The notes under the pieces were generated by a model. It saw only the letters and a program-made list of their open reading frames with translations. It searched no databases and was not told where the DNA came from. A program made the position numbers and the translations under genes. Positions 1-64,000 of a stretch of 64,000 nt of DNA are shown here, one piece after another (within the stretch, counting starts at the first letter, position 1; each line of letters opens with the position of its first letter). The stretch is from Caldisericum exile AZM16c01. Lineage in GTDB: Bacteria; Caldisericota; Caldisericia; Caldisericales; Caldisericaceae. The stretch covers positions 806,001-870,000 of the forward strand of contig NC_017096.1 of assembly GCF_000284335.1 (NCBI RefSeq). The letters are read 5' to 3'.

Positions 1-1329
1 AAAAATATATACAACTGCTATTGCTATTATTGGTGAAAACGCGAAATTTAAAAAGGAATAAAATGAATTTGAAAAAGACAGTTGATTGGGTAAATAAAAA
101 TTTTTATTAACAAAAAATACGGTAAATGTAACTGATATTCCTCCAATGATACCTGAAATAAAATAACTTGAAATCTTTTTTGTCATATTTATGTAATAAA
201 CAATTGGAACTGAAATTGCAGAAAAGAGAATCAAAAAAAGGAGAGGTTGTGTTAAGAATGGCAAAAGAAGCAAGATAAATATTATAATAGATATAAGCAC
301 ATCTTTGAATGAGAAAAATTCATTCATAACTATTAAGAACAATAAAACCGGAATAAGGTAAATGGAGACATTACCAAGAAAGTAAGAGGAAAGAAGAACT
401 AAGGTAAGAAGTGCAAAATATTCAAGTATTTTCTGAAATTTCTTTTTTTTCTCATCTATAATAGAAAAAGCAAGAGCAGATTCTATTAGCGATAGAAAAA
501 ACAGAAGACCAACGGTAGCATAATTAAATGCTTTATAGATTCCGATTTTTTGTAACATTTTGATATCATCCTCTGTTACTATGTGCCCCTTTTCGATAAT
601 TTTCGTCCCTTCTTGCAAAACTACTTGAACTGGCTTTACGTTTTTAATAGCGTCCTGTATCGCTTTATTTGTAGCCTCAGCATCAAAAACAAAGTTTGGT
701 TTTACAAACTTCTGAGAAATCCATAAAGCGAGAACTTCATCATTGCCCGTTAAACCTAATGATTCTGCGTCTCTTTGTATTGACTTAATTGCATCACTAA
801 CTTCGCTATCTCTTATTCCTTTTTTGTATAGGCTATTTAATTCATTTGTGAGAAAATTTTTTAGTACATTTAATCGATCAGTTTTAATTTCCATTAAAAT
901 ATTGGAAATCTCTGGGTCATCATTACATCTTTCTTTTATTAATTCCAATTTTTTATTATTTGTAATTGTTGAATCTTCTTTTATAGATAAAATGCTGTTT
1001 ATAAAGTTTGCAATGTTACTTTGTACCTCTATCTCTACATTAGAATCATATCTATACAATGGTTTTACTGAATTCTTAGCATTTGCAATAGCCTCTTCAG
1101 TTTTTGCTTCATCGATATAAGAAATTGTTGCTGGTACAACTATGTCTTGAGGAGCAGGCTTATTAACAACAATCTTCATTTGGTTCCTTAAAGTGAGAAA
1201 AAGAAGTGTGTAATTTAATATGAGCAATAAAGCAAAAATAAGAGCAAAAAGTTTAATCTCTTTTTTAAAGTTACTAAAAACAAATTTAAGATCTATTTTT
1301 ATCTTTTGATTTATTTTCAAATTTTTCAT
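1..1329 (-). CDS. 7TM-HD family protein (PgpH/YqfF-like), 3' part outside window
   Basis: I read this frame directly: an ATG at 1329 overlaps the end of phoH by 44 nt and the frame stays open to base 1 (443 codons), so the C-terminus lies beyond the left edge. A transmembrane helix at about residues 27-47 is followed by a roughly 215-residue extracytoplasmic region containing the typical V-x-E-G-x-K-I-x-E-K-G-x-I-V-T-E pattern near residue 245, then several hydrophobic segments from about residue 263 on. This is the layout of the 7TM-HD extracellular region plus the 7TM part. The HD phosphodiesterase domain, which in characterised members hydrolyses cyclic di-AMP, would be encoded outside the window. 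The phoH-pgpH order is the one seen in many Firmicutes. Family assignment is confident; substrate is inferred. Confidence 0.85.
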   Translation of the reverse strand, partial: MKNLKINQKIKIDLKFVFSNFKKEIKLFALIFALLLILNYTLLFLTLRNQMKIVVNKPAPQDIVVPATISYIDEAKTEEAIANAKNSVKPLYRYDSNVEIEVQSNIANFINSILSIKEDSTITNNKKLELIKERCNDDPEISNILMEIKTDRLNVLKNFLTNELNSLYKKGIRDSEVSDAIKSIQRDAESLGLTGNDEVLALWISQKFVKPNFVFDAEATNKAIQDAIKNVKPVQVVLQEGTKIIEKGHIVTEDDIKMLQKIGIYKAFNYATVGLLFFLSLIESALAFSIIDEKKKKFQKILEYFALLTLVLLSSYFLGNVSIYLIPVLLFLIVMNEFFSFKDVLISIIIFILLLLPFLTQPLLFLILFSAISVPIVYYINMTKKISSYFISGIIGGISVTFTVFFVNKNFYLPNQLSFSNSFYSFLNFAFSPIIAIAVVYIF

Positions 1330-2260
1330 ATGCGTTTATAATTTTTTGAACTAATGAATGTCTTACGATGTCGCTAACATCTAAGTAAACAAACTCGATT
1401 CCGTCAACATCTCTTAAAATTTCAACTGATAGTTCTAACCCGTTTTTGCCCTGGGCTGCAAGCAAATCGCTCTGAGTTAAGTCGCCTGTAACAACCATTT
1501 TTGATCCAATCCCAAGTCTTGTAAGAAACATTTTCATTTGTGAGAAAGTCGTGTTTTGAGCTTCATCCATAATAATGAAGGCATCATTAAGAGTTCGTCC
1601 TCTCATAAAGGCAAGCGGTGCAATTTCAATTGTTTTGTTGTTAATGAGCCTTTGTGTCTTTTCCTGACCCAAAAATTCGAATAAGGCATCATATATGGGT
1701 CTAAAATATGGATCTACCTTTTGTTGAATATCGCCCGGCAGATACCCTATTTTTTCGCCCACTTCGACTACAGGTCTCGTTAATATAATTCGTGACACTT
1801 TATTTGATAAGAGATATTTCACTGCTACTGCAACCGATAAATAAGTCTTTCCCGTTCCTGCTGGTCCAATTACAAATGTAATATCGTTGTTGTTTATGGC
1901 TTCTACAAACTTTTTCTGACCTAAGGTTTTGGGTATAATTCCTCTGCCCTTAATATCCTCAATTATTACTGTTTCAGGTAGTTCTTTTAAAAAGTTACCA
2001 TCTTTAATTTTAGTTGAGTAGATTACTTCTTCAATTGAAAAAGGATATTTCTTCTCTGCGAGTTGCTCAATTTCTTTTAGGATTTTTTTTGCTATCTGTA
2101 CATTTTCTTTTTTTCCGCTTACGTATAATTTTTCCTCTCTTAGGGTAATCTTTACGTTTAAATTTTTTTCAATTACCCTAAAATTTTCATCAAGTACTCC
2201 AGTTATTTTAATTATATTCTTCGGATTTTTAAGTTTTACTACTTCGGTTTCTTCTCCCAT
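1286..2260 (-). CDS. phoH: PhoH-like ATPase (YbeZ family)
   Basis: 324 residues, the normal family length. Residues 1-75 look like a small KH-type RNA-binding domain, followed by an ATPase core with Walker A GPAGTGKT at about 132-139 and Walker B IIMDEAQN near 230. PhoH-like proteins are cytoplasmic ATPases associated with ribosome/RNA metabolism and usually sit beside a YbeY endonuclease and a 7TM-HD gene; here the 7TM-HD gene follows with a 44-nt overlap. ATG at 2260 has no visible Shine-Dalgarno; a promoter lies only 10 nt upstream, so the mRNA may be almost leaderless. Confidence 0.92.
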   Translation of the reverse strand: MGEETEVVKLKNPKNIIKITGVLDENFRVIEKNLNVKITLREEKLYVSGKKENVQIAKKILKEIEQLAEKKYPFSIEEVIYSTKIKDGNFLKELPETVIIEDIKGRGIIPKTLGQKKFVEAINNNDITFVIGPAGTGKTYLSVAVAVKYLLSNKVSRIILTRPVVEVGEKIGYLPGDIQQKVDPYFRPIYDALFEFLGQEKTQRLINNKTIEIAPLAFMRGRTLNDAFIIMDEAQNTTFSQMKMFLTRLGIGSKMVVTGDLTQSDLLAAQGKNGLELSVEILRDVDGIEFVYLDVSDIVRHSLVQKIINAYEKFENKSKDKNRS

Positions 2261-2270
2261 TATCTAATAT

Positions 2271-2299
2271 AGAATAGCAAAAATGTGATTATTCTCAAA
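2271..2299 (-). promoter_or_regulatory. Probable sigma-70 promoter of phoH
   Basis: On the minus strand TTGAGA (2299-2294) is separated by 17 nt from TATTCT (2276-2271). The -10 ends 10 nt before the phoH ATG, predicting a 5' leader of only 3-4 nt. Inferred from consensus match and spacing only. Confidence 0.5.
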
Positions 2300-2302
2300 G
2301 TG

Positions 2303-3307
2303 TCATTTGATAAATTTTAAGATTTCATTTGATATTTTTGTAAAGGCATCTTTTACTTCGCTGTTTCCCTCAATAAAAAATGACGGGATACCGTTGTCTC
2401 CACCTTCACGAACTTGTACCTCTAAAGGAACACTTCCCAAGAATGGCACATCATTATTTTCAGCGAGTTTCTTTCCCCCACCTGCACCGAAGATTTCTGT
2501 TTTTACACCGCAATGAGGACATTTGAAGTAAGCCATATTTTCAATTATTCCTAAGACTTCTATATTCATTTGTTTAAACATGTTTAATGCTTTTGAGGCA
2601 TCAAGTACAGAAACACTTTGGGGTGTCGTTACTATAATACCATATTGTGTAGGAAGAGTTTGAGCAATTGTTAGTGCTACGTCACCAGTTCCAGGGGGTA
2701 AATCAACAAAAAGAAAATCAAGTTCTCCCCACTCCACATCTTCATAGAGTTGTTCAAGTGCTTTCGTAACCAATGGTCCTCTCCATATTACAGGAGTAGA
2801 AGGATCTTCAATCAAAAATCCGATTGAAATAAGTTTAACACCAAATTTTTCAATAGGTATCATTTTTCTTGTTTCGGTTACCTTTGGAAGTTCCTGCTCT
2901 GCGCCAAACATTTTGGGAATGTTAGGTCCATAAATGTCAGCATCCATTATCCCGACCTTGTAGCTAAGATTTGCAAGGGCAACGGCCAGATTTGTTGTTA
3001 CAGTCGATTTTCCAACACCACCTTTTCCTGATCCAATTGCAATAATATGCTTTATCTTAGGTGTTTCTTTAAATGTAATTTCAAAATCAACAACTTCCGC
3101 ACCAAGTCGAGTAAGTCGCTGGATTATAATTTGCTTAAGCTGTTCAAGTGTTTCCTCATCTAGTGGATTTAATCTAAGCGCAACATTGACTTTGTTTCCA
3201 ATAACCTCTACTCCGTCAATGCTTCCGATATTCAAAAGCAACTTTTTAAGTTTTGGGACATATGTCGTCTTTAAAACATCAATTACTTGTGTTTGTAAAA
3301 TTGGCAT
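2303..3307 (-). CDS. mrp: Mrp/ApbC-type Fe-S cluster carrier ATPase
   Basis: 334 residues. Residues 1-80 form a MIP18/DUF59-type domain and the rest a MinD/Mrp P-loop ATPase with the deviant Walker A GKGGVGKS at about 94-101. The conserved CPHCG motif near residue 265 supplies the two cysteines that bridge an Fe-S cluster in the Nbp35/ApbC dimer. Role: ATP-dependent scaffold or carrier that passes [4Fe-4S] clusters to apoproteins in the cytoplasm. It overlaps the 3' end of the Rrf2 regulator gene by 29 nt, so the two are co-transcribed and probably translationally coupled, consistent with Fe-S-responsive control. An IscU-like scaffold is encoded separately at 26130-26486. Confidence 0.93.
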   Translation of the reverse strand: MPILQTQVIDVLKTTYVPKLKKLLLNIGSIDGVEVIGNKVNVALRLNPLDEETLEQLKQIIIQRLTRLGAEVVDFEITFKETPKIKHIIAIGSGKGGVGKSTVTTNLAVALANLSYKVGIMDADIYGPNIPKMFGAEQELPKVTETRKMIPIEKFGVKLISIGFLIEDPSTPVIWRGPLVTKALEQLYEDVEWGELDFLFVDLPPGTGDVALTIAQTLPTQYGIIVTTPQSVSVLDASKALNMFKQMNIEVLGIIENMAYFKCPHCGVKTEIFGAGGGKKLAENNDVPFLGSVPLEVQVREGGDNGIPSFFIEGNSEVKDAFTKISNEILKFIK

Positions 3308-3716
3308 AATTTAAACTCCTTTCCAATAAATCTTTTAGTGTTATTTTGCGTAGAAAATCGTCCAACCTATTTTTTAAATATTCGAGAGATTGCATCGAAA
3401 TACATTCTGATGGTTTACACTTTAAATCCTTTAACCCAAATTCACATTTAACCTCAATGCTACTTCTCTTTACCGCTTCAATAATTTCGAGTACACTTAT
3501 ATCCTTTGGATCTCTAACCAATATATAACCGCCACTTCTTCCCTTTTCGCTTTCAAGGATATGATGCTCTCTAAGCATTGAACATATTCTCAAGATATAA
3601 GGAAAAGAAACGTTATTATTTTGCGCAATTTCACTTACTGTTGCGCGCCTATCTTTTTTATTTGCAATGTAAATCAAAGATTTTATAGCATAACCTTCAA
3701 GTGTTGTAAGAATCAT
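3279..3716 (-). CDS. Rrf2/IscR-family transcriptional regulator
   Basis: 145 residues from ATG 3716 (an upstream in-frame TTG at 3731 overlaps the AGAAGG ribosome-binding site and is less likely). An N-terminal winged HTH begins MILTTLEGYAIKSL, typical of Rrf2 proteins, and a dimerisation helix follows. Three cysteines spaced C-x8-C-x4-C at about residues 92-106 lie where IscR-type members bind an Fe-S cluster, although the spacing differs from classical IscR. It is first in an operon with mrp, and a perfect inverted repeat overlaps the start of its own transcript, so autoregulation linked to Fe-S status is likely. Confidence 0.88.
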   Translation of the reverse strand: MILTTLEGYAIKSLIYIANKKDRRATVSEIAQNNNVSFPYILRICSMLREHHILESEKGRSGGYILVRDPKDISVLEIIEAVKRSSIEVKCEFGLKDLKCKPSECISMQSLEYLKNRLDDFLRKITLKDLLERSLNYANFTNTSN

Positions 3717-3733
3717 TTTACCTTCTTTCAATT

Positions 3734-3750
3734 ATTACTAAAGCAGTAAT
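3734..3750. promoter_or_regulatory. Palindromic operator upstream of the Rrf2 gene
   Basis: Perfect inverted repeat ATTACT-AAAGC-AGTAAT (6-bp arms, 5-nt spacer) lying immediately downstream of the -10 box and 18 nt before the start codon. The position across the transcription start fits repression by the adjacent Rrf2 regulator. The binding partner is inferred. Confidence 0.6.
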
Positions 3751-3778
3751 ATTATATTGCAATCCTAAAAAAAATCAA
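3751..3778 (-). promoter_or_regulatory. Promoter of the rrf2-mrp operon
   Basis: Minus strand: TTGATT (3778-3773), 16-nt spacer, perfect TATAAT (3756-3751). It lies in the 53-bp gap after the methyltransferase gene and abuts the palindrome at 3734-3750. Confidence 0.65.
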
Positions 3779-3784
3779 GTTGGT

Positions 3785-4516
3785 TTACTTAAAGCCAATG
3801 ATTAGAATTCTCTCGGAATCGACATGAAATTTCTCAAAATTGTAGTTTCCAAAGTACTCTAACCTATTGAAACCAGCTCTCTTAAATATGTTTATCATTT
3901 CTGTAAGTGAATATATCCTAATATGTCTCAAATAATCCTTTCTAATATTGGGTCCTAAAATGTATCTATGTGTTGAAACAACTGATGTTATGGGGTCGAA
4001 TTTACGTCTCTCGAGTATAAACACCCCGTCCTCTTTTTCTTTGAATGTCTCCCGTATAAAATATTTCAATATATAATCTCTATTTTCGATATCAATAAGT
4101 AGAAAACCGCCCTTTTTTAGTGCTTTATAAAAAAGTAATATTATATTTTCATTGGTCGCATCATCAAAATAACCAAAAGAAGACCACATATTTATTATTG
4201 CATCAAATGTATTTTCAAAAGGAATTTCTCGCATATCCATTACTTCGAACTCAACGTTCTCAAGTTGCAATCGGTTTTTAGTCTCTCTTGCTATATTTAC
4301 ATAAAGAGGATTTGAATCTATTCCAAGAGATTTGTATCCACGTTTTGCAAGCTCGATAGAGTGCCTACCGATACCACAACCAGTATCAAGAATATAAGAC
4401 CCTTTTTTTAAAAATTTTTCAACAAAATCTACTTGTACTTTCGTTCTTTCCTCTTTCTGAGAAAGGAGGAAATATTTCAAGTAGACATCATCAAAATAAT
4501 TCTTAGTCCAATCCAT
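3785..4516 (-). CDS. Class I SAM-dependent methyltransferase
   Basis: 243 residues from ATG 4516. Motif I ILDTGCGIGRHSIELA near residues 40-55 and an acidic residue in GIDSN about 20 residues later form the SAM-binding Rossmann core; the region VMDMREIPF is motif II-like. The substrate cannot be told from sequence: the family (Methyltransf_11/25 type) acts on small molecules, RNA or protein. The start lies within the last 14 nt of psuG with no good Shine-Dalgarno, suggesting translational coupling to the nucleoside salvage genes upstream. An alternative TTG start exists at 4525. Confidence 0.82.
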   Translation of the reverse strand: MDWTKNYFDDVYLKYFLLSQKEERTKVQVDFVEKFLKKGSYILDTGCGIGRHSIELAKRGYKSLGIDSNPLYVNIARETKNRLQLENVEFEVMDMREIPFENTFDAIINMWSSFGYFDDATNENIILLFYKALKKGGFLLIDIENRDYILKYFIRETFKEKEDGVFILERRKFDPITSVVSTHRYILGPNIRKDYLRHIRIYSLTEMINIFKRAGFNRLEYFGNYNFEKFHVDSERILIIGFK

Positions 4517-5405
4517 TTGATGCAATTTCTCGCGCTATAAGGGATGCAACTCTTGCGTTATCTTTTATAAGGGCAATATTTGCTTCAAGCGATTTCCCTT
4601 TGCTTATTTCGAAAATTCTTGACAACAAGAACGGAGTAACACCTTTTCCGGTTATTCCTTTTTCTTTCATTTCTTGCAGTGCTTCATTAATCCAAATTTC
4701 CATAGTGTTGTAATCTATTTCAAATTCTTCTGGTATTGGATTTGCTACTAAAATTGCACCTGGAACTTTAAGTAATTTCTTAGTTCTGAAAATTTTTGCC
4801 ACCTCATTTTCAGTAACAGGATTAATTTTTATGCCACTTTTTCTTGAATAAAAAGTAGGGAATTCATCAATCTTGTATCCTAAAATCAAAACGCCTTTAG
4901 TCTCTAAATATTCAACCGTTTTTTCTACATCAAGGATTGACTTAACTCCGCTTGATACAACTATAATATTTCTTTCAGCAAGTTCTTCGAGGTCTCTTGA
5001 GATATCAAATGTTTCATTCACTTCTCTGTGAACTCCCCCTATTCCTCCCGTTGCAAAGACTTTAATATTTGCTTTCTCTGCAAGGAAAGATGTCGCTGAA
5101 ACTGTTGTTCCTGCCGATAACCCTTTTGCAACAGCAACAGATATTTCTCTTGTGGAGACTTTTAAGACATCCTTCTTTTTTCCGAGAGTTTCTATTTCAT
5201 CCTGCGATAATCCAATAATAATTTCCCCATCGAGGATTCCTATTGTTGCAGGAATTGAACCATATTCATTAACTACACTTTCGACTTCAAGTGCCGTCTC
5301 AACGTTTTGAGGATATGGCATTCCATGTGTTATAATAGTTGTCTCTAGCGCAACAATAGGATCTCCATTCTCGAGGGCTTTTATTACTTTGCTTGAAATT
5401 CTCAT
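4503..5405 (-). CDS. psuG: Pseudouridine-5'-phosphate glycosidase
   Basis: 300 residues, full length for the IndA/PsuG family. Signature stretches are ALETTIITHGMPYPQNVETA near the N-terminus, IGLSQDEI, the active-site region with GGIGGVHR near residue 130, and VANPIPEEFEID near 235. The enzyme cleaves the C-C glycosidic bond of pseudouridine 5'-phosphate to uracil and ribose 5-phosphate in the cytoplasm. Its usual partner, the PfkB-type pseudouridine kinase PsuK, is not seen in this window; instead the upstream gene is a nucleoside phosphorylase that overlaps by 4 nt (ATGA). Confidence 0.93.
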   Translation of the reverse strand: MRISSKVIKALENGDPIVALETTIITHGMPYPQNVETALEVESVVNEYGSIPATIGILDGEIIIGLSQDEIETLGKKKDVLKVSTREISVAVAKGLSAGTTVSATSFLAEKANIKVFATGGIGGVHREVNETFDISRDLEELAERNIIVVSSGVKSILDVEKTVEYLETKGVLILGYKIDEFPTFYSRKSGIKINPVTENEVAKIFRTKKLLKVPGAILVANPIPEEFEIDYNTMEIWINEALQEMKEKGITGKGVTPFLLSRIFEISKGKSLEANIALIKDNARVASLIAREIASNGLD

Positions 5406-6133
5406 TTTAAGCCTGCCTTTGACAACCTATAAATTGCCTCAAGACCTATGTTTATTGCATCTTCTTCTGCACGCTTGAATAATTCTTCTGCGTCAAATGG
5501 CTTCATCTTTTTTAGATAAACATTACCGTCAAGCGCAAACAGGGCACCGGCTCTTACACCACGATATTGACTAACAATAAAAACACAACCACTTTCCATT
5601 TCGACTGCTTTTACCTTTGCTTTAACAAATTTTTCCATTTCTTCATCCGGATAAGGGACATAGAAAGCATCTTGTGAAATTACAACACCATAGGTAATAT
5701 TACTTTTAGTTTCTTTTCCTACGTCAATGAGAGTTTTAGTTACATCAAAATCAGCGATAGCAGGGAATGTTGGTCTTAAATAATTTGGTGTTGTTCCATC
5801 GTCCCTAATGCTTCCTGTCGCTATAACAACGTCTCCCACATTCAATTGCGGGTCTATTCCACCAGCAGAACCAACACGAATGAAAACTTTTCCTCCAAGA
5901 TTGATAAGTTCTTCTAATACTATTGCAGTTGAAGGAGCTCCCATACCTGTTGTTGCAATAGTAATCCTCTCTCCTTTGTAAAGTCCGGTATAGACATAAA
6001 GAAGCCTATACTCATTAACAAGTTTTGCATTGTCCAAAAGTTTAGACATCTTTTCCGCTCTTTGTGGATTTCCCACAAGGATTACGTAAGGCGAAATATC
6101 TTCGCTTTCACATCTAATATGAAACTGTGCCAT
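5402..6133 (-). CDS. Nucleoside phosphorylase (PNP/UDP family 1)
   Basis: 243 residues from ATG 6133, which follows a GGAGG Shine-Dalgarno; an in-frame TTG at 6175 lies upstream of that site and is rejected. Family features: VILVGNPQRAEKMSKLL (phosphate loop), ATTGMGAPSTAIVLEELI, RVGSAGGI and VEMESGCVF, which contributes ribose contacts. Members reversibly phosphorolyse purine nucleosides or uridine to free base and ribose 1-phosphate. Sequence alone does not settle purine versus uridine specificity. First gene of a trio with psuG and a methyltransferase, so the job is nucleoside salvage. Confidence 0.88.
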   Translation of the reverse strand: MAQFHIRCESEDISPYVILVGNPQRAEKMSKLLDNAKLVNEYRLLYVYTGLYKGERITIATTGMGAPSTAIVLEELINLGGKVFIRVGSAGGIDPQLNVGDVVIATGSIRDDGTTPNYLRPTFPAIADFDVTKTLIDVGKETKSNITYGVVISQDAFYVPYPDEEMEKFVKAKVKAVEMESGCVFIVSQYRGVRAGALFALDGNVYLKKMKPFDAEELFKRAEEDAINIGLEAIYRLSKAGLK

Positions 6134-6166
6134 ATTATTTAGCCTCCAATACAAATTTATTTCTAT

Positions 6167-6188
6167 ATTATACAACTTTTGGTATAAT
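6167..6188. promoter_or_regulatory. Divergent -10 boxes for nucleoside phosphorylase and pepT
   Basis: Two perfect TATAAT boxes are packed into the 71-bp gap: one on the minus strand at 6172-6167 facing the phosphorylase gene and one on the plus strand at 6183-6188 facing pepT. The -35 regions are weak on both sides and overlap the opposite promoter, so the two transcription units may compete. Confidence 0.5.
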
Positions 6189-6204
6189 TTCTAAGAGGTG
6201 CCAT

Positions 6205-7428
6205 ATGAATGAGATGATAGAAAGATTTATTAAGTACGTAAAAGTAAATACCCAATCGAAGGAAGATTCTGAAACTTTTCCAAGTACTCCCGGACAACTT
6301 GAGCTTGCAAATATAATAAAAGAAGATTTAATTGGAATGGGATTTGATGCATCAGTGAGTGAACATGGATATGTCTATGTATTCATTCCTAAGAATATTG
6401 ATGCAGACTCTCCTAAAATTGGTTTCCTTGCACATCTGGATACTTCTCCTGAGGTTACAGCACAAAAAGTTAATCCTAAATTAGTTGAAAAATATGATGG
6501 GAATGATGTTGTGCTCAATCCGGAAAAAAACATAACTTTATCCCCTCAAAAATTTCCAATTCTTAAAGAGTTTATTGGGAATGATCTTATTGTAACAGAT
6601 GGAACAACTCTTCTGGGAGCAGACGATAAAGCAGGAGTTGTTGAAATTATTCAAGCAATTAAAGAAATAAAAATCGAAAATCTACCACACGGTGATATAT
6701 ACATAGCATTCACTCCAGACGAAGAAGTAGGACATGGTGTCGACAAGATAGACTTATCTATTTTTAAACCAGATTTTGCTTATACTCTTGATGGAGAAGG
6801 CTATGGCATTTTTGAATACGAAAACTTTAATGCGGCATTGCTTAAATATAAAATCCATGGTATAAATACACATCCAGGGACTGCAAAAGGTGCAATGAAG
6901 AATGCAATTAAAATTTCTCAAGAACTAATGTTTTTATTTCCTCCTTTAGAAACTCCTGAGGCAACCCAAGGATACGAAGGGTTCTACCATTTTTATGAAA
7001 TTAACGGTGGCGTAGAAGAAGTTAATTTAAAAGCGATTATAAGAGATCACGACAAAACAAAATTCCAACTTAGAAAATACTTTGCAGAAAATATAGCAAA
7101 TTTTCTAAACGATAAGTATGGAGAAGGCACAGTCTCAATAGAAATAAAGGACCAATACTATAACATGAGAGAAATTATTGAAAAACACCAAGAAGTGCTT
7201 GATTTAGCAAAGAGGGCATTTGAAAGGACAGGACTTGAATTCAAGTCAAAACCGATAAGAGGAGGAACTGACGGAGCAAGATTAACATATATGGGAATTC
7301 CTACGCCAAACATTTTCTCTGGTGGCTATAACTATCATAGCATATACGAGTTTGTTTCAGTTCAAGCAATGGAAAAAGCCAAAGAAGTTGTTAAAAACAT
7401 TATTTTATTAGCAACGCAAAAAGGGTAA
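6205..7428 (+). CDS. pepT: Peptidase T (M20B tripeptidase)
   Basis: 407 residues from ATG 6205, preceded by AAGAGGTG. Zinc ligands and catalytic residues are visible in order: HLDTSPEV, LLGADDKAG, TPDEEVGHG, YTLDGEGYG and GGYNYHSIYEF. The GINTHPGTAKGAM segment is the dimerisation-domain motif that binds the peptide C-terminus. The enzyme removes the N-terminal residue of tripeptides in the cytoplasm, using two zinc ions. It is monocistronic and its stop codon lies 1 nt from the stop of the convergent rpoD gene, leaving no room for a separate terminator. Confidence 0.94.
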   Translation: MNEMIERFIKYVKVNTQSKEDSETFPSTPGQLELANIIKEDLIGMGFDASVSEHGYVYVFIPKNIDADSPKIGFLAHLDTSPEVTAQKVNPKLVEKYDGNDVVLNPEKNITLSPQKFPILKEFIGNDLIVTDGTTLLGADDKAGVVEIIQAIKEIKIENLPHGDIYIAFTPDEEVGHGVDKIDLSIFKPDFAYTLDGEGYGIFEYENFNAALLKYKIHGINTHPGTAKGAMKNAIKISQELMFLFPPLETPEATQGYEGFYHFYEINGGVEEVNLKAIIRDHDKTKFQLRKYFAENIANFLNDKYGEGTVSIEIKDQYYNMREIIEKHQEVLDLAKRAFERTGLEFKSKPIRGGTDGARLTYMGIPTPNIFSGGYNYHSIYEFVSVQAMEKAKEVVKNIILLATQKG

Positions 7429-7429
7429 G

Positions 7430-8608
7430 TTAATCTGGCAAGTCTTCGTTTTCCTCTTCTACGCTTTCTTCCTCTAATGTCCCTTCTTCTTTTTCCAACT
7501 GCTTTAAGTATTGGGAGAGTTTTCGTTTTGCTTTCGCTTCGACTTGTCTAATTCTTTCCCTTGTTACACCAAAAATCGTTCCTACTTCTTCAAGTGTGTG
7601 TGGATATTCGCCATCAAGCCCCATTCTGTATTTTAGAATCTCTCTCTCACGTGGTGTGAGTTTATTTAAAACTTTCTCTATCTGCTCTTTGTAGTACTGG
7701 TTCAGGCTTTCTCCTTCTGGTGTTAAGTGTCTATTATCTTCAATGAAGTTTTCGAGCCTACTCTCTTCCTCATCGCCAACTGGCATTTCAAGTGATAGTG
7801 GTTGTTGAGCAAGTCTTAGGTATTTACTGATCTTTTTTTCAGAAATACCGGTCCTTTCCGCAAGTTCTTTATAAGTGGGCTCCCTACCAAGTTCTTGTAT
7901 TAACTCTTTAGACGCCTTTTCAATCTTATTGATACTATCGACCATGTGCACAGGAACTCTAATTAATCTTGACTGATCTGCAAGTGCTCTTGTTATTGCT
8001 TGTCTAATCCACCAGGTAGCATATGTCGAAAACCTGAAACCTTTCCTATAGTCAAACTTTTCTGCAGCTCTAATAAGGCCGAGATTACCTTCTTGAATCA
8101 AATCAAGAAAAGAAAGGCCGTGACCTGTATATCTCTTTGCAATACTAACAACAAGCCTTAAATTTGCCCTTAACAACTTCTCTTTTGCCCATTTTTTCTC
8201 TTCTTCACTTCCATGTGCAATTTTCTTAGCAAGTTCCATTTCTTCCTCAGGAGTAAGTAAATCTACCGAGCCAATTGTTGCAAGATAAGATTGTATCGGA
8301 TTTTTGAGCTCAGTAATTTCAACTTCCTCTACTGCCTTTCTACTTAGTTTTCCTTTTATTTTCTCAAGTCGTTCCTTATCACCAAACTTTACTCTAAGTT
8401 TCTGTAAAAGCATAAACATTTCATCTATTTCATCGGCTGTTAAAGGCATCCTCTCAAGAGCGGAAGCAATTTCTTCATATGAAAGGAAGCCTGTTACTCT
8501 TCCACGTTCGATAAGTTTTCTTACGACCTCCCTTTCGTCCTTATTCAGCTCCTTTAACTTTTTAAGATAGTTTTTAATTAGTTGTAGTGATGTATCTTTT
8601 TCTTGCAT
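7430..8608 (-). CDS. rpoD: Primary RNA polymerase sigma factor (sigma-70)
   Basis: 392 residues, the compact sigma-A size with region 1.1 at about 8-70. Region 1.2 starts near [11 protein letters not shown]; regions 2.1-2.4 contain [19 protein letters not shown] and [16 protein letters not shown]; region 3 has RLIRVPVHM; region 4.2 ends with [17 protein letters not shown]. These recognise -10 and -35 elements, and most promoters proposed in this window match the TTGACA/TATAAT type expected. Start ATG has a strong GGAAGGTGAT site that overlaps the dnaG 3' end, 4 nt apart. The dgt-dnaG-rpoD cluster is the classical macromolecular synthesis arrangement. Confidence 0.97.
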
Positions 8609-8612
8609 TGTA

Positions 8613-10337
8613 TCACCTTCCTTTGTATTGTTTTAAAAGTATATTGAATTCTCTCATTTTTTCGATTTTTTCCTCTCCCTCAAGATTTTGAATCTCATTA
8701 TATAATGCGTTTAATTTTGCTTCATAAATCTTAATATCTTTGTAAGATTCAATATGCTCCTCTATAGATTCTTCCCTTACAAGGAATTCGTCTCTCATAT
8801 AAAGTTCTACTGCCTTGTTGTAGGTTTCTTGATCTAGTTCAAACCAGTTTGGGGGATTGACAACACTTCCATCCTCCATATCCTTAAGCGCCGTGGTTAC
8901 AATTTTTCTAAAGGGCTCATCGAATTCGGCTATAGGACAAACTTTTAAAATCTCATTTATAAGTGGTGAATTCTGTAAAATTGCTTGAGTAAAAACCTCC
9001 TGTATTTGATAAATTTTATTTCGGATCCTAGACGTGAGGTTTACCAAGTCTTTGCTTGGGTTGCTACTTTTGTTTTTGCCTGCTATTTTGTTATATGCGT
9101 CTATTAAGAATCTTTCTTCAATTTTAGTTTTAAGAGAAATTTCTTTGATGTATTCATAGACAAGTGTTTTACTGTCTATTTTAGAAAGTGCCTCTATCAC
9201 CTTTTGAATTGCTGAGTTTTTTGTTTGCAAGGTACCGTCTGATTTTGATAATTCGAAGTCAAGGATAAAAAACACGGGATCCTTCGCGTCTTTTATCAAA
9301 TTCATAACAGCCCCAGTTCCTTCATGCAAAATTATTTCGTCTGGGTCAAGATTGTTCTCGGCTATGACAATTAAAGATGTAAGATCAAATTTATTGCAAA
9401 TTTCCACAGCTCTTTCTGCACCGTTACGTCCTCCAATATCGTTGTCAAAAAAGAAATAAACCTTAGAAGCAAATCTTTTAATAAGTTTTGCGTGTTGTTC
9501 TGTAAAAGCAGTACCCATAGTTGAAACAACATTCTTGATACCATTTTCAAAAAGAATAATAGCATCAAAATATCCTTCCACAATAATTGCTTCTTTTTTT
9601 TCTCGTATATAATCTTTTGAAAAATTCATAAGGTAAAGAACTTCGCCTTTTTTGAATATTGGTGAATCAATAGAGTTTAAATATTTTGGTTCTTGATCCG
9701 CAAAACTTCTCCCGCTAAAGCCAATAATTTTTCCGTTTAGATCAAATATCGGAATCATAATTCTGTTATAGAAATAAGAAACAACATTTCCAGAATTATC
9801 TACCCTGAAATTTCCAGTTTTTAAAATATCCTCTCTTTTAAAACCTTTTGAAAGTAAATAATCGTAAATTCCTCTGTTGTCTTCTCCTATAAACCCCAAT
9901 TGATAAGTCTTTATGCTTTGATCACTTAATCCACGTTTTACTAAGTACTCAAAAGGCTTTCCTTTTAAATTTTCAACAAAATAATTTTTTGTCTCTTCGT
10001 TAATAGCATAAAGGATTTCCCTATCAAAGTTTTCCTTTGGTAAATTATTGGGTATTTCAATTCCAGCAATATCACCGAGTTGCTTAAGTGCATCCTTGAA
10101 TGACATATTCTCGATTTTCATTAAAAATGTAACAATATCCCCGCTTGCTCCACAACCAAAGCAATGGTACAGTTGCTTTGTAGGACTTACAACAAATGAC
10201 GGGGTTTTTTCCTGGTGGAATGGACATAAACCTACATAATTTGAACCCTGTTTTTTAAGTTTTACATATTTGCCAATAAAATCTACAATATCTATTTTAG
10301 AATGTATTTCTTCTACAATTTCCCTTAAATCTCTCAT
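8613..10337 (-). CDS. dnaG: DNA primase
   Basis: 574 residues from ATG 10337 (TTG at 10340 is adjacent). The N-terminal CHC2 zinc finger has C-x2-H in [13 protein letters not shown] and C-x2-C in [10 protein letters not shown], near residues 38-65. The Toprim catalytic core holds EGYFDAI and the [10 protein letters not shown] acidic motif. The C-terminal 130 residues are the more variable DnaB-interaction region. It synthesises RNA primers for replication forks. No clear Shine-Dalgarno precedes the start. It lies 64 nt after dgt and 4 nt before rpoD. Confidence 0.96.
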
Positions 10338-10404
10338 CAAATATAAATACGAAAATTTACCGTGAATTTCCTTTTTAAAATAGAAATTTTATGAATAGGT
10401 CAAT

Positions 10405-11508
10405 TTACGATATTGGACTTGGGAACATTATCGATTGTACTAATTCTATAGCAAATCTATCAGTCATTGACGAAATATAGTCTGCAATTGCTCTAACCCT
10501 CTCTCTTTTATCTTCCTTGAGATATGAGACAGGGTCTTTGTGATGTATAATGATCGGATGTGAATGGAGATAATCTCTGAGCTTCTCTATATTATTCATA
10601 TAATAATCAAAAAGGAATCCTAAAATGATTTTTACTTTTTCTTCCTCCTTTTTTGGCTCTGAACCAATATAAACTTTTTCCATAAGAAAATTTTTCCATT
10701 CATCCATTGCCATTTCAATATCAGTTGAAACAGTAATCTTATCCTTGTTCCTACTTTCCTCTATTACGTTTAAAATTATGGTAGAAAGTCTCTTGCTGTT
10801 ATTGTCCCCAAGAATTTTTTTAACCTTTTCTGGTACATCGCTTTCCTTAATAATTTTTGCTCTTATCGCATCATCAAGGTCGTGGTGCAAATAGGCAATT
10901 CTATCAGAAATTCTCACAACTTGCCCTTCAAGGGTAGAAGGAAGTGCACTGTCCGAGAAATCTTTTAAATCTTTCAAACCTTTGCTATGTTTTGCAATAC
11001 CTTCACGAACTTCATGTGTTAGATTTAAACCGAACACCTCTGTCCCATCAGACTTCAAACGTTTTTCAAGTAAGTCTACCACTCTTAAACTTTGCTCGGT
11101 ATGAACGAATTGCATGTCTTCAAAATACTCTTTTACTTTTTCATTTAATACTTCTTCTCCTGCATGACCAAAAGGAGAATGTCCTAAGTCGTGTCCAACC
11201 GCTATTGCTTCAGTTAAATCGGGATTTAAACGAAGTGCTCTCGATATTGATCTTGCAATAGCCATTACCTCAAGAGTATGCGTGAGCCTATTTCTATAGT
11301 GATCTCCCTTAGGTGCAATGAAAACCTGTGTTTTGTATTGAAGACGCCTGAATGCTTTTGAATATATTATCCTATCTACATCCCTTTGAAAGTCAGTTCT
11401 ATAAGGGTCTTTTTTTTCAGGAATTGCTCTCCCCACCGAGTTCTTGCTAAGGCAAGCAAGTGGAGAGAGCAATCTTTCTTCTAAATGCTCGTATTCTTCT
11501 CTTATCAC
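10405..11508 (-). CDS. dgt: dNTP triphosphohydrolase (dGTPase-like, HD domain)
   Basis: 367 residues from a GTG start that overlaps the ppdK stop by 4 nt. HD-domain metal ligands are in NRLTHTLEVM and the HD pair in VGHDLGHSPFGHAGE; a third histidine lies in YLHHDLDDAI. YRTDFQRDVDRIIYSKAFRRL is the typical N-terminal signature of the shorter bacterial dGTPase-like type 2 proteins. Reaction: dNTP to deoxynucleoside plus triphosphate, helping control dNTP pools, which fits its place beside dnaG. Actual nucleotide preference cannot be read from sequence. Confidence 0.93.
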   Translation of the reverse strand: MIREEYEHLEERLLSPLACLSKNSVGRAIPEKKDPYRTDFQRDVDRIIYSKAFRRLQYKTQVFIAPKGDHYRNRLTHTLEVMAIARSISRALRLNPDLTEAIAVGHDLGHSPFGHAGEEVLNEKVKEYFEDMQFVHTEQSLRVVDLLEKRLKSDGTEVFGLNLTHEVREGIAKHSKGLKDLKDFSDSALPSTLEGQVVRISDRIAYLHHDLDDAIRAKIIKESDVPEKVKKILGDNNSKRLSTIILNVIEESRNKDKITVSTDIEMAMDEWKNFLMEKVYIGSEPKKEEEKVKIILGFLFDYYMNNIEKLRDYLHSHPIIIHHKDPVSYLKEDKRERVRAIADYISSMTDRFAIELVQSIMFPSPIS

Positions 11509-14165
11509 TTATCTACAAAAACTGTTTTTCCTTTTTCTTTTACTGAAACTTGAGCAGCAGCAAGTCTTGCAATAGGAACTCTGAATGGAGAACAACTCAC
11601 ATAGTCAAGGCCCGCATAGTGGAAAAACTCTATCGATTCAGGATCTCCACCATGTTCTCCGCAAACTCCAATTTCAAGTGATGGATTTGCATGTCTTCCT
11701 AAGACAACGCCGATTCTTACAAGTTTTCCAACCCCATCTCTATCAATCGTCATAAAAGGATCTTTTTCAAGAATTTTATGTTCAAGATAATATGGTAAGA
11801 AAGTTCCCTCTGCGTCGTCTCTACTATACGCAAAAGTAGTCTGCGTTAAATCGTTTGTTCCATAGGAGAAGAAATCTGCATATTGAGCTATTTGATCAGC
11901 TGTAAGTGCTGCTCTCGGTACTTCTACCATTGTACCAATTTCAATTTTTAAATTCATTCCTGCCTCATTTAACTTATCTTTAACAATTTTTTCAACTTTT
12001 TCACGTAAAGTTCTCATCTCGTTAACATGTCCAATAAGTGGTAACATAATTTTTGGTTTTGGATTAAATCCCTCTTTCTTTAATTGGATTGCAGCATCTA
12101 CAATTGCTTGAGTTTGCATTTCATAAATTTCGGGATAAATAATTCCAACACGGCAACCCCTAAAACCAATCATTGGATTAAATTCTGAAAGTTCTTTAGA
12201 CCTTTTCAGTTGACGTTCTTTCTTTTTGAGAAGCTCAGAATCAAAATCTGTTTGTCTTAATTCCTCGATTTCTTTCTCTAACCTTTCTCTTTGCGGTAAG
12301 AACTCATGGAGAGGAGGATCGAGCAATCTTATTATTACTGGAAACCCATCCATTTCCTTAAGAATTTCATAGAAATCTTTTTTCTGAAGTGGCTCAAGTT
12401 TACTCAAATGTTCCCTTCTTTCTTCTGGCGTCTCTGCGATTATCATGTCCTGCATTACTGGAAGTCTGTCTGGCTGTAAAAACATTCTCTCTGTTCTACA
12501 AAGTCCAATACCTTCTGCTCCGTAACTTCTTGCTCTACGTGCTTCTTCGGGAGTATTTGCATTTGCTTTAACGCCAAGTTTACGTAATTCATCAGCAATT
12601 TTTAAGAATTCCTCAAATTCACCAGATAATTCTGGTTCAACCATTGGTACTTCACCAAGTATTACGTTTCCTGTTGTTCCGTCAATGGTTATGATATCGT
12701 TTTCTCTTACGGTAACACCGTTTACTACAAAAGTCTTATTTTCAAGGTCAAGTTTGATAGATTCTGCACCTACTATACATGGAATTCCCATTCCTCTTGC
12801 AACTACTGCTGCATGTGCTGTCATTCCCCCACGAGTGGTAAGAATACCCTGAGAGTGTGCCATTCCTTCGAGATCTTCCGGAGTTGTTTCTGGTCTTACA
12901 AGAATTACTGCCTCACCAATTTTGCCTCTTTGGGCTGCCTCCTTTACATCGAAGACTACTTTACCAGATGCAGCACCTGGAGATGCGGGTAATCCCTTTG
13001 CGATCACTTTAACCTCTGCTTTTGGATCTATCATTTTATGCAAAAGTTGATCAATTTGTTCTGTTGATACTCTCAAAACAGCTTCTTCCTTTGTTATTAG
13101 GCCCTCTTTTACCATATCAACGGCGATTTTTACGGCGGCACGGGCGGTTCTTTTACCAGAACGGGTTTGAAGCATATAGAGTTTACCACGCTCTATTGTG
13201 AATTCCATATCTTGCATATCTCTATAGTGATGCTCAAGAATATTAGCAACCCTTAAAAGTTCATTATAAGTTTCAGGCATCTCGTTTTTAAGTTCGTCAA
13301 TTTGTTTTGGTGTCCTAATACCAGCTACAACATCTTCACCTTGTGCATTTACTAGGTACTCTCCATATAACTTTTTCTCACCCGTAGATGGATTCCTCGT
13401 GAATGCTACACCCGTTGCAGAGTCATTACCCATGTTTCCAAAAACCATCATCACTATGTTTACTGCTGTTCCCAAATCATCAGGAATTTTATTCAGCATT
13501 CTGTAGGTAATTGCTCTTGGATTGTTCCAGGATTTAAATACTGCTTCAATTGCAAGGAAAAGTTGCTCCATTGGATCTTGTGGAAAATCCTTACCTGTAT
13601 GTTCTCTATAAAGCTTCTTGTAATCTGCTATTACTTCTTTTAGAACTTCTTCAGTAAGTTCAACGTCAGATTTAAAGCCGTTCTTTTCTTTGTGATATGA
13701 GAGAATTTTCTCAAACTCCTCATGAGGAACTCCCATAACCACATCTCCAAACATCTGAATGAATCTACGGTAACTGTCATAAGCAAATCTTCCATTTTGG
13801 GTAAGTTTCTTTAAACCCTCAACTGCCTCATCGTTTAATCCAAGGTTAAGAATTGTATCCATCATTCCAGGCATCGAGACAGGCGCACCAGATCTAACTG
13901 AAACAAGGAGAGGATTTTCAGGATCTCCAAATTTTTTCGCAGTCTTTTCTTCTAATTTTCTTAGATGTTCTAAGGTCTCTTGCTTTATTTCTTCGCTTAT
14001 ATAGCCTCTTTTTTGATAATCTTTGCACGCTTCAGTTGTAATTGTAAAACCTGGTGGTACAGGCAAGCCTATTCGTGTCATTTCTGACAAGCCAGCTCCC
14101 TTGCCACCAAGAAGGTTTCTCATTTGTTCACTACCTTCTTCAAAATCATAAACCCATTTAGCCAT
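11505..14165 (-). CDS. ppdK: Pyruvate, phosphate dikinase
   Basis: 886 residues from ATG 14165, preceded by GGAGG (an ATG at 14177 is part of that site). Order of domains: ATP-grasp nucleotide domain with GGKGAGLSEMTRIGLPVPPG at the N-terminus; central phosphohistidine domain with GGMTAHAAVVARG; C-terminal PEP/pyruvate barrel with SYGTNDLTQTTFA and CGEHGGDP including the catalytic cysteine. It interconverts pyruvate, ATP and phosphate with PEP, AMP and PPi. The regulatory threonine before the catalytic histidine is kept, although the bifunctional regulator PpsR/YqfL, which often sits between glyS and ppdK or dnaG in Firmicutes, is missing from this cluster. Confidence 0.97.
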   Translation of the reverse strand: MAKWVYDFEEGSEQMRNLLGGKGAGLSEMTRIGLPVPPGFTITTEACKDYQKRGYISEEIKQETLEHLRKLEEKTAKKFGDPENPLLVSVRSGAPVSMPGMMDTILNLGLNDEAVEGLKKLTQNGRFAYDSYRRFIQMFGDVVMGVPHEEFEKILSYHKEKNGFKSDVELTEEVLKEVIADYKKLYREHTGKDFPQDPMEQLFLAIEAVFKSWNNPRAITYRMLNKIPDDLGTAVNIVMMVFGNMGNDSATGVAFTRNPSTGEKKLYGEYLVNAQGEDVVAGIRTPKQIDELKNEMPETYNELLRVANILEHHYRDMQDMEFTIERGKLYMLQTRSGKRTARAAVKIAVDMVKEGLITKEEAVLRVSTEQIDQLLHKMIDPKAEVKVIAKGLPASPGAASGKVVFDVKEAAQRGKIGEAVILVRPETTPEDLEGMAHSQGILTTRGGMTAHAAVVARGMGIPCIVGAESIKLDLENKTFVVNGVTVRENDIITIDGTTGNVILGEVPMVEPELSGEFEEFLKIADELRKLGVKANANTPEEARRARSYGAEGIGLCRTERMFLQPDRLPVMQDMIIAETPEERREHLSKLEPLQKKDFYEILKEMDGFPVIIRLLDPPLHEFLPQRERLEKEIEELRQTDFDSELLKKKERQLKRSKELSEFNPMIGFRGCRVGIIYPEIYEMQTQAIVDAAIQLKKEGFNPKPKIMLPLIGHVNEMRTLREKVEKIVKDKLNEAGMNLKIEIGTMVEVPRAALTADQIAQYADFFSYGTNDLTQTTFAYSRDDAEGTFLPYYLEHKILEKDPFMTIDRDGVGKLVRIGVVLGRHANPSLEIGVCGEHGGDPESIEFFHYAGLDYVSCSPFRVPIARLAAAQVSVKEKGKTVFVDK

Positions 14166-14227
14166 AATTACCTCCATCTTAAAATTTAAATTCCTTAGTT
14201 TTATATTTTACCACAAAAAGAACGAAA

Positions 14228-16312
14228 TTAATATTTCTCAATAACAACTTCCGAAAACATAGCAAAGTTTTCAAAAAGTTTGAGGACCTTTGAAAGTTGT
14301 GCAAGTCTATTGTTTCTTATTCTTTCATCTTTATCCATAACGAGAACTTTGTCAAAAAACTTATTTACGCTTGGAACATATAGGTATAAAAGATGAATAA
14401 CTGCATCATAATCTCTTGATTTTAGCATTTCGTTTAAAAGTTTCTCGCTTTCGTTTGTAACAGTGTATAATTCCTTTTCTGCCTCTTCAATCAAAAGATT
14501 CTCTGAAATAAATTCACTTTCAACAGTTGCTTTTTGTAATATATTTCTTATTCTTTTGTGCACAGTCACAATTTCTTTAAATTTTTCATCCTTTGAGTAT
14601 TTTTCAAGAGTTTTCGCTCTCTCTAAAAACGTTGGCATTAAATCAATTGGAAGCGTAGTGACTGCATTTGCAATATCGTAACTTATATTGTTAGATCTTA
14701 TTAAGTAGTTTGCCCTTTCCCTTATAAGACTTAAAACTTCGCTTTGAATTGAACTATTTTCTTTATTAAACGCGTTCAAACTCAGTATAAAGTTGATAAG
14801 ATCAGAAATTGGAAAAACATTTTCGTCAAGAGTAAAAGCAATTTGCACTATTCCAAGAGCACTTCTCCTCAATCCAAACGGATCTTTGGAGCTTGTAAAT
14901 TCAATACCCTTTCCAATGCTTAATACAAGCGTATCCAATTTATCTATAATGCTCAGGTATTTTCCGAGTTTAGTAATCGGAAGTTCATCGCCTGAAAATT
15001 TTGGAAGATACTGCTCTGAAATTGCATTTGCAACTTCTTCTCTTTCACCTTGTATTTTTGCGTAAATACCACCCATTGTACCCTGAAGTTCTGGGAATTC
15101 TTTTACTACTTGAGTTGTTATATCAGCCTTGGAAAGAAAACATGCTCTTTTTAAGAGCGCCACTTCATTTGGATCTAACCTAAGCAATTCACCAAGATAA
15201 TCAGCAATTCTAACAAGTCTTTCTGTCTTGTCGAAAAGTGTGCCTAAACCAGAAATGAACACTATGTCCTTCAACTTTGGAACTCTTGTTTCGAGTCTTT
15301 CTTTCTTATCTTCTTCGAAGAAGAATGCACCATCATAAAGCCTTGCTGTTGCAACTTTCTCATATCCTTTTTTTACATTCTCAATAAAATCAGAAGTTCC
15401 GTTTCTAATACCAATAAAATATGGCAGGACTTTTTTAAAATCTTTAGAGTAAATCGGAAACGACTTTAAATGATCCTTTATAACGCTTTCTATAATGCAA
15501 TCAGGTATATCAAATTTCTCAAGTTTAAGTTCACACAGAAATGGCGTTGGAAACTCTGTTAAATTTACAACTTCCTCCAAAAACTCTTCCTCAAATTTAA
15601 CTTTTCCTCCAACGGAGGCTGAGATTTTCTCAACTCCTTTTCTAATAATGTTTTCCCTTTCTTTGTAATCAAGAACTATATAGCGCTCTCTAACTTTTGT
15701 AAAATAATCAACCGGGCTTTCACAATTAAACTCAAACGGCGAATCAAAGTAAAAACCAAAGGATTTATTTGACGATTTGATTCCAGCATATTCAACATTT
15801 ACTATTTCATCTCCAAAAAGTGAAAGAAAATTTCTTATCGGTCTTAAAAAAACGACGTTAGAATTATTCCATCTCATTCCTCTAGGAAATGTTAAGCTTT
15901 TAAGTGAACTTAACACAACTTCTCGAAGGACATCTTTCGCATTTCTCCCTTCAATTCTTTTATAACCAAAAACATATTTGCTGTCCTTAATCTCTTTAAT
16001 TTTGATCTCATCTTCTTTTAAGTTATTAGCTTCCAAAAATTTCTTAAGCACGAGCGTTGCGTTTCCTTGTTCATCATAAGCAATTTTGTGTGACGGTCCC
16101 TTTATTTCTAAGACTCTATCTTCTTCCTTTTCTTCTACATTCTTAACGAAAAGAACTAATCTTCTTGGTGTTGAAAAGGCTTTAATCTCTCCGTGCTTAA
16201 GAGTACTCTCGCTTAAATTTTTTTCTGCTAATTCCTTTAGTTGGAGAGTAACCCCATTAAGTAGTCTTGCAGGCATTTCCTCAGTGTATATCTCAAATAG
16301 AAAGTCCCTCAT
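14228..16312 (-). CDS. glyS: Glycyl-tRNA synthetase beta subunit
   Basis: 694 residues, full length. Begins [17 protein letters not shown], the family hallmark, and continues through the HD-like domain ([20 protein letters not shown]) and the C-terminal DALR-type anticodon-binding domain ([20 protein letters not shown]). It recognises tRNA-Gly in the alpha2-beta2 bacterial enzyme. Overlaps glyQ by 20 nt, which suggests coupled translation to give equal subunit amounts. Confidence 0.97.
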
Positions 16313-17156
16313 GTTCTACCTCTCTTTCTAAGACTATTTTTGCTGAAAGTTCTGCAAGATGTCTCATTCTTCCAATCATATTCTGTCTTTCGGAGGCACT
16401 TATAACACCTCTTGCATCAAGTAAGTTGAAGGTATGTGAGCACTTTAAGAGATACATATAACCAGGCATAAGAATCCCTTGTTCCAAAATTCTTTTTGCT
16501 TCAGACTCAAACTTGTTAAAAAGATCAAATAGTAAATCTATATCGCTCTCGTCAAACGCGTATATGCACTCTTCTTTTTCCTCTTGCTTTCTTAGTTCAC
16601 CATAAGTTGTAGTTTCATTCCACTGAATATCGAAAATATTATCCTTGTCCTGCAAAAACATTGCAAGTCTCTCAAGGCCGTAAGTAATTTCTACAGATAC
16701 AGGATCGAGATTGATACCTGCAGCAAGTTGAAAATACGTAAACTGAGTTATTTCAAGACCGTCAAGTCGCACTTCCCAACCAACACCCTGTGCACCAAGT
16801 ACTGCTGTTTCCCAATTGTCCTCTAAAAACTTTATCTCATGTTTTGCAAGTTTCAAGCCAAGATACTTCAAGCTTTCAAGATAAATATCTTTAATGTTTT
16901 CAAGTGGTGGTTTTATGATAACTTGAAATTGGTGGTGCATGTACAGTCTATTAGGATTTTCACCGTAACGTCCGTCGGCAGGACGTCTTGAAGGTTGAAC
17001 ATAAGCAACCATCCACGGTTTTTTACCTAAAACTTTTAAAAATGTATAAGGACTTAAAGTTCCTGCACCAACTTCTTGGTCAAACGGTGGTAAAATTACA
17101 CAACCTTGTTTTTGCCAAAAATGTTCTAATTTAAAAATTAAATCTTGAAAGTACAT
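16293..17156 (-). CDS. glyQ: Glycyl-tRNA synthetase alpha subunit
   Basis: 287 residues, normal length. Class II catalytic motifs are visible: the start [53 protein letters not shown] and [11 protein letters not shown]. It activates glycine and transfers it to tRNA-Gly with GlyS. ATG 17156 follows a GAGGTG site just after the recO stop codon. Confidence 0.97.
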
Positions 17157-17159
17157 TCA

Positions 17160-17867
17160 TCACCTCACGCTCAAAGTTTTCACACTTTCTAAAAATTTTT
17201 TATATTCATCAAGTTCAAATTTTTGGATTATATAGTAGTTTAATAGATCCAGTATTTCGTTAAACTTAACAATATTTAATTTCTCTGGATAAGCCATCTT
17301 ATTTAAAAGTAAGGACTCTTCATACACAACTGCGTCAACTGTAAAACCCGAGTTTTCATTAAATCCGTTGTTCTCAAAAGAAAAATAAATTACCTTTGGA
17401 TGCTCTTGTAGAAAATTAATCGGACTTCCCAGCAATTTCATAAAGTGAAACATATAATAGAGCAAAGCAACTTTCGAGTACACGGGTTCAACAGAACTTA
17501 AGAAAGAAAGGGTTTTTAGGGTAAGATCTAAAATCTCCATATTTTCTTCCTCATAAGGGAGCAAAAGCAAAAGTAATTCCTTTATATACAAAAGAACAAC
17601 CATTTTTGAAAGATCATTTTTCGCGTCTCTAAAGTCATCAAGCATTTCTATTTCCGTTGCAATGTAAGTATTTCCTTTCTTGTATAACTGAACCTTTTCA
17701 TATACAAACGAATCAGTATAACCTGAGCGTTTTGAAGTTGATGTTCTAACGGATTTAAATTTAACATTTATTTTACCTAATTTATCAGTAAGCATCACTA
17801 CATACCTGTCGGTTTCCTTTGTATCAAACGAAGTTATTGTAAGTCCGTTAATATTTATGTAGCCCAT
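17160..17867 (-). CDS. recO: DNA repair protein RecO
   Basis: 235 residues. An N-terminal OB fold (residues 1-80) includes DKLGKINVKFKSVR and the typical YTDSFVYEKVQLYKKGNTYI stretch, followed by a helical C-terminal domain. RecO loads RecA onto SSB-coated single-stranded DNA with RecR, which is encoded here at 21002-21610. The four-cysteine zinc finger found in many RecO proteins is absent. The ATG overlaps the deoC stop (TAATG), so translation is probably coupled. Confidence 0.85.
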   Translation of the reverse strand: MGYININGLTITSFDTKETDRYVVMLTDKLGKINVKFKSVRTSTSKRSGYTDSFVYEKVQLYKKGNTYIATEIEMLDDFRDAKNDLSKMVVLLYIKELLLLLLPYEEENMEILDLTLKTLSFLSSVEPVYSKVALLYYMFHFMKLLGSPINFLQEHPKVIYFSFENNGFNENSGFTVDAVVYEESLLLNKMAYPEKLNIVKFNEILDLLNYYIIQKFELDEYKKFLESVKTLSVR

Positions 17868-18523
17868 TAAGAAACTATTTCAACACTCTTACTTGCACCT
17901 ATTCTTGTCGCACCAGCCTTAACCAATTTAACTGCAGTTTCAAAGTCTCTAATACCACCTGAGGCTTTTACACCAATATAATTCGGCACAACAGACCTTA
18001 TCAGTTGAACATCTTCAACTGTTGCGCCTCCCGTGCTAAATCCTGTTGAAGTTTTTACAAAATGAGCGCCAGCTGAAACGGAAATTGTTGATGCAATTAT
18101 TTTTTCCTCTTGGGTAAGAAGACATGTTTCGATGATAACTTTTACAGTTCTGTTTGCTGCAGTCTTAACCACTTCTCTTATGTCACTTTCAACTTTTGCA
18201 TATTCCTTCGCCTTTAAAAGGCCAATATGAATTACCATGTCGATCTCGTCTGCACCGTCTTTAATTGCCTTTTCCGATTCTGACACCTTTGCGTAAGTTG
18301 ATGAAGCACCAAGAGGAAATCCAACAACCGAAGCGATCTTTATATTAGTTCCTTTTAAAAAACTCTTCGCTAACTCAACATAGGAGGAATTAACGCAAAC
18401 TGCGAAAAAATTGTTTTCGATTGCTTCTTTACAAAGTTTTTCAATATCTGTGGGAGTGGCATCTGGTTTTAAAAGCGTGTGGTCAATAATACTTCTTAAA
18501 TAATCTTTAGAAATTTCATCCAT
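17867..18523 (-). CDS. deoC: Deoxyribose-phosphate aldolase
   Basis: 218 residues from ATG 18523; the in-frame GTG at 18532 is part of the AAGAGGTG ribosome-binding site. TIM-barrel class I aldolase: IDHTLLKPDAT at the start, the catalytic lysine in KVIIETCLL, and the Schiff-base lysine in HFVKTSTGF. GVKASGGIRD and TRIGASKSVEIV form the phosphate site. Splits deoxyribose 5-phosphate to acetaldehyde and glyceraldehyde 3-phosphate. First gene of the long run down to rpoD. Confidence 0.95.
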   Translation of the reverse strand: MDEISKDYLRSIIDHTLLKPDATPTDIEKLCKEAIENNFFAVCVNSSYVELAKSFLKGTNIKIASVVGFPLGASSTYAKVSESEKAIKDGADEIDMVIHIGLLKAKEYAKVESDIREVVKTAANRTVKVIIETCLLTQEEKIIASTISVSAGAHFVKTSTGFSTGGATVEDVQLIRSVVPNYIGVKASGGIRDFETAVKLVKAGATRIGASKSVEIVS

Positions 18524-18590
18524 GTATATCACCTCTTACATATTTTATGAATTTATAACAATTAATCAAGAACAGTTTATTGTCTAATTT

Positions 18591-19093
18591 CATATCAATA
18601 TGAAACTCTCTACACCAACTTTTGATAAAAGTGAAAAATATGTTAAAGAAAAAACCTACAAAGAGAACTAATCAGTGCTTCTTAGTTTTCTTTGAAATAC
18701 AAAGTAAAATCACCTCAATATGTATTTCTTTATAAAGAAAAACAGTCTATCCAATAAAGGATGGTATTGAGTTATTAAAAAAGATTTTAATTTCTAAATC
18801 CTTTGGAGAGTTCATAAGAAGGAAACATATAAAATAAGAAACATTACTTAATTTATCCAAAATATCAAAGAACTTTTTAATTACTTAAAAACCAAATTCT
18901 TTTTTATAAGGGTTATAGTTAATCTCAAATTAAGAAACACAATGTCATAAGAAAAATTCAAAGATTTAAATCTCCTACTTTTTACCACATACAAGTTCAA
19001 AAATTTTGAAACGATGGATTATATTTCTTTCAAAGTGTCAAATGTATGGAATTAATGCCTTCAGTTGTAAAACATTAATTTTAATGTTATAAT
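18591..19093 (+). repeat. Dispersed noncoding element, copy A (upstream of dnaX)
   Basis: The intergenic stretch between deoC and dnaX has no gene, but its plus strand matches the minus strand of 60280-60747 along nearly its whole length, with a few indels (copy A has about 30 extra bases near 18755-18795). Long identical blocks include GAAAAATATGTTAAAGAAAA, CTTAGTTTTCTTTGAAATAC, AACTTTTTAATTACT and TTACCACATACAAGTT. The similarity continues, weaker, into the dnaX -10 box. It could be a decayed mobile element, an untranslated RNA or a shared promoter-proximal regulatory region; I see no long ORF in either strand. Confidence 0.8.
19065..19093 (+). promoter_or_regulatory. dnaX promoter, predicted leaderless
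   Basis: TTGTAA (19065-19070), 17-nt spacer, TATAAT (19088-19093). The start codon follows after only 6 nt, so transcription should begin at or next to the A of the dnaX ATG. No Shine-Dalgarno is present. Confidence 0.65.
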
Positions 19094-19099
19094 TTAAGT

Positions 19100-20695
19100 A
19101 TGGAATATATTGCACTTTACAGGAAATACAGGCCCCAGACCTTTGACGAAGTAGTTGAACAAGATGCGGTTGTAAAAGTGCTGAGGGCAGAATTGAAACA
19201 GAAGAAAGTATCTCATGCATATCTATTTGCAGGACCGAAGGGGTCTGGTAAGACTACAATTGCAAGAATCTTCGCAAAGGGTCTTAACTGTGTAAATGGT
19301 CCAACCGACACACCTTGTCTTAAATGTGATAATTGTATTGCAATTACAAATGGCACGAGTTTAGATGTTATTGAGATAGATGCCGCATCAAACAGAGGTA
19401 TTGATGAAATTAGAAGTTTGAAGGAACATGTGCAGTATGTACCAGTAAATTCTAAATATAAAGTCTACATAATAGACGAAGCGCATATGCTTACACCCCA
19501 AGCGTTCAATGCACTTTTGAAAACACTGGAAGAACCTCCGCAGAACGTAGTGTTTATTCTTGCAACAACCGAGGCAGATAAGATTCCACCAACGATCTCT
19601 TCAAGGTGTGAAAGACTTTACTTCAAACCTATCAGTATAAAAAGGCTAAGTAAGAAAATAAAAGAGGTTGCACAAAGTGAAGACGTTCAAATAACTGATG
19701 CTGCATCGGAATTAATTGCAAGAGCTTCTTCTGGGTCACTTCGAAATGCCTTAAGTTTACTTGAACAGGTAATAACTGTTTCAAACAATATTGACGAAAA
19801 TATTGTAAGAAATATCCTCGATATACCCGACGAAAATTTTGTACTTAATTTTGCAAAGGCCCTTATTCAAGGTAACGTAGATTTTATATTCGATGGAATT
19901 CGTCAACTTGAAGTTTCAGGATTAGATCCTAAAATCTTCATAAATGAAATGACTGAATTCTTTGAAGACCTAATTACTCTTAAGCTAGGCGCAAGTGATA
20001 CCGTAGAAGAAAAAAGAGATGCAACTACTTTCTCAGATATGAAGGAGATCATAAAAGTAGCAACTTTAAGAAAACTTATCGAAGTTTCAAAAGTACTTTT
20101 AGAAGCCTTGAATAAAGTAAAAATTTATAAAGATCTCTACTTTGCATTGCTTGTAGAGTTTCTTGATAACTTAGGAAATTTTGAAGATAATTTAAGTGGA
20201 AAACAAAGTGTTGGAAGAGAGGATGCGTCTCAATTTATTTCTAAGGAAAAAGTTGATAAAATTATACTTGCTCAAGAAAAAAAATCATCTGAAAAAATAG
20301 AAGAGCCTGAAACACAAACTCAGGAAATAGATATCGAAAGAATTAAATACTTATGGGAAACAATTGTTAATGAAGTAAAACAAAAAAGCATCCCAGCCTC
20401 GACAATGCTTTTGAAGTCAGCGCCGGTTTCTGTAAAAGATGGCGTAATTGAAATTATCCCTGACAAACCTTTTGCTTTAAATGTTTTAAAATCAAAAGAT
20501 AACATAGAAATTTTGGAAGAAGCTTTAAAGAAAATAACTGGTAAATCGTTTAAGGTAGTTTATATTGAACCAAAGATAGAACCTAAAATAAGTAAAGAGG
20601 AAAGAATTAAAGAAATAGAGAACAAAAAAGAAATTAGAGAAATACTGGATCTATTCGAGGGAACAATAACTGATATTAAGGAGGATAAAAAATGA
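19100..20695 (+). CDS. dnaX: DNA polymerase III subunit tau (gamma/tau)
   Basis: 531 residues. AAA+ clamp-loader core: RKYRPQTFDEVVEQ, Walker A GPKGSGKTTIARI, the four-cysteine zinc module (C in KGLNC, then CLKCDNC), Walker B IIDEAHML, sensor 1 ATTEADKIPPTI and the arginine finger SSRCERL. Domain III ends near residue 370; the rest is a lysine-rich linker and a tau-type C-terminus. An A8 run at codons 393-395 could give a shortened gamma form by slippage. Predicted leaderless start. It heads the conserved dnaX-ybaB-recR cluster and overlaps ybaB by 4 nt. Confidence 0.96.
   Translation: MEYIALYRKYRPQTFDEVVEQDAVVKVLRAELKQKKVSHAYLFAGPKGSGKTTIARIFAKGLNCVNGPTDTPCLKCDNCIAITNGTSLDVIEIDAASNRGIDEIRSLKEHVQYVPVNSKYKVYIIDEAHMLTPQAFNALLKTLEEPPQNVVFILATTEADKIPPTISSRCERLYFKPISIKRLSKKIKEVAQSEDVQITDAASELIARASSGSLRNALSLLEQVITVSNNIDENIVRNILDIPDENFVLNFAKALIQGNVDFIFDGIRQLEVSGLDPKIFINEMTEFFEDLITLKLGASDTVEEKRDATTFSDMKEIIKVATLRKLIEVSKVLLEALNKVKIYKDLYFALLVEFLDNLGNFEDNLSGKQSVGREDASQFISKEKVDKIILAQEKKSSEKIEEPETQTQEIDIERIKYLWETIVNEVKQKSIPASTMLLKSAPVSVKDGVIEIIPDKPFALNVLKSKDNIEILEEALKKITGKSFKVVYIEPKIEPKISKEERIKEIENKKEIREILDLFEGTITDIKEDKK
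20277..20284 (+). other. Possible dnaX slippage site (A8 run)
   Basis: Eight consecutive A in the frame GAA AAA AAA TCA. Insertion of one extra A in the transcript, or a -1 ribosomal shift, gives ATC ATC TGA and stops after about 397 residues, close to the end of the clamp-loader domains. Position and outcome resemble the gamma-producing sites known in E. coli and Thermus dnaX; use here is inferred. Confidence 0.45.
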
Positions 20696-21015
20696 GAAAT
20701 TTTAACGACATTCTAAGGCAGGCCCAAGAACTGCAAAAGAAACTAGAACAAATAAACTTGGAACTCGAGCAAATGGAGATTGGGGCAACAGCCCAGAATA
20801 TAGTTAAAGCAGTTGTTAACGGAAAACTTGAGATTATTTCTATTCAAATTTTAAAGGAAAATTTAGAAGATATAGATAAAGAGATGCTTGAAGATCTAGT
20901 GGTAGTTGCAATAAAGGATGCTCAAAACAAGGCAAAACTCATTGCCCAAGAGAAATTTGCCTCTTTAGGTGCGTTAGGAGGATTATTACCCAATTTTCCA
21001 AATGGAATCAATTAA
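20692..21015 (+). CDS. YbaB/EbfC nucleoid-associated protein
   Basis: 107 residues, the normal length. Alpha-beta-alpha fold with the central VKAVVNGKLEIISIQI strand region and the C-terminal LGALGGLLPNF that resembles the Gly/Leu-rich tail of YbaB proteins. Binds DNA as a dimer and usually accompanies dnaX and recR, as here. The ATG overlaps the dnaX stop (ATGA), and its 3' end overlaps recR by 14 nt. Confidence 0.92.
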   Translation: MRNFNDILRQAQELQKKLEQINLELEQMEIGATAQNIVKAVVNGKLEIISIQILKENLEDIDKEMLEDLVVVAIKDAQNKAKLIAQEKFASLGALGGLLPNFPNGIN

Positions 21016-21610
21016 TAGTAAGCTTAAATCTTTAATTGAGGAAATTGAAAAACTACCCTCTATTGGACCAAAAACTGCGGAAAGAATTGCCCTTTACCTT
21101 TTATCTTTGGAAGAGCAAGAAATAAAAAAATTCTTAGATACCTTAACTGATGCAAGGGCAAATTTACATTTATGCCCCATTTGTTTTAATATTACTGATA
21201 AAGAAATTTGCGAGATTTGCAGCGATGAATCAAGAGATAGGTCATCAATTTGCGTTGTAGAGGAAGTTAACGATTTACTTGCAATTGAAAAGACGGGTTC
21301 CTACAAAGGAGTTTATCATGTTCTTCATGGGGATATCGATCCTATAAACCATAAAGGACCAGACCAAATTAAATTGAAAGAATTGCTTGATAGAATCAAA
21401 AATTCACACATAAAAGAAGTTATTCTTGCTACAAATCCTGATTTTAGTGGTGATATGACTGCAACTTACATTGCAAAACTTATTAATTCGATTAAAATGG
21501 ATATTAGGATTACAAGAATTGCTGTCGGTTTACCAAAGGAAGCAGAAATTGGACTTGCAGATACTTTAACTTTGTCTATGGCAATTAAAGAAAGAAAGGA
21601 ATACAAATAA
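21002..21610 (+). CDS. recR: Recombination protein RecR
   Basis: 202 residues. N-terminal helix-hairpin-helix LPSIGPKTAERIALYLL, a four-cysteine zinc finger (C-x2-C in LCPICFN, C-x2-C in CEICSDESRD), then a Toprim domain beginning ICVVEEVNDLLAIEKTG with YHVLHGDIDPINHKGPD. With RecO it mediates RecA loading at single-strand gaps. Overlaps ybaB, so it depends on the same transcript. Confidence 0.96.
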   Translation: MESINSKLKSLIEEIEKLPSIGPKTAERIALYLLSLEEQEIKKFLDTLTDARANLHLCPICFNITDKEICEICSDESRDRSSICVVEEVNDLLAIEKTGSYKGVYHVLHGDIDPINHKGPDQIKLKELLDRIKNSHIKEVILATNPDFSGDMTATYIAKLINSIKMDIRITRIAVGLPKEAEIGLADTLTLSMAIKERKEYK

Positions 21611-21625
21611 ATTTAGGAGGTTAAA

Positions 21626-22906
21626 ATGAGCGAGATTATTTTTGTAAAAGCAAGAGAAATCTTAGATTCAAGAGGAAACCCAACTATTGAGACCGAAGTT
21701 GTTCTTGAGAGTGGTGCAGTTGGTGTTGCAGCAGTACCATCTGGCAAATCAACTGGAAAATTTGAAGCAGTTGAATTAAGAGACGGAGACAAGTCAAGGT
21801 TTAACGGTAAAGGTGTTTTAAATGCAGTAAGGAACGTGAATGAAGTAATTGCGGAAAATATAATCGGAATGGAAGCACAAGACCAGTATCTTATCGATAA
21901 AACGATGATTGATTTGGACGGTACACCAAATAAAAGTAAACTTGGGGCTAACGCAATATTAAGTGTTTCCCTTGCTGTTGCACGAGCACAGGCAAATGAA
22001 CTTGGAATATCTTTATATAAATACCTTGGAGGATTGAATGCAAATCTTCTTCCAGTACCACAACTAAACATTTTGAATGGCGGTGCACATGCAGATTCTG
22101 GTTTGGACATTCAAGAATTTCTTATCCTCCCTGTAAACTTCACTTCATTCAAAGAAGCAATTAGAGCAGGCGCAGAAATTTACAGAAGCCTTGAGTCTAT
22201 TCTAAAAAAGAAAGGATACTCAGTCGGTATAGGAGATGAAGGTGGTTTTGCACCTAAAGTAAAAAATACAGAAGAAGCACTGAGTTTGATTGTGGAAGCG
22301 ATAACCAATGCAAATTATATTGCAGGAAAAGATATTTTCCTTGGTATTGATTCTGCTTCTTCGGGATTCTTTAAAGATGGCTACTACAATTTCGAAGGTG
22401 CAAAATTAACATCGAAAGAAATGATTGATTTTTATGAAAATCTTTTAAGTAAGTTCCCCATTATCTCCATTGAAGATGGGCTTGCTGAAGAGGATTGGGA
22501 CGGCTGGATTGAATTTACTAAACGATTAGGTGATAAAATCCAAATTATTGGCGATGACTTGTATGTAACAAATATTGAAAGATTTTCTAAGGGTGTTGAA
22601 CTCAAAGCAACCAATTCAATACTTATTAAACTAAACCAAATTGGGACACTCTCGGAAACTCTTAAGGTAATTCAGTTTGCAAGATTTAATGGATTTAACG
22701 CAATTGTCTCACATAGGTCCGGAGAAACTGCGGATGCATTTATCTCTCATCTTGTAGTAGGAATGACAACTGGTCAAATTAAAAGTGGTGCACCAGCAAG
22801 AATGGAAAGAGTTGAAAAATATAACGAACTAATTAGAATTGAGGAAGAATTAGGCGAAAACGCTCGATTTGCAGGAATTAATGTCTTCAAAAAATTTCTA
22901 AAATAA
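21626..22906 (+). CDS. eno: Enolase
   Basis: 426 residues, full length. [14 protein letters not shown] at the N-terminus, the flexible catalytic loop GGAHAD, general base/acid residues in GDEGGFAP, metal ligands in [15 protein letters not shown] and GDDLYVTN, and the catalytic lysine in [10 protein letters not shown] followed by VSHRSGET. Interconverts 2-phosphoglycerate and PEP in the cytoplasm. Strong AGGAGG ribosome-binding site 15 nt after recR. One small oddity: [12 protein letters not shown] where most enolases have PSGASTG. Confidence 0.97.
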
Positions 22907-22907
22907 T

Positions 22908-23726
22908 ATGCCAGAGGTTATTGAAGTTAATTTTTTAAAAGATGAGATTGCCTCTACTTTTATCGGAAAAAAAGTTGTAGAGGCAATCTTAAATAATGAA
23001 AAGATTTCAAACGTCTGCAAGAATGAATTTGAAAAAGAATTAAAGGATGAGGTCCTCAAAGACGTTGCAAGACACGGCAAAGTGTTAATTTTGAAATTCT
23101 CAAACTATAAATACCTTCTTATTCATTTTCTACTCACCGGATACCTGCGGTTAATAGATGACTCGGAAAAGGAAAAAGCACAAGCATATTTAAAGTTCGA
23201 TAATGGTAAGTCCATTGGTATCTTTGGTATTATGTCAAATGGATTCATTCATTTACATGAAACTAAAAACATTAATAATTTAGATGAAATAAAAGAACTC
23301 GGGATAGACGTTCTTGATGAAAAATTTACACTTGAAAATTTTAAGAAAATTATACTAAAAAACGGGACTAAAAGGATAAAGGACATCCTTCTTGATCAGA
23401 GTATTATTGCCGGTCTTGGCAACGCATATTCTGATGAAATTCTTTTTGTATCAAAAGTAAATCCCAAAAGAAAAGGGGGATATTTGTCAGAAGATGAAAT
23501 TGAAAGTATATACAAAAATATTTTTTTCGTCTTGGAGAAGTCAAAGAAATACGGTGGTGCAAGTGAGCTTTCCTTTGTTCATCTTGACGGCTCAAAAGGC
23601 CATTTCCATGAACATTTTTTAGTTCATAAGCGTGAAGGAGAAAAGTGTCCAATTTGCGGAACTCCGATTGAAACAACAAAAATAGGGGGAAGAACATCGT
23701 ACTTCTGCCCAAAATGTCAGAGGTGA
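22908..23726 (+). CDS. mutM: Formamidopyrimidine-DNA glycosylase (Fpg/Nei family)
   Basis: 272 residues. Mature Pro2-Glu3 catalytic pair is kept in MPEVIEV, although the usual start PELPEVE is changed. The beta-hairpin lysine is in RHGKVLILKF, the helix-two-turn-helix in GLGNAYSDEILF, and the C-terminal zinc finger has C-x2-C in CPICG and C-x2-C in FCPKCQR. Excises oxidised purines and cleaves the strand by beta/delta elimination. Starts 1 nt after eno. The divergent N-terminus makes MutM versus Nei-like specificity uncertain. Confidence 0.88.
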   Translation: MPEVIEVNFLKDEIASTFIGKKVVEAILNNEKISNVCKNEFEKELKDEVLKDVARHGKVLILKFSNYKYLLIHFLLTGYLRLIDDSEKEKAQAYLKFDNGKSIGIFGIMSNGFIHLHETKNINNLDEIKELGIDVLDEKFTLENFKKIILKNGTKRIKDILLDQSIIAGLGNAYSDEILFVSKVNPKRKGGYLSEDEIESIYKNIFFVLEKSKKYGGASELSFVHLDGSKGHFHEHFLVHKREGEKCPICGTPIETTKIGGRTSYFCPKCQR

Positions 23727-23729
23727 CCC

Positions 23730-24317
23730 GTGGATACACTTGACACGAAAAAGATAATCATAATTTTAATCTTACTTATTTTCATTTCGTTCGGGATTGG
23801 CTTATATGTCGGAAAAACATACTTATCAAACAATAAAGCACAAGAGCAACCTGTGATTGTCCAAAATGTAGGTAATTCCTCTCAACAAAAAATTAAGGTT
23901 TACGTAACAGGAGAAGTCAAACATCCAGATGTATACGAATTAGAAGAAAACGCAATAGTTAAGGATGCAATTTCTCTTGCTGGTGGTGTCACAGAAAATG
24001 CAGATTTGATTTCAATTAATCTTGCAAAAAAACTTACGGATGGTGAAGAAGTAATTGTTCCTTCAAAAGATAACTCATTGCTTAATTCAAACAACTCTAC
24101 ATCCTTAGCTACAACTCCTAAAACCAACAAAGTAAACATAAATAAAGCAACAAAAGAAGAGTTAATGACACTTCCCGGAATCGGAGAAGCAAAGGCACAG
24201 GCTATAATTGATTATAGAACAAAGAACGGACCTTTTAAAACTATACACGATATAGTAAATGTCTCAGGAATAGGCGAAAAAACGTTTGAGAAAATTCAGG
24301 ATCTAATTACAGTGTAA
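23730..24317 (+). CDS. comEA: ComEA-type DNA-binding protein
   Basis: 195 residues from a GTG start. One N-terminal membrane helix (about 8-26: IIIILILLIFISFGIGLYVG), an SLBB domain at about 55-110 (VYVTGEVKHPDVYEL), a Ser/Asn/Thr-rich linker, then the helix-hairpin-helix pair KVNINKATKEELMTLPGIG and VSGIGEKTFEKIQDL. Binds double-stranded DNA on the outside of the membrane and hands it to ComEC in natural transformation. Shares a TAATG junction with comEC. Confidence 0.94.
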   Translation: MDTLDTKKIIIILILLIFISFGIGLYVGKTYLSNNKAQEQPVIVQNVGNSSQQKIKVYVTGEVKHPDVYELEENAIVKDAISLAGGVTENADLISINLAKKLTDGEEVIVPSKDNSLLNSNNSTSLATTPKTNKVNINKATKEELMTLPGIGEAKAQAIIDYRTKNGPFKTIHDIVNVSGIGEKTFEKIQDLITV

Positions 24318-26143
24318 TGCTCTCATTTTTGGTTCTTCTTTCAACTCTAATAGGCTTAGGAATATCAATATCCTTTCAAACAAGAAATATTTTATTACTC
24401 CCAACTTATTTTTTAACCCTTATTGTTATTGTACTTATTTCAAGAAAAAATTATAGATTTGGTATCATTTTTTTGTTCCTACTATCAACTTTAAGTGGAT
24501 ATTACTCTTTTAAAACAGTTTTCAACACAATAAATTACAATGTTCAGGATACAATTGTCAAAGTTTGTGGCATCGTCACGGATTTTTATGAAATAAGTGG
24601 CGAAAAATTTATATACTATTTAAAAGTGTCATCTATTGACAACCATTTAGAAGATATTATTGTCAAAGTTTACTCGAAAGAAATGCCACCACCAAAAAAA
24701 TCGACAGTCCAAATACAAGGAGAATTACATAAAAACACCTCAAAGTTAATCAATTTTGAAGATACATTAACTCTTTTTCCTAAAAGTGTAAAAATTATTA
24801 AAAGTCAGATTTTTTATACCTTTCTTTCTAATTTAAGGTCAAAAATTATACACAACATAAGATCTACTCTCAAAAGTGAGGAGGGTAATCTCCTTATTTC
24901 AACTCTCATAGGAACTAATGCATTAGAAAGTAGTACAAAATCTGATTTTCAACTGTCTGGTATCGCTCATATATTTGCGATTTCCGGATTGCATATCGGT
25001 ATAATTTACTCATTTTTTACCATACTATTAAATTTTTTTATTCCTTTTGTTCAGATTTTTTCACTTTTTGTAACTTTTTTATTTATTGTATTCATTGGAC
25101 TAAAGTTTTCTGCAATTAGAGCCTTTTTGATGCTATCGATATTAGTCTTGGGAAATTATCTTGGGAGAGGGAAAAATCTTTTAAATTCACTTATCGTTGC
25201 AATCTCTCTAATACTTATAGCTTTTCCTCAATCACTATTTTCAATAAGTTTCTATTTGTCTTGTTTTGCAATTCTTGGAATTGTTGTAGCGTTAAAATTT
25301 GACTTTAAACAAAAAATTTTTAATTTGCTCAATGTATCTATCTTTGTTAATCTATATGAGACTCCACTTGTTTTATTTGTATTTAATTCAATACCAATAA
25401 TATCTATTCCATTAAATCTGTTTGTTATTCCATACATGTCTTTTCTTCTTCTAATAGGTTTACTATATACATTTATTTCTCTTTTTTCGATTAAGTTTGC
25501 TTCTATTTTTTCTTCTTTGATTAATTTCTTCTACGGTCTTTTAATTTCACTTGTTAATTTCTCATCTAAGCTCCCAAGTGCTTCTATTTTTGGAACACTT
25601 TCTTTAACCCAGTTTTTCTTTTTAGAGCTTGCCTTACTTATATCGACATTTCTACTTGTCGGGAATATTCCTAAAAAATTTAAGGTATCTATAACATTAA
25701 TAGTGATAATTTTGATGTTTTCTTTTGTCTTTTATAACGCATCTTTAACAGATATTGTAATAGAGAACTTTCAAAATTCGCAAGTAATAATAGTGAAGAA
25801 TTCTTTTAAGAATATTTTAATTATAAGTAATTCTGGAAAATACTCATTTAACAAACTTTATAACATTATCAAAGGCAATGGGATCAATTCTATAGATACT
25901 ATAATTCTTCTTAAGAATCCAACCATTCAAGAAGGAGTGCAAATTAACGAGCTTTATGAGAAGAGGATTCCAATAAAAAGTATTTTTGCAGATGAATCAG
26001 TCGATAAAGACTACCTTGCTTTGAACTTTCAGAGTTACGAAGTACTTCCTAAAAACTTTACCTTAAAAGAAGGGAAAATAAAAATCGCATGTAGAAATAA
26101 CGATCTCGAAATTTTTATAGGTGGGAAGTCTATTTATCCTTAA
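24317..26143 (+). CDS. comEC: ComEC/Rec2 competence channel, C-terminal nuclease domain degenerate
   Basis: 608 residues. An N-terminal OB-like extracellular domain follows two membrane helices, and the competence domain is clear: LISTLIGTN, FAISGLHIGIIYSFF, FSAIRAFLMLSILVLG. About ten membrane helices follow to residue 470. The last 140 residues keep a beta-lactamase-like fold pattern but have no HxHxDH motif and are much shorter than the normal metallo-beta-lactamase domain, so degradation of the non-transported strand would need another nuclease. Forms the cytoplasmic membrane DNA channel. The 3' end overlaps the convergent IscU-like gene by 14 nt. Confidence 0.9.
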   Translation: MLSFLVLLSTLIGLGISISFQTRNILLLPTYFLTLIVIVLISRKNYRFGIIFLFLLSTLSGYYSFKTVFNTINYNVQDTIVKVCGIVTDFYEISGEKFIYYLKVSSIDNHLEDIIVKVYSKEMPPPKKSTVQIQGELHKNTSKLINFEDTLTLFPKSVKIIKSQIFYTFLSNLRSKIIHNIRSTLKSEEGNLLISTLIGTNALESSTKSDFQLSGIAHIFAISGLHIGIIYSFFTILLNFFIPFVQIFSLFVTFLFIVFIGLKFSAIRAFLMLSILVLGNYLGRGKNLLNSLIVAISLILIAFPQSLFSISFYLSCFAILGIVVALKFDFKQKIFNLLNVSIFVNLYETPLVLFVFNSIPIISIPLNLFVIPYMSFLLLIGLLYTFISLFSIKFASIFSSLINFFYGLLISLVNFSSKLPSASIFGTLSLTQFFFLELALLISTFLLVGNIPKKFKVSITLIVIILMFSFVFYNASLTDIVIENFQNSQVIIVKNSFKNILIISNSGKYSFNKLYNIIKGNGINSIDTIILLKNPTIQEGVQINELYEKRIPIKSIFADESVDKDYLALNFQSYEVLPKNFTLKEGKIKIACRNNDLEIFIGGKSIYP

Positions 26144-26486
26144 TCTTACTTAATGCATCGTTGAATGCGTTAACGACAAGTTCTACACATTTGATTTTAT
26201 CTTTTGGAATGTCGAAAAAAATTGTAAAAAAATTGTAATCAATTGGTTCAATCTGTTCAAGTTTCTTTCCTTTTATATTTTCCGAAAGTATAGACGCACT
26301 TGCAATTGCAAAGGGACATCCATCAACTTGATATTTGAAATCAAGAATTACTCCATTTTCAACATGCAAATAAATTATTGCCTTACCACCTCCTTCAGAT
26401 TTTGAACTTCCTACCGCCGTTGGATTTATAATAGTTCCAACGTTCCTTGGTTTCATAAAATGATCAACAACTATCTTTGGATACAA
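26130..26486 (-). CDS. IscU/NifU-like Fe-S scaffold protein, first cysteine missing
   Basis: 118 residues from TTG 26486, preceded by AGAGGTG. The family start is clear (PKIVVDHFMKPRNVG), as are the second cysteine in DGCPFAIASAS and the third in IKCVELVVNAFNDAL. The first ligand cysteine, normally in a CGD motif, is replaced by Ser/Glu/Gly (SSKSEGGGKA). The protein would bind clusters differently or act as a partial scaffold. It stands alone, with no cysteine desulfurase nearby. Convergent with comEC. Confidence 0.85.
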   Translation of the reverse strand: MYPKIVVDHFMKPRNVGTIINPTAVGSSKSEGGGKAIIYLHVENGVILDFKYQVDGCPFAIASASILSENIKGKKLEQIEPIDYNFFTIFFDIPKDKIKCVELVVNAFNDALSKIKDK

Positions 26487-26591
26487 TTTTCACCTCTTGC
26501 ATTTCCATTATATCACTTTTTTTCTTAAAATAGAAAAACTCTTTAAAAATTAGCCATTATATATTAGAATACCAAAAGAAGGAGGCAAAAA

Positions 26592-27758
26592 ATGCTTTTA
26601 ATAAAAAATGCAAAAGTTTACACTGTAACGCAAGGCATCTTAGAAAATGGAAATGTGCTCGTAGAAGGTAACAGAATTAAAAAAGTCAGTTCAGAAAAAA
26701 TTGACGTTGATGAAAATTCGACTAAAGTTATTGACGCACAAGGGAACTTGCTTTTCCCTTCATTTATTGATGCTCACACTCATCTTGGTACGTTTGCTCT
26801 TGAAGGAACAGAAATGGATGAGGATGGCAATGAAATGACTAATCCTGCAACTCCTGGATTAAGAGCAATTGATTCAATAAATCCTTATGATCCTGCGTTC
26901 AAAGAAGCATTTGAATCAGGCTTTGAAATTGTGTTTACTGGTGCTGGCTCAGGTAATGTAATTGGAGGACTAAGTACTGTTATTAAAACTTACGGTAATA
27001 TTGTAGACGAAATGATAATTAAAAATCCTGCTGGACTCAAATGCGCCTTTGGCGAAAATCCAAAGAGAGTTTATTCTTCAAAAAATCAACTTCCTACAAC
27101 TCGAATGGGCACAGCAAAAGTGTTTAGAGAAACACTTTATAAAGGAAAAAATTATTACGAAAAGAAAAAGAGTGGCGAGAAGGTTGACTTTGATTTAAAT
27201 ATGGAAAGTCTTTATCTTGTTTTTGATCACCAAATTCCTCTCAGAATTCACTCTCATAGAGCTGACGATATTATAACAGCAATAAGAATTGCCAAGCATG
27301 AATTTGGACTTGAGGTAGTAATAGAGCATGGAACAGATTCAGCAAGAATCAGGGATTTTCTTGCAAAGGAAAACGTTCCTGTAATTCTTGGACCTATTCT
27401 TGATGTTTCCCCTAAGGTTGAAACAAGATCTAATTCATTTGAAAATCCTAAGAAATTGGTCGATGCTGGTGTAAAAGTTGCCCTTATGACTGACCATCCA
27501 GTTGTATCTATTGGCTACGCGTTAATTCAGGCAGGACTTGTTGCTTACGAAGGAGGATTGGGATTTGACGAAACTCTTAGGCTTATTACAATAAATCCTG
27601 CACAGATTTTGAAAATAGATAACGATTATGGAAGTATAGAAGAAGGGAAAATTGCAAACCTTGTTATTTTTGACAAAAATCCTTTTTCAGTAACTGCAAA
27701 GGCTAACACTGTCATTCTTGAAGGAAACGTCATTATTGAGGGAGGAAAATATGTATAA
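26592..27758 (+). CDS. Amidohydrolase family protein (imidazolonepropionase-related)
   Basis: 388 residues; ATG 26592 has an AAGGAGG site. Full set of amidohydrolase metal ligands: HxH in DAHTHLG (about residue 62), histidines in IHSHRADD and IEHGTD, and the aspartate in MTDHPV. N- and C-terminal halves of the small beta-sandwich (LLIKNAKVYTV; GSIEEGKIANLVIFDKNPF) flank the barrel. The reaction, hydrolysis of an amide or related bond on a small molecule, cannot be specified. It overlaps the next gene, a diverged paralogue, by 8 nt. Confidence 0.88.
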   Translation: MLLIKNAKVYTVTQGILENGNVLVEGNRIKKVSSEKIDVDENSTKVIDAQGNLLFPSFIDAHTHLGTFALEGTEMDEDGNEMTNPATPGLRAIDSINPYDPAFKEAFESGFEIVFTGAGSGNVIGGLSTVIKTYGNIVDEMIIKNPAGLKCAFGENPKRVYSSKNQLPTTRMGTAKVFRETLYKGKNYYEKKKSGEKVDFDLNMESLYLVFDHQIPLRIHSHRADDIITAIRIAKHEFGLEVVIEHGTDSARIRDFLAKENVPVILGPILDVSPKVETRSNSFENPKKLVDAGVKVALMTDHPVVSIGYALIQAGLVAYEGGLGFDETLRLITINPAQILKIDNDYGSIEEGKIANLVIFDKNPFSVTAKANTVILEGNVIIEGGKYV

Positions 27759-28860
27759 ACTTTACGCAAGAAAACTCTTTACCGGAGAACAAATTTTAGA
27801 AGATATAGTAATTTTCTTTGATGAAAATAAAATTTATCACATTGGAGAAGATATCAACGAACCCGTTAAAGAAACTTATACTGCAAATTTTGTCATGCCT
27901 CCAATTATAGATCTTGGTTCTGGGATTGGACTCAAAGAAGAATCGCTTGGTCGAGTTGAAGGTGATGATTTAAATGAAGCAACCAATCCTGTTACACCAG
28001 AACTCTTTGCTCTCGATGGAATAAACCCTTACGACGAAGCTTTTGACAAAGCCATTAAAGGAGGAACACTTATAAGCTTGGTCTTACCGGGAAATACAAA
28101 TCCTATTGGAGGACGAGGCACACTTATATACAACAAAGGAAAGCATGCTCTTGATATGGTAATTCAGAACTCATATGGAGTAAAATTTTCAATTAATACA
28201 GAACCAAAGTCAGTATATGGACCAAAGAACAAGACTCCATCTACAAGGATGGGAATTGCCTATGTTATTAGAGACACACTTTACAAAGCAATTGAATATA
28301 AAAAGGAACACAAAGAGCCAAATCTTTCTTACGAGTCATTACAAGATTTAATTTCACAAAAAGATCTTGCGCTTTTTGCAAGTTTGAGGGCGGATGATAT
28401 TGCAACTTCTTTGAGAATTACCAAGGAATTTAACTTAAATTCTGCAATTCTTTACGGTGCGCAGGCAAACTTGGTTAAAGATTTGATTAAGGAAAGTAAC
28501 GTCCCAGTTATATACGGCCCCGTGATGTTCCCACGCTGGTCAATTGAACTAAAGGGTCTTTCTCCAAAAGTTCCTGTTGAACTTATTAGTAATGGAATTT
28601 TAACAGCTCTTACATCAGGACATCCAATGTTTCCAAGTAAATATCTAAGACTGAATGCAGGGCTTCTTGTACGAGAAGGCCTTAATGAAGTTGAAGCTTT
28701 AAAAACAATAACCTTAAACCCAGCTAAAATTTTAGGAAATGTTCACCTTGGAAAACTTGAAAAAGATGGTCTATCAAACATTGTTGCCTTCGATAACGTT
28801 CCGTATGATACAAATGCTGTAACAAGTCATGTCTTTCTTAAAGGTGTGCGAGTAGTCTAA
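27751..28860 (+). CDS. Amidohydrolase paralogue lacking metal ligands (probable pseudoenzyme)
   Basis: 369 residues from ATG 27751 after GGAGG. It aligns with the preceding gene along its whole length (for example NPVTPELFALDGINPYDEAF, TRMGIAYVIRDTLYK, LTLNPAKIL-type endings), but every metal-binding motif is changed: the HxH becomes DLGSGIG, HSHRADD becomes ASLRADD, EHGTD becomes YGAQAN and TDHP becomes SGHP. A catalytic role of the usual kind is therefore unlikely. It is probably a structural or regulatory partner in a heteromer with the upstream active copy. The frame is intact. Confidence 0.85.
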   Translation: MYKLYARKLFTGEQILEDIVIFFDENKIYHIGEDINEPVKETYTANFVMPPIIDLGSGIGLKEESLGRVEGDDLNEATNPVTPELFALDGINPYDEAFDKAIKGGTLISLVLPGNTNPIGGRGTLIYNKGKHALDMVIQNSYGVKFSINTEPKSVYGPKNKTPSTRMGIAYVIRDTLYKAIEYKKEHKEPNLSYESLQDLISQKDLALFASLRADDIATSLRITKEFNLNSAILYGAQANLVKDLIKESNVPVIYGPVMFPRWSIELKGLSPKVPVELISNGILTALTSGHPMFPSKYLRLNAGLLVREGLNEVEALKTITLNPAKILGNVHLGKLEKDGLSNIVAFDNVPYDTNAVTSHVFLKGVRVV

Positions 28861-28884
28861 AAAAGAATAAAATAATCTCAAGTT

Positions 28885-28912
28885 GGCAGGGTGTTATCCC
28901 TGCCATTTTTTT
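28885..28912 (+). terminator. Rho-independent terminator after the amidohydrolase pair
   Basis: Stem GGCAGGG / CCCTGCC (7 bp, all Watson-Crick), six-base loop TGTTAT, then A and seven T. It lies 25 nt after the stop codon of the second amidohydrolase gene. Confidence 0.92.
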
Positions 28913-29160
28913 AAACAAAACTCTTATTAACTTTATCTTATAAATGTGTAAAATACTTTAAGCTGAATTTTAAAAACAAATTTTAAATTTTGGTTTCTAA
29001 TTAAAAAAAATAATTTTAAGTTCATACTTAAAAATATTTCCTTTCTTAATGCCTTTTATAACTTTATTTTATTTGACGTAAATTTGAGCCCTCTTTTGTT
29101 GAATTGCGTTAAAGCTCGTTTAGTCACATAGAAACCAATTTTTTAAAATTCAATATGCTT

Positions 29161-29190
29161 TATTAAGCAATATGTGCATATTGCTTAATA
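29161..29190. promoter_or_regulatory. Large perfect palindrome upstream of the KaiC-like operon
   Basis: Arms TATTAAGCAATATG (29161-29174) and CATATTGCTTAATA (29177-29190) are perfectly complementary, with only TG between. It sits 35 nt upstream of the proposed -35 box. Too short a loop and no T-run for a terminator, so a dimeric regulator site is the best reading. Confidence 0.6.
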
Positions 29191-29225
29191 TGTCGAGAAT
29201 AAAAATTTAGATACCTATAAGATAT

Positions 29226-29253
29226 TTGTTTAAGAATTGGTACTTGATAAAAT
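29226..29253 (+). promoter_or_regulatory. Possible promoter of the KaiC-like operon
   Basis: TTGTTT (29226-29231), 16-nt spacer, TAAAAT (29248-29253). The leader would be short and contain the AGGAGG ribosome-binding site at 29259-29264. Confidence 0.4.
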
Positions 29254-29269
29254 ATATTAGGAGGTAAAA

Positions 29270-30169
29270 ATGGAGGAAAAAGACCTTTAAAACGAGGAAG
29301 AAAAAGGAATTCAACCAAAAGTAGATTTTAAAAATATATATACCGGAAGCCAGGCACTTGAGAAAGCACCAAAAATTTATGGAATTCAAACCGGAATTGA
29401 AGGACTTGACGACTTGTTTTTTATTGTAAAAGAAGAGAAAGGAAAGCTCATTAAAAAAACTCTGGGAGGTCTTCCCGCCTATTCAGTTATTAACATAACT
29501 GGAGTAAACGATACTGGAAAATCCTTAATGGCAGAGCAATTTGCAATTGAACAAGCACACAAAGGATCTAAAGTGGTCTTTGTTACAGTTGAATCACCTG
29601 CTAATTTTGTCGCAGCATCTCTTCAAATTAGGGCAACTGCAATGGGATATAACTTTAAAGATTTTGAGGATAATTTCATTCTTATTGATGCTGCTTCTTC
29701 ATACAACCTTAGAGAAAATATTCCTGATCTTCTTGCAACTCTTGCTTATGTTATTTCTACTTATAAGGCTAGATTTACAGTAATTGATTCTGTAACTGGA
29801 CTCTTTGAAAGTAAAGAAATGTTTGCAAGAGCAATTGTCAGAAGACTGTTTAACTTTATGAAATCTTGGTACCAAACTTCGATTATCGTTTCGCAAAAAA
29901 GAAGTGGCCATGAAGAGCTAACGGCGGAAGCTGCGGGAGGATATGCTGTAGGTCACATAGTTGACGGGACGATTGTTCTTGCAAAAGAACTTATCGATTC
30001 TCAATATAAATCGAAAATATATAAGAAGCCTTTGGGTGACATTGTAAGGTTATTCAGAATTGATGGATGTAGACTTTCTGGACACGACACAAAAACACAT
30101 TTTTTGGAGATAACAGAATCTGGCTTAGTAAAAATTAAGGAACCGATTTCAGGAGGTGAAGAAATATGA
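29270..30169 (+). CDS. KaiC-like RecA-superfamily ATPase with an in-frame stop at codon 7
   Basis: ATG 29270 has an ideal AGGAGG site, but codon 7 (29288-29290) is TAA. After it the same frame is open for 292 codons and encodes a KaiC-family domain from its very beginning: IYGIQTGIEGLDDLF, Walker A TGVNDTGKS, VTVESPANFVAASLQ and Walker B FTVIDSVTGLF. No ATG/GTG/TTG start exists between the stop and TTG 29414, and a start there would cut into the conserved N-terminus. Either the stop is a mutation or sequencing error, or a non-standard start or readthrough is used. A 4-nt overlap (ATGA) links it to the HTH partner. Confidence 0.75.
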
Positions 30170-30813
30170 TTATCGTAAATAGCCGTGAAGTGCCTCAGGT
30201 AGAGTTTGAAGATCTTGTGGCTCGTGTTTTCTCAAAGTCAATAGATCTATTGGGTGGAATTGTAAAACTTGCTGAATATAAAACTCTAACGTGGCTTCCT
30301 TCACTTGCTAGAGCTACCATTGCAATTGTCCTTAAAGAAGAATATCTAAGGTCTGAGGAGGAGATTGCACACAAAGTAGGGATTACTAAAAACACCGTAA
30401 GGAATATTGTAAGAGCCGATCCGAAGCTTGCACTTGATAAAATGCAAAAAATTGAAGAACTCACAAAAGAAGAGTCTAAGAATCTTAAAACCCATACGGC
30501 AGGAGGGATTGCAAAATTAGCATATAAACTTGTAAAAGATGGAGTGGACGCAAAGGTACTGGTTAATTTTAGCTCTGCCGTACTTGAAGACATAATGAAA
30601 ACGTTGGATATCCCTTGGGCATACATGGTTTTGAAAAGAATAAAAGGAATTGATTTTCCAATAAGTTCATATGAAGTTTTACAGGAAAGATTGTCAGACA
30701 TTGTCTCCCAAGATATTAAATTGACTGAACTATTACCAAACTTACAATACCCAATAAGTACACCGGCGCAATTAATAAAGGAAATTAAAGAGCATTTAAA
30801 AATGAAGGAATAA
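30166..30813 (+). CDS. HTH regulator of the KaiC-adjacent family
   Basis: 215 residues. Residues 35-85 contain KTLTWLPSLARATIAIVLKE followed by a helix-turn-helix EEEIAHKVGITKNTVRNIVR, which matches the near-KaiC regulatory domain known chiefly from archaea, where it is repeatedly encoded beside a KaiC-type ATPase. The C-terminal half (IPWAYMVLKRIKGIDFPI and beyond) is not recognised. Translation is coupled to the ATPase. Probable job: DNA-binding output of an ATP-dependent sensory pair. Family match is from memory of the domain pattern. Confidence 0.75.
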   Translation: MIIVNSREVPQVEFEDLVARVFSKSIDLLGGIVKLAEYKTLTWLPSLARATIAIVLKEEYLRSEEEIAHKVGITKNTVRNIVRADPKLALDKMQKIEELTKEESKNLKTHTAGGIAKLAYKLVKDGVDAKVLVNFSSAVLEDIMKTLDIPWAYMVLKRIKGIDFPISSYEVLQERLSDIVSQDIKLTELLPNLQYPISTPAQLIKEIKEHLKMKE

Positions 30814-30818
30814 AAAAT

Positions 30819-32042
30819 TTACCACAGGAAAAACTCTACAGATTCATTTGCTAATAAACCTTCTTTTTCCTGTGGTATTTTTATAAATCCATGTGACTCA
30901 TTTAATACAAAGGTAAATGATGAATCAGAAAGCAACGGTTCAATTATATTTTCATTATTTTCTATTTTTAGCCTTCCCAAAACAAACTCTGTTCTACCTT
31001 TTCTGGAACTTACTTGATTTGACAGTTTGCCAATGATCTTCTTTTCCGGAATTATAATTTTCAATTTTTTTGATATTAAGTTTCTTATCACAATTGAATA
31101 AATCATAACTGATGCAAGCGGATTACCCGATAGACCCACTACTAATTTTCTGTTAACAATTCCGAATATTGTTGGTTTCCCTGGAGATGCATTCAAACCA
31201 TGCACTATAACTCCTGGTTTGCCCAAGGAGTTAATTGTATTTACAGTAAAATCAAAGTTTCCTTTGCTTGTTCCACCCGTCATTATTACAAAATCGTTCT
31301 CTTTTAGTGCAATCTTTAACGCCTCCTTTATACTTTCGGCATTGTCTTTTACAACCCCGTAAAATGAAGGAATAAAACCATCTTTTAATAATAAGTGTTT
31401 CAAAGTAATCCCGTTATAGTCAAAAATTTTTCCGTATGGTAAAGGATGCTCATCTGTTACTTCATCACCCGTAGAAATTAATCCAACCTTTAAAGGTGAT
31501 ATTACTTGAACGAATTCCACACCAGTAAAATTTAGTAGTCCTATGTTAAGTTCATTAATTCTTACACCCTTTGTTAAGACAACGGATTCTTTAACGAGCT
31601 CAGCTCCTTTCTCAAAAATATTTTGGGTTGCCTGAACATCTTTAAAAATAAAGACTGTATCACCCTTTATCTCCGTATCTTCAACCATTACAACAGCATC
31701 TGCTCCATCTGGAACTACTCCCCCAGTAGGAACATAACAGGTTGATCCATCTTTTATTGATACTGCAGGTTTTGTACCTATTTTTACTTCACCTAAATTT
31801 TTCAAAAAAACCGGATTTTCATAACTTGCGCCTTTTATATCCGTAGATTTAACCGCATAGCCATCGACAAGAGATTTTCTAAAAGGTGGTAAATCAATCT
31901 TAGATCTAATGTCTTCCGCTATATAATATCCGAAAGAGTGCTCTGTCGGTATCGAAATAACATTTATATCTATATCAAAAAGATCAAATATTTTCTCGAT
32001 AACTTCTTCAGGAGAATAAACTGTTAAAAACCTTTCACCCAT
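30819..32042 (-). CDS. moeA: MoeA-like molybdopterin molybdenumtransferase
   Basis: 407 residues. The N-terminal MoeA domain is clear (DIRSKIDLPPFRKSLVDGYAV, VPTGGVVPDGADAVVMVEDT), as is the MoCF-binding domain (STGDEV, FDYNGITLKHLL, FVIMTGGTSKGNFDFT, GKPTIFG, LSGNPLASVM) and the C-terminal beta barrel. The family inserts molybdate or tungstate into adenylated molybdopterin. No other cofactor-biosynthesis gene is visible. It ends a long superoperon and overlaps the etfA-like gene by 19 nt. Confidence 0.93.
   Translation of the reverse strand: MGERFLTVYSPEEVIEKIFDLFDIDINVISIPTEHSFGYYIAEDIRSKIDLPPFRKSLVDGYAVKSTDIKGASYENPVFLKNLGEVKIGTKPAVSIKDGSTCYVPTGGVVPDGADAVVMVEDTEIKGDTVFIFKDVQATQNIFEKGAELVKESVVLTKGVRINELNIGLLNFTGVEFVQVISPLKVGLISTGDEVTDEHPLPYGKIFDYNGITLKHLLLKDGFIPSFYGVVKDNAESIKEALKIALKENDFVIMTGGTSKGNFDFTVNTINSLGKPGVIVHGLNASPGKPTIFGIVNRKLVVGLSGNPLASVMIYSIVIRNLISKKLKIIIPEKKIIGKLSNQVSSRKGRTEFVLGRLKIENNENIIEPLLSDSSFTFVLNESHGFIKIPQEKEGLLANESVEFFLW
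30821..30876. terminator. Bidirectional terminator embedded in the moeA 3' end
   Basis: Perfect 13-bp arms ACCACAGGAAAAA (30821-30833) and TTTTTCCTGTGGT (30864-30876) with a 30-nt loop. On the plus strand it is followed by ATTTTTAT and serves the HTH gene; on the minus strand it is followed by AAATTTTTTA and serves moeA. Both arms lie in moeA codons. Confidence 0.7.
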
Positions 32043-32878
32043 TCAAATAACCCTCCTACAACTTTTTCCACATTTTCATTTACCTTAATGTGTGCTTTTG
32101 AAAATATAGGTGCATTCGAATCTGAGTTAACAGCAATAATTGTTTTTGCACTTATTCCACTTAGATGCTGAATTGATCCTGAAATTCCTAATGCAATATA
32201 AATATCGGTTTCTATTTCTATTCCTGTATCACCTACTACACTGTCGTAAGGAAAGTAGCCTAAATCCGCTACAGGACGGGTACAAACAACTTTTGCACCA
32301 ATCTTTTCAGCAATAAAGAATATTTGTTGATACAAATCCTTTGATACCCCAAGGCCAACACCTATTACAATTTTAGACTTTATTTTTTCGTCGATAGATT
32401 GCGGAAATGACTCAACTATTTCTACCGATTGATCTTTTGAAATCTCAATTATTTCCCTATTTAAAGGATTATACTTATCCTTGTAAACTCCGTTATTTAT
32501 AATACAAACGGTAGGTTTTGTTTTAGAAATTATTTCAACACCAAGGTTTTTCCAACCATAAACAATAAACGAAAGGTTATTTTTTTCTGCCCTTATTTCA
32601 CTAACGTGCGAGACAATACCAAATCCGTTTTTTCCAGCAAATAACGAAGCAATTTCTCTGGGCAATACTTCATTTGAAAAAATTATTACATCAAAGTCAT
32701 TTATTTCTTCAATCTTAGAAAGAAATTCAAGCCCTTCAGAACTTACCCTAATCAAAAATGAAGGGATGTAGTCTGCGTCGCGATCATTTCTTACGCTTGC
32801 AATTCTTATATTGTCGAAAATATTGTGTAAATCATTTAAGTTTGGTAAATTTGTTTCGTATACTATTAGCGCCTTCAT
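32024..32878 (-). CDS. etfA: Electron transfer flavoprotein alpha subunit
   Basis: 284 residues. The C-terminal FAD domain is clear: VGLGVSKDLYQQIFFIAEKI, CTRPVADLGYFPYD, VGDTGIEIETDIYIALGISG and IIAVNSDSNAPIFSKA. The N-terminal half is shorter and more divergent than usual. With the beta subunit it carries electrons from a flavoprotein dehydrogenase. No partner dehydrogenase lies next to it. Overlaps both neighbours by 4 to 19 nt. Confidence 0.88.
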   Translation of the reverse strand: MKALIVYETNLPNLNDLHNIFDNIRIASVRNDRDADYIPSFLIRVSSEGLEFLSKIEEINDFDVIIFSNEVLPREIASLFAGKNGFGIVSHVSEIRAEKNNLSFIVYGWKNLGVEIISKTKPTVCIINNGVYKDKYNPLNREIIEISKDQSVEIVESFPQSIDEKIKSKIVIGVGLGVSKDLYQQIFFIAEKIGAKVVCTRPVADLGYFPYDSVVGDTGIEIETDIYIALGISGSIQHLSGISAKTIIAVNSDSNAPIFSKAHIKVNENVEKVVGGLFEWVKGF

Positions 32879-33642
32879 TGTTGCACCTCTTTAGACAAAA
32901 TTTCAGCAATTATTTTATCACCATTTTCTGTTATTAGGTCACTCTGAAAATTAGATCTTAAGTCAAATATATCTTTAACTATTGTTTTAGAGCCATCGCT
33001 TCCAACTTCACTTCCGTCAAGTTTTAGAACATCGTTTGAAAATATTTCCACTGTTTTTTCATTCGGATTAAAGGCATAATACAAACTTGGAAGAGCTTTT
33101 TTCTTTGATTCGTTCGAAAAACTCACTAGTGCCTTATTTTTTATCCTAAATCGATTTATTTCATCTTTATCGAGTTTATCAACTACAAGAAAATTACTCT
33201 CGTAATCTACCTGTAAAACATTCGAAATATATAAAATTGACAGTTTTGATGCAACCTCCCCTGGTAAAACTCCAGTAAGCCCGTCAGAAGAAAAATTATG
33301 TGCAAACACATAGTCATAATCATTATCGAAATTTTGTATAAATTTAGAAATCACATTTGAAGTTGCATAAACATCAGAATTTGCAAAAAGCATGTGAGAA
33401 AGAAGAAATACTCTATCCACACCGTAATCGAAAAGTTTACTTAAGACGTCCTTTGCACTCAAAGGCGCCATACTTACAACGTCAACATAAAAACCAAACT
33501 TATTTTTTAATTCTATTGCTGCACTTAATGTGATAAAATCGGTAGGGTTTATTACGGACTCTGATGAACGTTTTATTCGTTTCAACTGCTTATCAAATTC
33601 TATATTTTTTGGAATAACTTTTACAAGCACAACAATCTTCAT
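32875..33642 (-). CDS. etfB: Electron transfer flavoprotein beta subunit
   Basis: 255 residues, the family length. MKIVVLVKVIP at the start, VINPTDFITLSAAIELKNKF and the LSHMLFANSDVYATSNVISK region follow the FixA/EtfB pattern, in which an AMP or second flavin is held between the subunits. Sequence is divergent from typical beta subunits in the C-terminal third. Sits between fmt and etfA with 4-nt overlaps. Confidence 0.85.
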   Translation of the reverse strand: MKIVVLVKVIPKNIEFDKQLKRIKRSSESVINPTDFITLSAAIELKNKFGFYVDVVSMAPLSAKDVLSKLFDYGVDRVFLLSHMLFANSDVYATSNVISKFIQNFDNDYDYVFAHNFSSDGLTGVLPGEVASKLSILYISNVLQVDYESNFLVVDKLDKDEINRFRIKNKALVSFSNESKKKALPSLYYAFNPNEKTVEIFSNDVLKLDGSEVGSDGSKTIVKDIFDLRSNFQSDLITENGDKIIAEILSKEVQQ

Positions 33643-34550
33643 AACATCACCTCACCAATTTTTGGTTTGTAGCCATTTATAAAATCTTTTACATCCATTA
33701 TTTTTTTTCCTTCTGGTTGAACCCTAAGTATTTTAACACATCCTTTTAAAGAAGAAACAAGAAAGTACTCGTTATGGACATAAACTATCGTTCCGGGTGT
33801 AGAATTATTAAAAAACTCATTTAAAAAATCGGTTTTGAATATCTTTAACTTTTTTTCTCTAAAAATTGTATAGGCACCAATTCTTGTCAGTGCGCGAACT
33901 CTGTTGTGAATTCTAAATGCATCCTCTTTCCAATTAATTTTTTCTTCTTCTTTTCTTATCTTTTTTGCATAACTTCCCTCTCCAACCTGAGGCACAGGAG
34001 AGCACATACCTTTAAGACAGCATTCAAGCGCTTCTCTTAAAAGAGGAATTCCAACATCATAAACCTTTTTGAGGAAAGAAAAATAGTCATCATACACTGA
34101 AACATCAAAGTGTTTTTTTAATAGTATCTCACCTTTATCAATTTCTTCATTCATCTTTATAATTGTAACGGCAGATTTACTTACCCCGTCCATAAGTTGT
34201 CTCTCAATCGGACTTGCGCCTCTATACATAGGAAGGTCAGATGGATGAATGTTTAAAGGACATTTTGTTAATTCAAGTATGCTTTTGGGAATAATTTTTC
34301 CAAAAGAAAAAACTACCAACGCATCAGGTTTATAGCTTAAGATTTCATTTACAATTTGTTGAGAAAAGTTTTCAATCTCTAAAACAGCCTTATTGTACTC
34401 ATCTGCAAATAATTTCACAGGATTTGGAGACACTTTGTTTCCACGTCCCCTTATTTTTGGTGAAAGAGTAACGAATAAAACAATTTCTCCGAGTAAATTC
34501 TCTGCAAATGGAATTGAAATTTCAGAACCACTGAAAAATGCGATTCTCAT
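33639..34550 (-). CDS. fmt: Methionyl-tRNA formyltransferase
   Basis: 303 residues. Rossmann-type formyltransferase domain with the catalytic Asn-His-Asp region in LNIHPSDLPMYRGASPIERQ and KMNEEIDKGEILLKK, followed by the C-terminal OB-like tRNA-binding domain (INWKEDAFRIHNRVRALTRI). Formylates Met on initiator tRNA. It is paired with def, which removes the formyl group, sharing an ATGA overlap. Confidence 0.95.
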   Translation of the reverse strand: MRIAFFSGSEISIPFAENLLGEIVLFVTLSPKIRGRGNKVSPNPVKLFADEYNKAVLEIENFSQQIVNEILSYKPDALVVFSFGKIIPKSILELTKCPLNIHPSDLPMYRGASPIERQLMDGVSKSAVTIIKMNEEIDKGEILLKKHFDVSVYDDYFSFLKKVYDVGIPLLREALECCLKGMCSPVPQVGEGSYAKKIRKEEEKINWKEDAFRIHNRVRALTRIGAYTIFREKKLKIFKTDFLNEFFNNSTPGTIVYVHNEYFLVSSLKGCVKILRVQPEGKKIMDVKDFINGYKPKIGEVML

Positions 34551-35056
34551 TTCTTCAAGTATCTTTCGATAAGCTCTTTAGGTATTTCGTAACCTTCTTC
34601 AACTTCTAATTTTTCAATACTATCAATGTAGTCTGTAAAAATTATTCCGTTTAAGTGGTCAATTTCATGTTGGAAAACTCTCGCCTTCAAACCGTTTAAT
34701 ATTTCCTCATGGACCGAACCGTCAAGGTCCATGTATCTTACGACAATTTCTTGAGGTCTCTCAACGATTCCATAAACACCTGGGACTGAAAGACACCCCT
34801 CCTCTTCTTTTTCGGTTTCTTTTCTTCTTTCTAAAATTTCTGGGTTTACAACGACCCCTTTGTCATCTTCAAGTTCATAGACAAAAAAAGAATAGGTAAC
34901 CCCAACTTGAGTTGCAGCAAGTCCAATACCTCTTGGTGTATTTTGTCGCATTGTCCTAAACATCTCATTTATAATTTTCTCTATGTCCTTATTAACTTTC
35001 GTCAATTTTTTTGCCGTTTTCCTTAAAACAGGATGACCATATGTATATATCTTCAT
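34547..35056 (-). CDS. def: Peptide deformylase
   Basis: 169 residues. All three motifs are present: GIGLAATQVG, EEGCLSVPG (metal cysteine) and QHEIDHLNG (metal histidines and catalytic glutamate). Removes formyl from nascent N-terminal methionine using Fe2+. Overlaps fmt and tsaC by 4 nt each. Confidence 0.97.
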   Translation of the reverse strand: MKIYTYGHPVLRKTAKKLTKVNKDIEKIINEMFRTMRQNTPRGIGLAATQVGVTYSFFVYELEDDKGVVVNPEILERRKETEKEEEGCLSVPGVYGIVERPQEIVVRYMDLDGSVHEEILNGLKARVFQHEIDHLNGIIFTDYIDSIEKLEVEEGYEIPKELIERYLKK

Positions 35057-35628
35057 ATTTCAACCGCTCCCTTCCTAATTATAACAGGTTTTCCAGAAGT
35101 AAACTCTACAATTGTAGATGGTAATCCAAGCATTTCAATATCATGTTCGAATTCAATGTAAAGAACTTTATATCCAAAAGTTTCTAATATGCTTTCCTTT
35201 GTTTCCAAAGGTGGCATATCTGAGATGTTTGCGCTTGTATTAAGAAGCGGCATCTTGATAAACGCAAGAAATTCTAAAAGATCAGGATATTTTGGAATTC
35301 TTACACCTAATGTTTCTCCTTTTTCATCAGGTTTCGTGTAAAGTTTTTTTTGCGACCTAAATATAATTGCAAGAGCTCCAGGAAAGTATTTTTTCATTAG
35401 GTCAAGTGCCTCATCAGTAATACCGTAAACATAATCGTATATTTGTTCAACTGAATATGCAAGAAGATAAAGAGGCTTATCGTAGGATCTACCCTTTAAA
35501 TCAAACAAATTTTTAACTGCTATATTACTAAGACCATTTACTCCAAGCCCCATAACCGTATCAGTCTTAAACGCTATAATACCATTATTATTAAGATGTC
35601 TAAGTGCTTTTTCATAAATTTCTTTCAT
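35053..35628 (-). CDS. tsaC: L-threonylcarbamoyladenylate synthase (Sua5/YrdC/TsaC)
   Basis: 191 residues, the short YrdC-domain form. FKTDTVMGLGVNG (usually PTDTVYGLG), KGRSYDKPLYLL, FPGALAIIFRSQK and LGVRIPKYPDLLEFL build the nucleotide and carbonate site, with LNTSANIS near the end. Makes threonylcarbamoyl-AMP for the t6A37 modification of ANN-decoding tRNAs. Overlaps def by 4 nt and the odd ORF upstream by 4 nt. Confidence 0.93.
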   Translation of the reverse strand: MKEIYEKALRHLNNNGIIAFKTDTVMGLGVNGLSNIAVKNLFDLKGRSYDKPLYLLAYSVEQIYDYVYGITDEALDLMKKYFPGALAIIFRSQKKLYTKPDEKGETLGVRIPKYPDLLEFLAFIKMPLLNTSANISDMPPLETKESILETFGYKVLYIEFEHDIEMLGLPSTIVEFTSGKPVIIRKGAVEI

Positions 35629-36026
35629 ATTTTATCCTGGTTCCAAAAACTATCCGAAATTGGATAGCTTTTGGTAGGCTTGTTTTTAATCCGCCAATTC
35701 AGGTTAGCCATATAGCCTACAGGCGGAATTTGGCTAACCATAGTCCCTGCACCAAGCACAGGGACTAACCTATTTGGTAACCTTGCCCAATCCGTTAAGA
35801 GTGTTTTTAACGGAGAGAAGTCCCTAATAAATGACCTCCCAAAGATAGGGATACCAAAGGCTACCTTAATAACTTTCCTAAGTTTTAAAGAGTGTTTTAA
35901 CTCTTCCCTAATCTTTTCTTTTCTTAGATCTATAAGTTCTTGGAGCTTTAGAGTGCTTGAGAATTTTCTAATTATTCCATAAATCTTGTTTAAGTTTTGC
36001 ACGTTTAACAACTCTCTATTCCTCAT
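35625..36026 (-). CDS. Hypothetical protein encoded by a palindrome-rich segment
   Basis: 133 codons, ATG 36026 with AAGGAT 7 nt upstream, overlapping prmC by 11 nt and tsaC by 4 nt. I do not recognise the product. Residues 1-55 are helical and basic; the C-terminal 80 residues (from about FGIPIFGRSF) correspond to DNA packed with inverted repeats and are richer in G+C than the neighbours, giving an unusual Pro/Trp/Asn-containing sequence. It may be a short real gene whose 3' part is an inserted palindromic element, or a noncoding structured region that happens to be open. Confidence 0.5.
   Translation of the reverse strand: MRNRELLNVQNLNKIYGIIRKFSSTLKLQELIDLRKEKIREELKHSLKLRKVIKVAFGIPIFGRSFIRDFSPLKTLLTDWARLPNRLVPVLGAGTMVSQIPPVGYMANLNWRIKNKPTKSYPISDSFWNQDKI
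35643..35905. repeat. Cluster of inverted repeats between prmC and tsaC
   Basis: Arm pairs: 35643-35655/35662-35674 (13 bp, one G-U type mismatch); 35702-35710/35731-35739 (GGTTAGCCA/TGGCTAACC); 35741-35749/35759-35767 (TAGTCCCTG/CAGGGACTA); 35791-35798/35807-35814 (TCCGTTAA/TTAACGGA); 35821-35826/35846-35851; 35888-35893/35900-35905. Loosely repeated GAGTG-centred units also recur at about 35799, 35890 and 35951. Such density is far above chance for 260 bp. Confidence 0.75.
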
Positions 36027-36879
36027 ATTTAATATCCTTAATTAAAACAGTTTTATTAACTGTTTTTAGCCTCCCAAAAGCAAATCGGTCTAATTGCGCT
36101 AGGTCTTTAATTATATCAACTTTTCTGAAATATTTTTTCATCTCTTTTTTAACCTTATCTTGTATCGAAGGATCTATTTCAAAAATTACAAAGCCATCAT
36201 CCTTCAGTAACTCGAATGCCTTTTTAATTAATGCAGGATAAATTTCAAATCCATCAACTCCTCCGTCAAGCGCTATTTCTGGCTCAAACGGAAGATTCCT
36301 TACATCAATACTCCTAACGTAAGGAGGATTAGAAACTATAAAATCAAACTTATAACCCGGATTGTAATTTCTGAAATCTGTCAAAGCTAATTCGAGTCTT
36401 TCGAGTAAATTTAATCGTTCTGCATTTAATTTGGTAATCCTAATTGCATTTTCTGAAATGTCTATAGCATTACCAGTAATTTCTTTACAGTAGTGTAAGA
36501 TTGATAAAACAATTACCCCAGATCCACAACCGATATCTAAAAAACGCTGTTTTTTGCATCCATATTTTATTGCAAGCTCCGCAAGAGTTTCAGTTTCTGG
36601 TCTTGGAATTAATACTCCTTCATCAATATAAAAATCCAACCCCATGAACTCTTTATGTCTAGTAAGATATGCTAAGGGATATTTATTTCTCAATTTTTCA
36701 AGAGAACTTTTAAAAAGTTTAATTTGATGGTCAGAAAGAACTTCATTTTCTTTTAAATAAACCTTTTCCTTCTCTATTTTAAGAATATAAGAGAGCAAGA
36801 CAAGAGTTTCAAGATAGTATTCTTCGCTTACTTCTCTTAATGACCGAATTGATTCTAAGAATGCTTCTTTTACCGTCAT
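36016..36879 (-). CDS. prmC: Peptide chain release factor N5-glutamine methyltransferase
   Basis: 287 residues. The N-terminal helical domain includes [19 protein letters not shown] and [15 protein letters not shown] motif I is [16 protein letters not shown]; the catalytic NPPYV motif is in [11 protein letters not shown]. Methylates the GGQ glutamine of release factors, and its substrate gene prfA overlaps it by 4 nt upstream. Confidence 0.96.
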
Positions 36880-37949
36880 GACTTTCCAAAGTATTCCTCA
36901 AGAAGCTGTGCTCTTTCATTTTCCATAAGGGCGTTTACTAGTTCATCTAAATTTCCTTCCATAATTTCAGGAAGATTATAAAGAGAAAGATTTATTCGAT
37001 GATCAGTTACTCTTCCTTGCGGAAAATTATAGGTTCTAATTCTCTCATTTCTATTTCCCCGACCAATCTGAGCACGGCGTGTACTTGTAATTTCTTGTTC
37101 TTTTTGCTGCTCGTATAAGTCGAGAAGTCTCGCCCGTAAAATTCTCATTGCTTTTATCTTATTTTGGAGTTGCGAACGCTCGTCTTGACATGTAACCATA
37201 ATTCCAGTCGGTTTGTGAATAATTCGAATTGCTGTTGCAACCTTTTGGACGTTCTGCCCACCGTGTCCACTTGCATGGAATATATCAATGCGCAAATCAT
37301 CAGGATTAATTTGCACATCAACTTCTTCTGCTTCGGGTAATACTGCAACCGTTGCAGTGGACGTATGGATTCTTCCTGACGCCTCTGTTTCAGGTACTCG
37401 CTGAACTCTATGAACTCCACTTTCGTATTTCAAATGCTTATAAACATCTTTTCCTGAAACCGAAAAAATAACTTCTTTAAAACCGCCAAGATCAGTTTCA
37501 TGAGAATCAAGAATTTCAACTCTCCATCCCATTTTATCGGCATAGCCTAAATACATTTTGTACAGGTCTTTAGCAAAAAGCGCTGCCTCTTCCCCACCAA
37601 CACCTGCTCTAATTTCCATGATTATATTTTTTCCTTCGTAAGGATCCTTTGGAATTAGAAGTATCTTAATTTCATTCAAAATACGTTCTTTCTCTTCTTC
37701 AAGATGTTCCAACTCTGTTTGAGATAGTTCTTGTAATTCTGGATCTTCAGTTTCAAGAAGTTCCTGAACACCTTTTATTTCTAACTCAACCTTTTTGTAT
37801 TTAATGTAAAGATTTACTATAGGTTCAAGTTCCTTATATTCTATAGAATACTTCTTAAAAAGTTCAGGATTTGAGATTACAGAAGAATCTGATAATAGTC
37901 TCGAAAGTTCGTTATACCTTTCAACGGTTTTCTCGAGTCGGTCAATCAT
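36876..37949 (-). CDS. prfA: Peptide chain release factor 1
   Basis: 357 residues from ATG 37949 (a GTG at 37958 is possible but the family begins MxDRL). The codon-recognition PxT-type motif is in [20 protein letters not shown], and the GGQ motif is in [16 protein letters not shown]. Releases peptides at UAA and UAG. Overlaps tdk by 8 nt and prmC by 4 nt. Confidence 0.96.
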
Positions 37950-38523
37950 CCTTACCACCCTTTACGTAGTGATGCAATTTACAACGTGCTTCATATGATT
38001 CGCTTGCACCTATCATAATTATAGGGTCATCGTATTTCGCAGGTTCTCCATTTATAAGTCTCTGCGTCATTGTTGCTTCTTCACCACAAACAGTACAAAT
38101 TGCATGCAGTTTCAACACTTCATCTGCAATAGCCATAATAAATGGCATTGGTCCAAATGGCTCTCCTCGAAAGTCCATGTCCAAACCAGCAACAATAACC
38201 CTCTTTCCTAACTTTGAAAGTCTTCGCAATGCATCAGTTATATCCTTATCAAAGAACTGTGCTTCGTCAATTCCAACTACTGCAGTATCTTCTTCGACTT
38301 TTTCTAAAAGTTCTTTCGTTCCCGATACAGGTATAGCCTCAACCTTTTCGCCTGCATGTGAGACAACCTCAACAACTGAATATCTGGTATCAATTGAAGG
38401 CTTGAAAACTTGCACTTTTTGCCTTGCAATTTTTGCCCGTTTAATTCTTCTTATTAACTCTTCACTTTTGCCAGAAAACATACAGCCAGTTATTACTTCA
38501 ATTTTACCAATTTTACCTTTCAT
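37942..38523 (-). CDS. tdk: Thymidine kinase
   Basis: 193 residues, type II tetrameric kinase. Walker A in [18 protein letters not shown], Walker B and catalytic glutamate in [11 protein letters not shown], lasso-domain zinc cysteines in [13 protein letters not shown] and a late CKLHH. Phosphorylates thymidine for salvage. Overlaps rho by 11 nt at its start. Confidence 0.96.
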
Positions 38524-39976
38524 CTGGCACTATACTCCTTAAAAGTTCTTCATTTGACCTTGTTTGCTTAAGCATTTCAATGAGTCTTTCAAGTGCTTCA
38601 CCTGGCTCAAGAGAACCTATGAATTTTCTCAAAGTCAAAATTCTTCGATATTCATCTTCATTATACAGAAGTTCCTCTCTTCTTGTCCCCGTCTTTTTAA
38701 TATCAATCGCAGGGAAAATTCGTTCTTCTGCTAATTCTCTGTCAAGGACTATCTCCATGTTTCCAGTCCCCTTGAACTCTTCGTAAATTACCTGGTCCAA
38801 TTTTGATCCAGTATCTATTAGCGCTGTTGCAAGAATTGTAAGACTACCGCCATTCAGTATACTTCTTGCAGCACCTAAAAACTTCTTTGGTCCTCTTATT
38901 GCAGCAGGATCAAGGCCTCCGGAAAGTGTTTTTCCACTTGTAGAACTTAGAAGGTTATAAGCGCGTGTAAGTCTTGTTATTCCATCAAGCAGTATCATCA
39001 CATCTTTTCCTATCTCGACAAGTCTCTTTGCCTTTTCTAAGGCAAGTTCAACAACTCTTATGTGATTTTCTGGAGGTTGGTCAAAAGTCGAACTTACAAC
39101 TTCTGCCGCAACTGAATTCTTCATATCTGTAACCTCTTCTGGACGCTCATCAATGAGAAGAATCATAAGGTAAATTTCTGGATGGTTCTTTACAACACTT
39201 TTTGCAATTTCTTTCATAAGCGTTGTTTTTCCAGCTTTAGGTGCAGAAACAATTAGTCCTCTCTGACCCTTTCCAAGTGGTGCAATGAGATCAATAACTC
39301 TTAAGGCAATATTACACCCGGGTGTTTCAAGAATAATTCTTTCTGTTGGATAATACGGTGTAAGATTTTCAAATATAGGCCTCTTTAAATATCCTGTAAC
39401 TTTTATTCCATTGATTGTATCAACGTTAACGAGAGCAGGATATCTTTCCCCCTCCTTTTGTGGTCTTTGGACAGGACCAGAAACAACATCACCTGTTCTA
39501 AGTCCAAATTTACGAATTAACGGGGGTGAGACATAAATATCAGTGAATGATGGAAAATAATTTGCTCTTAAAAATCCGTATCCGTCAGGATGGGCTTCAA
39601 AAAGTCCCTTAAAGTAAAGTTGTGGCTCATTGTCAACTCTCACGTAGGCAGTTTCAGGTGTTCCTTTGGAAGTATCAAGAAACTCTTGAAGACTTTCCTG
39701 TTTTTCAACTTTTTCCTCTTTTGTCTTTTGCTCTTGGAATTCAGTTGTTCCTCTTTTAGTTTGTGTTTTAGTCTCCTTTGTTGGTTCTTTTGCAGTCTCT
39801 CTTTTGTTGCTTGAGGACTGTTTTAAACTCTGTATTTGCTTATACAATTCTTTTACAAGTTCATCTTTTCTATAATGAGAATAGTTCTTTAATTTAACGA
39901 TTTGAGAAATTTTATAAAGTTCTCTTGCAGTCATTGCATTTAAATCGTTTTCAGTTAAGTTTAAGATTTCATCCAT
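38513..39976 (-). CDS. rho: Transcription termination factor Rho
   Basis: 487 residues. A SAP-like N-terminal domain ([20 protein letters not shown]) is followed by a charged low-complexity insertion at about 55-110, the cold-shock RNA-binding domain ([20 protein letters not shown]), the P-loop [14 protein letters not shown], the Q loop and the R loop region [16 protein letters not shown]. Hexameric helicase that terminates untranslated transcripts. Its presence fits the scarcity of intrinsic terminators in this window. Confidence 0.97.
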
Positions 39977-39991
39977 TTACCTAATGCCTCC

Positions 39992-40609
39992 TTATATTGT
40001 TAAATTATTTTGTATTTCTTCTTTTAATTTAAGAATGTAATTTTTAAATTCATTTTCAATGTGTAAGAGTCTTGACTTTGTATCCGTAACGAATTTTTCA
40101 TCTTTCACCGACTTTAGATTTATTAAAACATTTGCTTTTGCTCCATCAAATGCAGCTTCAAAAAAACTTAAAGCTGTATACAGATCAGAAATTGCAGATT
40201 TCGGACAAAATGCTTTTGCTTGGTCTAAAACTTTACTTCCATCATACAAAATATTTATAACTTCAAAAGGGACAAGAGTGGAATCTATAAGTGCTTTTTG
40301 CATTTTTTGTTTTCTTATTTCTTTTTGTTCCTCAGTGTCTTTTGGAAGTTGCACTGCTTCTATAAACCGCTCAAAAACCTCAGCATCTTTTGAAGATAGC
40401 CTAAGAAGAAGATCAGACTTTTCTTTTGTTTGTTCAATAAGCGGTTCCAAAGAAGATTCTGGATTTTTCTTTTGGTAAATAGATAGCACCATTGAAACAA
40501 GTGCAAAACCAAATGCACCAACTAGAGATGATGCAGCCCCACCACCAGGCGTAGGGTTAGAAGATGATAATTCTTCAATAAATTTTTCTAAGGGTAAATC
40601 AGAAAACAT
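39992..40609 (-). CDS. Formiminotransferase-cyclodeaminase-like protein (FTCD_C)
   Basis: 205 residues from ATG 40609, after GAGGTGG. It is helical and begins LPLEKFIEELSSSNPTPGGGAASSL, the FTCD_C signature with the GGG loop that binds the folate chain. Members are formimino-tetrahydrofolate cyclodeaminases or methenyl-tetrahydrofolate cyclohydrolases. Which reaction is used cannot be told; a link to formyl-tetrahydrofolate for fmt in the same operon is possible but inferred. First gene of the superoperon. Confidence 0.88.
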   Translation of the reverse strand: MFSDLPLEKFIEELSSSNPTPGGGAASSLVGAFGFALVSMVLSIYQKKNPESSLEPLIEQTKEKSDLLLRLSSKDAEVFERFIEAVQLPKDTEEQKEIRKQKMQKALIDSTLVPFEVINILYDGSKVLDQAKAFCPKSAISDLYTALSFFEAAFDGAKANVLINLKSVKDEKFVTDTKSRLLHIENEFKNYILKLKEEIQNNLTI

Positions 40610-40746
40610 AAACCACCTCACCTTGAGTCACATTACGAAAATAACAAAACTCCTTGAATTTCCTTTATATAATATAACAAATTGAAATTTAGTCAAGAAC
40701 CAAAAGTATGATACAAAAAAACTAAATTTTCGAATAAAATATTACG

Positions 40747-42102
40747 ATGGAAGAAATTTTAGAAAAAGTTTTAAAAACCATAGAAAAGTATAAATTAATT
40801 CAAAAAAATGAAAAAGTACTACTCGCTGTCTCTGGTGGTATAGACTCGATGACAATGCTTTCAATTTTCCATAAAATAAAGGATATAATCCAGGTCGAAA
40901 TAGGAGTTGCAACTTTTGACCATGGAATAAGAAGTGAAAGCAAAGACGAGATAAAGATTGTCGAAGAATATTCTAAAAAGTTGCAGGTTCCTTTCTTTTT
41001 CGGCGTAGGAAACGCCTTAAAGGTTCATCTAAAAACAAAAAGGAATCTTGAGGATGTTGCAAGGGAACAGAGACTAAAGTTTTTAAGAGAGGTAAAAGAG
41101 GCTAATAGTTTCAATAAAATTGCACTTGCTCATAACAAAAACGATTTCGTTGAAACTTTTTTTATGCACCTCCTTAAAGGATCAGGATTAAAAGGTATTA
41201 CAAGTATGTTGGCTATAGAGGAAGATTTGATTAGGCCATTAGTTGGAGTAACACGTGAGGAAATCGAAAACTATGCAAAGAATGAAGGAATTCCATATAT
41301 TATAGACTTAAGTAATTACAACCTTTCCTACGAAAGAAACAGATTAAGATACCAGATTTTACCACTTATCAAATCTTCATACCCGAATTTTATGGATCAT
41401 GTTCTAAATTTTTCTGATATTGCACTTAATGACGAAAATTTATTAGATAAAATTACCGCAATAGAACTTGAAGGAATTAAAAGACAAAACAACGAATATT
41501 CAATAAATCTTTTTAAACCACTTTCTCTTTCAATTAAGAGACGCATTATAAAAGAATTATTGGGGGAGAATGCAAATTATGAACGTGTAAATATGATTAT
41601 AGAATTCATAGAAAGCAACAAAAAAAAGTTTAGCATAGGGAAAGATATATACGTTGCAAAAACAGGAAATTCATTTTATATTGAACATGGCACCCCATTT
41701 ACCATTGAAAGGTCCTATATATTAAAAATTCCGGGAATTACTACAATACCTGAAGCAGAAGTAAAAATAATTTCGGAAATATTAGAGTCAAAAAAAGAAT
41801 TCGATTTAAATGATAAGACTAGTGCCGTATTTGATCTTAATTTCCTTAAATTCCCAATTTCCGTTAGGTTCAGAAAAGAGGGTGATATAATCGAGATTGA
41901 AAACGGAAAGAAGAAACTGCAAGACTTATTTGTCGACTTAAAAGTTAGGAGAGACATTAGACACAAAGTACCCATTGTAGTAGATAATGATGATAAAATA
42001 CTTTGGGTGTGCGGTGTAAGAAGAAGCACAATTGCAAAGATCGGAAAAGACACAAGAAAAGTTCTTTTTTTAAAGATAGTTCCATTAACTCAAAATTTGT
42101 GA
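40747..42102 (+). CDS. tilS: tRNA(Ile)-lysidine synthase
   Basis: 451 residues. The PP-loop is AVSGGIDSMTML at about 28-39; FDHGIR and ALAHNKNDFVETFFMHLL follow; the TilS C-terminal domain includes FRKEGDII. Makes lysidine in the anticodon of tRNA-Ile(CAU). The ATG has no Shine-Dalgarno, and a TAAAAT box ends 6 nt before it, so it may be leaderless. Head of the tilS-hpt-ftsH cluster. Confidence 0.95.
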   Translation: MEEILEKVLKTIEKYKLIQKNEKVLLAVSGGIDSMTMLSIFHKIKDIIQVEIGVATFDHGIRSESKDEIKIVEEYSKKLQVPFFFGVGNALKVHLKTKRNLEDVAREQRLKFLREVKEANSFNKIALAHNKNDFVETFFMHLLKGSGLKGITSMLAIEEDLIRPLVGVTREEIENYAKNEGIPYIIDLSNYNLSYERNRLRYQILPLIKSSYPNFMDHVLNFSDIALNDENLLDKITAIELEGIKRQNNEYSINLFKPLSLSIKRRIIKELLGENANYERVNMIIEFIESNKKKFSIGKDIYVAKTGNSFYIEHGTPFTIERSYILKIPGITTIPEAEVKIISEILESKKEFDLNDKTSAVFDLNFLKFPISVRFRKEGDIIEIENGKKKLQDLFVDLKVRRDIRHKVPIVVDNDDKILWVCGVRRSTIAKIGKDTRKVLFLKIVPLTQNL

Positions 42103-42114
42103 TATAATTGCTGT

Positions 42115-42666
42115 ATGCATGAAGATATTGAAAAAATCCTCGTATCGCAAGAAGAGATTAAAAAGAGAGTTAAAGAATTAGGAGAGGAAATTTCAAGGGA
42201 TTACAAGGACAAATTTCCTCTTTTTGTTTGCATTCTAAGAGGTGCTTTTGTATTTCTTGCTGATTTAGTAAGGGAAGTCCATGTTCCCATATCCGTTGAT
42301 TTCATGGCGATTTCAAGTTATGGTGGTAAAACTGAGTCTAGTGGACAAGTAAAGATATTAAAAGATCTTGATACACCAATTGAAGATAGGCACGTTTTAA
42401 TAGTGGAGGACATTGTTGATACTGGACTTACGATGGATGCAGTAACAAGATTATTAAAAACAAGAAAGCCAAAAAGTATAAAAATTTGCACATTATTGGA
42501 CAAAGTTGATAGAAGAATTATAAATATTAAGGTTGATTACTATGGGTTTAGAATACCTAATAGTTTTGTTGTTGGTTATGGTCTTGATTATGAAGAAAAA
42601 TACAGAAATTTGCCTTATATAGGCATCTTAAAAGAAAAAGTTTATAAGGGAGGTTCGAATAATTAA
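42115..42666 (+). CDS. hpt: Hypoxanthine phosphoribosyltransferase
   Basis: 183 residues. PRPP-binding motif VLIVEDIVDTGLTMDAV, plus the VCILRGAFVFLADLVRE and KSIKICTLLDKVDRR loops and the C-terminal FVVGYGLDY. Converts hypoxanthine or guanine with PRPP to IMP or GMP. TATAAT at 42103-42108 ends 6 nt before the ATG and no Shine-Dalgarno is seen, so it may have its own leaderless transcript. Shares TAATG with ftsH. Confidence 0.95.
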   Translation: MHEDIEKILVSQEEIKKRVKELGEEISRDYKDKFPLFVCILRGAFVFLADLVREVHVPISVDFMAISSYGGKTESSGQVKILKDLDTPIEDRHVLIVEDIVDTGLTMDAVTRLLKTRKPKSIKICTLLDKVDRRIINIKVDYYGFRIPNSFVVGYGLDYEEKYRNLPYIGILKEKVYKGGSNN

Positions 42667-44540
42667 TGGCACCAAAAAATAACAATAATCTTAAAAATTT
42701 AATGATAAGAGAAGTAATTGGATGGATACTTTTAATAATTGTATTATTTTTCGCTTCTAAGTTTCTATTTGGAAATAGTAATACTACTGTTGAGACAATT
42801 CCGTTTTCACAATTTTTAAACTACATAGAACAAAAAGAATTTACTAACGTTGTTATAAAAACACAGGATAATGTAATGACCTTAGTGATAGGCACTCTAA
42901 AAGATGGAAGACAAGTTCAGGCAAAAACTCTACCTTATTCTTCAGTTCTTGAGGATACACTAAGGCAATCAGGTACGACTTATGATGTTCAGCAGACAAA
43001 CTCAACATTCGTAAACCTTCTGTGGAATATAGTTCCATGGATTATAATGATAGGACTTTGGTGGTTCTTAATGCAAAGAATGTTAGGTGGAGCATCATCC
43101 TCTTCAAATCAAGCTTTCAGTTTTGGGAAAAGTAAGGCAAAGTTATTCCTTGAAAACAAGCCACAAATAACATTTAAAGATGTTGCAGGAGCAGATGAAG
43201 TTAAAGAAGAGGTTAAAGAAATCATTGAGTTTTTGAAAAATCCACGTAAGTTTACAAAATATGGTGCAAAAATTCCAAAAGGTGTTTTGTTGGTTGGACC
43301 TCCAGGGTGTGGTAAAACACTTATAGCAAAGGCGATAGCAGGCGAAGCAGATGTACCGTTTTTCTCTGTTTCTGGATCAGAATTTGTTGAGATGTTTGTG
43401 GGAGTAGGAGCCTCACGTGTTAGGGACCTATTTGACCAAGCAAGAAAATATGCTCCGTGTATAGTTTTTATTGATGAAATTGATGCTGTTGGTAGATACA
43501 GAGGCGCAGGAATTGGTGGTGGACATGATGAGAGAGAACAAACTTTAAACCAACTTCTTGTAGAAATGGATGGATTTGATCCCCACACTGGTATCATTGT
43601 CATTGCAGCAACCAATAGACCGGACATTCTTGACCCAGCACTTTTAAGGCCGGGAAGATTTGATAGAAGAATTGTTGTTGGATTGCCAGATACAAAAGAG
43701 AGAGAAGAAATTCTTAAATTGCATGCAAGAGGAAAACCTATTTCAGAGGATGTAAATCTTACAGCCATTGCACAGCAAACAGCAGGTTTTACAGGGGCAG
43801 ACCTTGAAAATCTTTTGAATGAAGCAGCACTAATTGCTGTAAGAAAAGGGCAAGAAAAGATAACACAAAAAGAAATAGAAGAAGCAATTGACAAAATAAT
43901 TGCAGGACCCGAAAAAAAGTCACTCGTCCTTTCAGAGGAAGAAAAAAAGATCGTCTGCTTCCACGAAACAGGGCACGCTATAGTAACAACTGCACTACCT
44001 TCAGGAGATGTGGTTCATAGAATTTCTGTTGTTTCAAGAGGCCTTGCGTTAGGCTATAATGTTCAACTACCAGAAAAAGATAAGTACTTACAGAAAAAGA
44101 GCGAACTTATTAATAAAATTGCAGCACTTTTAGGTGGACGGGCTTCAGAAGAAATATTTATAGGAGAGGTCTCAACAGGCGCAGCAAATGATCTTGAGAG
44201 AGCAACTGATATCGCTCGCAAAATGGTAAGAGCATACGGAATGTCAGAAAAGTTGGGACCTCTTACATTTGGAAAACAAGAAGAACTTATTTTCTTAGGT
44301 AAAGAATTAGGAGAACAAAGGAATTATAGTGAAAAGACTGCAGATCTAATTGATGCTGAAGTTAAGCGTTTTGTTGAACTTGCTTATGAAAAAGCAAAAA
44401 AAGTATTAGAAGCAAATAAAGAATTGATATTTGAAATAGTTGACGTCCTAAAGCAGAAAGAAACTCTTCAAGGTGATGAACTCAAAAACTACCTATCGAG
44501 AGTCAAAAAAGAAGAAGAACTTAATCTTGAAAGTGTATAA
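42666..44540 (+). CDS. ftsH: ATP-dependent zinc metalloprotease FtsH
   Basis: 624 residues. Two membrane helices (about 17-37 and 115-135) flank a short extracytoplasmic domain. The AAA+ module has Walker [14 protein letters not shown] (Cys in place of the usual Thr), Walker [13 protein letters not shown] and the SRH region. The M41 zinc site is FHETGHAIV with the third ligand in [14 protein letters not shown]. Degrades membrane and short-lived proteins as a hexamer. Confidence 0.97.
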
Positions 44541-45201
44541 TACACTTTACGGTTATTTTGGAAAGCAAAATTGGTGGCCTGCAGAAACTCCTTTTGAAGT
44601 AATTGTAGGTGCAATTTTGACACAACAAACCTCATGGAAAAACGTCGAAAAAGTTATTTTGAGACTAAAAGAGCATGGGTTGCTTGAGCCCCGTACTCTT
44701 TATAATTTAGATATTCAAGAACTTTCAAATTACATAAAAGAGTCTGGCTTCTACAGACTGAAAGCACAAAGATTAAAAAATTTTCTGGATTTTTTTAAAA
44801 AATATAACTTTGAGCTGCTGGATCTAACACATATTGAAATAGAAAACCTTAGAAACGAATTATTAAATATTAAAGGTGTTGGGAAGGAAACAGCAGACTC
44901 AATAATTCTTTATGCGCTGGAGAAACCCATCTTTGTAGTTGATAATTACACCAAACGATTTGCAGTGCGTTTTGGCATTTTAGAAAATATGTCGAGCTAC
45001 GACGAAATCAGATTATTGTTTGAGGATGCACTAAAAAGCGAAAATGAAAAAGAAACACTTATAAGATTTAAAGAAATGCATGCTTTAATTGTAGAATTAG
45101 GTAAAAACTTCTGTAAGAAGGAACCAAACTGCAGTGCTTGCCCTTTAGGAAACTTATGTTTAAAGAAGGGAGTAGAAAATGAGTACAGTAAGAATAGTTG
45201 A
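44476..45201 (+). CDS. Endonuclease III-like DNA glycosylase
   Basis: About 241 residues from ATG 44476, although TTG 44527 gives a more typical N-terminus. HhH-GPD fold: WWPAETPFEVIVGAILTQQT, hairpin IKGVGKETADSI and catalytic aspartate in FVVDNYTKRF. The position of the endonuclease III lyase lysine holds glutamate, so it is more likely a monofunctional glycosylase of the MagIII type. A [4Fe-4S] site is formed by C-x5-C-x2-C-x5-C at the C-terminus. The start overlaps ftsH by 14-65 nt. Confidence 0.85.
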   Translation: MNSKTTYRESKKKKNLILKVYNTLYGYFGKQNWWPAETPFEVIVGAILTQQTSWKNVEKVILRLKEHGLLEPRTLYNLDIQELSNYIKESGFYRLKAQRLKNFLDFFKKYNFELLDLTHIEIENLRNELLNIKGVGKETADSIILYALEKPIFVVDNYTKRFAVRFGILENMSSYDEIRLLFEDALKSENEKETLIRFKEMHALIVELGKNFCKKEPNCSACPLGNLCLKKGVENEYSKNS

Positions 45202-46267
45202 AGAAGTTCAATATAATAAAGAATCGTTGAGAAAAAAACTAATCGAAGTATTGGATTGGGTAAATTTTGACGAAATAAAAGACAAAAATATTTTAGTTTT
45301 TTTTGACTTTCCGACACCTGATAATTTAGTAATTTATGAATTAAAAAATTTTCTAAAAGAAAAGGGCGTTGCGAAAGTTGAATTTGGCACTTCAATTTTG
45401 ACACACAAACAAAGGGAGTTGATATCGAACTTATTAGAGAACGGAATTACTGTACATGATTTTCGGAACGAACCTTATGAAGAATTTGCCGTTGATTTAA
45501 AAAGTAAAAAAAATGAACACTATTTTGGATATAAGATGCTATCGCCTGCCCAATATCAAGCAGAAAAAGCTTTTGAAAATTCAGACATTTTCAAAGTAAG
45601 GACATTAAAAAAAGTTTATATACCGGAGGCAATTGCAAACAGTGACTATATAATACCAATCATTAAGATAAAAGATTCTCCCGTAGGCAAGATTGGCGGA
45701 TTTATAAACTCACTTCTTTACATTGTTCCTACGAATATACGCTCAGAAATACTTTTAAAAAATCTTTCAATGAAATTTGCTGACTCCTTATTAGACGTCT
45801 ATGGTGTAATTAAGAAGTCTGTACTTTTTGGGTTAGTTGACGCGGTAAATGGAGATTTAACTCACACAGAAGAAGACAATTTTGGTTTATTATTATCATC
45901 CAACGACTTATTGGCATTGGACTCGGTAATTTCTGTTCTTGTAGGCTTCCGCTCCTCAGATATCGAATCAAATAAATTAGGCTCAGTCTACGATTTAGGC
46001 CATGGTCTTTTAAAAGAAATTGTAATTGATGGTGCAGATTTTCTAAAGCTCAGAAAAGAGCTAACCAAAAAACTGAAGTTTAGCAAATTCTTCGGCAAGA
46101 AAGTAACACCTTCAATTTTAGAACAAACCAAGGAACTTGATACTATAAGTTTATTCTGTCCAACTGGTGCAATCATAAAAGAAGACTCTCAATATAAAAT
46201 AGATAAATCTAAGTGTATCAACTGTAATTTCTGCGTTGAGCTATCGCCTGAAATTTTTGGTTCATAA
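45179..46267 (+). CDS. DUF362-family protein with a C-terminal 4Fe-4S motif
   Basis: 362 residues. The DUF362 core runs through LSPAQYQAEKAF, SDYIIPIIKIKD and VNGDLTHTEEDNFGLL. The C-terminus has FCPTGAI followed by KCINCNFC, enough for one cubane cluster. The function of the family is unknown; it is often found near Fe-S and redox genes. Overlaps the glycosylase gene by 23 nt. The residue run is typical of soluble cytoplasmic proteins. Confidence 0.8.
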   Translation: MSTVRIVEEVQYNKESLRKKLIEVLDWVNFDEIKDKNILVFFDFPTPDNLVIYELKNFLKEKGVAKVEFGTSILTHKQRELISNLLENGITVHDFRNEPYEEFAVDLKSKKNEHYFGYKMLSPAQYQAEKAFENSDIFKVRTLKKVYIPEAIANSDYIIPIIKIKDSPVGKIGGFINSLLYIVPTNIRSEILLKNLSMKFADSLLDVYGVIKKSVLFGLVDAVNGDLTHTEEDNFGLLLSSNDLLALDSVISVLVGFRSSDIESNKLGSVYDLGHGLLKEIVIDGADFLKLRKELTKKLKFSKFFGKKVTPSILEQTKELDTISLFCPTGAIIKEDSQYKIDKSKCINCNFCVELSPEIFGS

Positions 46268-46286
46268 GCTTTGCGAATTTAGAAAA

Positions 46287-47561
46287 TCAGTGATATAAGA
46301 GTATAAAGACAACATCTGCAATTAAAATTTCAAACAAAGTAATTGGAGCAACTTTCTTTATATATTCTTTCCAACTAACTTCGATACCTGCATTTCTTAA
46401 AATTGAAAGTCCAACCACATTGGGCGAAGCACCTATTGGGGTTAAATTTCCGCCAACATCAGTTCCAAAGGTTGTAATTAATCCCATACTCATAAGACTT
46501 ACAGGAACTTTTCCAGTAATTGACTTAATGAGAGGAACCATTGATGCTGCAAAAGGTACGTTATCTACAAATCCTGAGAGTATGCTCGATACCCATAGAA
46601 GTACATTTTTAGTAATCAATGCACTGCCCTTAGCAAAGGAAATAATCATACCAGCAAGGACTTGAATAACTCCGGTTACCTCAAGTGCACCAATTATTAT
46701 GAAAAGTGTTGCAAAAAATACTATTACTTCCCAATCTATTTTTTCCCATATGTCAGAAACCCTATGACCATTAAGAAGCAAAGCAATTGTTGCACCAATA
46801 ATTCCAACATGGCCAACCGTTATCCCGATTTTTTCGTGGACAATGAGGAGAACTATTGTTAAAAGGAAACTAAAAAGCCCAGAATAAAACATATAAGGAT
46901 TCTTTACATTTTCGAAGGGCTTTATCGATGAAATGTATAAACTATTAAGCTCTTTTGCCTTCTTAAAACTTTCTCGGTTCGTAAGATAAAAAAGATATGC
47001 ATTAAGAATAAGGAGTAAAATTACAGTTGGTCCTAAATAAATTACATATTGTGCAAGTGTTACTCCTAAACCTGTTCCAAGAATAACATTCGGTGGATTA
47101 CCCATAAGTGTTGCACTACCGCCAAGATTTGAAGAAGCTATTTGAGAGAGAACAAAAGGTATAGGATCCATATCAAGTTGTTTTGCAACCTGCATACTTA
47201 GCGATGCCATAAAAAGCATAACAGTAATACTATCCATGAATGCCGCCATAATTCCCGTAGTAACTGCTAAACTCATAAAGATGATAGATGGTTTTCCTTT
47301 TGAAATTTTAATAACGTAAGAACCCAATACATCAAAAAATCCGCTCTCTACAAGGACACGAACAAGAATAAACATTCCCAAAATAAGACCCATAGCTTCC
47401 CAGTTTATAAGGGAAACAACCTGAGTATCCTTTAGAATCCCGAGGATAAAAAGAACAACAGCACCACCTAAGGTTACAATTGACCTTGGCAAAAGGTCAA
47501 CAATGATCAATGCATAGACAAAAACAAATATTAATACTGAAGTAAGCGCCTGACTATTCAT
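46287..47561 (-). CDS. ArsB/NhaD-superfamily ion permease
   Basis: 424 residues from ATG 47561 after GGAGG; an upstream GTG is part of the usp overlap. About eleven membrane helices. Conserved stretches are FMDSITVMLFM, SSNLGGSATLMGNPPN and, in the second half, TFGTDVGGNLTPIGASPNVV, the inverted-repeat signature of the ion-transporter superfamily. Members move Na+/H+, arsenite or dicarboxylates; the substrate cannot be assigned. Starts inside the end of a tandem universal stress protein gene, perhaps forming a regulated pair. Confidence 0.82.
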   Translation of the reverse strand: MNSQALTSVLIFVFVYALIIVDLLPRSIVTLGGAVVLFILGILKDTQVVSLINWEAMGLILGMFILVRVLVESGFFDVLGSYVIKISKGKPSIIFMSLAVTTGIMAAFMDSITVMLFMASLSMQVAKQLDMDPIPFVLSQIASSNLGGSATLMGNPPNVILGTGLGVTLAQYVIYLGPTVILLLILNAYLFYLTNRESFKKAKELNSLYISSIKPFENVKNPYMFYSGLFSFLLTIVLLIVHEKIGITVGHVGIIGATIALLLNGHRVSDIWEKIDWEVIVFFATLFIIIGALEVTGVIQVLAGMIISFAKGSALITKNVLLWVSSILSGFVDNVPFAASMVPLIKSITGKVPVSLMSMGLITTFGTDVGGNLTPIGASPNVVGLSILRNAGIEVSWKEYIKKVAPITLFEILIADVVFILLYH

Positions 47562-47574
47562 AGTTACCTCCACT

Positions 47575-48375
47575 TTAATCACAGATTAGTAGTAATGGCT
47601 TTGGCAAAAATGCAACGAGCAATTTCAAAGTAGGATCTAATGAAAAAGGTTTAAAAATATTGTGTAGTTTGTAAGATGGCCTTGGAGAACCTCTTGAACC
47701 TATGATTATGTCTGAAAAAGGCGCTCTTTTAAGGATAGAGTTTATTTCGCTTTCATCAGCATAAGTAATCGTAGATTCCACATGAAAATTTCTTAAAAGT
47801 TCTCTAACTCTTTCTGCAATTTTTTCTTTCGGTTCTCTTAAGATCAAAGCTTCAACTTCGGAATCCCAATAAGAAGCAAGTTTGCCAACCTCGACCGTTG
47901 CGATTTCAGAGTATTTACTACCCGATGTCGGATGCAAAATCTTAGGAGAATTTTTAACTTCTATGTCTTCGTTTAAAAGTAGGACTGGAACATGAGAATT
48001 AATTAAAAGTTTATAGGTCGTACTTCCAATTTTTATTTTATTCACGCTAAGTCCGGCATGTGTTTGTAAAACTATAAGGTCTATGTTTTTCTTTTTTGCA
48101 TAACTTAAAAGTACATTAACTGGCTCACCCTCAAGAACCTCTGTCTGAAATTTCCCCTTCTTCTCTTCAAGTAAAAGTTCAAGTCTATTCAATGTTTCCT
48201 CTGCTAAAGACTTCATTTCTCTAAAAACTGTTTTTGTATAGTATCCTGCAAACGGTCCCAGATTAATTACGCTTAGAAGATAAAGCGTTGCTTCTGGAAA
48301 GAGGCTATAAGTATATTCCACAACCTTACTCATAACTTGGGAATTATCAACAAGAATTAAAATCTTTTTATACAT
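47575..48375 (-). CDS. Tandem universal stress protein (UspA)
   Basis: 266 residues with two UspA-like halves. The first has ILILVDNSQ at the start and GSTTYKLLINSHVPVLLL at its end, the G-x2-x9-S/T nucleotide motif; the second is more degenerate (DIIIGSRGSPRPSY). Such proteins bind ATP or AMP and respond to stress. Overlaps the permease upstream region; the two are probably co-transcribed. Confidence 0.85.
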   Translation of the reverse strand: MYKKILILVDNSQVMSKVVEYTYSLFPEATLYLLSVINLGPFAGYYTKTVFREMKSLAEETLNRLELLLEEKKGKFQTEVLEGEPVNVLLSYAKKKNIDLIVLQTHAGLSVNKIKIGSTTYKLLINSHVPVLLLNEDIEVKNSPKILHPTSGSKYSEIATVEVGKLASYWDSEVEALILREPKEKIAERVRELLRNFHVESTITYADESEINSILKRAPFSDIIIGSRGSPRPSYKLHNIFKPFSLDPTLKLLVAFLPKPLLLICD

Positions 48376-48485
48376 TCCTTTTTAACCTCCTTACGTGAAA
48401 TATTTTAACAACTATTTGAATTTTTACAAAATTTTTGTGAAAACCCGTTATAATATATTAACGAAATCTTTAAAACGAGGTGAAG

Positions 48486-49370
48486 ATGAAAAGCGGTATT
48501 GTAACAATTTTAGGTAGACCAAATGTTGGCAAGTCAACGTTACTTAACTACTTAGTTCAAAGAAAAATATCTATAGTCACACCAAAACCGCAAACAACAA
48601 GGTTTAGAATTTTGGGCGTAAAAAACCTAAAGGATGCTCAAATAGTATTCGCTGATACTCCTGGCTTTCATTTGGCAAAAAGTGCGTTGAATAAATATAT
48701 GGTGAATGTCGCTTTAAAGAGCCTTGATGGAGCAGATCTTGTTTATCTAATGGTAGAAGTTAATGATTATATAGGAGAAGAGTATCCAGAACTTTTAAAA
48801 CATTTGAAAGGGTTAACGATTCCAGTATTTTTGGTAATAAACAAAATAGACATGTATAAGGAAGAGGACATATTAAAGACAGAAGAAATTTTTAGAAGTC
48901 TCTATGATTTCAAAGAGGTTTTCAAGATTTCTGCTCTTACAGGTAAAAACGTTGACTCACTAATTGAAAAAACGGTTGAGTATTTACCTGAAGGACCTGC
49001 ATATTTCGGAGAGGGAGAAATAACAGATTTACCTTTTAATTTACAGGTTGCAGAACTAATTAGAGAAAAATTATACTTGCTACTTAAACAGGAATTACCG
49101 TATGAGACTGCTGTAACTGTTGAAGAGATAAAAGAGAGGGAAAATGGAGTTCTCTACATAAATGCTATTATACATGTTGCAAAAGAGACCCAAAAAGGAA
49201 TAGTGATTGGCGCAAATGGTTCAATGATAAAAAAAATTGGAACTGCAACGCGACTTGAACTACAAGAAATTCTCAAAAAACCAGTATATCTTGACTTGCA
49301 AGTTAGGGTTGAAGAGGATTGGCCAAAACTGGAAGGAAAATTAAAAAAATTAGGCTATATTATAGAGTAA
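48486..49370 (+). CDS. era: GTPase Era
   Basis: 294 residues from ATG 48486; the in-frame GTG at 48480 is part of the GAGGTG site. G1 GRPNVGKST, G2 TTRFRI, G3 DTPGF, G4 NKID, then the KH domain with VIGANGSMIKKIGT. Binds 16S rRNA 3' end during 30S maturation. A TATAAT lies at 48449-48454. In many Firmicutes era sits in the phoH-recO region; here it stands alone. Confidence 0.97.
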   Translation: MKSGIVTILGRPNVGKSTLLNYLVQRKISIVTPKPQTTRFRILGVKNLKDAQIVFADTPGFHLAKSALNKYMVNVALKSLDGADLVYLMVEVNDYIGEEYPELLKHLKGLTIPVFLVINKIDMYKEEDILKTEEIFRSLYDFKEVFKISALTGKNVDSLIEKTVEYLPEGPAYFGEGEITDLPFNLQVAELIREKLYLLLKQELPYETAVTVEEIKERENGVLYINAIIHVAKETQKGIVIGANGSMIKKIGTATRLELQEILKKPVYLDLQVRVEEDWPKLEGKLKKLGYIIE

Positions 49371-49394
49371 AAAATTAATTAAGGGAGGTATTTT

Positions 49395-49853
49395 ATGGGC
49401 ATTGAAGACAATTTAAAGTCTCTTGGTTTAGAGTTACCAAAGCCATTAAAGACTCTTGGAAGTTATGTACCAGTTATTACAACTGACTCTAAACTGCTTT
49501 TTTTCTCAGGAGTCATCCCAGTAGAAAATGGAATTGTAATAAAAGGAAAGTTTGGCAAGGATTTAAAATTAGAAGACGCTAAAAAACCTGCCCAACTAAT
49601 CGTCCTTTCAATACTTGCAAATATAAAAGAAATAACTCAAAATTTTTCACGCATAAAACAAATAGTAAAAATTGAAGGTTATGTAAATTCTACCGAGGAT
49701 TTTGAAGAACAACCAAAAGTAATGAATGAGGTCTCAAATTTACTTGTAAGTATTTTTGGAGAAAAAGGTAAACATACACGCATTGCCATTTCCGTAAATT
49801 CTTTGCCAATGGGTGCGTGCCTTGAAGTTGCGGGAATAATTGAATTAAACTGA
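49395..49853 (+). CDS. RidA/YjgF-like protein
   Basis: 152 residues with GGAGG before the ATG. YjgF fold: FFSGVIPV, the middle helix ILANIKEITQNFSRIKQIVK, and TRIAISVNSLPMGACLEVAG. The arginine that binds enamine substrates in RidA is in the THTRI segment. Deaminates reactive imines in characterised members; here the subgroup is the longer N-terminally extended type of unclear role. Convergent with the next usp gene, with a 9-nt overlap. Confidence 0.85.
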   Translation: MGIEDNLKSLGLELPKPLKTLGSYVPVITTDSKLLFFSGVIPVENGIVIKGKFGKDLKLEDAKKPAQLIVLSILANIKEITQNFSRIKQIVKIEGYVNSTEDFEEQPKVMNEVSNLLVSIFGEKGKHTRIAISVNSLPMGACLEVAGIIELN

Positions 49854-50264
49854 AGGTATTACCAGAACCGGAATTTTTGATAACCTTATTACGTTTTGAA
49901 CCGTGCTTCCAATTAACGTTGGAGTAAATCCAGCACCAGTTGAGGCTATTATTATTAAGTTGGCTTTTTCTTCTTCGGAAGTTGTTACAATAACTTTTGA
50001 AGGGATTCCGAACTCAACTCTTAAAGTTACTTTAAAGCCTTCTTTTTCCAAGTTTTCTTTTACATATTTCAATCTTTCAAAATTTCTTTTTCTGTATTCC
50101 TCGATTTCAAGTTTTGACGAACTCCTTGAAGTAAATTCTTCATATTCTAAGACATTTACAACTACAACTTCTTTTAAGCCAAAATTTTTCAATTTGGAAA
50201 TATAAGGAATAACTTGTTCGCTAAACTTAGAAAAATCAAATGGAAAAACTACTTTACCAATCAT
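49845..50264 (-). CDS. Universal stress protein, single domain
   Basis: 139 residues. Begins GKVVFPFDFSKFSEQVIPYI and ends GSTVQNVIRLSKIPVLVIPS, the nucleotide-binding signature of ATP-binding UspA members. A single copy of the fold, unlike the tandem protein at 47575. Lies 9 nt downstream of uppP on the same strand. Confidence 0.9.
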   Translation of the reverse strand: MIGKVVFPFDFSKFSEQVIPYISKLKNFGLKEVVVVNVLEYEEFTSRSSSKLEIEEYRKRNFERLKYVKENLEKEGFKVTLRVEFGIPSKVIVTTSEEEKANLIIIASTGAGFTPTLIGSTVQNVIRLSKIPVLVIPSV

Positions 50265-50273
50265 ATATTCCTC

Positions 50274-51080
50274 CTATTTAAAAATAAATATGCCAATAAT
50301 TCCAATAACAAAGCAATACACCGCAAAAACATAAAACTTCGTTTTCTTTATTAAAGGAAAGAATGCAAGCAACGATAAAAGCCCAACAATAAATGATACT
50401 ATAAATCCAACAGCAAGATCTTTAAACGTAAAGCCAATAAGACTACTGCTCCTAACCTCTAACAGTGCAGCACCTAAAATTACTGGTATTGCAACGAGAA
50501 AGGAAAACTTTGAGGCACTTTCTCTATTTAATTCCGAGATAATACCGCCTGTAATTGTGGAACCAGATCTAGAAACACCTGGTGGAAGTGCAAAGATTTG
50601 AAATATCCCAACAATAAGTGCATCGGTAATACCCATTTCTTTAATTGATTTCCTCGCTTTATCGGAAAAAACACTTGAAATGACAAGAAATATTCCTGTA
50701 ATTAAAAACATATAAGAAACGGCTTTTGGGTTTGAGAATAACTGATCCACTTTCTTAGAGAGCAGTACTCCTGCAATACCTGCGGGAATTACGGCAACAA
50801 CAATCATAAGTAAAAGTTTCAAATAAAATTCTTCTTCAGAATTTCTTTTTACCTTAAAAATGGCAAAAAATCCTTTAAAAAGTCCCAAAACCTCTCTATA
50901 AAAATAAACAATTAATGCAAGCAAAGTCCCTGCATGAAGTCCCATTGTAAAAGGAAGATTCGGCATTTGTAAATGAAAAAGAGCAGGGATTACAACAAGA
51001 TGGCCGGAAGAGCTTACTGGTAGAAATTCAGTTGCGCCTTGTATGATACCAAGGATTACTGCTTCTTTTAATCCATTCAT
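50274..51080 (-). CDS. uppP: Undecaprenyl-diphosphatase
   Basis: 268 residues from ATG 51080 after GGAGG. About eight membrane helices. Catalytic motifs are GATEFLPVSSSGHLV and PGVSRSGSTITGG. Recycles undecaprenyl diphosphate to the monophosphate for peptidoglycan and other surface polymers at the cytoplasmic membrane. Confidence 0.95.
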   Translation of the reverse strand: MNGLKEAVILGIIQGATEFLPVSSSGHLVVIPALFHLQMPNLPFTMGLHAGTLLALIVYFYREVLGLFKGFFAIFKVKRNSEEEFYLKLLLMIVVAVIPAGIAGVLLSKKVDQLFSNPKAVSYMFLITGIFLVISSVFSDKARKSIKEMGITDALIVGIFQIFALPPGVSRSGSTITGGIISELNRESASKFSFLVAIPVILGAALLEVRSSSLIGFTFKDLAVGFIVSFIVGLLSLLAFFPLIKKTKFYVFAVYCFVIGIIGIFIFK

Positions 51081-51158
51081 GCTTACCTCCATTCGAATTT
51101 TATCATAAAACTTTTAAAAAAAGAAGCACAAGAGTATAATATTAGTGGAGGTGAAACC

Positions 51159-51665
51159 ATGAAAAAAATCGCGGTTCTTATTGAAGACAATTTTAACGAG
51201 TTCGAATTAATCTATCCTTACTACAGGCTAAAGGAAGAAGGATTTGAATCAATTCTTGTCGGACCTCAAGCAAAAGTTTATCACTCGAAAGTTGGACTGG
51301 AAATGAAAGCAGATTTCTCAATTGATGAAATAAACTTTGATGAATTTGACGGAGTTGTTATTCCAGGAGGTTATGCTCCAGATCTACTCAGAAGAAATGA
51401 AAAAATCCTTTCATTTGTAAGGAAAATGTTTGAGTCAAACAAATTAGTTGGGGCAATTTGCCATGCTGGTTGGGTACTTATCTCAGCCAAGATTGTAAAT
51501 GGTGTAACAATGACTTGTTTTTATTCAATAAAGGATGACGTTAAAAACGCAGGTGCAAAATATGTCGATCAAAGCGTAGTAGTTGACAATAATTTAATAA
51601 CTTCAAGAGGGCCAAATGACTTGCCAGATTTCATGAAGGAGATAATAAAGTTTTTGAAAAAATGA
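51159..51665 (+). CDS. DJ-1/PfpI-family protein
   Basis: 168 residues. The nucleophile elbow is AICHAGWVL with the catalytic Cys-His pair, and the glutamate is near the N-terminus in [31 protein letters not shown] closes the family pattern. Members act as proteases, deglycases or chaperones of stress response; the exact activity is not resolvable. Overlaps the macro-domain gene by 4 nt. Confidence 0.9.
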
Positions 51666-52210
51666 AGGAGATATTTTCTACCTCCTTTGAAAGTACCTTT
51701 ATAAAAGTTATTCAAGGTGATATTACAGAAGAGAACGTCGATGCAATAGTTAATGCTGCAAATTCTTATCTATCACACGGTGGTGGGGTTGCCCTTGCTA
51801 TAGTGAAAAAAGGTGGTATAGAAATCCAAGAAGAAAGCAATGAAATTATTAGAAAGAATGGCCCAATTCCTGTAGGAAGTGCAGCAATAACAAAAGGATA
51901 CAGATTAAAGGCAAAATATGTAATTCATGTAGTCGGACCTCAATGGGGAGAAGGAGACGAAGAGTCTAAACTTCGAAGCGCAGTGAAAAGCGCACTTACT
52001 ATTGCAAAAGAAAAAGGAATTACAACAATTTCACTGCCAGCAATTAGTTGTGGGACTTTCGGTTTTCCAAAAGACAAGGGTACAAAAATTATCGTTGATG
52101 AAATATTAAAATTCTTGAAAGAAAATAAAGGCACATTTAGTGAGATTCATCTGATTGGAATTGATAAAGAAATTCCTGAACTTTTCAAAGAGGCTTTATT
52201 AAATGCTTGA
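51662..52210 (+). CDS. Macro-domain protein (ADP-ribose binding)
   Basis: 182 residues. [20 protein letters not shown] and the GGGVALAI loop form the ADP-ribose site, with [13 protein letters not shown] for the diphosphate. Such proteins remove ADP-ribose from proteins or O-acetyl-ADP-ribose. Gene is translationally coupled to the DJ-1 gene and overlaps rnhA-like by 8 nt. Confidence 0.94.
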
Positions 52211-52601
52211 AATCTATACAGATGGAGCAAGTAGGGGAAATCCTGGAGAATCAGCGATTTCCTCTGTATTTGTACTTGACGCGAAAATTATTTACGTAAT
52301 GAGTGAGAGTATTGGAATTGCAACTAACAATGTTGCCGAGTATAAAGCAATCCTAAAAAGTATGGAGGAAGCAAGACGAAGAAATTTCAAATCTGTAAGT
52401 TTTTTCTCAGATTCTCTTCTTGTAGTATCTCAATTGAATGGAATCTATAAGGTAAAGTCTAAAGATTTGTTTACTCTCTATGAGGAAGTTAAAAACTTAG
52501 AGAAAGAATTTGAGTCGGTATCATTTGTCCATGTTGCTCGTGAAACAAAATTTATAAAGATTGCCGACTATCTATGCACACTTATTTTAGGCCCTAAATA
52601 A
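52203..52601 (+). CDS. Ribonuclease HI-like protein
   Basis: 132 residues. Acidic catalytic residues in [11 protein letters not shown] (Asp), NVAEYKAI (Glu) and [12 protein letters not shown] (Asp); the final aspartate is in KIADYLC. Compact form lacking the basic handle region of E. coli RNase HI. Cleaves the RNA strand of RNA-DNA hybrids. Third gene of the DJ-1/macro run. Confidence 0.9.
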
Positions 52602-52604
52602 GTT

Positions 52605-55600
52605 TTAAGGCATTATATATTCTATGGTTATTTTCTTTTCCTTCTCGTCCCATGTAACCGTACAACCGATTTGTTCCGCTACAAATCTCAGTGGTACCAT
52701 CGTTCTATCGTTTATAATTAAAGGTTTTACAAGTGGGTTAAATGGATCAATTTGAATTTCTTTTCCGTCTACCTTTGCAACGTTATTTCCGATTTGAAGA
52801 TCTATTTCTTTATTATTTACAGAAATCAAAACTCTCTTGTTTGTTGCATCCCATAAGACAGATCCTCCAATTTTCTCCACAATAGCCCTAATTGGGACAA
52901 CAGTTCTATTCCATCCAGAAATGATAATAGGACTTGTTCCCCTTCCCGGATCAATTTCTTCAGGTATTCCATTTACATACATAATGGGGTTATTAATTTG
53001 TAGGACAAGTGTTATTTTCAATTTGCCAGTAAATTTAACAATTCTTACCAAGGTTGTTTCTTCCCCTGTTTTTGCCTTTGATGTTATAATGAGAGTCTGA
53101 GTATAACTTGAAAGCGTTAATTTATATGAGAAACTTCCATCTGAGGCAACACTTATTGATATACCATTTAAGAAAACTTCACAGTCAGGTGTTGTTTTTC
53201 CAGAAATTATTATTGTTTGATTTGGAGTTGTAAAGTTGTCAGGAATATTGACAGAAAGGCTAGGCGTTATAGTAATTCCACCGGGGTAAATTAAATCAAA
53301 TTCCTGAATTTCATCAGTAACTGTTGCATATTTTGGATTCAAAATTTGGAGCACAGTACTTCCTATTTCTAAACTCTTGAAACTAAGATAGCCTATAAGT
53401 GTTGAATTGTAAAGGAAACTATCTTTCGGAAATTCTATCAAAACAGAAATTCCAAAAGCGTTTGCGTTTGTGAGCAATACCGAATTTGTTAATCTTTCTG
53501 ATAGATTAAAACCATTAAATACCACTTTGTTTTTATCAAAATTTAGATCAAAAGATACTCCTCTTATGCCCTGAGCGTTCTTTATATAAACTGGAACAGA
53601 AACATTCTCTCCCAACTTAGAGCTTACATCATCAATAAATATAGAAGGCTTAAGATTTGTTGCAATTTTAACAGTTGCATTAGAGGAGATTGAAATTTTT
53701 TCGTTTGTAGAGTTAACTTTAATAATAATTTGAGTTGAATCGCCTTCTATTGCGGTTTCTTTGCTTTCGATAAATACCCTTATCCTCTTTGATGAATTCG
53801 GCGCCAGACTAAAATTACTATTTGAATCAACTAAAGAAAACTTAAAAGAATTGGTATTTGTTAGACTCACAGTATAAGAATAAGAATCTGCTTTTAGTCC
53901 TGTATTCGAAACTGTAAAATAGATGTTAACAAAATCCTTGGGAGAAATAACTGCTACTTCCGGAGAAACTCCCAAGGCAAACGAGTAATCAGGATATTGT
54001 TTTTTTACCTCAAAAATCCACACAACATTATGAAAGGCATCGCATGTAATGATATGCGAATCTACTATTTCAATTGAGGTCAAACCTAAATAATTTGAAT
54101 CAGTTTCAAAAAGAGGCGCAAAAGAATTTGTAAAAACTGAAATCCTTCCATTTTCAGTGTTTGTAACATACACATTCCCTTCTTTATCTATCCCAACATC
54201 CTCAGGAATATACAATTTAAAGCTAGACTTTCCAGGACCCCCAAACGATGAAATCTCTTTAAAATTTGCATCATATACATGGACCTTATTATCTTCTAAA
54301 GAGGTAATAAAAGCATAACCTTTTGAATTAAAAGCAATCCCTGAGGGACTGTTACATACACCAAAACTTCCAACAACTTTAAAGTTTGTATCAAGTTTAA
54401 AAACAAGATTTTTGTCCTGAGATGTAACCCAATAATATCCATTACTGAAAATAATTCTCTTAAGTAAACCAAAATTTGCATTAATGACATTTTGTTTGAA
54501 ACTCCCAGATGTACTATAGAGAATTATTTGATTATTACCAATTACGATCAAATTCCCTCTTTTGTCGGCGTATATAGAAGTTAAAGATGGTAGCATTTGA
54601 GAACCTATCTTGGTAATTCTAAGCGATAAACTACCATCTGGGCTAAATCTTACAATTTCGCTTTGATCCAAGTTTCCTTTATTCAATACCCACGTATATC
54701 CATTCTCATCAAGGGAAGCGGCAACCGGATTCAATAGAATCCCTTTGCTAGAATCTCTTACAAAGTCTTTTTTATTTATGAAATAGCCTGAAGTATTAAA
54801 TACAGAAAGCCTTGTAACTAATGGATACCCAAAAGGCGCATCAGAATTTGATTGTAAATAAAAGAAATAACCGGAATCAAAAACATATACTGAATTCGTT
54901 GAACTTACAACAATGCCAGAAGGTGTTAAAAAAGCACCATCTGGAATTGAGGTTAAACTACTTGAAAAGCTACCAAATGTATTAACAAGTTTGTAATTAT
55001 TATCGAAAACCACGACTTTTGGTCTGTTTGTTCCTCCACTATCTAATCCCCTGTCTACAACATAAATATAGCCCTTCGAATCCACGGCAAGGTCCGATGG
55101 AAATAAAAGCACATCGTCCCCAAATGCATTCAAAAGTTTAAAAGAAGAATCAAAAACATAAATTTTTCTATCCTTGCCTGAAACTGCACATATGTTACCA
55201 ACCTTATCTAATGTTAAACCTAAAGGAGTTTGGACATTTGTAGAACTTATTATTTTTCCGCTCATATCAAGCTTAAGTATAGAATTCGAAAAATAGTCAG
55301 ATACAAAAATATTTGAAGACGTTACAGCAATTCCAATAGGAGAAGAAAACTGCGCATTTTTTATGCTCTTTAAGAAAATCCCATCTTTATTGTAAAGCCT
55401 TAATTCCCTTCTAAATGGATCTACGATATAGAAACAATTATTTGCGTATGCAATATCAGTTGGATATGTAAATTCTTTAAGAGAGCCAAAAGAAAACTTT
55501 TCTTGAAGTAAAGGAGTCAAAACATGAATTCTTCCATAAGCATTATCAATCACTGCAATCAAACCGTCATCTGTTACAGACATTCCCTGCATGGGAAATA

Positions 55601-55793
55601 GGAATCTTGTATCAAAATCATTCTCAAAAAAGTTTACTTCAGCTAACGTAGCACTCCCTATAAAATCATCCTGCGGAATTCCTATAGTTTGTATGGGAAC
55701 AATTGCATCGATAACTGATGCCTTTGCGTTACTCACTGTTAATAACGAAATTATAATTGAAATAGTTACCAACACAGCAATAATTCTTTTCAT
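52605..55793 (-). CDS. Secreted beta-propeller protein with cohesin-like and stalk domains
   Basis: 1062 residues. A signal peptide (1-26, ending SNAKA) is followed by NHL/six-bladed beta-propeller repeats at about 45-595 (units such as ATSSNIFVSDYFSNSILKLD are recurrent in form), a CARDB-like domain to about 710, a cohesin-like domain at about 712-845 (GENVSVPVYIKNAQGIRG), an Ig-like domain to about 925 and a copper amine oxidase N-terminal-like stretch at the end (RTMVPLRFVAEQIG). Extracellular. It lies 9 nt behind the dockerin-containing protease. Confidence 0.85.
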   Translation of the reverse strand: MKRIIAVLVTISIIISLLTVSNAKASVIDAIVPIQTIGIPQDDFIGSATLAEVNFFENDFDTRFLFPMQGMSVTDDGLIAVIDNAYGRIHVLTPLLQEKFSFGSLKEFTYPTDIAYANNCFYIVDPFRRELRLYNKDGIFLKSIKNAQFSSPIGIAVTSSNIFVSDYFSNSILKLDMSGKIISSTNVQTPLGLTLDKVGNICAVSGKDRKIYVFDSSFKLLNAFGDDVLLFPSDLAVDSKGYIYVVDRGLDSGGTNRPKVVVFDNNYKLVNTFGSFSSSLTSIPDGAFLTPSGIVVSSTNSVYVFDSGYFFYLQSNSDAPFGYPLVTRLSVFNTSGYFINKKDFVRDSSKGILLNPVAASLDENGYTWVLNKGNLDQSEIVRFSPDGSLSLRITKIGSQMLPSLTSIYADKRGNLIVIGNNQIILYSTSGSFKQNVINANFGLLKRIIFSNGYYWVTSQDKNLVFKLDTNFKVVGSFGVCNSPSGIAFNSKGYAFITSLEDNKVHVYDANFKEISSFGGPGKSSFKLYIPEDVGIDKEGNVYVTNTENGRISVFTNSFAPLFETDSNYLGLTSIEIVDSHIITCDAFHNVVWIFEVKKQYPDYSFALGVSPEVAVISPKDFVNIYFTVSNTGLKADSYSYTVSLTNTNSFKFSLVDSNSNFSLAPNSSKRIRVFIESKETAIEGDSTQIIIKVNSTNEKISISSNATVKIATNLKPSIFIDDVSSKLGENVSVPVYIKNAQGIRGVSFDLNFDKNKVVFNGFNLSERLTNSVLLTNANAFGISVLIEFPKDSFLYNSTLIGYLSFKSLEIGSTVLQILNPKYATVTDEIQEFDLIYPGGITITPSLSVNIPDNFTTPNQTIIISGKTTPDCEVFLNGISISVASDGSFSYKLTLSSYTQTLIITSKAKTGEETTLVRIVKFTGKLKITLVLQINNPIMYVNGIPEEIDPGRGTSPIIISGWNRTVVPIRAIVEKIGGSVLWDATNKRVLISVNNKEIDLQIGNNVAKVDGKEIQIDPFNPLVKPLIINDRTMVPLRFVAEQIGCTVTWDEKEKKITIEYIMP

Positions 55794-55802
55794 TAATCCT
55801 CC

Positions 55803-58790
55803 TTACGGATAAACTTCTCCATAATGTTTTGCAAAAATGAAAAAGTCATTTTCATCAACACTCCCATCAAAGTTTAAATCACAACGTGAATCAAATTTTG
55901 GGTCATCACTCTTCAACCCAAATGTTGCCTTAAAAATAGAAAGATCTAAAGAATTAACACGTTTGTCACCATTAAAATCGGCAATTTTTGCATAATCTGA
56001 AACCAAAAAGTTTAAACTATTAGCATAAAAAATATCACCTGAATCTGCAATAGGATTATAAATTTCTATGAAACCACTGCCGTTTTCCACTGCTTTAAAT
56101 GTGAGCGTAAAGCTCGCGTTGTTTAAGGAGATATTAGAAGTAATTCTAATCTTTGAAGGATTCTCTCTATTAAAATCAACAGTCACGTTATCAAAAGAAG
56201 AGCTCACATCTAATAAACTTATTTTAGTAGAATCAAAATACAATTCCAAACTTAAATTTTTAAATGGTTTAGTTACAGACACATTTAAATTGACAGTTAA
56301 CATATCGCCCTTGTTCATAAGCGGTGCATAGTTATCCGGTAAGACCAGAGTAATTGAAGAAGTTACATTTACATTAGAAACTTTAAATTTATCGCTTTTT
56401 GAATAGGTTTCAACAACAGGATATACAATTTTGCCTTTTTCATTATCATTTGCTTCAATGTATGAAACTTTATAAAAATACATACCATTAGCAAGTATAT
56501 ATGTACCTTGCAAAGGATTAAATGGAGAAAACGACACTGAATAATCACCTACATAAATAGGAGCAATATCAAAAAGGTTCTTAATTAAATTACCCTTAGA
56601 ATCGATAATCGAAACTTTTACCTCTTCTGCAATATTTTCTCTAAATTTGTAATTTTCACCAGTTCCTATACTTCCAACTCCAACAGAAAAATAAATGGTA
56701 GTACTTCCATTTGCCGATAAATTGTTGTTCGTTATTTTAACATTATAAAGTGGGTCTTTAGGCTTATTATCTTTAAGAAACATATAAGGGACATGCAACT
56801 TTTCAAAACCACTATCGAAGAAAACAAAACCATAAGCACTCACAACATCTGAAGAAGCTGTTAATGTTATATCAAAGGTAACTCTCGAATTCCCACTAAC
56901 AGTTATTGTAGAAGGTATATTAATACTGATTGTATCATTTGATGCGTTTAAGATACTTGTGGAAAAGGTTTTTGTAGTATCTGAAAAATTCTGTATAGTT
57001 AAGTTAAAAGTTTTTGTTTGGACTCCATTACCGAATATTAAAGAAGAAGGATAAACAATGGCATTTGAATTAACTGCATTGAAAACATTGACTCTTCCTG
57101 CACCTTGCAATGTTGGTGGAAAAGGTCGTGATGAGGCAGGATTATATAAAATATCAGAAGTGTTCATTATCAGTGATTTTATGTCTTGAGGAGTAAGATT
57201 TGGCTTTGCCTGTTTTACCAACGCGACTGATCCTGCAACCACGGGAGATGCCATAGAAGTTCCACTCATTTCCATATAGGAATTGTTTAAATATGTAGAA
57301 GTTAGGTTTACACCTGGTGCAACCAAATCGGGTTTTAGATAAAAATCATTAGTAGGACCAGAAGAAGAAAATTCAGCAATTAACCCGAGTCCGTACTCGT
57401 TAGTAATATTTATGTTTTCATTAGTGTGGTCTTTCAAAAATTTTCCGTCAGTAAATGACACAAAAAGGAAAGGTATAAAATCATTTCTTGAAGGATTATT
57501 CTGGGAGACTAAAGTGATTTTAGGCATACCGCTTACGTTATTGTAAACAATCACGCCAATTGCTCCTGCATCTTTTGCATTAAGATCCTTATCACCAAAA
57601 TAAATTTGCCCTCTTTCAATCAAAGCAATTTTTCCTTTAACATCGACACCTTGAAAATCTTCTTTTCTTCCTAAACCGCAATAAACCATCTGGTATGTGC
57701 CCTCTTTAAAATCTGGAGATTCGTTTGGATATTGAGCAAGTATACTTTTACCGCTGCAATTTATTACTCCAGTAATTCCGTCGGAAGTAGCACCAACTCC
57801 TATAGCAAGATCAACTGATCCAGGAGAGCTTATTGGATAGTCAAAAAACTCTCCCGGAACGCCGTTGTTTCCGGCCGCAGCAACGACCACTACTCCAGAA
57901 CCAACTGCCCTTCGTACAGCATCAGATTCTGGATCATCAGAAGTGGCCCCTCCATTTTGAATACCAATAGAAATGTTAACAACATTACACTTATCTTTCA
58001 CTGCTTGATCGAGAGCCTTAATTATGAGAGAACTTGTTGTCGTCGTACTATTTTTAGAAAAAACCTTATATGCATAAATCTTTGCATTTTTCGCTATTCC
58101 CTTTTCAGAACCTGCTGCAATTCCTGCAACATGGGTACCATGCCCATCATAATCCATAGGATCCGGGTCATTGTCCGCAAAATCATAGCCTCCAACAACT
58201 TTTAAATTGGGAAATTTTCCGCCACCTAATTCTTTGTGGGTATAATCAACACCTGTATCTATTATCCCAATTTTTATGTTATTCCCAGTTATATAATTTC
58301 CTAGCTGATCCTTCTTACTACTTACAAGATCTGCTTTAATAACTTTACTGGTTATCTCTCTTTCTAATGAATATGTTTTTTCTTCATATATATTTTTTAT
58401 AAAGTCGTAATTTAAAACCTCATTAAGCAATTTACCGCTTCCTTTAACGCTAATCCCATTAAGAACGTAAGAAAAATCGTAAGACGGTTTTAGTCCCAAT
58501 CTTTCAAAAGCTCTTTTGTAATTTTCATGTTTACTATTTACCGAGTTTTCAAAACTTGTGAGTGCATCAATTTTAAGGAACGAGAGTAGTTTATAAGAAA
58601 AACTGTTTTGATAGTCAAGAACTGTAGGATCTTTAAAAACAATAATTGCGTTATAAAACCTATTTTCATCAAAGTGTTTTTTAGTGACAACAGTGTTATT
58701 TGCTTGCGCTTTTCCAAAAACACCAAACAATAAACAAATTATTAGAATAATCGAAAATAATTTTTTTAACGACATATCCAATTTCTTCAT
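55803..58790 (-). CDS. Secreted subtilisin-like serine protease (S8) with dockerin
   Basis: 995 residues. Signal peptide 1-30 (ends GKAQA); I9-type propeptide to about 160; catalytic Asp in GIIDTGVDYTH near 178, His in DGHGTHVAGIAAG near 217, Ser in SGTSMASPVVAG near 510. A PA domain is inserted at about 345-470. Fn3- or Ig-like domains follow, then a cohesin-like module at about 810-930 and a type I dockerin at the end with Ca-loops DFNGDKRVNSLD and DLNFDGSVDEND. Likely leaderless start: TATAAT ends 5 nt before the ATG. Confidence 0.9.
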   Translation of the reverse strand: MKKLDMSLKKLFSIILIICLLFGVFGKAQANNTVVTKKHFDENRFYNAIIVFKDPTVLDYQNSFSYKLLSFLKIDALTSFENSVNSKHENYKRAFERLGLKPSYDFSYVLNGISVKGSGKLLNEVLNYDFIKNIYEEKTYSLEREITSKVIKADLVSSKKDQLGNYITGNNIKIGIIDTGVDYTHKELGGGKFPNLKVVGGYDFADNDPDPMDYDGHGTHVAGIAAGSEKGIAKNAKIYAYKVFSKNSTTTTSSLIIKALDQAVKDKCNVVNISIGIQNGGATSDDPESDAVRRAVGSGVVVVAAAGNNGVPGEFFDYPISSPGSVDLAIGVGATSDGITGVINCSGKSILAQYPNESPDFKEGTYQMVYCGLGRKEDFQGVDVKGKIALIERGQIYFGDKDLNAKDAGAIGVIVYNNVSGMPKITLVSQNNPSRNDFIPFLFVSFTDGKFLKDHTNENINITNEYGLGLIAEFSSSGPTNDFYLKPDLVAPGVNLTSTYLNNSYMEMSGTSMASPVVAGSVALVKQAKPNLTPQDIKSLIMNTSDILYNPASSRPFPPTLQGAGRVNVFNAVNSNAIVYPSSLIFGNGVQTKTFNLTIQNFSDTTKTFSTSILNASNDTISINIPSTITVSGNSRVTFDITLTASSDVVSAYGFVFFDSGFEKLHVPYMFLKDNKPKDPLYNVKITNNNLSANGSTTIYFSVGVGSIGTGENYKFRENIAEEVKVSIIDSKGNLIKNLFDIAPIYVGDYSVSFSPFNPLQGTYILANGMYFYKVSYIEANDNEKGKIVYPVVETYSKSDKFKVSNVNVTSSITLVLPDNYAPLMNKGDMLTVNLNVSVTKPFKNLSLELYFDSTKISLLDVSSSFDNVTVDFNRENPSKIRITSNISLNNASFTLTFKAVENGSGFIEIYNPIADSGDIFYANSLNFLVSDYAKIADFNGDKRVNSLDLSIFKATFGLKSDDPKFDSRCDLNFDGSVDENDFFIFAKHYGEVYP

Positions 58791-58795
58791 ATTCT

Positions 58796-58836
58796 ATTAT
58801 ATACCTTTTGACAGGTAAGCCAAAGCAAATTATAAT
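58796..58836. promoter_or_regulatory. Overlapping divergent promoters (S8 protease and HAD gene)
   Basis: Plus strand: TTGACA (58808-58813), 17-nt spacer, TATAAT (58831-58836), 8 nt to the HAD gene ATG. Minus strand: TATAAT (58801-58796), 5 nt to the protease ATG, with a weak TTTGGC -35 at 58824-58819. The two promoters interlock within 41 bp, so binding at one must block the other. Confidence 0.6.
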
Positions 58837-58844
58837 ATGTTGAA

Positions 58845-59480
58845 ATGAAAAATAAAATAAATCTATTAATTTTTGACTTTGATGGAACTCTTTTTGATAC
58901 GTCTTTAGACATAGCAAATGCAATTAACCATGTTAGAAGAAAACTTGGAATGGAAATATTAGATAAAGAAGTAATATGGAATTACACTGGGGACGGACTT
59001 CTAAATACTGTAATAAGGTCATTTCCTGAATTAAAGGATGAAGAAACTTCTACTGTATATCTGAATGTTCTTAAATATTATGAGGAACATTCAGGTGAAT
59101 TTTCTAAGCCAATTGACGATGTTTTAGCATTTATTGAAAAAGATACACACAGAAAGATAATTCTTTCAAACAAAAATTTAAAGCCGATGTTAAAAGTGCT
59201 TGAGAGATTTAATATAAAAGAAAAATTTGAAAAAATTTACGGATTCGATAGTTTGCCTTATTTTAAACCAGATCCAGGAACTGTAAGTATCATTTTACAA
59301 GAAACCGGAACAAAAAGAGATGAAGTTGCGTTGATTGGCGATGCAGACCAAGATGTACTAACAGCCAAAAACGCCAAAATAAAATGCTATATAATTCCTT
59401 CAAAGAAAATTACTGTTGATTATCCATACACGAAATTTAGTAATTATTTCGAACTTGAAAAATTATTAGAAAAAAATTAG
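58845..59480 (+). CDS. HAD-superfamily phosphatase (phosphoglycolate phosphatase-like)
   Basis: 211 residues. Motif I FDFDGTLFDT, motif II IILSNKN, motif III lysine in YFKPDPG and motif IV GDADQDVLTAKNA. A four-helix cap after motif I matches the Gph/PpaX group. Hydrolyses a small phosphate ester; the substrate is not known. Predicted to be leaderless, from a near-consensus promoter. Confidence 0.9.
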   Translation: MKNKINLLIFDFDGTLFDTSLDIANAINHVRRKLGMEILDKEVIWNYTGDGLLNTVIRSFPELKDEETSTVYLNVLKYYEEHSGEFSKPIDDVLAFIEKDTHRKIILSNKNLKPMLKVLERFNIKEKFEKIYGFDSLPYFKPDPGTVSIILQETGTKRDEVALIGDADQDVLTAKNAKIKCYIIPSKKITVDYPYTKFSNYFELEKLLEKN

Positions 59481-59502
59481 AATACTAAAGGAGGTTAAAA
59501 AA

Positions 59503-59904
59503 ATGGCTTATCTTCTAGTAGTTGTACTTAACAAAACAGAAAAGATTAATCGTATTCTTGAGAGGTTTATCGAAGTCGATGTAAGAGGAGCAACAATTAT
59601 TGACTCAATCGGAATGGGAAGAACACTTGAACCTGAAGTCTCAACTTTTTCGACTCTTCTTGAAATTTTTAACGTTGGAAGTGGTAGATATCCAGAAAAC
59701 AAAACAATTTTTACTGTAATAAAAGAGGAAAAAACTCTTAGAGAAGCACAACGTGTTGTAAAAGAAGAATTAAATGATTTTAAAGAGCCTGGGACTGGAA
59801 TTATGTTTGTTGTTCCAGTTATTGATTTTGTTGGTCTTGCACCATCCTTAGAAGAAGAGAAAAAGGCTATCGAAGAGAAACGGAAAATCGAAAAAATTAT
59901 CTAA
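59503..59904 (+). CDS. PII-like signalling protein
   Basis: 133 residues, ATG with AGGAGG. The small alpha-beta fold begins YLLVVVLNKTEKINRILERF and contains RGATIIDSIGMGR, comparable to the T-loop region of PII proteins, but lacks the classical GlnB tyrosine loop. C-terminal extension is lysine/glutamate-rich. Found in several anaerobic thermophiles as an uncharacterised PII-like group. Transcript converges on ssrA. Confidence 0.7.
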   Translation: MAYLLVVVLNKTEKINRILERFIEVDVRGATIIDSIGMGRTLEPEVSTFSTLLEIFNVGSGRYPENKTIFTVIKEEKTLREAQRVVKEELNDFKEPGTGIMFVVPVIDFVGLAPSLEEEKKAIEEKRKIEKII

Positions 59905-59909
59905 AAAAT

Positions 59910-60261
59910 TGGTGGAGGCGGCGGGAGTCGAACCCGCGTCCGAGTAGGTAATCTATACTGGCAGCTACAGGCTTAGCCATTTTTTTGTTTTTCACGCTCT
60001 GCTTCCAAATGGCAGGACTCAGAGCGCATAGTCCGAGTTATTACCCTTGAATTAGGCTCGGACAACCTAACACAAGGGGCTCATGTCCCGACGTCTTGCA
60101 AATCCCATGAGCAAAGATCTTGCAAGACGGCAGCATTATCTTATGCTGCTAATGCATAACTGTAATCGGCGTTTATTTTTTAGCGGATTTTTTAGGAGGC
60201 CAACCGCTATCCTCCGCCTGCTCCAGTATACCTTACCTATCCGTCGAGCCCCAGCGCCCCC
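59910..60261 (-). ncRNA. ssrA: Transfer-messenger RNA (tmRNA)
   Basis: The 5' strand of the acceptor stem (minus strand: GGGGGCG) at 60261 pairs with CGCCTCC before the discriminator and encoded CCA at 59912-59910. The T-arm GGACGCGGGTTCGACTCCCG is intact. The tag frame reads GCC GAT TAC AGT TAT GCA TTA GCA GCA TAA, giving ADYSYALAA, the usual ALAA end and an unusual short front. The pseudoknot-rich middle is present. With SmpB it rescues stalled ribosomes. Length 352 nt including CCA. A T6 run follows the 3' end. Confidence 0.96.
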
Positions 60262-60279
60262 ATTTTAAACGCCTATTAT

Positions 60280-60747
60280 ATTATAACAAATTTTAACTTT
60301 TTTGTAGTACTTGCATGATTTCCATGCATTTAACACTTTTAAAATATAATCCATTGTTTCAAACTTTTTAAACTTGTATGTGGTAATAAGTAGGAGATTT
60401 AGGTCTATGAATTTTTCTTATAATATTTCATTTCCTGATTAGAGATTCACTATAACTTCTTCTAAAAAGAATTTGGTTTTTAGTAATTAAAAAGTTCTTC
60501 GAGATTTTGGATAAATAAAGTTATGATTCTTTTTATTTGATATGTTTCTTTTTATGATGTTCATAAAACTCTCCTAAGAATTTTTATTTGACAAACTACT
60601 TTTCTTTATACGGAAAGGTATTTTGAGGTGATTTTGTTTTGTATTTCAAAGAAAACTAAGACCACTGATTAATTCTCTTTGTAGTTTTTTCTTTAACATA
60701 TTTTTCAGTTTTATCAAAAGCGGTGTAGAGGAATTGATATTGATATA
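60280..60747 (-). repeat. Dispersed noncoding element, copy B (upstream of ssrA)
   Basis: On the minus strand this stretch matches 18591-19093 in order and orientation relative to the downstream gene, with identical blocks of 15-23 bases. It fills the gap between the tRNA genes and ssrA, contains no gene of its own, and its downstream end includes the TATAAT box that probably serves ssrA (60285-60280). See copy A. Confidence 0.8.
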
Positions 60748-60824
60748 ATAAGTAGCGTTTTAATTCTTTGTATAAATACTGTTGAGAGGATTAACTTACG
60801 AACAGAAATTCTATTAAAATAAAC

Positions 60825-60899
60825 TGGTGGAGATGAGGGGATTTGAACCCCTGACCCCATGGATGCAAACCATGTGCTCTACCGCTGAGCTACATCCCC
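60825..60899 (-). tRNA. tRNA-Ala (anticodon TGC)
   Basis: Acceptor GGGGATG pairs with CATCTCC; D-arm AGCTCAGCGGTAGAGC; anticodon loop TTTGCAT gives TGC; T-loop GGTTCAAATC. CCA is encoded. It follows tRNA-Ile by 5 nt on the same transcript. Confidence 0.97.
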
Positions 60900-60904
60900 A
60901 CCGA

Positions 60905-60981
60905 TGGTGGGCTTCTCTGGACTCGAACCAGAGACCTCGTCCTTATCAGGGACGCGCTCTAACCTACTGAGCTAGAAGCCC
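60905..60981 (-). tRNA. tRNA-Ile (anticodon GAT)
   Basis: Acceptor GGGCTTC pairs with GAAGCCC; D-arm AGCTCAGTAGGTTAGAGC; anticodon loop CTGATAA gives GAT; T-loop GGTTCGAGTC. CCA is encoded. The Ile-Ala pair is normally found in rRNA spacers, but no rRNA is present here. Confidence 0.97.
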
Positions 60982-60992
60982 TTACGATGTAT

Positions 60993-61021
60993 ATTCTAAT
61001 AAATTTATTCTTTTTTGTCAA
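60993..61021 (-). promoter_or_regulatory. Promoter of the tRNA-Ile/tRNA-Ala operon
   Basis: Minus strand: perfect TTGACA (61021-61016), 17-nt spacer, TAGAAT (60998-60993). Transcription would begin about 5 nt before tRNA-Ile. Confidence 0.8.
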
Positions 61022-61039
61022 GAGTTTGCATTATTCTTG

Positions 61040-62224
61040 TTAAGCATTTTTAAATAAATCTTTGTAATCATAAGCAAGTTCATAAATTTTTAAAACAACG
61101 TCCGTAGTTAGCGGCGCACGTGCGAGAATAACGTCTTTTCCTTCATCTTCAAAAGCCATTTTTGCAAATTTATCGAGATCTTCTCTTCTAACAGCATATT
61201 TTTTAAGTGATTCAAAAGCATCAACTTTTTTAAGATAATGAACAATTCTTTCGATTGTTTTAGTTGGTGAGTCTGTTGAAAATATGGCTTTCCCAAGCTT
61301 CTTTAGTCTTTCTTCGTGAATATCTTTTGTTATATACAGGAATGCTGGAAGCAAAATTGCAAGGCCACGGCCATGAGATATTCCATAAAGTCCTGAAATA
61401 GGATGCTCAAGTCTATGTATTGGGAAAGGGCCTGATCGTCCCGCAGAAGGAATTTGAGAAAGAGCAAGTGATGATATCCAGGAAAGAGATTCTCTTGCAT
61501 TGACATCATTTGGGTTTTCGTAAGCTATCTCGCCAAAATGTATTGCTTCCTTCATTAATGCTTCTGAAATTGCATCTGAAACGGGTGCATATACTTTTGA
61601 GGATAAATAACCTTCAAGAATATGAGTAAACATATCCACAACACCATCAATAGTTTGCTTTTGAGGTATAGAAATTGTAAGAAGTGGGTCAACAATTGAA
61701 ATTTTTGGGTATAAGAAAGGAGACATTATTCCTCTTTTGTGTCTTGTGTCTGTATTTGTTATAACTGCAGCACCATCAAGTTCTGATCCTGTAGCTGCAA
61801 CAGTAACCACAGACAAAATCGGCAGCACATCACTCATTACTCTCTTTTTTGGTGGTCTTTCAAGATAATCCCAAATTCCATTACCAGTTTTTGCAACAAT
61901 GGCAATTCCTTTTGCTGCATCTATTACGCTTCCACCACCTATTGCAATGATAAAATCAACATTTTCATTTCTTGCAACTTCACCGCCTTTATCAACTGTC
62001 TTTGATTCTGGATTTGGTTCTATTTCTGAATACACAACATATTTAATACCTACTTCATCTAATTGTTTAAGTGCTTTATCAAGTAATCCAGACTCTTTTG
62101 CAAAACGTCTTCCCGTAACAACAAGTGCCTTCGTTCCGAGTTCTCTTGCATACTTTCCTAACGAGTTAAATTCACCTTTTCCAAATACTACTTTTGTTGG
62201 TATATGTAATACAAAGTTATCCAT
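61040..62224 (-). CDS. Iron-containing alcohol dehydrogenase
   Basis: 394 residues with a strong AGGAGG site. NAD(P)-binding GGGSVIDAAKGIA, and metal-binding residues in VDMFTHILEGYLSS and HRLEHPISGLYGISHGRG. BdhA/YugJ-like group, using NADPH to reduce aldehydes or ketones. The substrate is not resolvable. Downstream of the FAD oxidoreductase with a strong hairpin between the genes. Confidence 0.93.
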   Translation of the reverse strand: MDNFVLHIPTKVVFGKGEFNSLGKYARELGTKALVVTGRRFAKESGLLDKALKQLDEVGIKYVVYSEIEPNPESKTVDKGGEVARNENVDFIIAIGGGSVIDAAKGIAIVAKTGNGIWDYLERPPKKRVMSDVLPILSVVTVAATGSELDGAAVITNTDTRHKRGIMSPFLYPKISIVDPLLTISIPQKQTIDGVVDMFTHILEGYLSSKVYAPVSDAISEALMKEAIHFGEIAYENPNDVNARESLSWISSLALSQIPSAGRSGPFPIHRLEHPISGLYGISHGRGLAILLPAFLYITKDIHEERLKKLGKAIFSTDSPTKTIERIVHYLKKVDAFESLKKYAVRREDLDKFAKMAFEDEGKDVILARAPLTTDVVLKIYELAYDYKDLFKNA

Positions 62225-62247
62225 ATTTTACCTCCTGTAAAAGATTG

Positions 62248-62266
62248 AGGGGGCTATTAGCCCCCT
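62248..62266. terminator. GC-rich hairpin between the FAD oxidoreductase and ADH genes
   Basis: Perfect 8-bp arms AGGGGGCT / AGCCCCCT with a 3-nt loop. On the minus strand it precedes TCAATCTTTTA, without a good U-run, and lies just upstream of the ADH ribosome-binding site, so it may be an attenuator or processing signal rather than a full terminator. Confidence 0.45.
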
Positions 62267-62288
62267 TTATTGAAAATTGCAAATTTTA

Positions 62289-63503
62289 TTACGCACTAAT
62301 TTCTTTAAGGGAAAAGTTGATATCACTTAGTTTATTTTTATACTGGGTGACATCAACTTGCTTTGAAACAAGTTTAGTTGCGATGTTTGCTTCTTTAATA
62401 CCAAGAATAATTACTCCCACAACTTTGTTATCTTTAAGGACAATCTTCCGATATTTTCCCGAAGATTCATCGCTTGCCCTTATAACTTCAAAACCTTCTT
62501 CTTTAGGATTTACAAGACCTACCGAAGTAAGATCAAGTCCAACAACCTTCAAAGTATTAGAGGGAACGGACCCTTTATACTCTATTGACCCATCTTTAAC
62601 CATATTTGTTGCAGCGATTGTTGCTTGTTCAATCGCAGGTGGAATTATTCCATATACTATACCGTTAAATTCTGCAATATCACCCGCTGCAAAGATATCC
62701 TCAGAAACCTGCATGTAAGAGTTAACAAGAGCACCTCTATTGAATGGGAGGTTCGAAAGCTCAAGAAGTGAAGTATTTGGTTTAACACCTGTTGAAAGAA
62801 GAACCATTTCTGCAGGGACAACGGTGCCGTCAGCCAAAATTACTTTTTCTACGTTTCCATTTCCTATAATTCTTTCTGTTTTTGCATTTTCTAAAATACC
62901 TATTCCCCAACTCATCAATATACCTTTGAGAATTTTTGCACCTTCCTCATCAAGTTGCCTTGGAAGGAGGTAGGGACCACCCTCAATTACTACTGGTTTT
63001 AACTTATTTTTAAGAAAAGAATAGGCCGCCTCCAATCCCAAAACTCCACCACCAATAACTACAACTGGTTTTCCATTACCTATAATAAAAGAATGTCTCC
63101 TTATTTTAAACGCATCGTTAAGATTCCTTAAAGTAAATACACCTTCATTGTACACGCCTTCTATTTGAGGTACAAAACAAGAGGCTCCATTAGCAATCAA
63201 TAGCTTATCATAGGCTACACTTCCACCCATGTCAAGAAGAAGGAGATGTTCCTTTGGATCGATTTTTCTTACTTTAACTCCGAGATGGAGTTTCAAATCT
63301 CTCTCCTCGTACCACATTGAATCATAGAAGTAAAGATCCCTAGCTTTGATCTCTTCTCTAATAACCTCAAAGAGTTTAGGTCTTGGATAGTAAAGAGTTT
63401 GTTCTTCGGAAAAAATATGTATTTCACCTTTAGGATCAAGTTGTCTGATTGTCTTTGCTGCAGTAATCCCAGCAACTCCTAAACCTATAATTGCATAAAT
63501 CAC
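62289..63503 (-). CDS. FAD-dependent NAD(P)H oxidoreductase (rubredoxin reductase-like)
   Basis: 404 residues from GTG 63503 after GGAAGGTGAT. FAD motif IGLGVAGITAAK, NAD(P) motif VVIGGGVLGLEAAYSF, second FAD motif DIFAAGDIAEF. No redox-active cysteine in the NoxA position is seen, so a rubredoxin- or NADH-oxidoreductase role fits better than a peroxidase. Sits 18 nt after a rubrerythrin-like gene, suggesting an NAD(P)H-to-peroxide or O2 electron chain. Confidence 0.88.
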   Translation of the reverse strand: MIYAIIGLGVAGITAAKTIRQLDPKGEIHIFSEEQTLYYPRPKLFEVIREEIKARDLYFYDSMWYEERDLKLHLGVKVRKIDPKEHLLLLDMGGSVAYDKLLIANGASCFVPQIEGVYNEGVFTLRNLNDAFKIRRHSFIIGNGKPVVVIGGGVLGLEAAYSFLKNKLKPVVIEGGPYLLPRQLDEEGAKILKGILMSWGIGILENAKTERIIGNGNVEKVILADGTVVPAEMVLLSTGVKPNTSLLELSNLPFNRGALVNSYMQVSEDIFAAGDIAEFNGIVYGIIPPAIEQATIAATNMVKDGSIEYKGSVPSNTLKVVGLDLTSVGLVNPKEEGFEVIRASDESSGKYRKIVLKDNKVVGVIILGIKEANIATKLVSKQVDVTQYKNKLSDINFSLKEISA

Positions 63504-63521
63504 GTTCTATCACCTTCCAGT

Positions 63522-64000
63522 TTAAAAAGGCGAGAAATCATTTACCTGCCAGAATCTTTCTTTCAAATCGTTATATTCGTTTGTGAGCATGTTCAAATGT
63601 TCTTCTTCCCACTTCATAAGTTCTTCAAAAAGATATCTAACCTTTGCATCATTAGCTTTTTCTGCTTGCTCTTTATAAAAGAGAATTGAATTCTTCTCCA
63701 AAATCATTCCCGTTGAAATAGCTGAAAATTCAAAATTCTTACCCTTTAGATTGTTTAAAAAATCCTCAGAAAAAATTCTTCTAAAAGATATGCTTGGTTT
63801 TGGGATATTAACTTCAATTTCTTTTTTGTCTTTTATTGCATCGTGCAAATCTTTCAGGTATTTGTAATGTTTCCCTTCCTCACTTGCAAGAAAGAGAAAT
63901 ACCTCTCTTGCCTGCTTATCATCCGTTTTCTCTGCTGCAACTTTATACAAATTTATGCCATTAAGTTCAACTTCCATTGCGGCTTTAAGCACTTCCAAAA
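63522..64000 (-). CDS. Rubrerythrin-like ferritin-family protein, 5' end outside window
   Basis: At least 158 residues. The first visible possible start is TTG 63998, but the family normally has a few more N-terminal residues, so the gene probably begins beyond base 64000. Diiron ligands: MEVELNGINLYK, E-x2-H in LASEEGKHYKYL, and E-x2-H in MKWEEEHLNML, within a four-helix bundle. No rubredoxin domain at the C-terminus. Reduces peroxide or stores iron; coupled to the FAD reductase downstream. Confidence 0.82.
   Translation of the reverse strand, partial: LEVLKAAMEVELNGINLYKVAAEKTDDKQAREVFLFLASEEGKHYKYLKDLHDAIKDKKEIEVNIPKPSISFRRIFSEDFLNNLKGKNFEFSAISTGMILEKNSILFYKEQAEKANDAKVRYLFEELMKWEEEHLNMLTNEYNDLKERFWQVNDFSPF

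Follow-up and report, generated by a model that had tools for sequence, protein, structure and literature searches.

Probable IS481-family relics lie beside the predicted dnaX and ssrA promoters of Caldisericum exile, consistent with oriented, promoter-adjacent insertion

RESULTS

A diverged repeat precedes both dnaX and ssrA

The window analysed here is a stretch of 64,000 nucleotides from Caldisericum exile AZM16c01 (contig NC_017096.1, positions 806,001 to 870,000). Two noncoding segments in it, A and B, each ~450 bp and free of open reading frames (ORFs), resemble each other (Table 1). Copy A lies between deoC and dnaX, with recO directly downstream of deoC (window 17160–17867, minus strand) in an operon that runs opposite to dnaX. 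Copy B lies between a tRNA pair and ssrA. This pair, tRNA-Ile(GAT)/tRNA-Ala(TGC) (60825–60981, minus strand), is of a kind usually located in an rRNA spacer; here it stands alone, and the genome has its one 16S gene at 541 kb. We considered an rRNA-spacer remnant as the origin of B, given the tRNA genes that it follows, and dropped the idea because of the distant 16S gene and because a third copy of the repeat is a transposon.

Table 1. Features at the two loci (window coordinates)
Feature	Position	Strand	Basis or remark
deoC, gene on the other side of A	17867..18532	-	NCBIfam TIGR00126
Copy A, probable internally deleted, decayed IS481-family element, right end facing dnaX	18581..19058	+	79% identity to B; alignment to L065, common deletions
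Putative transposase codon remnant in A (..ETVYLIK..FGSEFLGEF..KKKNIK region, degenerate)	18739..18834	+	tblastn with the L027 133-aa fragment, E 5e-4, small database
Right terminal inverted repeat of A, degenerate	19031..19058	+	aligned with right ends of related copies
Spacer between A end and -35; site of target duplication in intact relatives	19059..19064	+	5-6 nt, CTTCAG
Predicted dnaX -35, TTGTAA, host DNA	19065..19070	+	sequence
Predicted dnaX -10, TATAAT, host DNA	19088..19093	+	conserved in G002 and G004
dnaX, DNA polymerase III gamma/tau	19100..20695	+	NCBIfam NF004046, 450 bits vs cut-off 400
ssrA (tmRNA)	59910..60261	-	ARAGORN; Rfam RF00023, 177.5 bits
Predicted ssrA -10, TATAAT, with extended -10 TGT	60280..60285	-	sequence
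ssrA -35 position, CTACAA, weak, host DNA	60302..60307	-	G002 homology from ssrA up to window 60302
Spacer between B end and -35-like hexamer, AAGTA	60308..60312	-	5 nt
Copy B, second probable internally deleted IS481-family relic, right end facing ssrA	60313..60757	-	alignment to A and L065
Putative transposase codon remnant in B (..FLGEFYEHHKKKHIK.., ..HNFIYPK.., ..EKFIDLNLLL..)	60340..60655	-	tblastn, E 1e-7 over two frames, small database

An earlier note, made from the letters of the window, had described A and B as matching over nearly their full length. This match is real: the plus strand at 18591–19093 shares 79% identity with the minus strand at ~60275–60757 over query positions 2–468 (E 8e-107), and the local alignment score of 471 compares with 28.8 ± 3.4 (maximum 43.5) for dinucleotide shuffles. 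When the 503-base query was searched against the genome (one contig of 1,558,103 bases), it returned itself and 866313–866746 (window 60313–60746, minus strand), the remaining matches being short. The similarity ends near the limits of the repeat, and the flanks of the two copies are unlike each other; some likeness that runs on into the promoters (TGTTATAATNTAA) is outside the repeat and comes from two host promoters resembling each other. The note had also pointed to a 23-base identical block as a sign of special conservation. There is such a block, of 24 nt, and it is the longest identical run; shuffled alignment columns give a mean of 20.3 (P = 0.2), and identity varies only mildly by region (P = 0.03). 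As the run length is that expected of uniform decay, 'conserved blocks' need no special explanation, and we no longer regard them as a mark of function.

The repeat is related to an insertion sequence

The best of the weak genome matches to the repeat was locus L027 (105.1–105.4 kb), which holds a 133-aa transposase fragment with an rve_3 integrase-core domain (PF13683, 61 bits versus a cut-off of 26.5). IS481 (NF033577) is the best NCBIfam family for this fragment (84.9 bits), as it is for the intact relatives L040 (genome G027, 351-aa protein, 191 bits) and L073 (Chisholmbacteria type, 132 bits). None of the three reaches the curated cut-off of 224 bits, and such scores indicate a divergent lineage related to IS481. 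Further copies occur in the genome at 62, 70, 260 and 1445 kb. One of them, L065 (61.6–62.7 kb), is a nearly complete, stop-ridden element of 1.09 kb; its relatives measure 1079–1163 bp. The complete element, about 1.09 kb long (ends TGWATRAGTTAC..), carries terminal inverted repeats that are imperfect and have TG..CA ends (TGAATAAGTTACGATACATATGAGACTC and TGTATGAGTTACATACATTTGAGACTC).

Comparison with the ends of these related elements was used to refine the limits of A and B. The left end of A, TGTCTAATTTCATATCAATATG, is the counterpart of the left inverted repeat TGAATAAGTTACGATACATATG, and its right end, ..GTATGGAATTAATGC, is the counterpart of ..GTATGTAACTCATACA. A and B each match three parts of L065 (the left end, the 3' third of the transposase gene and the right end), and their large deletions coincide. 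At one of these, CTACTT(T/A)TT is followed in A/B by ACCACATACAAG, where the insertion sequence has about 70 extra bases. Homology is weaker in the 5' 150 bases, with a score of 61 for A versus 49.7 ± 4.7 for shuffles and no significant score for B. Transposase remnants are more legible in B than in A, and both copies are more decayed than the other copies of the element in the genome.

A and B are best read, from these alignments, as two copies of one internally deleted, non-autonomous derivative of an IS481-family insertion sequence, since the common internal deletions imply descent of both from a single such derivative. Two copies of the deleted form were found in the genome. The note had offered either a functional untranslated element or a transposon relic, of no known class. 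The relic half of this proposal holds, and the transposase domain and the alignment to L065 now supply a class, namely a deletion derivative within the IS481 family. We found no literature joining Caldisericum exile with insertion sequences.

The adjacent promoters belong to the host

Beyond the right end of A come CTTCAG, TTGTAA, 17 bp, TATAAT and then dnaX; beyond that of B come AAGTA, CTACAA, 16 bp, TATAAT and then ssrA. These promoters, like all those discussed below, are predicted from sequence, and the -35 hexamer next to B is a poor one. The right end of A lies 41 nt before the dnaX ATG (19100), and that of B lies 51 nt before the 5' end of ssrA (60261). In dnaX, TATAAT ends 6 nt before the ATG (19088–19100), and the interval is 6–7 nt in two congeners also; as this short spacing has been kept, the dnaX mRNA is probably leaderless.

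Copy A is absent from the deoC–dnaX gap of congeners G002 and G004, in which the gap is short and the dnaX -10 conserved; G004 has TTGCAA-16-TATAAT at dnaX. Copy B is absent at ssrA in G002, where an ORF of ~2.5 kb fills the interval from tRNA-Ala to ssrA, and homology resumes at window 60302, inside the ssrA promoter. Because both promoters are found in congeners without the element, we take them to be host DNA. Thus, the earlier view of the two copies as standing in a common relation to a downstream promoter was right, and the suggestion that they carry that promoter was not: the promoters exist without the element, which ends 5–6 bp upstream of the -35. The comparison also indicates that A and B reached dnaX and ssrA after the split from these congeners.

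The G002 ORF (L144, 240–2930) looks by eye like a membrane protein; it is missing here (60262–60820), with B in its stead, and an ORF precedes ssrA in G004 too. Loss of the neighbouring gene may have accompanied the arrival of B, which would explain why B lacks a target duplication.

Right ends of the lineage stand in a fixed register to predicted promoters

We gathered right ends of related elements by a 22-base inverted-repeat pattern alone. The order is ..TACA, five variable bases and then TTG, and a -10 comes 16–17 bp after the -35. In the set of 31 non-redundant ends, 71% have the TTG at precisely +5, and its frequency at neighbouring offsets is near zero. At the +5 register, the -35/-10 score for these ends is 9.19 of 12, compared to 6.00 ± 0.21 for shuffled flanks. 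Left ends, which served as a control, have TTG at +5 in 0 of 14 cases and a score of 5.1.

Similar results were obtained with held-out ends, mostly from other phyla, whose limits were set by an end motif that makes no use of the promoter. TTG was at +5 in 12 of 18; at each of the remaining offsets (0 to 14) it was seen 0 or 1 times. These ends include members of Patescibacteria, Nitrospiraceae and Thermodesulfovibrio; the 31-end set contains a Fervidobacterium end, with TTGGAA at +5. In 380 further genomes of another phylum, four new elements with clear inverted repeats were picked by repeat score only, blind to the promoter. All four show a TATAAT-like -10 in register; in one, no -35 is recognisable. 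When all ends are pooled, TTG is at +5 in 38/53, and a -10 (at least 5 of 6 matches, spacer 15–18) is present in 30, compared to 6 at each control spacing. This pool is descriptive and no independent test, as it includes A, B and the ends already described, minus three dubious detections: L083 and L085, in which the end motif matched inside a gene, and L108, all three counted as negatives among the 18. At most ends, same-direction ORFs begin within ~200 nt downstream.

About a quarter of the right ends have no TTG at +5. At least three of these, which lack a -35 (L003, L059 and L199), have a common flank, CTGAAAAAG, that resembles the end of another insertion sequence. In L003, a different transposase-like ORF follows, and the junction may have been hit by a further insertion sequence.

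Small remnants were also seen. In the relic L028 (genome 1,444,787–1,445,013, minus strand), TCTTA is followed by TTGACT-16-TATATT, an apparent rpmH promoter 5 bp off; the ORF after it reads as ribosomal protein L34 (rpmH), identified by eye. In G006, a ~50-bp palindrome (L204, ~1478–1530), in which left and right inverted repeats nearly abut, lies 5 bp upstream of TTGACA-16-TATAAT and is possibly the smallest relic of the element. In G011, of another genus, a short right-end remnant (L133, 1333–1400) has the same register to the ssrA promoter TTGGAA-16-TATAAT, which suggests that the ssrA promoter has been hit more than once.

Target duplications place the -35 outside the element

Seven intact relatives are flanked by perfect (5/5) 5-bp duplications: TAATC (L073), ACATC (L082), AGCTC (L084), TTTGT (L091), GGTTT (L218), CCACG (L226) and AAATA (L222). 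The duplicated bases are exactly those between the right end of the element and the -35 position. Since the duplication abuts the -35, the TTG must be target DNA, outside the element. Duplications were mostly not found around the Caldisericaceae copies, which are old and broken, nor around the intact L040. Copy A has none (TTTAT/CTTCA), and no match was found at B.

DISCUSSION

Alternative explanations

Could A and B be a structured RNA or regulatory leader, conserved for a role at dnaX and ssrA? Both copies precede housekeeping genes and are oriented alike, and a 13-bp stem (CAAAGARAAYTAA/TTAGTTTTCTTTG) is present in both folds. Against this, neither a match in Rfam nor any unusual stability was found, the folding energies being ordinary relative to shuffles (z = -1.36 and +0.60), and 60 relatives yielded no copy, only short matches. 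The repeat is also absent at dnaX and ssrA in the congeners, decayed transposase codons lie inside it, and the pattern of identity is near that of uniform decay. The functional untranslated element of the earlier note thus finds no support in these data, and we regard it as the least credible of the alternatives. Somewhat less implausible, and still highly improbable, is a non-transpositional origin of one copy from the other, through segmental duplication or gene conversion. That the deleted form was found just twice would fit such an event; that the similarity stops near the element ends, with different flanks, and that both copies sit in the usual register of the element to unrelated promoters would not. 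About equally improbable is a right end that bears an outward -35 (TTGACA) and combines with a resident -10 into a hybrid promoter, which would make A and B mobile promoter parts. Such -35 boxes are common in insertion sequences, a review cited in PMC9208149 listing 28 of them, and TTGACA-like hexamers do occur at a fixed distance after the right end. However, the inverted repeat stops at ..TACA, and the next five bases vary and constitute the target duplication in intact relatives. The G002 homology at ssrA reaches the -35 position, and dnaX of G004 has its own TTGCAA without any element. We dropped this model, as the end of the inverted repeat and the 5-bp duplications put the TTG outside the element.

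The strongest competitor concerns the register rather than the identity of A and B. Insertion might be random, with selection acting later; in a compact genome, the survivors would then be only those copies that lie directly upstream of a promoter, which they may insulate or assist. The genome is indeed small (1.56 Mb), most sites would fall inside genes, and the short distance from most ends to a same-direction ORF accords with this idea. Survival, however, would not force an exact 5-bp register or one orientation, and farther or reversed intergenic sites should persist. Moreover, several phyla show the single-base register, as do intact copies whose 5-bp duplications look fresh. We therefore consider later selection unlikely, and we infer that the register arises from the transposase's choice of target.

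Promoter-adjacent insertion

Our favored interpretation is that A and B are IS481-family relics, placed by the promoter-adjacent, oriented insertion of their lineage; we would put the probability of this reading, which is based on comparative sequence analysis, at roughly 0.85. Copies of one non-autonomous derivative would have inserted upstream of dnaX and upstream of ssrA. This IS481 lineage would integrate at sigma70 promoters, and this would be why A and B are equally far from theirs. Elements would always face the same way, with the right end 5 bp upstream of the -35, and the intervening 5 bp would be the duplicated target. As the promoter would stay intact after insertion, the event could be tolerated even at essential genes.

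How does this compare with known systems? Members of the IS481 family have TGT..ACA ends, a DDE transposase and duplications of 2–15 bp, mostly 6 (PMC10045372). The element described here resembles them in its IS481-best transposase with an rve domain, its length of ~1.09 kb, its TG..CA ends and its short target duplication; it differs in that the duplications are 5 bp, versus 6 bp in most members, and in scoring below the NCBIfam cut-off. No report of promoter-directed insertion for IS481 was found in the literature searched (open-licence papers). TnGBS, ISLre2 and part of ISKra4, which have Mutator-type (p-MULT) transposases, insert in a fixed orientation 15–17 bp upstream of sigmaA promoters, and some ISKra4-group elements have promoters on both sides (PMC3942029). 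Their transposase family is unrelated, and their distance upstream of the -35 is 15–17 bp versus 5 bp here; the domain and NCBIfam matches of our transposases include no Mutator/IS256 family, with IS481 being best. IS1202-family elements of the ISAjo2 type duplicate 5 bp and land in a single orientation, 5 bp away from the XerC site of dif (PMC10132070), and one phylogeny puts IS1202 inside the IS481 family (PMC10045372). However, their target is a XerC/XerD (dif/pdif) site, they measure 1.5 kb and their transposases have 441–457 aa, whereas the flanks here are predicted promoters. Like MITEs and other internally deleted non-autonomous elements, A and B keep both ends, have lost most of the gene through common deletions and contain no ORF; they differ from MITEs in being only two copies, strongly decayed and with no target duplication left. 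The combination that we see in the present element is that of an IS481-type transposase with apparent promoter targeting at 5 bp.

Insertion sequences are usually viewed as landing nearly at random, breaking genes or switching them on by accident. In yeast, Ty elements integrate beside Pol III promoters. We propose, tentatively and with less than even confidence, that a branch of IS481 (in Caldisericota, Patescibacteria, Nitrospirota, Thermotogota and others) picks its targets by recognising the sigma70 promoter, perhaps via RNA polymerase or sigma region 4 at the -35. This ability may have evolved independently of the Mutator-type elements, making the branch a bacterial counterpart of Ty. If true, harmless integration next to promoters would have a second route, independent of that taken by the Mutator-type elements, and the question would arise of whether the transposase reads promoter DNA or bound RNA polymerase. 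Care is needed not to read IS481 relics of this kind as conserved leader RNAs. Rather, old right ends would mark housekeeping promoters, such as those of dnaX, ssrA and rpmH, in organisms without transcript data.
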